IMG/VR virus record: IMGVR_UViG_3300020448_000050
Span: 1-21,557 of that record
Direction: 5' to 3' (one strand)
Source of the DNA: a virus
DNA: 21,557 bases
The notes under the pieces were generated by a model. The model had not been told where the DNA came from and did not search any database. It saw only the letters and a list, made by a program, of their open reading frames with translations. Position numbers and translations under genes: made by a program. This document shows, piece after piece, positions 1-21,557 of the stretch. Numbering within the stretch: the first letter of the stretch is position 1; each line of letters begins with the position of its first letter.

Positions 1-135
1 TATGAAGTATCTGAAGAGGGAGAACTCATACCATTTCCTAAGCATAGTTCACAACGTGACATCTTCTTGACATCTGATGTAATTTTGACTATACTAGAAC
101 CTAGTCAAACTTTGTTGGACAAGTATAACGCATGA
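1..135 (+). CDS. C-terminal end of an unidentified protein (5' truncated)
   Basis: Frame 1 is open from the first base and ends in a TGA that overlaps the gp43 ATG (ATGA), giving the last 44 residues of a protein. The visible tail is acidic to neutral, with the segments EEGELIPFPKH and LEPSQTLLDKYNA, and shows no motif I can assign. The tight overlap with the polymerase gene and the normal codon use support a real gene in the same transcription unit. In T4 the gene before 43 is regA, but I cannot show that this tail is RegA, so the product stays unknown. Confidence 0.7.
   Translation, partial: YEVSEEGELIPFPKHSSQRDIFLTSDVILTILEPSQTLLDKYNA
67..95 (+). promoter_or_regulatory. Sigma70-type promoter in front of gp43
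   Basis: A perfect -35 (TTGACA, 67-72) is followed after 17 bases by TATACT (90-95), 11 of 12 consensus positions at optimal spacing. It lies inside the 3' end of the preceding gene. Transcription would start near base 102, about 30 bases before the polymerase ATG. Use by host sigma70 RNA polymerase as an early promoter is inferred. Confidence 0.6.
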
Positions 136-2612
136 GTAAGTTCTATACGAACATTCAGTTAGCGGGTGATACAATTCTATATCGAGGGTACGAAGACGGA
201 AAATCAATCCAGTTTCGTACCCATTTTTCTCCTACATTATATGTGACATCTAATCGTCCAGAGAAGATGAAAACTCTTACAGGAAAGTATGTCAGACCTG
301 TAGATTTTCAAACTGCCAGAGAAGCAAGAGAGTTTATCAAAACATACAATGGTGTAGAAAAGTTTGAGGTTCATGGGTATGAACGTTTTGTGTATCAGTA
401 TATCAGGAAAGAGTTTTCTGATGAGGTTGATTACCACATTGACCAGATGAAAATCTATGCATTGGATATTGAGGTTCAATGTGAGAATGGATTCCCTGAT
501 GTAGAGGCAGCAGCAGAAGAAATGCTTTCTATCACCATCAAAGATATGGTGTCTAAGAAGTTTTATATCTGGGCAGTTCGTGAATTTGAAACAGAACACG
601 AACACTACATATATGATAGTGAAAGAGATATGCTCAAGGGTTTTCTTGAGTGGTGGGTACAACACACACCAGATATCTTGACAGGATGGAATGTTAACCT
701 GTATGATGTACCATACATAGCCAGAAGGTTAAATAGAATATTAGGGGAAAAGTGGATGAGGTCTCTCTCACCTTGGAACCGTGCAAACGAGAGGGAAATT
801 TATGTGCAGGGACGTAAGAATTATGCTTATGATGTCAGTGGGATTAATATTCTTGACTACCTCGATCTTTATCGCAAGTTCACTTATAGTAACCAAGAAT
901 CCTACAGACTTGATCACATCGCTTTTGTCGAGTTGGGACAAAGAAAACTTGACCATAGTGAGTATGAGAATTTTAAAGACTTCTATACAAGAGATTGGCA
1001 AAAGTTTATAGAATATAACATCCAAGACGTTGAGTTGATTGACAGATTAGAAGACAAGATGAAGTTGCTAGAACTAGCAATTACTATGTCTTATGATGCT
1101 AAGGTAAACTTTGAAGATGTTTACTCACAGGTAAGAATGTGGGATACAATGATCTTCAACTATCTTGCTGATAAAAATATTGTGCCACCTCCTCGTAAAG
1201 GTGCTAGAAAGGATGAGAAATATGCAGGTGCATATGTAAAAGAACCTGTGCCTGGCAAATATGATTGGGTTGTATCCTTCGATCTTAATAGTCTATATCC
1301 TCATCTCATTATGCAATACAACATATCTCCTGAGACACTCTGGGAGACTCGACATCCTAGTGCAAGTGTTGATAAGTTATTGAATCAAGAGATAGATCTA
1401 TCAGGTGAGTTTGCTGTATGTGCTAATGGTGCACAATATCGTAAAGATATAAGAGGTTTCTTGCCTGAGATGATGGAAAAGATATACACTGAACGTGTCG
1501 TCTATAAGAAGAAAATGATACAGGCACAGAAACAGTATGAAAATTCGCCCACTAAACAATTAGAAAAAGATATAAGTAAGTTCAACAATATCCAGATGGC
1601 AAGAAAGATTCAATTAAACTCTGCCTATGGTGCTGTTGGCAATCAGTATTTTAGGTACTATAATCTATTGAATGCTGAAGCAATCACATTATCTGGTCAG
1701 GTATCAATCCGTTGGATTGAGAATAAAATGAACCAGAAGATGAACAAAATACTAAAAACGGAGGATGTTGATTATGTCATTGCTAGTGATACTGATAGTA
1801 TCTACCTCAATTTGGGTCCTCTGGTCGAGGGTGTATACAAGGGGAGAGAAGAAACTGATGAAGTCATTGTTGGGTTCATTGATAAGGTCTGTTCGATGGA
1901 ACTTGAGCCTTATATTGAGAGTTCTTATGAAGCGTTGGCAAAGTACGTAAACGCATACGATCAAAAGATGTTTATGAAACGTGAGACCATTGCTAATAAA
2001 GGTATATGGACAGCGAAAAAGAGATACATCTTAAACGCATGGGATATAGAAGGTGTAAGATTTGCTGAACCTAAACTAAAAGTCATGGGTATTGAAGCGG
2101 TCAAATCATCCACACCAGGTGCTTGTCGTGACAAAATTAAAGAGTGTCTCAAGGTCATCATGAATAATGATGAAGAAGATGCACAAGAGTTTATTGCACA
2201 ATTCAGAGAGCAGTTTAATGAATTGCCCATAGAAGACATAGCATTTCCTAGAGGATGTAATGGGATAAATAAGTGGGCGAACAAATCCAGTATCTATAGT
2301 AAAGGTACACCCATTCACGTGCGTGGTGCATTACTATACAATTACCATAATACAAAACAACGATTGACTCACAAGTATCCCCTGATTCAAGATGGTGAAA
2401 AGATAAAATTCATTTATCTAAAGACACCTAACAAGATATCAGAAAATGTTATTTCGTTTCCAAATACTTTTCCTAAGGAATTTGGACTTGACAAACAGGT
2501 GGACTATGAACTACAATTTAGTAAGAGTTTCTTGGAGCCAATAAAAGTTATTATGGATACTATTGGGTGGAAACCTGAGAAGATCGCATCACTTGAATTT
2601 TTATTTGGATGA
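132..2612 (+). CDS. 43: DNA polymerase, family B (T4 gp43-like)
   Basis: Replicative phage DNA polymerase with 3'-5' proofreading, 826 aa (T4 gp43 is 898). All core motifs are visible. Exo I is LDIE (D112, E114), Exo II is TGWNVNLYDVPY (D192) and Exo III is YNIQD (Y295, D299). Pol A is SFDLNSLYP (D384), Pol B is RKIQLNSAYG (about 491-500), Pol C is SDTDS (D553, D555), followed by a KKRY element. The C terminus [11 protein letters not shown] closely matches the T4 tail that docks on the gp45 sliding clamp, so the protein is full length and probably clamp-dependent. The start overlaps the upstream stop (ATGA). A sigma70-like promoter lies about 37 bases upstream. uvsX, gp41 and gp61 elsewhere in the window complete the T4-type replisome context. 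Confidence 0.98.
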   Translation: MSKFYTNIQLAGDTILYRGYEDGKSIQFRTHFSPTLYVTSNRPEKMKTLTGKYVRPVDFQTAREAREFIKTYNGVEKFEVHGYERFVYQYIRKEFSDEVDYHIDQMKIYALDIEVQCENGFPDVEAAAEEMLSITIKDMVSKKFYIWAVREFETEHEHYIYDSERDMLKGFLEWWVQHTPDILTGWNVNLYDVPYIARRLNRILGEKWMRSLSPWNRANEREIYVQGRKNYAYDVSGINILDYLDLYRKFTYSNQESYRLDHIAFVELGQRKLDHSEYENFKDFYTRDWQKFIEYNIQDVELIDRLEDKMKLLELAITMSYDAKVNFEDVYSQVRMWDTMIFNYLADKNIVPPPRKGARKDEKYAGAYVKEPVPGKYDWVVSFDLNSLYPHLIMQYNISPETLWETRHPSASVDKLLNQEIDLSGEFAVCANGAQYRKDIRGFLPEMMEKIYTERVVYKKKMIQAQKQYENSPTKQLEKDISKFNNIQMARKIQLNSAYGAVGNQYFRYYNLLNAEAITLSGQVSIRWIENKMNQKMNKILKTEDVDYVIASDTDSIYLNLGPLVEGVYKGREETDEVIVGFIDKVCSMELEPYIESSYEALAKYVNAYDQKMFMKRETIANKGIWTAKKRYILNAWDIEGVRFAEPKLKVMGIEAVKSSTPGACRDKIKECLKVIMNNDEEDAQEFIAQFREQFNELPIEDIAFPRGCNGINKWANKSSIYSKGTPIHVRGALLYNYHNTKQRLTHKYPLIQDGEKIKFIYLKTPNKISENVISFPNTFPKEFGLDKQVDYELQFSKSFLEPIKVIMDTIGWKPEKIASLEFLFG
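2488..2517 (+). promoter_or_regulatory. Candidate sigma70-type promoter before the 52-aa gene and uvsX
   Basis: TTGACA (2488-2493), an 18-base spacer, then TACAAT (2512-2517), inside the 3' end of gp43. The next gene starts 92 bases downstream. The spacing is one longer than ideal, and similar matches occur inside gp43 with no gene behind them, so this is a moderate call. Confidence 0.4.
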
Positions 2613-2767
2613 AAAAGTACAGAGTCGAATATCAAAAAACATTCGGCACACCTAAAAAGGAGCATCAGATATTCGATGATATATCTGAAGCAAAATGGTT
2701 TGAGCGTGCCATGAAACGTTCTAATTTTATAACATGGTTTTATGAATTTTCTGAAGGACATAGCTAA
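2609..2767 (+). CDS. Small hypothetical protein, 52 aa
   Basis: A short open frame starts with an ATG overlapping the gp43 stop (ATGA), runs 52 codons and ends at TAA 2765-2767, 26 bases inside uvsX. The protein begins [13 protein letters not shown] and is rich in Lys, Glu and aromatic residues, including [19 protein letters not shown], with no signal peptide and no recognisable motif. Without it the 129 bases between gp43 and uvsX would be empty, which would be unusual in this packed genome. A small ORF here fits my memory of related cyanophages. Function unknown. Confidence 0.7.
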
Positions 2768-3752
2768 GGAGATTGGTAATGATTACGCATCATTAGTCTC
2801 TGAAGGTGTATCTGCAGGTGACACTGCAGGATATATTGACACAGGTTCTTATATCTTTAATGCTTTATTATCAGGATCAATCTATGGAGGTATTCCTAAT
2901 AATAAAATAACTGCTATAGCAGGTGAGACATCTACAGGTAAAACATTCTTTTGCCTTGGTATGGTTCAACATTTCTTAGAGTCTAATCCTGATGCAGGTG
3001 TCATATACTTTGAGTCTGAGTCTGCTATATCTAAGCAGATGATTGAAGACAGAGGTATAGATTCTAATCGTATGCTACTTGTTCCTGTAACAACGGTACA
3101 AGAATTTAGATTACAAGCAATCAAAATATTAGATAAATATAACGATCAGACTGCTAAAGAACGCAAACCCTTAATGTTTGTTTTAGATTCTCTCGGTATG
3201 TTATCAACTTCTAAGGAAGTAGAGGACTCTGAGGCAGGTAAAGAGACACGAGATATGACTCGTGCTCAAGTTGTTAAATCAATCTTTCGTGTGCTAACCC
3301 TCAAATTAGGTAAAGCAAACGTGCCTTTAATCGTCACCAACCATACATACGATGTAGTTGGTGCATATATTCCAACTAAAGAAATGGGAGGTGGAAGTGG
3401 ACTCAAGTATGCTGCAAGCACAATTGTATATCTATCAAAGAAGAAGGAAAAAGATGGTAAGGAGGTTATTGGAAATATTATCAAATGCAAAACCGCCAAG
3501 TCCAGACTAACAAAGGAGAACTCAGATGTTGAAACCAGATTATATTATGATCGTGGATTGGACAGGTATTACGGATTATTGGAGTTGGGTGAAAAACATG
3601 GAGTTTTTGAACGCAAAGGAAATAGGATCGTTGTTGGTGATAGCAGTGTATATCCTTCTGCAATACTTAAGGATCCAGATAAATATTTCACGAAAGAAAT
3701 AATGAGTAAGATAGACGAAGCTGCTGCTAAAGAGTTTCGCTATGGCAACTAA
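2742..3752 (+). CDS. uvsX: UvsX, RecA-like recombinase
   Basis: Strand-exchange ATPase of the T4 recombination/repair pathway, 336 aa. It coats ssDNA and drives D-loop formation for recombination-dependent replication. The Walker A motif is GETSTGKT (61-68), the likely catalytic glutamate lies in ESES (about 91-94), and Walker B is LMFVLD (144-149). A RecA-type L2/ATP-cap region follows ([12 protein letters not shown] and [12 protein letters not shown]). The ATG at 2742 has no clear Shine-Dalgarno and lies inside the preceding small ORF, but the N-terminus [17 protein letters not shown] reads as expected for this family, and the nearby ATG at 2779 is out of frame. The gene overlaps the following oxygenase by 11 bases, which suggests translational coupling. 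Confidence 0.95.
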
Positions 3753-4308
3753 ATTAATTGACTATGTTAGAACGTATTCTGGTGTTCTTAGTAAATCAGT
3801 ATGTGATACAATCATCAAGAACTTTGATGAGTCCGACAGCATATACACTGATAGAGGGCAGCGACCAAGTTTCAGAGAACTAAATATTTCTCAGAGATAT
3901 CATGCAAAAGATCCCAAGTGGGTTGCTGAACAGAACCTGTTGATTGATATATTTGACGAGTGCATGGACAAATATATGGAGGAACTGGATTTAGGTCCTG
4001 ACTTTCCTGCCAAATATTCATACGAAGAGTTTCGTATGAAGATGTATGAAAATAATAATTATGACCAATTCAAGGATCACGTTGATGTGCAAGACTATGC
4101 GTCTGCTCGTAGATTTCTAGTCGGTTTTTTATATCTCAATGATGTTAAAGAAGGAGGAGAGACATCATTTCCTAAACTAAACTTTGACATTTCTGCCAAG
4201 TGTGGTACAATACTTTTATTCCCACCAACATGGCAATACAGACACGCAGGTAAAGCACCTGTATCTAACAACAAATATATTGTTGGCACTTATTTACATT
4301 ACACATGA
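3742..4308 (+). CDS. 2-oxoglutarate/Fe(II)-dependent oxygenase (prolyl-4-hydroxylase-like)
   Basis: Predicted non-heme iron dioxygenase of 188 aa. The double-stranded beta-helix core carries the iron facial triad H113-x-D115 (in FKDHVDVQ) and distal H168 (in QYRHAGKAP). Lys178, exactly ten residues after the distal His ([11 protein letters not shown]), fits the 2-oxoglutarate-binding lysine of prolyl-4-hydroxylases. The segment [18 protein letters not shown] is also typical of this subfamily. The N-terminal part ([20 protein letters not shown]) resembles the P4H-type entry region. It overlaps both uvsX and gp41, so it is expressed with the replication genes. The substrate is not evident; protein hydroxylation is the family's usual role, while a nucleic-acid target is only suggested by location. 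Confidence 0.9.
4184..4211 (+). promoter_or_regulatory. Candidate sigma70-type promoter before gp41
   Basis: TTGACA (4184-4189), a 16-base spacer and TACAAT (4206-4211) lie inside the oxygenase gene, 94 bases before the helicase start. This is 11 of 12 consensus positions. Use by host RNA polymerase is inferred. Confidence 0.45.
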
Positions 4309-5669
4309 ATTTAGAAGTCACGATTCTTAGTAATCTATGCTATCATGAGAAATATGCACGTAAGGTGCTACCTTTCTTAATGAAGGAGTACTTTACTAAT
4401 CGTGAATATAAGATTATATTCTTAGAAATTCATGAATACATTAGTCAGTATGATGCATTACCTTCTCTCAATGCCTTGAGTATAGAGTGTCAAGAACGTA
4501 CAGACTTAACTGAAGATCAATTTAAAAGTATAAAGGAGGTTTTAAGTGAGTTATCCAATGAGAAAGGCGAGTACAATTGGTTGGTTGACACTACAGAGAA
4601 ATGGTGTCAGGAGAGAGCGATTTATCTATCGCTTATGGAATCCGTTAAGATTGCTGATGGACAGGATTCAAAGAGGGATAAAGGAGCTATTCCAGAAATC
4701 CTCAGTCAAGCACTTGGAGTAAGTTTTGATCAGAATGTTGGACATGATTACATCGCAAATTCAGATGATAGATTTGATTTCTATCATAGAAAAGAAGATA
4801 AGATTCCCTTTGATCTTAGCTACTTTAATAAAATTACAAAAGGTGGACTACCTAACAAAACACTGAACGTTGCACTAGCAGGTACAGGTGTTGGTAAGTC
4901 ATTATTCATGTGCCACATGGCAGCAGCAACATTGCTACAAGGTAGAAATGTATTGTACATTACTCTTGAGATGGCAGAAGAAAAGATTGCAGAAAGGATT
5001 GATGCAAACTTATTAAATATTCCTATACAAAAACTTGCAGATCTACCTAAGGTAATGTTTGCAAGTAAGGTTAAAAATCTTTCAAAGAAAACACAAGGGA
5101 AGTTAATCATCAAAGAATACCCTACAGCAGCAGCACATGTAGGACATTTCAAATCTTTGATCAGTGACCTCGCTCTAAAGAAAAGTATTAAACCTGATAT
5201 TATCTTTATTGATTATCTAAATATTTGTGCCTCTCAGAGGTATAAAGGATCTATAGTAAACTCGTATACTTATGTTAAAGCGATCGCAGAAGAACTCCGT
5301 GGTCTTGCAGTTGAAACTAATGTACCTATCGTCTCCGCTACTCAGACGACTCGTTCTGGCTTTGGGAGTAGTGATGTTGATCTTACTGATACAAGCGAAA
5401 GTTTTGGGCTTCCCGCAACTGCTGATCTTATGTTTGCTCTTATTTCTACGGAGGAATTGGAGGAAGCGAATCAAATAATGGTCAAACAACTAAAAAATCG
5501 CTACAATGACCCTACAATTAATAAAAGATTTTGTATAGGTATTGACAGAGCGAAGATGAGGTTGTATGATGTAGAGGATACTGCACAAACAGATATAATT
5601 GATGCAGGTAATGAAGAACTTACAAAGAAGTTCACAGCAAAATCTTTTAATGAATTAAAGTATGATTGA
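4305..5669 (+). CDS. 41: Replicative DNA helicase (T4 gp41-like, DnaB family)
   Basis: Hexameric 5'-3' helicase that moves on the lagging strand and partners the gp61 primase; 454 aa. The N-terminal helical domain covers about residues 1-130. The RecA-like motor has Walker A AGTGVGKS (192-199), motif H1a YITLEMAEEKIAERID (from 218), Walker B DIIFIDYLN (298-306), motif H3 SATQ (344-347) and an arginine-finger region KQLKNR (394-399). The order and length match T4-like gp41. The start overlaps the oxygenase stop (ATGA), and the end overlaps mazG by 8 bases. The segment at about 5280-5480 is less A-rich than the rest of the gene and contains the octamer GCGATCGC (5280-5287). Confidence 0.96.
   Translation: MNLEVTILSNLCYHEKYARKVLPFLMKEYFTNREYKIIFLEIHEYISQYDALPSLNALSIECQERTDLTEDQFKSIKEVLSELSNEKGEYNWLVDTTEKWCQERAIYLSLMESVKIADGQDSKRDKGAIPEILSQALGVSFDQNVGHDYIANSDDRFDFYHRKEDKIPFDLSYFNKITKGGLPNKTLNVALAGTGVGKSLFMCHMAAATLLQGRNVLYITLEMAEEKIAERIDANLLNIPIQKLADLPKVMFASKVKNLSKKTQGKLIIKEYPTAAAHVGHFKSLISDLALKKSIKPDIIFIDYLNICASQRYKGSIVNSYTYVKAIAEELRGLAVETNVPIVSATQTTRSGFGSSDVDLTDTSESFGLPATADLMFALISTEELEEANQIMVKQLKNRYNDPTINKRFCIGIDRAKMRLYDVEDTAQTDIIDAGNEELTKKFTAKSFNELKYD
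5542..5570 (+). promoter_or_regulatory. Candidate sigma70-type promoter before mazG
   Basis: TTGACA (5542-5547), a 17-base spacer and TATGAT (5565-5570) lie within gp41, 92 bases before mazG. This is 11 of 12 consensus positions at optimal spacing. A perfect TATAAT also occurs at 5594-5599 but has no -35. Confidence 0.45.
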
Positions 5670-6063
5670 CTTTGAAAAATATACTCAGTTCGTAGACGCT
5701 GTCACGTCTGACGAGAGTAAAACAGGTGGACACTTTCAAGATCGTTTGAGAGATTTATACTCCAAAGATTTTAAATCACATAGAGCATTAACTGCTGCAC
5801 TCGGACTATGTGCTGAGTCAGGTGAGTTTTCAGAAATAGTAAAGAAGATACTTTTTCAAGGTAAACCAGTTAGTCAAGAGAATCTATTTCATATGAAACG
5901 TGAACTAGGTGACATCATGTGGTATTTTATTCAAGCATGTATTGCTTTAGACATTACACCAGAAGAAGTCATTGAAATGAATGTAGACAAACTCAAGAAA
6001 AGATATCCTGGTGGTGAGTTTGACGTACATTATTCGGAAAACCGACTGGTAGGAGATGTTTAA
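5662..6063 (+). CDS. mazG: MazG-like nucleoside triphosphate pyrophosphohydrolase
   Basis: All-alpha NTP pyrophosphohydrolase, 133 aa, single MazG domain. The metal-binding signature ExxE...ExxD is present as E52/E55 (AESGEFSEIVKK) and E81/D84 (MKRELGDIMWY), followed by the helix EEVIEMNVDKLKKRYPGGEFD common in phage members. The family cleaves (d)NTPs to NMP and PPi. Cyanophage MazG was long proposed to act on ppGpp; later biochemistry, as I recall it, favours dNTP substrates. Either way, its place next to replication genes and upstream of nrdA/B in the same window fits nucleotide-pool control. It overlaps gp41 by 8 bases and shares its stop with the next start (TAATG). Confidence 0.92.
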   Translation: MIDFEKYTQFVDAVTSDESKTGGHFQDRLRDLYSKDFKSHRALTAALGLCAESGEFSEIVKKILFQGKPVSQENLFHMKRELGDIMWYFIQACIALDITPEEVIEMNVDKLKKRYPGGEFDVHYSENRLVGDV

Positions 6064-6143
6064 TGACTCAGTTGATTTCCGTATGTCTTATAATTAGTAT
6101 CGTAATAACACTATACATTTTAAAAATTTATAACCCACACTAA
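6063..6143 (+). CDS. 26-aa putative membrane miniprotein
   Basis: The ATG overlaps the mazG TAA by one base (TAATG), and the 26-codon frame ends at TAA 6141-6143, one base before the next gene's ATG. The peptide is a single hydrophobic helix (LISVCLIISIVITLYILKIY, about residues 4-23) with a short N terminus and a polar NPH tail, as expected for a single-pass inner-membrane microprotein. The precise fit between two genes is the main evidence for coding. There is no homologue I can name. A role in membrane perturbation, superinfection exclusion or modulation of a host membrane complex is possible but unsupported. Confidence 0.6.
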   Translation: MTQLISVCLIISIVITLYILKIYNPH

Positions 6144-6144
6144 G

Positions 6145-6348
6145 ATGGCACTCTCACAACAAGTATCAGATTCATTAGATGAAGCAAAGGCAAATTTAAG
6201 AAATGCTCTTGCTTGGTCAGCAAGAACTGAAGAACCATATATCAGTAAGCACATTGCAGATATATTATTATCAATAGACACTATCAAAGAAACACATCAA
6301 TATCTTTCTAACATTAAAGATATAATGGGAGAACGTGAAGATAAATAA
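6145..6348 (+). CDS. Conserved small hypothetical protein, 67 aa
   Basis: A 67-aa, predicted all-helical soluble protein (MALSQQVSDSLDEAKANLRN at the start, then ISKHIADILLSIDTIKETHQYLSNI). It starts one base after the stop of the 26-aa ORF, and its codon use matches the neighbours. I recognise it only as resembling a small helical protein seen next to mazG/gp41 in related marine T4-like phages. No catalytic or binding motif is visible. Two amphipathic helices suggest it acts as a small oligomer or adaptor. Confidence 0.8.
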   Translation: MALSQQVSDSLDEAKANLRNALAWSARTEEPYISKHIADILLSIDTIKETHQYLSNIKDIMGEREDK

Positions 6349-6360
6349 TTAGAAAGTTCA

Positions 6361-7533
6361 ATGGCTACAAACGCTATAGAGACAGCAAAGCAAGAGAATG
6401 GATCAAAATTATTTTTTGAATCTGTAATTGAGAAAAATAAAGAACCTACATCAGGAGAGATGAAAAAGGTTTATGAAGGTTATGGTGCTGAGTGGAAAGA
6501 AACATATAGAAAACAAACTAATGCACTTAAGAAATTTTTAGGTGGTAGTAGAGGGTATGAATACTCAAGAGATAGAGGTATTATGCCTATGATAGAAGAT
6601 ATTGCAAAGAAACAATGTGGTGTATCTGTAAAGGATCGTTGGAATCCTATGGATATTGTTATGGTAAAGAAAACTCAAAAAAGAATTGTAGAAGAAAAGA
6701 TAAAAGAACTAACAAATGTAAATGGGATGTCTAAAGAAGCAAAATTGAACGTCCTAAACATGTATATGAAAGAGACACTGAAAAATAAAACTCTTATAGG
6801 TGTATCATTGAAAGCTATATCAAAAAATAAAAGAACTGCTACCGCAGAGGTGGCAAATGCAAATGGAAAAGCATCTCCTGTTTCATTAGATTTAATCCCC
6901 AAGTCTCTTAAATGTAATCTAACCTTAGGTAAGAAAAAAAATTTTTTATTTGATACTGGTGAACTTGGTTTTGATATAGAGACAACTAAAGGTGGGAAGG
7001 TTCATGGACAATCTAGAAACTTTCAATACTCTAAAGCAAGAAATTTAGTACAAACTGACCTAACACCAAAGGGAAAAGATGCAGGTGCTAAACTTGGAAA
7101 AGTATCAAGTGTTGCATTAGAACAAATCTTAAAAGATTTAGGATTAAAAAGACCAGAATCTGCATCAAAACATAGAATGATACCTCCTGTAGGTAAGTGG
7201 CAAAAGAGTCAAATTGATTACTGGATAGATTTATATAAAAAATTAAAGTTATCTAATATGATAGATCTTGGTGAGGTTGCAGTATATGAAAATAGTCAGA
7301 AGATAGCAGAAGGTATTGAAGAAGTAATGGCATACGCTATAACTTATGAAACAAATGAGGCAGACAGAAGTTCTGGTGGTAGATTTTCTTCTAAGTTAAT
7401 TGCTATGGAGTGGGCACATATATGGGTACAGATTGCAAAGAAAAAGAAAATGTCACAGTGGTGTACAGCACTATACTATGGTGCTAAAAAAGAATTCGGT
7501 AGTAGCAACGGTCCTTTCTTAAAAATTTATTGA
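6361..7533 (+). CDS. Hypothetical protein, 390 aa, possible PD-(D/E)XK-like fold
   Basis: No family is firmly recognised. The central part has WNPMDIVMVKK (94-104, D98) and, after a helical stretch, LIGVSLKAI (145-153, S149-L-K151). This D...[E/S]xK arrangement on two predicted strands, preceded by an N/P-x-D turn, resembles the core of PD-(D/E)XK nucleases and related phage proteins, with Ser replacing the usual Glu/Gln. The N-terminal 90 residues are helical and charged; the C-terminal half (WQKSQIDYWIDLYKKLKL onward) is mostly helical. The gene is more A-rich (many AAA and ATA codons) than gp41 or nrdA, and 12 bases separate it from the 67-aa gene. It could be a nuclease or anti-host factor, or a structural protein with a chance motif. 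Confidence 0.8.
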   Translation: MATNAIETAKQENGSKLFFESVIEKNKEPTSGEMKKVYEGYGAEWKETYRKQTNALKKFLGGSRGYEYSRDRGIMPMIEDIAKKQCGVSVKDRWNPMDIVMVKKTQKRIVEEKIKELTNVNGMSKEAKLNVLNMYMKETLKNKTLIGVSLKAISKNKRTATAEVANANGKASPVSLDLIPKSLKCNLTLGKKKNFLFDTGELGFDIETTKGGKVHGQSRNFQYSKARNLVQTDLTPKGKDAGAKLGKVSSVALEQILKDLGLKRPESASKHRMIPPVGKWQKSQIDYWIDLYKKLKLSNMIDLGEVAVYENSQKIAEGIEEVMAYAITYETNEADRSSGGRFSSKLIAMEWAHIWVQIAKKKKMSQWCTALYYGAKKEFGSSNGPFLKIY

Positions 7534-7581
7534 GGACACTTATCAAACTGTCCACTATGACTCGCATTAGACATGAAAACC

Positions 7582-7590
7582 TGTTATAAT
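7582..7590 (+). promoter_or_regulatory. Extended -10 promoter (TGTTATAAT)
   Basis: A perfect extended -10 (TGnTATAAT) lies in the 78-base spacer before the ligase-like gene. No -35 match is found at 16-18 bases, as is common for extended -10 promoters. Transcription would start near 7597, leaving a leader of about 15 bases before the ATG at 7612 and making the upstream in-frame ATGs (7573, 7591) unusable from this promoter. Confidence 0.55.
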
Positions 7591-7611
7591 ATGGATATAA
7601 GACAGGATGAC

Positions 7612-8538
7612 ATGCCAAACAAACACCTCGAACACCCAGAAGATTCTATCTTTAATGGTCGTAGAGTTGCACTTAAAGCAATCACAGAGATGATCTCGTG
7701 TGAAACTGTTGGTATCAAGTGGGACGGTGCTCCTGCTGTAGTATTCGGTACTAATCCTGCCAATGGTAAATTTTTCGTAGGTACAAAGAGTGTCTTCAAC
7801 AAAAAAATCCCGAAAATCAATTATTCCTTCGACGACATTGAGACCAATCACAAAGGCGATGTGGCAGACATTCTTAGGTTATTGTTTCATTTTGCTCCTC
7901 GTATCAATAGCATTGTTCAAGCTGACTGGATTGGTGTCGGTGGGTCACATTCTTATACTCCTAATTGTTTGGAGTATCGTTTTCCCACTCAAGTCCCTGG
8001 CTATATTGTCATTGCTCCACATACTCTTTATGAGCAAGTTTCTGCGGATTGTATTGGGCACATCGGGATTAATCTTGCTAGTTCATCTACTTGTTACTGT
8101 GTAAGTGCAACAGATGCATGGGCATATGTAGAGAAAGAATTAAATTTTACAGATCAATGGAAGTCGTTTATACCTGTGTTTAGATCTAAAACTCCTCATC
8201 CAAAAGTTGCACCTAAGATCAAGCAACATATCAATAGTTTTGTACGTGAAGGACGTATTCCTGACGCACAGGAAATGTACGATTCGTTACCTGATAAATA
8301 TAAGGGAGAGGTTAGTGTATATACCTTTAAGGCATGGCACTACATCTATCAACTGAAACAGCGTCTACAAAAATCCATCCGTGAAAGCGGTGATGTGGAA
8401 TGCTATATCGATGGACAACCTTCAAAGCATGAAGGTTATGTGATAAATTCCAAAACTCCATATAAACTTGTAGATAGACTAACCTTTAGCAGAGCAAACT
8501 TTAATCTTAGTAAAAATTGGAAGAATGAAAAAGTTTAG
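7612..8538 (+). CDS. Ligase-like nucleotidyltransferase (DNA/RNA ligase superfamily motifs)
   Basis: Predicted lysine-adenylating nucleotidyltransferase, 308 aa. Motif I is GIKWDGAPAVVFG with K36 as the candidate AMP-linked lysine (KxDG). A glycine-rich strand FFVGTKSVFNKK follows. EGYVI (E274) looks like motif IV, and YKLVDR (K285) like motif V. There is no C-terminal OB domain of DNA-ligase size. I believe related phage proteins are filed as a DUF (possibly DUF6267), but I cannot confirm it. The ATG at 7612 is chosen over 7573 because AGGA (7604-7607) precedes it, the conserved-looking start MPNKHLEHPEDSIF fits, and the promoter lies between the two. The end overlaps the next nucleotidyltransferase by 14 bases. 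The substrate (RNA, DNA or small molecule) is unknown. Confidence 0.75.
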   Translation: MPNKHLEHPEDSIFNGRRVALKAITEMISCETVGIKWDGAPAVVFGTNPANGKFFVGTKSVFNKKIPKINYSFDDIETNHKGDVADILRLLFHFAPRINSIVQADWIGVGGSHSYTPNCLEYRFPTQVPGYIVIAPHTLYEQVSADCIGHIGINLASSSTCYCVSATDAWAYVEKELNFTDQWKSFIPVFRSKTPHPKVAPKIKQHINSFVREGRIPDAQEMYDSLPDKYKGEVSVYTFKAWHYIYQLKQRLQKSIRESGDVECYIDGQPSKHEGYVINSKTPYKLVDRLTFSRANFNLSKNWKNEKV

Positions 8539-9676
8539 TGCTTTCCTAAAAGAAGCTCAAAAATCTTTTGCAGCACAAGAAGCAGAAAAACTCAATCTTA
8601 CGCACGTTGGATACGGTAAATATGCCGATCAAACTGGTAAGGTCACGCACATGAGTAAAGACGGTAAACTTACAAAGTTGACCGCAAAAGAATTAGCAGG
8701 AGGAACGACAAATGGAGGAGAAGAAACTGCAGGAAGCGAGGGTTCGGTCGATCAAGGTAGCATATCTATTACTTTTGGAAGATTTAATCCCCCTACTACT
8801 GGACATGAAGCACTTCTAAGTAAAGTAAAAGCTGCTTCTAAGGGAGGAGAGTACAGGATTTACCCTAGTAGATCACAAGATCCTCAGAAGAACCCACTAG
8901 ATCCTGGTACTAAAGTTAAATTCATGAAACAGGCATACCCTGATCATGCAAATGCTATTCAGAATAGTGAAGATATGAAAACTATCTTTGATGTGCTTCA
9001 AACTCTTGATGGTGAAGGATATAGTACAGTAAATTTAGTAGTTGGTGGAGATAGAGTTAGTGAATTTAACTCACTAGCAACCAAGTATAACGGTGATTTA
9101 TATAATTTTGATCAAATTAAAGTTTCTTCTGCGGGCGATAGAGATCCAGATGGTGAAGGTGTAGAAGGAATGAGTGCATCTAAGCTACGTAAGGCAGCTA
9201 TGGATGATGACTATGATACATTTGTGTCAGGTATGCCAGAGAAACTAGGAAGAAAAGGAAAGCAAGAACTATATAATACACTAAGACAAGCAATGCAAGT
9301 CCAAGAAGATCTTGATGATTTTCAAGACGCATCTTATACTCTTTATGAGATAGCACCTAAGTTAGATCCTCAAGCATTGAGAGAACATTACTTTAATGGT
9401 CATATATTTAAGATAGGAGACCTTGTAGAGAATGTAAACACAGGCATATCTGGTAAAGTTGTGAGTCGTGGTAGCAACTATGTTATTTTTGTAGATGAAT
9501 CTGATAGGATATACCGTTCATGGTTGAAAGATCTACAAGAAATCAACAAAATAAAATACTTTAACTTTACACCTGCAGGTGAAATAGGAACTGATGAATT
9601 AGCTAATGCAGTTAAAAAATTGACACCTGGTGAGTTCGTAAAGAAGATAAATAAAAAGGAGAAAGTACTAAAATGA
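8525..9676 (+). CDS. HIGH-motif nucleotidyltransferase with CTS-like N terminus
   Basis: A three-part protein of 383 aa. Residues 1-11 (MKKFSAFLKEA) resemble the T4 capsid-targeting peptide MKTYQEFIAEA. A small domain (about 13-55, THVGYGKYADQTGKVTHMS) and a Gly/Glu linker follow. Residues 80-250 form a cytidylyltransferase-like Rossmann domain: SITFGRFNPPTTGH (82-94, the (H/T)xGH motif ends in H94), LVVGGDR (171-177) and MSASKLRKA (216-224, the ISSTxxR equivalent). This superfamily transfers NMP to substrates such as NMN, phosphopantetheine or glycerol phosphate. Residues about 291-345 (FKIGDLVENVNTGISGKV) look like a small beta-barrel. Partnership with the preceding ligase-like protein is inferred from the overlap. 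The substrate is unknown. Confidence 0.85.
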   Translation: MKKFSAFLKEAQKSFAAQEAEKLNLTHVGYGKYADQTGKVTHMSKDGKLTKLTAKELAGGTTNGGEETAGSEGSVDQGSISITFGRFNPPTTGHEALLSKVKAASKGGEYRIYPSRSQDPQKNPLDPGTKVKFMKQAYPDHANAIQNSEDMKTIFDVLQTLDGEGYSTVNLVVGGDRVSEFNSLATKYNGDLYNFDQIKVSSAGDRDPDGEGVEGMSASKLRKAAMDDDYDTFVSGMPEKLGRKGKQELYNTLRQAMQVQEDLDDFQDASYTLYEIAPKLDPQALREHYFNGHIFKIGDLVENVNTGISGKVVSRGSNYVIFVDESDRIYRSWLKDLQEINKIKYFNFTPAGEIGTDELANAVKKLTPGEFVKKINKKEKVLK

Positions 9677-10641
9677 CAATGAACTTCAACGATTTGCCTG
9701 ATATGTCTGCTGCATATGCAGAAATACAAGAGAAAGCAAAAAAGAAATTAGATGCTGTCGGTAAAGAAGATGGTGATGTAGACAATGATGGTGACAAAGA
9801 CAAGTCCGATTCATATCTCCTCAATAGAAGGAAAGTAATTTCTAAAGCAATTAAGAAAGAATCAGTAGAAGAAGTAGAAGAAGGCAGTGCATATGGTCTA
9901 ACTAAAGGAACTGGTAAACCAGGTGGTGCGATGAAAGCTTTTCTTGATAAGAAGGCAAAAAAATTAGAGGCAGACAAGAAGAAGCAAAAACCAGAGTACA
10001 AAAACAATCCTGCATTTGGTGATCCAAGTCATCATTCAAACAAAAAGATGTCAGAGCATCATCAGAAAGATAAAGATGGTAATACTATTCCTCATGAAGA
10101 TGAATTAAATGAAGCAGATAAGAAAGGTAAGGGTAGTGGTGAAAAAGATGCTTGCTATAAGAAAGTAAAAGCAAGTGCTAAGGTATGGCCAAGTGCATAT
10201 GCATCAGGTAGATTAGTTCAATGTCGTAAGAAAGGTGCAGCAAACTATGGTAATAAGAGTGAGGAAGTAATGTGGGATGAGATCTTTGAATTACTTGAGC
10301 AACTAGGATATGAAGGTGAGATTAATATGATCTTATCTGAGCAGGATGAAGACCCAGAAACAATGGAGTTCCAAGAAGTTTCATGTTGGAAGACTCACAA
10401 GAAGGTTGGTATGAAGATGAAGGGTGGTAAACTCGTCAATGATTGTCGTCCTAAGAATGAAGAAGTCGAGCAGATAGATGAGATATCTGCAGACCTAGCA
10501 CTCAAAGCTTCTAAGAAGGCAGAAGTAGAAAGAGGTAAGGCAGCAGTAGCAGGAAACAAAGAAAAGGCAATAGAAAAGATGAAGCAATCATCTAGACTAT
10601 ATGCTAAACAAGCAGCAAAACGTAAGATGGAGGCAAAGTAA
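9673..10641 (+). CDS. Mosaic Lys-rich protein with an EF-hand/dockerin-like calcium loop
   Basis: 322 aa, highly charged. Residues 35-46 (DVDNDGDKDKSD) fit the 12-residue calcium loop DxDxDGxxxxxD, followed by a basic helix (YLLNRRKVISKAI). Further separate blocks are a Cys-bounded one (ACYKKVKASAKVWPSAYASG, then LVQCRKKGAANYGN), a second Cys pair block (SCWKTHKKVGMKMKGGK, then LVNDCRPK), and a C-terminal alanine-rich helix (ISADLALKASKKAEVERGKA). These blocks look like reusable modules joined by acidic linkers; I remember similar ones in other marine T4-like phage proteins. The protein overlaps its upstream neighbour by 4 bases, with AAGGAG at 9656-9661. Probably a virion-associated or DNA-associated protein; no enzymatic motif is visible. 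Confidence 0.85.
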   Translation: MTMNFNDLPDMSAAYAEIQEKAKKKLDAVGKEDGDVDNDGDKDKSDSYLLNRRKVISKAIKKESVEEVEEGSAYGLTKGTGKPGGAMKAFLDKKAKKLEADKKKQKPEYKNNPAFGDPSHHSNKKMSEHHQKDKDGNTIPHEDELNEADKKGKGSGEKDACYKKVKASAKVWPSAYASGRLVQCRKKGAANYGNKSEEVMWDEIFELLEQLGYEGEINMILSEQDEDPETMEFQEVSCWKTHKKVGMKMKGGKLVNDCRPKNEEVEQIDEISADLALKASKKAEVERGKAAVAGNKEKAIEKMKQSSRLYAKQAAKRKMEAK

Positions 10642-10853
10642 TGTTATCTTTCAAATCATTTAATAAAATATGGGAAGAATGGGAGTCTCTAGACGAAAAC
10701 TATCGTGCAATGAGAAATCCTGAGAAGTATAAACCAGATGATGAATCTGATAAACCATACAGAGAGAGATCAAAAGCAGCAAGAATGAAAGATCCTAAGA
10801 GAGGTATTAATTCTCCTGCATTTAAGAAGTTTATGGCAGATAGAGGAATGTAA
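10641..10853 (+). CDS. Small basic protein, 70 aa, with MLSFKSF leader
   Basis: 70 aa. It starts MLSFKSFNKIWEEW, similar to the next gene's MLSFKAYLAE, then MRNPEKYKPDDESDKPYRER and a C-terminal DPKRGINSPAFKKFMADRGM module that reads as a compact conserved block. Its start overlaps the previous stop by one base (TAATG), and its own stop overlaps the next ATG in the same way. The leader matches the pattern M-[KL]-x-[FY]-x-x-[FY] of T4 capsid-targeting peptides but lacks a clean LxE/IxE cleavage site at position 10. Function unknown; possibly a minor internal head protein. Confidence 0.75.
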   Translation: MLSFKSFNKIWEEWESLDENYRAMRNPEKYKPDDESDKPYRERSKAARMKDPKRGINSPAFKKFMADRGM

Positions 10854-11551
10854 TGTTATCATTTAAAGCGTATCTAGCAGAAAAAAAATCCAAAGTTCTT
10901 ATCAATCCTAAAAAAGATGACCTTAAAGAGGTTAAGAAGGAGCATGGTGAAGACTGTGATTGCATGAAGTGTGAACAGAAACGTCGCAAAGAAGATGTAA
11001 ATGACGGTCCTGATGTACAGAATGAAGCGAAGGTAGATAAAGGTCGTAGCGATTACGGTAAAGCATCTATCAGAAATTATAGGAGAATGGGTCCTGGTCA
11101 TGACGATCCTGGTATGTTTGACCCCTCAGGTAAGAGAGGAAAGGCTATTGACAAACGTAGAGAAGAGCACAAGGCAAGAAGAGGTGTGAAAGGTGCTAAA
11201 GTTCCTGCATACAAAAGAGAAGAAACAGAAGTATATTGGTCAAGTAAAGCATTAGATCAGTTAGATGCGATAAATGAAAAGGATACTGCACTTGATATAG
11301 TAAAGAAAAAAATTATTGCTAAGTATGGTAAAGGTGCTATCATGTCAGGTGGTAGTAGACAGCAGAAGAAAGTCAAGGGTCAGAAAGACACTCGTGGCAC
11401 TGGCAAGTATAAGAAAATGGCAGATCAAAAGAAACAAACTGCTGCTGATGCTAAGAAACGTGGGTTCAAAGATGTACAATCTTATGTAAATACGATGGCA
11501 AGATATGGAGGAAAGGATAATTATGATAAAGGTAAGGGGTTAGGTACTTGA
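10853..11551 (+). CDS. Mosaic basic protein, 232 aa, with capsid-targeting-like leader
   Basis: 232 aa, very basic. The leader MLSFKAYLAE ends in LAE, matching the [LI]xE specificity known for the T4 gp21 prohead protease, so cleavage after E10 would release a 222-aa mature protein. A small cysteine cluster CDCMKCE (35-41) may bind a metal. Residues from about 70 (SIRNYRRMGPGHDDPGMFD) and from about 146 (ALDIVKKKIIAKYGKGAIM) look like separate modules, the latter followed by a Lys/Gln-rich tail. It overlaps its neighbours by 1 and 4 bases. Likely a DNA-associated or internal virion protein; no catalytic motif is seen. Confidence 0.8.
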   Translation: MLSFKAYLAEKKSKVLINPKKDDLKEVKKEHGEDCDCMKCEQKRRKEDVNDGPDVQNEAKVDKGRSDYGKASIRNYRRMGPGHDDPGMFDPSGKRGKAIDKRREEHKARRGVKGAKVPAYKREETEVYWSSKALDQLDAINEKDTALDIVKKKIIAKYGKGAIMSGGSRQQKKVKGQKDTRGTGKYKKMADQKKQTAADAKKRGFKDVQSYVNTMARYGGKDNYDKGKGLGT

Positions 11552-11763
11552 CTTACCCTGCAACTGATGATACACCACATTATGATTGGTGGTTTGATAA
11601 CTCCATACCAAGAGCAAAGTATGGTTCATTACAATGTTGGATTTATAATGAAGATGCAAAGCCATGGATAGAAGATTCCGATCTTACAATACATAATGCA
11701 ATGTATACTATGGCAGGATTAAACCTTGCAATTATAGGAGGCGGTAGCAGTGGAGTGTGGTGA
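11548..11763 (+). CDS. Hypothetical protein, 71 aa, TTG start
   Basis: A 71-aa frame begins with TTG at 11548, overlapping the preceding stop (TTGA), with an AAGGGG-like purine stretch at 11533-11538. The protein is rich in aromatic residues (HYDWWFDNSIPRAKYGSLQCW) and ends in a hydrophobic, glycine-rich tail (MAGLNLAIIGGGSSGVW). There is no later plausible start that keeps most of the frame. The sequence looks coding, but the non-ATG start lowers confidence. Its stop overlaps the next gene by 14 bases. Function unknown. Confidence 0.6.
   Translation: MTYPATDDTPHYDWWFDNSIPRAKYGSLQCWIYNEDAKPWIEDSDLTIHNAMYTMAGLNLAIIGGGSSGVW
11736..11741 (+). promoter_or_regulatory. Perfect Shine-Dalgarno fixing a GTG start
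   Basis: AGGAGG at 11736-11741 lies 8 bases before the GTG at 11750 and supports that non-ATG start. It is the strongest ribosome-binding site noticed in the window. Confidence 0.7.
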
Positions 11764-12712
11764 AGGTAAATACTTCTGTCATCAAGATCAGAAATGTAAA
11801 CCAATACCAAAAGGATATAAAGTCACAATGCCTGATGGAATATTGGTAAAGGAAGGCAACTTACATAAGTGGTTTTCTAAATCCAAATCAAAAGATGGTA
11901 AGAAAGGGTGGGTCAATGTAGTCACAGGTGGTACTTGTGCTAGTGATAAACCTGGTGAAGGAACTCCTAAGTGTGTATCCTCTGCAAAGAGAGCGTCTAT
12001 GTCTAAGGCAGAAAGATTATCTGCACAAAGACGTAAGAAAAAAGCAGATCCTAATCAACAATCTAAGTCTGGTGCTGCTAAACCAACTTATGTTAGAACT
12101 GATTCTAAGAAAAAAATGAAAGAAGAAGTTAAAAGAGATGAGTATGGAGATCCAATAGGAGGACCTAAGATTTCTAAAAAACAACTCAAGAAAAATTTAG
12201 CAAAGAATGAACCTGATTATAAAATTGTAAGGAGTGAAGCTGCTGCGTGGACACGTAAGGCAGGTAAAAATAAAGAAGGTGGTCTGAATGAAAAGGGCAG
12301 GAAGTCTTACGAACGTGAGAATCCTGGTTCAGACCTAAAAGCTCCCAGTAAAAAAGTAGGTAATCCTCGTAGGAAATCGTTCTGTGCCAGAATGAAAGGT
12401 ATGAAGAAGAAACTTACAAGTGCCAAGACTGCAAGAGATCCAGACAGTCGCATTAATAAGTCTCTTCGGGCATGGAATTGTTCTTACGAGTGGCCAAAGG
12501 ACAAAGAGATGATCGAAACAACAAGTTTAAAAAACGAAATCTTAGCGAAAGCTCAAGAGAAACACAGCGAAGCAAAAAAGAAAAAATATAAACAAATTAT
12601 GGATGCAGGTAAGGCTGCTAAGGAGAAAGTAGGTAAAGATCCCAGAGGTGTAAGAGCACTATCAAAAGGTAAGTGGGGATACGTCAAGAATAATAGTTTT
12701 ACACCAGACTAA
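11750..12712 (+). CDS. Cys-containing, Lys/Arg-rich mosaic protein, 320 aa
   Basis: The GTG start has a perfect AGGAGG ribosome site. Blocks in order are a Cys-containing N terminus (MECGEGKYFCHQDQKCKPIP), a WFSKSKSKDGKKGWVNVV block with two more cysteines, a Ser/Lys-rich linker, a block at about 178-246 (GGLNEKGRKSYERENPGS, then RRKSFCARMKGMKKKL, then INKSLRAWNC), and a basic C-terminal tail ending ALSKGKWGYVKNNSFTPD. The third block resembles a domain I recall from marine phages, possibly DUF6321, and looks DNA- or RNA-binding from its charge. This is the last gene of the mosaic cluster; a 35-base gap follows. Exact role unknown. Confidence 0.8.
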   Translation: MECGEGKYFCHQDQKCKPIPKGYKVTMPDGILVKEGNLHKWFSKSKSKDGKKGWVNVVTGGTCASDKPGEGTPKCVSSAKRASMSKAERLSAQRRKKKADPNQQSKSGAAKPTYVRTDSKKKMKEEVKRDEYGDPIGGPKISKKQLKKNLAKNEPDYKIVRSEAAAWTRKAGKNKEGGLNEKGRKSYERENPGSDLKAPSKKVGNPRRKSFCARMKGMKKKLTSAKTARDPDSRINKSLRAWNCSYEWPKDKEMIETTSLKNEILAKAQEKHSEAKKKKYKQIMDAGKAAKEKVGKDPRGVRALSKGKWGYVKNNSFTPD

Positions 12713-12719
12713 AGTAGCC

Positions 12720-12732
12720 TATATAGGGTAGA
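12720..12732 (+). repeat. Upstream element shared by the two 64-aa paralogues (copy 1)
   Basis: TATATAGGGTAGA ends 15 bases before the ATG of the 12748 gene. Its counterpart TATATAGTGTAGA (20117-20129) ends 18 bases before the paralogue's ATG; 12 of 13 bases match. It may be a promoter or an operator copied with the gene. Confidence 0.45.
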
Positions 12733-12747
12733 ATTTGAATTTTAATT

Positions 12748-12942
12748 ATGTTATCTTTTCTACTACCTTTTGCATCTAAAATTGTATCTGATGCTGTAAA
12801 TAAAATCCCAGACGACTCAGAGTTGGGTGAAAGTCTAATCAAATTGTGTATTGTTATCCTAGAAAAAGCAGTTAAATTAACTAAAACTGACATGGATGAT
12901 AAACTTTTAGAAACTGTAAAATCTGCTATAGAAACTAGATAG
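12748..12942 (+). CDS. 64-aa conserved protein, paralogue A
   Basis: 64 aa: a hydrophobic start (MLSFLLPFASKIVSDAV), a short acidic linker (PDDSELGE), a hydrophobic helix (SLIKLCIVILEKAVKL) and a C-terminal charged helix (TDMDDKLLETVKSAIETR). About 45 of 64 residues are identical to the protein at 20148-20342, the same length, with no gaps. The block KAVKLTKTDMDDKLL is identical. Amphipathic helices suggest a membrane-peripheral or oligomeric protein; neither hydrophobic run is long enough for a confident TM call. It sits alone between the mosaic cluster and the late promoter at 12970. Function unknown. Confidence 0.85.
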   Translation: MLSFLLPFASKIVSDAVNKIPDDSELGESLIKLCIVILEKAVKLTKTDMDDKLLETVKSAIETR

Positions 12943-12969
12943 TTTTCTGGTCGTAGAGGCACGTTTTTT

Positions 12970-12977
12970 TATAAATA
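12970..12977 (+). promoter_or_regulatory. T4-type late promoter (TATAAATA)
   Basis: An exact TATAAATA box lies in the 69-base intergenic gap, 34 bases before the ATG at 13012, with no -35 needed for this class. In T4 such boxes are read by the gp55-gp33-gp45 late machinery. A strong ribosome site (AGGAG, 13000-13004, 7-base spacing) follows, as expected for a highly expressed late virion gene. Confidence 0.75.
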
Positions 12978-13011
12978 ATTTGAGATAGAACGACAAATCA
13001 GGAGTATAACT

Positions 13012-13584
13012 ATGGCACTTTGGGGAAAAACCGATGCTGATGAATCAAAGCCTAAGTGGGCTGTGCGTGGTACCGCAGTAGATCCTCAAAACATCTTTGC
13101 TACCGCAGACGGATGGGTTTTGAGACACTATAAAAACGCTACAAAAACAAAGTTCTGGGATGAAATTTTATGTTCCATTGATGGACTTGTTGGTGCAGGT
13201 GGATCTGGTACAAATACTCTTGGTAATGCAGACATCACAGCTGTATTCTTTGAAGAGAGTACATATGCTGCTGCTGCAACTGGAACGGTTGTCGTTATAT
13301 ACAACGAATTAGTTGACGTGACTAACGGTGCTACTCTTGTAGTTACTAACACTACAGATAGTGCATCTATTACTGCTACAGCTGCTGCACAGACAGCTAC
13401 AAACCGTGTTGAATTTACATTCACATGTGCTGCTGCAAGTAAGGTACATACTATTGGTGCTCAGACAATCTCTGGAACTATTGTTGATACAGGTACTTCA
13501 ACAGCATCTGATAAGGTATTCGTATTAGGCGATACTATTGGTGCAGGTGGATCTGGATCTACTAAGACAATTACAACAACTTAA
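13012..13584 (+). CDS. Probable virion structural protein, beta-rich, 190 aa
   Basis: 190 aa. A polar start (MALWGKTDADESKPKW) is followed by a long Ala/Thr/Val/Ser/Gly-rich, beta-strand-like region with very few charges (about 75-190), ending STKTITTT. The composition resembles phage decoration, fibre or tail-surface proteins. VGAGGSG/IGAGGSG occurs twice (about 60-66 and 176-182), encoded by an exact 19-base direct repeat, which may bound a repeated or swappable domain. A late promoter and a good ribosome site precede it, supporting a virion role. There is no signal peptide or membrane segment. I cannot tell which part of the particle it belongs to. Confidence 0.8.
   Translation: MALWGKTDADESKPKWAVRGTAVDPQNIFATADGWVLRHYKNATKTKFWDEILCSIDGLVGAGGSGTNTLGNADITAVFFEESTYAAAATGTVVVIYNELVDVTNGATLVVTNTTDSASITATAAAQTATNRVEFTFTCAAASKVHTIGAQTISGTIVDTGTSTASDKVFVLGDTIGAGGSGSTKTITTT
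13190..13208 (+). repeat. 19-base direct repeat, copy 1
   Basis: TTGGTGCAGGTGGATCTGG, identical to 13538-13556. The copies are 348 bases apart (116 codons, in frame), so they encode the same glycine-rich turn twice in the virion-like protein. Confidence 0.85.
13538..13556 (+). repeat. 19-base direct repeat, copy 2
   Basis: Second exact copy of the 13190-13208 repeat, close to the C terminus of the same protein. It could serve as a recombination joint for exchanging the intervening beta-rich domain. Confidence 0.85.
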
Positions 13585-13587
13585 TAA

Positions 13588-13950
13588 ATGATTTTTGACG
13601 AACTGAATGAGGAGACCTACATTCTGTTCGCTATCAAACATTATGAGAATCCTCATTGTGTCACACGTGAGGATTTTGATGAAGATATGAAACGTTTCAA
13701 GTATTTGAAACGACTTCTCAAACGTTATGTTAGAGGTGGTGCGTTAAGAACTCACCTGATTATAAATCATCTGATTATACTTTATAATGTTTTTGGCGAA
13801 GCAGCTACTCCCCTTCTATTCTTTAGATTAGAAAGGGAGTATTGGTCTATACTCAAAACTGTATTAATCTATTTGAATAAATATCCTGTAGGGATGCTTC
13901 CCGACCTTGATATTGATAATGATATTCAAAAGGAGATAGATAACCTATGA
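13588..13950 (+). CDS. Conserved phage hypothetical, 120 aa
   Basis: 120 aa, predicted mainly helical: MIFDELNEETYILFAIKHYENP, then EDMKRFKYLKRLLKRYV, then LIINHLIILYNVFGEAATPLLFF and LIYLNKYPVGMLPD. It matches a protein type I remember as common in T4-like marine phages (possibly filed as DUF7207), where it sits near structural and replication genes. It has no enzymatic motif. The basic helix DMKRFKYLKRLLKRY could bind nucleic acid. It starts three bases after the preceding stop and overlaps the next gene by 4 bases (ATGA). Confidence 0.85.
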   Translation: MIFDELNEETYILFAIKHYENPHCVTREDFDEDMKRFKYLKRLLKRYVRGGALRTHLIINHLIILYNVFGEAATPLLFFRLEREYWSILKTVLIYLNKYPVGMLPDLDIDNDIQKEIDNL

Positions 13951-14486
13951 ACGAAGAGATGCAAACAACTGGATATACTGGTGCAGATGCTGCAACAGGT
14001 CCTACAGCAGGTTATGATCCTGTACAACGTTTTCGTGGCAAGGTTAAAAAGAAAGACGCTAAGAAATTAGTGGCACCTGGTAATAAATTGAAAGAGAATA
14101 TGGAAATGAGAAGTAGATTATTCCAATACAAGGTAAAGATACCTAATGTTGGAGAAACAATATTGTTTGCTAACTCACCTGCTGAACTTAAGATGAAACT
14201 ACGCATGAGTATCATGCCAAATCTTAGGTCTGGTATAGAGATAGAAAGGATTTTACCTGCAAATGCTGCAAAGTATTTCATGGATAGAAGAATGAGTGCA
14301 ATGAAAAATATACAATACGAAAGTTCAGAAGATCAGATGAAACAACAGATGGCACAGTCAAAAATTGCTATCGAAAAGAAAAAAATAATGCTAAAGAAAC
14401 AACAATTACAAAAACAATTACAATTAAAAACACAGAATCTTAAGAAACAGGTACGCTCTGGAGCAGAACAAGACGAGACGAGGTAA
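13947..14486 (+). CDS. Hypothetical protein with C-terminal coiled coil, 179 aa
   Basis: 179 aa in three parts: a low-complexity N terminus (TGYTGADAATGPTAGYDP), a compact alpha/beta centre (about 57-115: LFQYKVKIPNVGETILFA, ELKMKLRMSIMP, IEIERILP), and a Lys/Gln-rich helix (about 128-170) likely to form a coiled coil. It resembles a conserved protein of related phages, but I know no function for it. ATGA-type overlap upstream and a one-base overlap downstream show tight coupling with the coiled-coil/TM gene that follows. Confidence 0.8.
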   Translation: MNEEMQTTGYTGADAATGPTAGYDPVQRFRGKVKKKDAKKLVAPGNKLKENMEMRSRLFQYKVKIPNVGETILFANSPAELKMKLRMSIMPNLRSGIEIERILPANAAKYFMDRRMSAMKNIQYESSEDQMKQQMAQSKIAIEKKKIMLKKQQLQKQLQLKTQNLKKQVRSGAEQDETR

Positions 14487-14887
14487 TGTCTGATATAAAT
14501 TCGGCAATAATAGAAAGACTCGAACGAGTCGTTGACTCATTACAAGAGAACTCTGTAAAAATGGGACAACTTCTTGCAGTTCATAATGAGAAACTAGATA
14601 AGCAAGACAAGATAGATGAAGTATTATTTGAGAAAATAGATAGACTTTCTGCTGATGTAAATAGAGAAACAGAATTAATAAAGAAAGGATGTGAAAGAGA
14701 TATAAGAAAAGTAGATGAGAGATTGAGAACTATAGAGAAAAAAATGTGGTCTATAGCAGGTGGATTGGTGGTAATATCATTCATATTATCTGTACCAGGT
14801 CTTACAATTATGAGAAACTTGACAAATGAGAAAGAAGTTAGTACAATAAGTGGGTCAGTAGTCCAAAATATTGAACGAGTTCGTTGA
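14486..14887 (+). CDS. Coiled-coil protein with one C-terminal TM segment (XhlA/holin-accessory-like architecture)
   Basis: 133 aa. A long heptad-like helix (about 4-86, ending KVDERLRTIEKKMWS) leads directly into a single TM segment (about 88-108, IAGGLVVISFILSVPGLTIM) and a short polar tail. This coiled-coil-then-TM layout, with a charged-to-Trp transition at the membrane face, is like XhlA-type haemolysin/holin-accessory proteins and like phage membrane anchors. The sequence alone cannot decide between a lysis role and a replisome or membrane tether. It overlaps the primase gene by 17 bases and carries the promoter proposed for it. Confidence 0.8.
   Translation: MSDINSAIIERLERVVDSLQENSVKMGQLLAVHNEKLDKQDKIDEVLFEKIDRLSADVNRETELIKKGCERDIRKVDERLRTIEKKMWSIAGGLVVISFILSVPGLTIMRNLTNEKEVSTISGSVVQNIERVR
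14819..14847 (+). promoter_or_regulatory. Sigma70-type promoter before gp61
   Basis: TTGACA (14819-14824), a 17-base spacer and TACAAT (14842-14847) lie inside the coiled-coil/TM gene. The -10 is 24 bases before the primase TTG, giving a leader of roughly 17 bases. This is 11 of 12 consensus positions at optimal spacing. Confidence 0.55.
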
Positions 14888-15869
14888 TGCACACTATGTC
14901 ACTTTACTTTCTGGTAGACTAGATAAGTTTACAAGGAAAAAAGCAGACTTATATAACTTTCGATGCCCTTACTGTGGTGATTCACAGAAACATAAGAACA
15001 AGGCACGAGGTTATTTTTTTCGTCTGAAATCAGACATGGTATATAAATGCCACAACTGTGGTGTAGGTAGAACTCTACCTAATTTTCTAAAGGATCAAGC
15101 TCCTGATCTCTATGATGAGTATATCATGGAGAGATATAAGAGTGGCACTACAGGTAAAGGATCATATGTTCCCAAACCAAAATTTAAGAAACCTGTGTTT
15201 GAAAAACGTGGAGATCTCAAAAGTATTGCTGATCTAAATAAAGAGCACCCTGCAGTAAAATATATAAATGCCAGACAAATTCCTCAAGAATATCACAAAG
15301 AACTCTTCTTCACAGAAGGATTCTATAATTGGGTTAAGCAACAGAAACCATCAAGCACAGAAGTCTATGGTGATCAGTGCAGAATCATCATACCGTTCAT
15401 TAAGAGAACTGAAGGAAAAGATAGATGGTTTGGTTTCCAAGGCAGAAGTCTCGATCCAAGAGACAGACTCAGATACGTCACAGTAATGTTGGATGAAAAC
15501 GAACCTAAAATATATGGACTTAATAGATTAAATGAAAAAAACCCTGTCTACATTGTCGAAGGACCATTCGACTCGCTCTTCTTGGATAATTCGGTTGCGA
15601 TGGCTGGCAGCGATATTGATTGCAGGTCGTTTGGTTGGAGCAATTATATTTGGGTTTTTGATAACGAACCTCGTAATAGAGAAATCGTCAACCGAATCTC
15701 CAAAGCCATTGATAGAGGAGATAAAGTAGTAATATGGCCAAGTAATATTCAGCAAAAGGACATAAATGATATGTCACTAGCTGGACAGGATGTAAAAAAT
15801 CTGGTAGAATCAAATGTCTATCAGGGTATAGAAGCAAAACTTAAACTCAATAGTTGGAAAAAAGTATGA
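14871..15869 (+). CDS. 61: DNA primase (T4 gp61-like)
   Basis: Makes RNA primers for Okazaki fragments in complex with gp41; 332 aa. The N-terminal zinc ribbon is C32-x2-C35 (FRCPYCGDSQ) with C60-x2-C63 (VYKCHNCGVG). The TOPRIM catalytic core has VYIVEGPFDSLFL (E230, D234) and IWVFDNEPRN (D264), followed by VIWPSNIQQKDINDMSLAG. The translation starts with TTG at 14871: no ATG or GTG is available in frame before the zinc ribbon, and the N terminus FVDAHYVTLLSGRLDKFTRKKADLYNF without its first residues would be incomplete. No Shine-Dalgarno is obvious, so coupling to the overlapping upstream gene or the near promoter may drive it. The region 15530-15740, encoding the TOPRIM motifs, is less A-rich than the rest. 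Confidence 0.95.
   Translation: MNEFVDAHYVTLLSGRLDKFTRKKADLYNFRCPYCGDSQKHKNKARGYFFRLKSDMVYKCHNCGVGRTLPNFLKDQAPDLYDEYIMERYKSGTTGKGSYVPKPKFKKPVFEKRGDLKSIADLNKEHPAVKYINARQIPQEYHKELFFTEGFYNWVKQQKPSSTEVYGDQCRIIIPFIKRTEGKDRWFGFQGRSLDPRDRLRYVTVMLDENEPKIYGLNRLNEKNPVYIVEGPFDSLFLDNSVAMAGSDIDCRSFGWSNYIWVFDNEPRNREIVNRISKAIDRGDKVVIWPSNIQQKDINDMSLAGQDVKNLVESNVYQGIEAKLKLNSWKKV
15782..15810 (+). promoter_or_regulatory. Candidate sigma70-type promoter before nrdA
   Basis: TGGACA (15782-15787), a 17-base spacer and TAGAAT (15805-15810) lie within the 3' end of gp61, about 55 bases before the nrdA ATG. Ten of 12 consensus positions match at optimal spacing. Confidence 0.4.
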
Positions 15870-18208
15870 CTCCTAAGGAGATAAACGTAATCAAGAGAGA
15901 TGGAACTAAAACACCTCTTGACTTAAATAGAGTTCATCACATTGTTGAACATGCCTGTAGAGGTCTAGCAGGTGTCTCTGAATCACAGGTAGAGATTAAT
16001 AGTGGACTACAATTCTTTGATGGTATCAAGACATCAGATATACAGGAAATACTGGTAAGATCTGCTAATGATCTAATTAGTTTAGAAGCACCAAACTATC
16101 AATACGTTGCTGCTAGATTACTTCTTTTTAGTTTAAGGAAGTCTGTATATAAAGGACACCCAGATCATCCTACAAAGTTTATAGAACATATACAATCATG
16201 TATAGACAGAAACTTATACGATAACGACATACTTAAGAAGTATACTGAAGAAGAAATAACCGAACTAGATAAGTACATTGATCATGGTAGGGATTACCTC
16301 TTTACCTATGCAGGTATAAGACAGGTTGTAGATAAATACTTAGTGCAGGATAGAAGCACAGGAGAAGTATACGAGACTCCTCAGTTCATGTATATGATGA
16401 TCGCTGCAACCCTTTTCCAAGACGATGATAAGTTTTACAGATTAAAATATGTCAAAAAATACTACGACGCAATCAGCAAACACAAAATCAACATTCCCAC
16501 ACCTATCATGGGAGGGGTTAGAACTCCACTTAGACAATTTGCTAGCTGTGTTCTTGTTGATATTGATGACACCCTCGATAGCATCTTTAGTTCTGATATG
16601 GCTATCGGCAAATATGTTGCACAAAGGGCGGGTATCGGCATCAACGCGGGTCGCATCCGTGGCATCAACAGTAAAATCAGGGGTGGCGAAGTGCAACATA
16701 CAGGTGTTGTCCCGTTCCTCAAAAAGTTTGAAAGCACTGTCAGATGTTGCACTCAAAATGGCATCCGTGGTGGATCAGCGACTGTCCACTTCCCCATCTG
16801 GCACAAAGAAATAAGAGATATATTAGTTCTTAAGAACAACAAAGGAACAGAAGACAACAGAGTAAGAAAATTAGATTACTCTATTCAACTTAGTAAATTA
16901 TTTTATGAGAGGTTTTTATCCGCAGAGGAGGTTAGTCTTTTTTCTCCTCATGATGTGCCAGGGTTGTATGATAGTTTTGGCACGGAATCTTTTGACGATC
17001 TATACGTCAAGTATGAATTAGATGAATCAATTCCCAGAGATACTGTAAACGCACAAGAACTTATACTAGACCTCTTGAAAGAAAGAGCAGAAACTGGTAG
17101 AATATACATTATGAACATAGATCATTGTAATTCCCACTCATCCTTCTTGGATAAAGTGGAAATGAGTAATCTATGTCAGGAGATAACTCTCCCAACTAAA
17201 CCTATACAACATATTGATGACCAAACTGGAGAAATTGCTCTCTGCATCCTTAGTGCTATTAATATTGGCAAAATTAGGGATCTTTCGGATCTTGAAAGCC
17301 TCTGTGATCTTACTGTTAGGTCTCTTGATGAGCTCATTGATTTTCAACGATACCCCGTCAGAGCAGCAGAAATCGCTACCAAGGCACGTAGATCGCTTGG
17401 GGTAGGTTATATTGGTCTTGCTCATTACCTTGCTAAGAACGGTGTAGGGTACGAAGATAAGAAGGCATATAAGTTAGTTCACGACCTAACTGAGGCATTC
17501 CAATACAACCTAATAAAGGCAACTGTACAACTTGCAAAGGAAAAAGGTCCATGCGAATACTCAAATCGCACCAAGTATCATAATGGAATTCTTCCTATAG
17601 ATACATATAAGAACGATGTCGATGAAATTGTTCCAAACAATCTGAATTATGATTGGGAAACTCTCAGAAAACTTGTCGTTCAATATGGAGTCAGGAACTC
17701 AACATTGTCCGCACAAATGCCTTCGGAGAGCAGTTCCGTTGTGTCTAATGCCACAAATGGAATCGAACCTCCTAGAGGATACTTGTCCATTAAAAAATCA
17801 AAGAAAGGACCCCTTAAGCAAATTGTTCCGCAGTATGGGACTTTGAAAAATGCTTACACTCTTCTTTGGGATATGAAAAATAATAATGGATATATTAACA
17901 TCGTTGCAGTAATGCAAAAATTCTTCGACCAAGCCATATCTGGTAACTGGTCTTACAACCCACAACACTTTGAAGGTAATGAAGTTCCTACTAGTGTTAT
18001 GGCAAATGATCTTCTAACCACATACAAGTATGGATGGAAGACCTCATATTATCAAAATACTCATGATATGAAGAGTGATGAGATTGAGGAACCTGCACAT
18101 CCAATAGGATGGCATGATAATGTTCCCGAAAAATCATCAGAGTTAGATAATTTAATAGATGAATGTTCAATAGAAAATCAAGAGGAGTGCGAGTCCTGTG
18201 CAATTTAG
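15866..18208 (+). CDS. nrdA: Class Ia ribonucleotide reductase, large subunit
   Basis: Reduces NDPs to dNDPs with NrdB; 780 aa, co-linear with E. coli NrdA over its length. Visible elements are an N-terminal ATP cone (NVIKRDGTKTPLDLNRVHHI), the active-site pair C228 (FASCVLV) and C460 (EIALCIL), the radical cysteine and base in SNLCQEITLP (C437, E439), and the radical-path tyrosines in KTSYYQNT. A C-terminal ECESCAI Cys pair accepts electrons from thioredoxin or glutaredoxin. The ATG at 15866 overlaps the primase stop (ATGA) and is preferred to the TTG at 15854. Several ATP-cone residues known to bind effector in E. coli are changed (H59 is Gln here). Stretches at 16550-16800 and 17220-17400 have more pyrimidine-rich codon use. 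Confidence 0.97.
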   Translation: MTPKEINVIKRDGTKTPLDLNRVHHIVEHACRGLAGVSESQVEINSGLQFFDGIKTSDIQEILVRSANDLISLEAPNYQYVAARLLLFSLRKSVYKGHPDHPTKFIEHIQSCIDRNLYDNDILKKYTEEEITELDKYIDHGRDYLFTYAGIRQVVDKYLVQDRSTGEVYETPQFMYMMIAATLFQDDDKFYRLKYVKKYYDAISKHKINIPTPIMGGVRTPLRQFASCVLVDIDDTLDSIFSSDMAIGKYVAQRAGIGINAGRIRGINSKIRGGEVQHTGVVPFLKKFESTVRCCTQNGIRGGSATVHFPIWHKEIRDILVLKNNKGTEDNRVRKLDYSIQLSKLFYERFLSAEEVSLFSPHDVPGLYDSFGTESFDDLYVKYELDESIPRDTVNAQELILDLLKERAETGRIYIMNIDHCNSHSSFLDKVEMSNLCQEITLPTKPIQHIDDQTGEIALCILSAINIGKIRDLSDLESLCDLTVRSLDELIDFQRYPVRAAEIATKARRSLGVGYIGLAHYLAKNGVGYEDKKAYKLVHDLTEAFQYNLIKATVQLAKEKGPCEYSNRTKYHNGILPIDTYKNDVDEIVPNNLNYDWETLRKLVVQYGVRNSTLSAQMPSESSSVVSNATNGIEPPRGYLSIKKSKKGPLKQIVPQYGTLKNAYTLLWDMKNNNGYINIVAVMQKFFDQAISGNWSYNPQHFEGNEVPTSVMANDLLTTYKYGWKTSYYQNTHDMKSDEIEEPAHPIGWHDNVPEKSSELDNLIDECSIENQEECESCAI

Positions 18209-18230
18209 ACAAAATTCTACGGAGAAAAAA

Positions 18231-19370
18231 GTGGTTGATTCTATGACTGTGTTCAACACAGAACAGGTCAACACTAAAAAACAACCTATGTTTTTTGGTG
18301 CACCTTTAGGTGTTCAGAGATACGATTCTTTCAAGTATCCTGCATTTGAGAACTTAACTAAGTCTCAATTAGGATATTTCTGGAGACCAGAAGAGGTATC
18401 TCTACAGAAAGATCGTGGAGATTATCAATCATTACGACCAGAGCAAAAGCATATTTTTACATCAAACTTGAAGTATCAAGTTATGCTTGATTCTGTACAA
18501 GGTCGTGCACCAGGTATGGCATTTGCACCATACTGTTCTCTACCTGAGTTAGAGGGATGCATGAACGTATGGCAGATGATGGAAATGATTCATTCTCGTT
18601 CGTATACATACATCATGAAGAATGTATATTCAGATCCATCTGAGGTCTTTGATACTATTCTTACAGACAATAGAATATTGGAGAGGGCAGAGAGTGTTAC
18701 AGGATCCTATGATGCATTTGTAAATCAGGCACATCAGTATGATACAAGTAACTGGTGGAGATCCGAGTGGAGTGGACCTAATGCAGATTATGAAAAGAAA
18801 GAATTAAAAAGAAAACTTTATAGGGCAGTAGCTAATGTCAACATTTTGGAAGGTATCCGCTTTTATGTATCTTTTGCTTGTAGTTTTGCTTTTGGTGAAC
18901 TTAAATGCATGGAAGGGTCTGCGAAAATCATATCGCTTATTGCAAGAGATGAGAATCAGCATCTGGCAATAACTCAAAATATTCTAAACAATTGGAGAAA
19001 AGGTGACGATCCACAAATGGTTGAGATTGTAAAAGAAGAAGAACCATGGATTATTAGAGAATTTGAGAAGTGTGTTAATGAAGAAAAGAGATGGGCAGAA
19101 TATCTGTTCAAAGACGGATCTATGATTGGATTAAATGATAAACTACTTCATCGTTATGTTGAATGGGTTTGTAATCGTAGAATGAGATCAATCGGACTTA
19201 AACCAGTTTATGACGTACCTGCAAGAAACAATCCACTACCTTGGACAGAACATTGGATCAGTTCTAAGGGTCTTCAAGTGGCACCCCAAGAAACAGAAGT
19301 CGAATCTTACATCGTTGGTGGAATCAAACAAGACGTTAAAAAAGACACCTTCTCAGGATTCAAACTCTGA
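18231..19370 (+). CDS. nrdB: Class Ia ribonucleotide reductase, small subunit
   Basis: Houses the diiron-tyrosyl radical that drives NrdA; 379 aa from the GTG at 18231 (E. coli NrdB has 376). All expected residues are present: D87 (MLDSVQG), E118 and H121 (MEMIHSRSY), radical Y125, E207 (LEGIRFYVSF), E241 and H244 (ARDENQH). The C-terminal tail KDTFSGFKL is the peptide that docks on NrdA. The GTG is chosen because GGAG (18221-18224) lies 6 bases upstream. The frame stays open to a GTG at 18198 overlapping nrdA, and an ATG follows at 18243, so the exact start is open. nrdA and nrdB are adjacent and clearly one unit. Confidence 0.97.
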   Translation: MVDSMTVFNTEQVNTKKQPMFFGAPLGVQRYDSFKYPAFENLTKSQLGYFWRPEEVSLQKDRGDYQSLRPEQKHIFTSNLKYQVMLDSVQGRAPGMAFAPYCSLPELEGCMNVWQMMEMIHSRSYTYIMKNVYSDPSEVFDTILTDNRILERAESVTGSYDAFVNQAHQYDTSNWWRSEWSGPNADYEKKELKRKLYRAVANVNILEGIRFYVSFACSFAFGELKCMEGSAKIISLIARDENQHLAITQNILNNWRKGDDPQMVEIVKEEEPWIIREFEKCVNEEKRWAEYLFKDGSMIGLNDKLLHRYVEWVCNRRMRSIGLKPVYDVPARNNPLPWTEHWISSKGLQVAPQETEVESYIVGGIKQDVKKDTFSGFKL

Positions 19371-19452
19371 TATAGAGTGGGATCTAGACGAGTGTTATAA
19401 AGCAATTAGGGATTCTGCAGATCATCAATGGGATGATTTTGCAGGTGGATAA
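19315..19452 (+). CDS. Possible small acidic protein overlapping the nrdB 3' end
   Basis: A frame running out of the nrdB 3' end (frame +1 to nrdB) continues through the 108-base gap and stops at TAA 19450-19452. Its last 30 residues, NSDIEWDLDECYKAIRDSADHQWDDFAGG, look like a real acidic peptide and use codons like the neighbours. The start is uncertain: TTG 19315 or GTG 19318 give about 45 aa, and an ATG exists far upstream at 19210 (80 aa). No good ribosome site was seen. If it is not coding, the gap would be the longest empty one in this stretch. Confidence 0.4.
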   Translation: MVESNKTLKKTPSQDSNSDIEWDLDECYKAIRDSADHQWDDFAGG

Positions 19453-19478
19453 ATATAGGAAATAATGATTAATTTAGG

Positions 19479-19934
19479 ATGGAATGCGATTATGAAAATC
19501 CCTGGTACTACAAAGGTACAGCTTTCACTTCTGACGATATTGGCGATTTCTTCGGTTACGTCTACCTCATTACAAATAAAACAACAGGTAAAAAGTACAT
19601 TGGTAGAAAGTACTTCGTACAAAAGAGAAAACCCAAGGGTGGAAAACGACGTATTACTTCTGAGTCTGATTGGAAGAAGTATTATGGAAGTTCCCCAGAA
19701 CTCAAGTCCGACGTATCCAGATATGGAAAGGAAAATTTTTCCAGAGAGATTATGTCCCTTCATACTACACTCGGACGAACCAATTATGAAGAGACCAAGC
19801 AATTGTTCTTAAATAATGTTTTGATGGAATCACTTGACGATGGAACACCGATGTATTATAATAGTAACATCCTAGGTCGTTACATGAAAAAAGATTATGG
19901 CAACTTTGAAAGAAACTCTGAAACAGACTCATGA
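19479..19934 (+). CDS. GIY-YIG-like endonuclease, 151 aa
   Basis: 151 aa. The GIY-YIG signature is GYVYLITNKTTG (26-37) followed by KKYIGRKYF (38-46), with R43 in the place of the catalytic arginine. A conserved basic block (VQKRKPKGGKRRITSESDWKKYYGSSPEL) and REIMSLH, GRTNYEETKQLF (E104/E105 as possible metal ligand) follow. This type is frequent in marine T4-like phages as a free-standing gene. Standing next to nrdB, a favourite homing site, it may be a homing endonuclease, but it could also be a resident repair or host-DNA nuclease. The 3' end contains the promoter for the next gene and overlaps it by 38 bases. Confidence 0.85.
   Translation: MECDYENPWYYKGTAFTSDDIGDFFGYVYLITNKTTGKKYIGRKYFVQKRKPKGGKRRITSESDWKKYYGSSPELKSDVSRYGKENFSREIMSLHTTLGRTNYEETKQLFLNNVLMESLDDGTPMYYNSNILGRYMKKDYGNFERNSETDS
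19834..19862 (+). promoter_or_regulatory. Sigma70-type promoter before the 71-aa gene
   Basis: TTGACG (19834-19839), a 17-base spacer and a perfect TATAAT (19857-19862) lie inside the endonuclease gene, 34 bases before the next ATG. Eleven of 12 consensus positions match at optimal spacing. Confidence 0.55.
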
Positions 19935-20112
19935 TTGGTCTCTTAGTCGTATCAATGAACTTTGTTCTCGTGGTGATTTTGAAGAGGTTGTGAACGGTGA
20001 TTCAATTCGTCAAGAGTTTGATGAATGGTTAAACACAGAAAAAGAAAGTCATGTATTATCTCTAGAATACATAGAAGATTTTGATAGTGGTGTAGATATT
20101 ATAGAAATTTAG
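19897..20112 (+). CDS. Small acidic hypothetical protein, 71 aa
   Basis: 71 aa, acidic: MATLKETLKQTHDWSLSRIN, then LCSRGDFEEVVNGDSIRQEF, DEWLNTEKESHVLSLEYIED. It is all-helical in appearance, with no membrane segment or metal motif. It starts 38 bases inside the endonuclease gene and has its own well-formed promoter. As a small, acidic, possibly early product it is a candidate host-takeover or inhibitor protein, but that is inference only. Confidence 0.75.
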   Translation: MATLKETLKQTHDWSLSRINELCSRGDFEEVVNGDSIRQEFDEWLNTEKESHVLSLEYIEDFDSGVDIIEI

Positions 20113-20116
20113 ATTA

Positions 20117-20129
20117 TATATAGTGTAGA
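20117..20129 (+). repeat. Upstream element shared by the two 64-aa paralogues (copy 2)
   Basis: TATATAGTGTAGA, matching 12720-12732 in 12 of 13 positions and lying at a similar distance from the paralogue's ATG. Confidence 0.45.
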
Positions 20130-20147
20130 TGTAAATACAGTAAGATT

Positions 20148-20342
20148 ATGTTATCCTTTTTACTCCCATTTGCTACAAAAGTTATAACTGACGCAGTAGC
20201 AAAAGTCCCAGACAATGAAGAACTGGGCGAAAAACTAATAGGCATTTGCCTTATTATCCTTAAGAAAGCAGTCAAGTTGACAAAAACTGATATGGATGAT
20301 AAACTGTTAGCACAGGTAGAATCTGCAATCAAAGCAAGGTAA
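20148..20342 (+). CDS. 64-aa conserved protein, paralogue B
   Basis: 64 aa, a gap-free paralogue of the 12748 gene (about 45 of 64 identical): MLSFLLPFATKVITDAVAKV, then NEELGEKLIGICLIILKKAV and KLTKTDMDDKLLAQVESAIK. The same layout of hydrophobic start, acidic linker, hydrophobic helix and charged C-terminal helix is kept. Here it is followed after 4 bases by a TM protein and then by more membrane proteins, which favours a membrane-associated role. A 14-base exact match (ATGGATGATAAACT) remains between the two genes. Function unknown. Confidence 0.85.
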   Translation: MLSFLLPFATKVITDAVAKVPDNEELGEKLIGICLIILKKAVKLTKTDMDDKLLAQVESAIKAR

Positions 20343-20346
20343 AATT

Positions 20347-20634
20347 ATGTTACAAAAAATTGTAAACGGAATCGCTATTGCGAGTGGAGTTATTTCCCTT
20401 TCAGTAGTAGGTCTCGGTGGATACGTCTTCATTCGTAAAGATGCGATTATTGAAGATGTAAAAAGCAAAATTATGGAGGCTGTGATGCCAGGTGGAATGA
20501 GTGGAATACTTGGTGGAGATGCAGGTGGAGGAGCACTAGAAGGATTAGGAGATCTTGTTAATCCTAGTGCAGCACCTTCCGCACCTACACCAGATGCACC
20601 TGCAACAGGATCTGGACTACCACTAGGTTTTTAA
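20347..20634 (+). CDS. Single-pass membrane protein with Gly/Ala/Pro-rich tail, 95 aa
   Basis: 95 aa. One clear TM segment (about 5-28, IVNGIAIASGVISLSVVGLGGYVF) is followed by a short charged helix (IRKDAIIEDVKSKIMEAV) and a low-complexity tail rich in Gly, Ala and Pro (about 48-95, ending TGSGLPLGF). It has no signal peptidase site or lipobox. It starts 4 bases after the 64-aa paralogue, and a weak promoter-like pair (TTGACA 20277, TAAACT 20300) lies within that gene. Possibly a virion or envelope protein; function unknown. Confidence 0.8.
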   Translation: MLQKIVNGIAIASGVISLSVVGLGGYVFIRKDAIIEDVKSKIMEAVMPGGMSGILGGDAGGGALEGLGDLVNPSAAPSAPTPDAPATGSGLPLGF

Positions 20635-20649
20635 ATAAACATAGTTTGC

Positions 20650-20692
20650 ATAGAATTGAGAATGCTATATATAAATAGTCTCTCAATTTTAT
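20650..20692. repeat. Inverted repeat enclosing a late promoter
   Basis: The arms ATAGAATTGAGA (20650-20661) and TCTCAATTTTAT (20681-20692) pair over 12 bases with a single G-T wobble. The 19-base loop contains the TATAAATA box. In read-through RNA the hairpin would end 3 bases before the ATG at 20696. Confidence 0.7.
20670..20677 (+). promoter_or_regulatory. T4-type late promoter (TATAAATA)
   Basis: An exact TATAAATA lies in the 61-base intergenic gap, 18 bases before the ATG at 20696. It is the second intergenic exact late box in the window, and it lies within the loop of an inverted repeat. Confidence 0.7.
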
Positions 20693-20695
20693 GTC

Positions 20696-21139
20696 ATGGC
20701 AGAAGCAGTTAAAAAAGAAGAAGTAAAAGCAGAAGAACCTAAAAAAGCAGTAGGTCCTATTGCAAAACTAAAAGAACTATCCGAGGACAAAGAGGAGCAG
20801 ATGGAAATCTTCTCAACTTTTGTTAGACTCGGAATTTTAATTTGGAGTGGTGGAATATTAACTTTAAATTATGTTTCAATCCCAAATTTTCCTCAAAAAA
20901 ATATTGACCCAACTTTCATAGCTTCGGTCTTTACAGGGGTCCTAGCTAGTTTTGGCATCCAAACAGCATCTAAGAAGAATGGTAATAGTGCATCAAAACC
21001 TCCAGTTGCTCCTATATCTAAACAAGATATGGAAAAACTAATTGAAAAGGCAGCAAACACAGCACCTGCACAAACAATTAGATTAGAACAAGCACCAATG
21101 GTTCTTGCTCCAAGTCCAACCCCAACTAAGAAAGGATAG
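20696..21139 (+). CDS. Two-TM membrane protein, 147 aa
   Basis: 147 aa. A Lys/Glu/Ala-rich N-terminal tail (1-40) precedes TM1 (about 42-60, FVRLGILIWSGGILTLNYV), a short Pro-containing loop (SIPNFPQKNIDPTF), TM2 (about 74-90, IASVFTGVLASFGI) and a C-terminal tail of about 55 residues rich in Pro, Ala and Lys. Two TMs with charged termini would suit a holin-like protein, but the long tails also fit a virion membrane-contact protein. I recall similar proteins in marine T4-like phages with no assigned function. A late promoter precedes it, and no strong ribosome site is seen. Confidence 0.8.
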   Translation: MAEAVKKEEVKAEEPKKAVGPIAKLKELSEDKEEQMEIFSTFVRLGILIWSGGILTLNYVSIPNFPQKNIDPTFIASVFTGVLASFGIQTASKKNGNSASKPPVAPISKQDMEKLIEKAANTAPAQTIRLEQAPMVLAPSPTPTKKG

Positions 21140-21557
21140 TGGATAAGAAAAGTGCCTTTATATTAGGATTAGGAACTGTTTTGGGTATATCCCATATCGG
21201 TATGATTGGGATGCTTTCAAATAATTCCTCGTTTCCTAAATTTGATTTACCTATAGGAAAGTATACTGCATACAGAATAGAGGCAGATAAAACTGGATAT
21301 AAGATTGATTACAGAGCACATGATCCTAAGATTGTAACATCTACAGAACAAATTAGTAGACCTGCAGGTTTCTTAGGAATGGGTAAGAAGAATGTAGATA
21401 TTAAGAAACAAAATGTAGTAGGAGAGACTACTAATACAACCTCCTCTGGACTAACTGAAAAACAGATAGCATGTATTAAAGCAAGAGGAAGTGGAGAAGG
21501 AACTGGTAAGATGGTTGGTGGTGCATTAGGTGCTGCTACTGTTACACAAACTGGTGT
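21139..21557 (+). CDS. Membrane-anchored or secreted protein, 3' truncated
   Basis: A GTG at 21139 overlaps the preceding TAG, and the frame is open for 139 codons to the window edge. MDKKSAFILGLGTVLGISHI and GMIGML form a hydrophobic N-terminal segment (about 6-26), an uncleaved anchor or signal peptide. Then follow GKYTAYRIEADKTGYKIDYRAHDP, a Ser/Thr-rich stretch, a cysteine in KQIACIKARGSG and a Gly/Ala-rich end. AGGA at 21133-21136 is only 2 bases from the GTG, so translation may be coupled. The frame has no internal stop. Function unknown; it continues the small membrane-protein run. Confidence 0.65.
   Translation, partial: MDKKSAFILGLGTVLGISHIGMIGMLSNNSSFPKFDLPIGKYTAYRIEADKTGYKIDYRAHDPKIVTSTEQISRPAGFLGMGKKNVDIKKQNVVGETTNTTSSGLTEKQIACIKARGSGEGTGKMVGGALGAATVTQTG

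Follow-up and report, generated by a model that had tools for sequence, protein, structure and literature searches.

Candidate T4-type capsid-targeting leaders on a nucleotidyltransferase and two basic proteins of a T4-like cyanophage

Background

The internal proteins of phage T4 are directed to the head by a short N-terminal targeting sequence (MKTYQEFIAE), processed by the prohead protease gp21: in mutation work, reviewed in PMC9026906, targeting was shown to depend on residues 4 and 7, processing on residues 8 and 10. The T4 head also carries an enzyme, the ADP-ribosyltransferase Alt, which is ejected into the host (PMC9026906). In T4-like cyanophages, which are abundant marine viruses, a cytidylyltransferase of the orthologue group T4-GC190, belonging to the cyanophage core genes (PMC3037559), has been reported from virions of S-SM1, S-SZBM1 and S-CREM2, and its entry into the host has been proposed; a location and a guess were all that this enzyme had. 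In the relevant passages of these reports neither a targeting leader nor a protease site is mentioned, and the link is made here.

The locus described here, which contains the orthologous gene, resembles the T4 internal-protein system in several respects: the leader has equal length and spacing, with aromatic residues at positions 4 and 7 and [LI]xE at positions 8–10, it heads small basic proteins, and a gp21-family protease is encoded by related phages. The best conserved carrier is here an enzyme, maintained across cyanophages, whereas T4 IPI-III are poorly conserved even in relatives (PMC9026906); moreover, cleavage in cyanophages is a prediction. The presence of an enzyme in the head is shared with Alt, but fold and leader are different, the cyanophage enzyme being a nucleotidyltransferase. 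NadD, archaeal NMNAT and PPAT share with it the core fold and a TxGH-type motif; sequence similarity to them is weak, however, and the cyanophage enzyme features, in addition, the leader, an N-terminal module and a C-terminal beta-rich domain.

An injected enzyme of this class had been called little-described in the initial annotation. This is too strong for the virion location, which is published, and for host entry, already suggested for S-CREM2. For the tag, our literature search found no paper tying a capsid targeting sequence to cyanophages, within a coverage of subscription journals thin enough that an earlier report may exist. What is new is, as far as the consulted parts of these papers go, the application of T4-type head targeting to an enzymatic payload of cyanophages; the injection hypothesis is not.

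Results

Gene layout

The analyzed DNA, hereafter the window (21,557 bases), is an entire virus record, and corresponds to a fragment of a T4-like cyanophage. Its gene order matches that of Prochlorococcus phage P-SSM4 (Kyanoviridae), from the DNA polymerase to the ribonucleotide reductase. All genes described below are on the + strand. The central one (8525..9676; 383 aa) encodes an NMN/NaMN-adenylyltransferase-like nucleotidyltransferase, orthologous to the T4-GC190 protein of P-SSM4, matching a PHROG cytidyltransferase family with E=5e-120, and 93–94% identical to its P-SSM4 and P-SSM3 counterparts. Downstream, a basic leaderless protein (9673..10641, phrog_38880), of the same family as the virion-detected gp160 of S-CREM2, separates it from the two other genes bearing a leader: a basic protein of 70 aa (10641..10853, phrog_24078), featuring the leader variant MLSFKSFNKIWE, and a Lys-rich protein of 232 aa (10853..11551, phrog_1784), starting with MLSFKAYLAE. 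Both small proteins have a basic pI (9.5 and 9.8, respectively), unlike the nucleotidyltransferase (6.2). A further basic protein (11750..12712), assigned to DUF6321 and to the phrog_727 family, is leaderless in the window; its relatives in P-SSM7 and in the loci L190 and L213 do bear a leader.

Upstream, a DUF6267 gene (7612..8538) overlaps the start of the nucleotidyltransferase gene by 14 bases. The motifs KWDGAP and EGYV suggest a covalent nucleotidyltransferase of the ligase or capping type; the structure model has low confidence, and yielded no Foldseek match. In S-PM2, DUF6267 is fused to a nucleotidyltransferase devoid of leader.

The T4 late-promoter core, ATAAATA, is found 11 times in the window, only on the + strand (e.g. 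at 6341, 12971, 19449 and 20671), and some copies are directly upstream of gene starts; the total is about that expected by chance.

The leader peptide

The three N termini on which the initial annotation was based are exactly as described: MKKFSAFLKEA (8525), MLSFKSFNKIWEE (10641) and MLSFKAYLAEK (10853). The LxE ending had been attributed to two of them, but in the form [LI]xE it is present in all three: LKE in the first, IWE (residues 10–12) in the second, LAE in the third. Aromatic residues are F4 and F7 in 8525 and 10641, F4 and Y7 in 10853. The pattern proposed to describe them, M[KL]x[FY]xx[FY][IL]xE, fits 8525 and 10853; in 10641 the variant is longer, and resembles the MKTFKEFTSTTTPVSTITE|A start of a T4 protein, which, from its mature sequence, we take to be IPI.

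The comparison with shuffled N termini, suggested at the same time, is strongly in favor of the pattern. In a set of 12 Kyanoviridae genomes, of which S-CREM2 and S-SZBM1 are members, it is matched by 12 of the 2,718 genes; when N-terminal residues 2–11 were shuffled 2,000 times, the matches averaged 0.025 and never exceeded 2. Two or more matches within the window were never obtained in 20,000 shuffles. A somewhat looser pattern is matched by 10 of 2,298 genes, where the internal rate predicts 0.28. P-SSM4 has just two matching genes, orthologous to 8525 and 10853, and T4 genes starting with MKTYQEFIAEA, used as a positive control, were recovered by the method. At least one match (P-HM1 168941, MKYFHIYINE) is apparently fortuitous. 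The leader profile that served for part of the frequency evidence, and for the leaders on unrelated modules (below), was partly trained on leaders later found; the regular-expression tests are free of this circularity.

The nucleotidyltransferase family provides 24 distinct leaders: E10 and F/Y4 are present in all, F7 and L/I/V8 in 23 each, and over the first twelve positions variability is greatest at residue 9. As read from these sequences, conservation falls exactly on the positions that are functional in T4. Together with the module and virion evidence below, these results make it likely, with a probability of about 0.8, that the three N termini are T4-type capsid-targeting sequences, which load their cargo into the head. 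For the nucleotidyltransferase, the leader MKKFSAFLKE, with a putative gp21 cut after E10, occupies 8525..8554, and is supported by pattern significance, by conservation and by a low-confidence tail in the structure model.

The leader as a module

The leader is kept when the following sequence is wholly different, as in MKNFSSFLTE|ADEKQQ of S-CREM2 and MRFRQFIIE|AVAAAA of S-SZBM1, whose virion-detected orthologues have greatly differing linkers; in IMG/VR locus L186, MRNFKDLVTE|QKETVV is joined straight to the catalytic domain. It also heads unrelated modules: MKSFKAFIDE|RCWDGYK (L190), MKSFKSFILE|QEYSKDG (L178), MKTYSQFIVE|HNDGSS (L213) and MKTFSEFISE|RVVSVV (L186). Relatives of the 10853..11551 protein in S-SM1, P-SSM7 and Syn30 retain LxE with an altered spacing.

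In the window, the nucleotidyltransferase leader is followed by a small beta-rich module (AEKLNLTHVGYGKYADQTGKVTHMSKDGKLTKL, 8561..8689), defined by structure model and sequence likeness. Modules resembling it are found behind the leader in the kinase and in the Cas9-annotated protein of S-CREM2, as judged by eye, and in a protein of Xanthomonas phage X1 (tblastn E=4e-4). The latter, from a phage that is not a cyanophage, is 175 aa long (L295:1495-2022), and starts with MSFETYLKE|S, the small module coming next. The S-CREM2 kinase and Cas9-annotated protein have this small GYxD-like module in common with the nucleotidyltransferase.

PHROG fusion families (phrog_455, phrog_24078) had suggested that the leader may be internal in fused proteins; this was discarded, as the S-PM2 nucleotidyltransferase fusion, on inspection, contains no leader.

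Protease and predicted cleavage site

A gp21-family protease is found in all 12 phages examined; the window, being a fragment, holds no gp21 itself. The nucleotidyltransferase leader presents an [LI]xE site at positions 8–10, with a gp21-family protease available in relatives. In P-SSM4, genes 22 and 21 are the top two in [LI]xE enrichment; they rank high in most other cyanophages, as does gene 22 in T4. The major capsid protein of S-SZBM1 features ILTE|A near its N terminus, to be compared with FLTE|A in T4. Enrichment and capsid site, both read from sequence, support the T4 cleavage rule in these phages, and do not prove it. The basic proteins were also considered as candidates for cutting, in the manner of a polyprotein, at [LI]xE sites between their modules; such sites are only mildly enriched in the window (z 2.0–2.8), with z 5.5 in one Syn30 protein. 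Cyanophage leaders would be cut after E10 and, for S-CREM2, the predicted new N termini are ADEKQQQAPK for ORF154, FDRDQESLEESSLSR for ORF6 and EETEAHK for ORF14.

Presence in virions

Virion evidence comes from published proteomes of orthologues, in phages other than the window's own. The T4-GC190 protein is reported in purified virions of S-SM1 (PMC3037559); in S-SZBM1 the cytidylyltransferase was detected with its downstream neighbor S-SZBM1_139 (PMC9146016), and in S-CREM2 the same enzyme, ORF154, with the neighbors ORF155, ORF156 and ORF160 (PMC10665884). Absence from purified virions had been indicated as one outcome adverse to packaging: in these three reports the opposite is seen for orthologues of the nucleotidyltransferase. 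The S-CREM2 authors also proposed that the cytidylyltransferase enters the host, with no targeting mechanism in the relevant section of that paper (PMC10665884).

The whole S-CREM2 genome was scanned in six frames with a leader profile from whose training S-CREM2 sequences had been excluded; it selected four ORFs, namely the cytidylyltransferase, an APH-like kinase, a 78-aa protein and a SAM hydrolase (Pfam S-AdoMet_lyase). Each of the four belongs to the set of 52 proteins detected in virions (hypergeometric p ~0.003, for about 219 genes). ORF136, whose leader match is just below threshold, is likewise detected, and so is the Cas9-annotated protein, which features LRFASFMAE|A behind a 16-residue extension; a Pfam search of the latter found no domain. 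The kinase of S-CRM01, whose N terminus is MISFDQFLSE, is also reported in virions, according to PMC10665884. The tag being common to other virion-found enzymes of relatives, enzymes that bear it probably travel in the particle.

The correspondence is not complete. S-SZBM1_191 and S-SZBM1_192 have strong leaders, yet are missing from the 30 proteins that were reported as detected, and no clear leader is seen in the virion-detected ORF155, ORF156 and ORF160 of S-CREM2.

In S-PM2, where the fused nucleotidyltransferase has no leader, T4-GC190 was undetected in virions (PMC3037559), an absence which is only suggestive, because the same study missed gp4, gp5, gp14 and others.

Several of the virion-detected S-CREM2 genes (Cas9-annotated protein, 78-aa protein, kinase, ORF15) form an operon (L272:7704-13331), where several genes start with a leader or contain one near their start.

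The nucleotidyltransferase

In the AlphaFold2 model (mean pLDDT 66), the leader has low confidence and is followed by the small beta-rich segment, by the nucleotidyltransferase core and by a beta-rich domain at the C terminus. The core (8759..9298) is defined by the motifs GRFNPPTTGH, VVGGDRVSEF and MSASKLR, by the model and by fold matches: Foldseek pairs it, with probability 1.00, with phosphopantetheine, nicotinate-mononucleotide and nicotinamide-mononucleotide adenylyltransferases (PPAT, NaMNAT, NMNAT). The expected alpha/beta fold is present, GRFNPPTTGH and MSASKLR are conserved as HxGH-type and ISSTxxR-type motifs, and the catalytic motifs are invariant across the family. The C-terminal domain (9365..9544), defined by the structure model, is SH3-like by appearance; in P-HM1 and S-PM2 it is a stand-alone protein.

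The window protein misses the curated cut-offs of TIGR00482 (15.1 vs 112 bits) and PF01467 (17.7 vs 21), and the structural score of its core for PPAT equals that for NMNAT; for these reasons the enzyme is called NMNAT-like, and not NMNAT. We rate a NAD-type substrate, NMN or NaMN being the leading guess, at slightly under even odds. Phages are described to rebuild NAD, against NAD-depleting defenses, through the NARP1 pathway (PMC12774641); in this light, an enzyme that forms NAD and is carried in the head would be plausible. An apparent NAD-pathway companion, the P-SSM4 'NAD synthetase' (PSSM4_172.1, L034:6823-7308), was rejected: it is a SegE-type GIY-YIG endonuclease (Pfam E=4e-56).

Discussion

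Three other explanations have to be weighed against head targeting. The N termini might be ordinary amphipathic helices, or parts of a folded domain, whose conservation stems from folding or from the overlap with DUF6267, and their T4 likeness would be accidental. The motif is indeed short, and the first 14 bases of the nucleotidyltransferase gene do overlap the end of DUF6267. This overlap cannot explain the conservation, because residues 7, 8 and 10 lie beyond it and because the leader is kept without it in S-CREM2, S-SZBM1, P-SSM2 and P-TIM68; conservation merely through overlap is thus ruled out. As for folding, the structure model puts the leader outside the fold, unrelated modules carry it, and residue 9 varies freely between the conserved residues 8 and 10, all of which makes accidental likeness the least probable of the three, and very improbable. 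Hardly more credit is given to co-purification, in which abundant proteins of the host lysate would contaminate the virions, and the enzyme would be an unpackaged auxiliary metabolic enzyme of the infected cell. It was raised as possible by the S-CREM2 authors themselves (PMC10665884), particles were purified by CsCl, and the reported peptides are few (3 in S-CREM2, 2 in S-SZBM1); still, the enzyme is reported from three phages in separate studies, and in S-CREM2 the genome-wide top four leader ORFs were all detected in virions.

The remaining explanation accepts the leader and limits the cargo to a role in the particle: the basic proteins would neutralize DNA charge or aid core assembly, and the enzyme would be a structural passenger. 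Both small leader proteins are Lys-rich, and T4 IPIII is known to influence head assembly (PMC9026906). A passenger, on the other hand, would not need the catalytic motifs that are invariant across the family, and SAM lyase and kinase domains are found behind the same leader in relatives. We consider this reading improbable, though about twice as credible as either of the former.

Targeting to the head, followed by delivery, is therefore the preferred reading, and its first part is well supported. During head assembly, the aromatic residues 4 and 7 would carry each protein into the prohead core, where gp21 would cut behind [LI]xE, so that the mature protein would lie unattached in the head, beside the DNA. 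The cargo would be the NMN/NaMN-adenylyltransferase-like enzyme and the two small Lys-rich proteins and, by analogy with T4 internal proteins and Alt, would probably pass into the host together with the DNA. There the enzyme would most likely act on nucleotide cofactors (the NAD pool), ahead of phage gene expression.

A broader proposal, more tentative than that of the substrate, concerns the Kyanoviridae as a whole: one head-loading tag, with a small module shared by several of the enzymes, may deliver swappable enzymes as an anti-defense and take-over payload, acting before expression. Members would be the NMNAT-like transferase, the SAM lyase, the kinase-like enzyme and perhaps the Cas9-annotated protein, the NMNAT-like one guarding the NAD pool against NAD-depleting defenses. 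Such a tag would account for the kinases, SAM lyases and cytidylyltransferases found in cyanophage virions and, being readable, would allow a list of predicted head-carried proteins to be derived from the genome of any T4-like cyanophage.

Leader genes also occur in adjacent sets elsewhere. In P-SSM2 (101770-102536; L123:1770-2279 and 2276-2536), the gene of a SAM-lyase-family protein starting with MRTFQEFLQLCE and a second leader gene, MKSFKQFLEEA, overlap, and the two may form a packaged anti-restriction pair; phrog_26015, the family of this locus, is also matched by ORF 10853-11551 of the window. In pelagiphage HTVC008M (113582-116426; L078:13582-16426), adjacent genes start with MKSFKDF, MRTYRAF and MKTFTDF, and may represent a comparable set whose leaders are longer.
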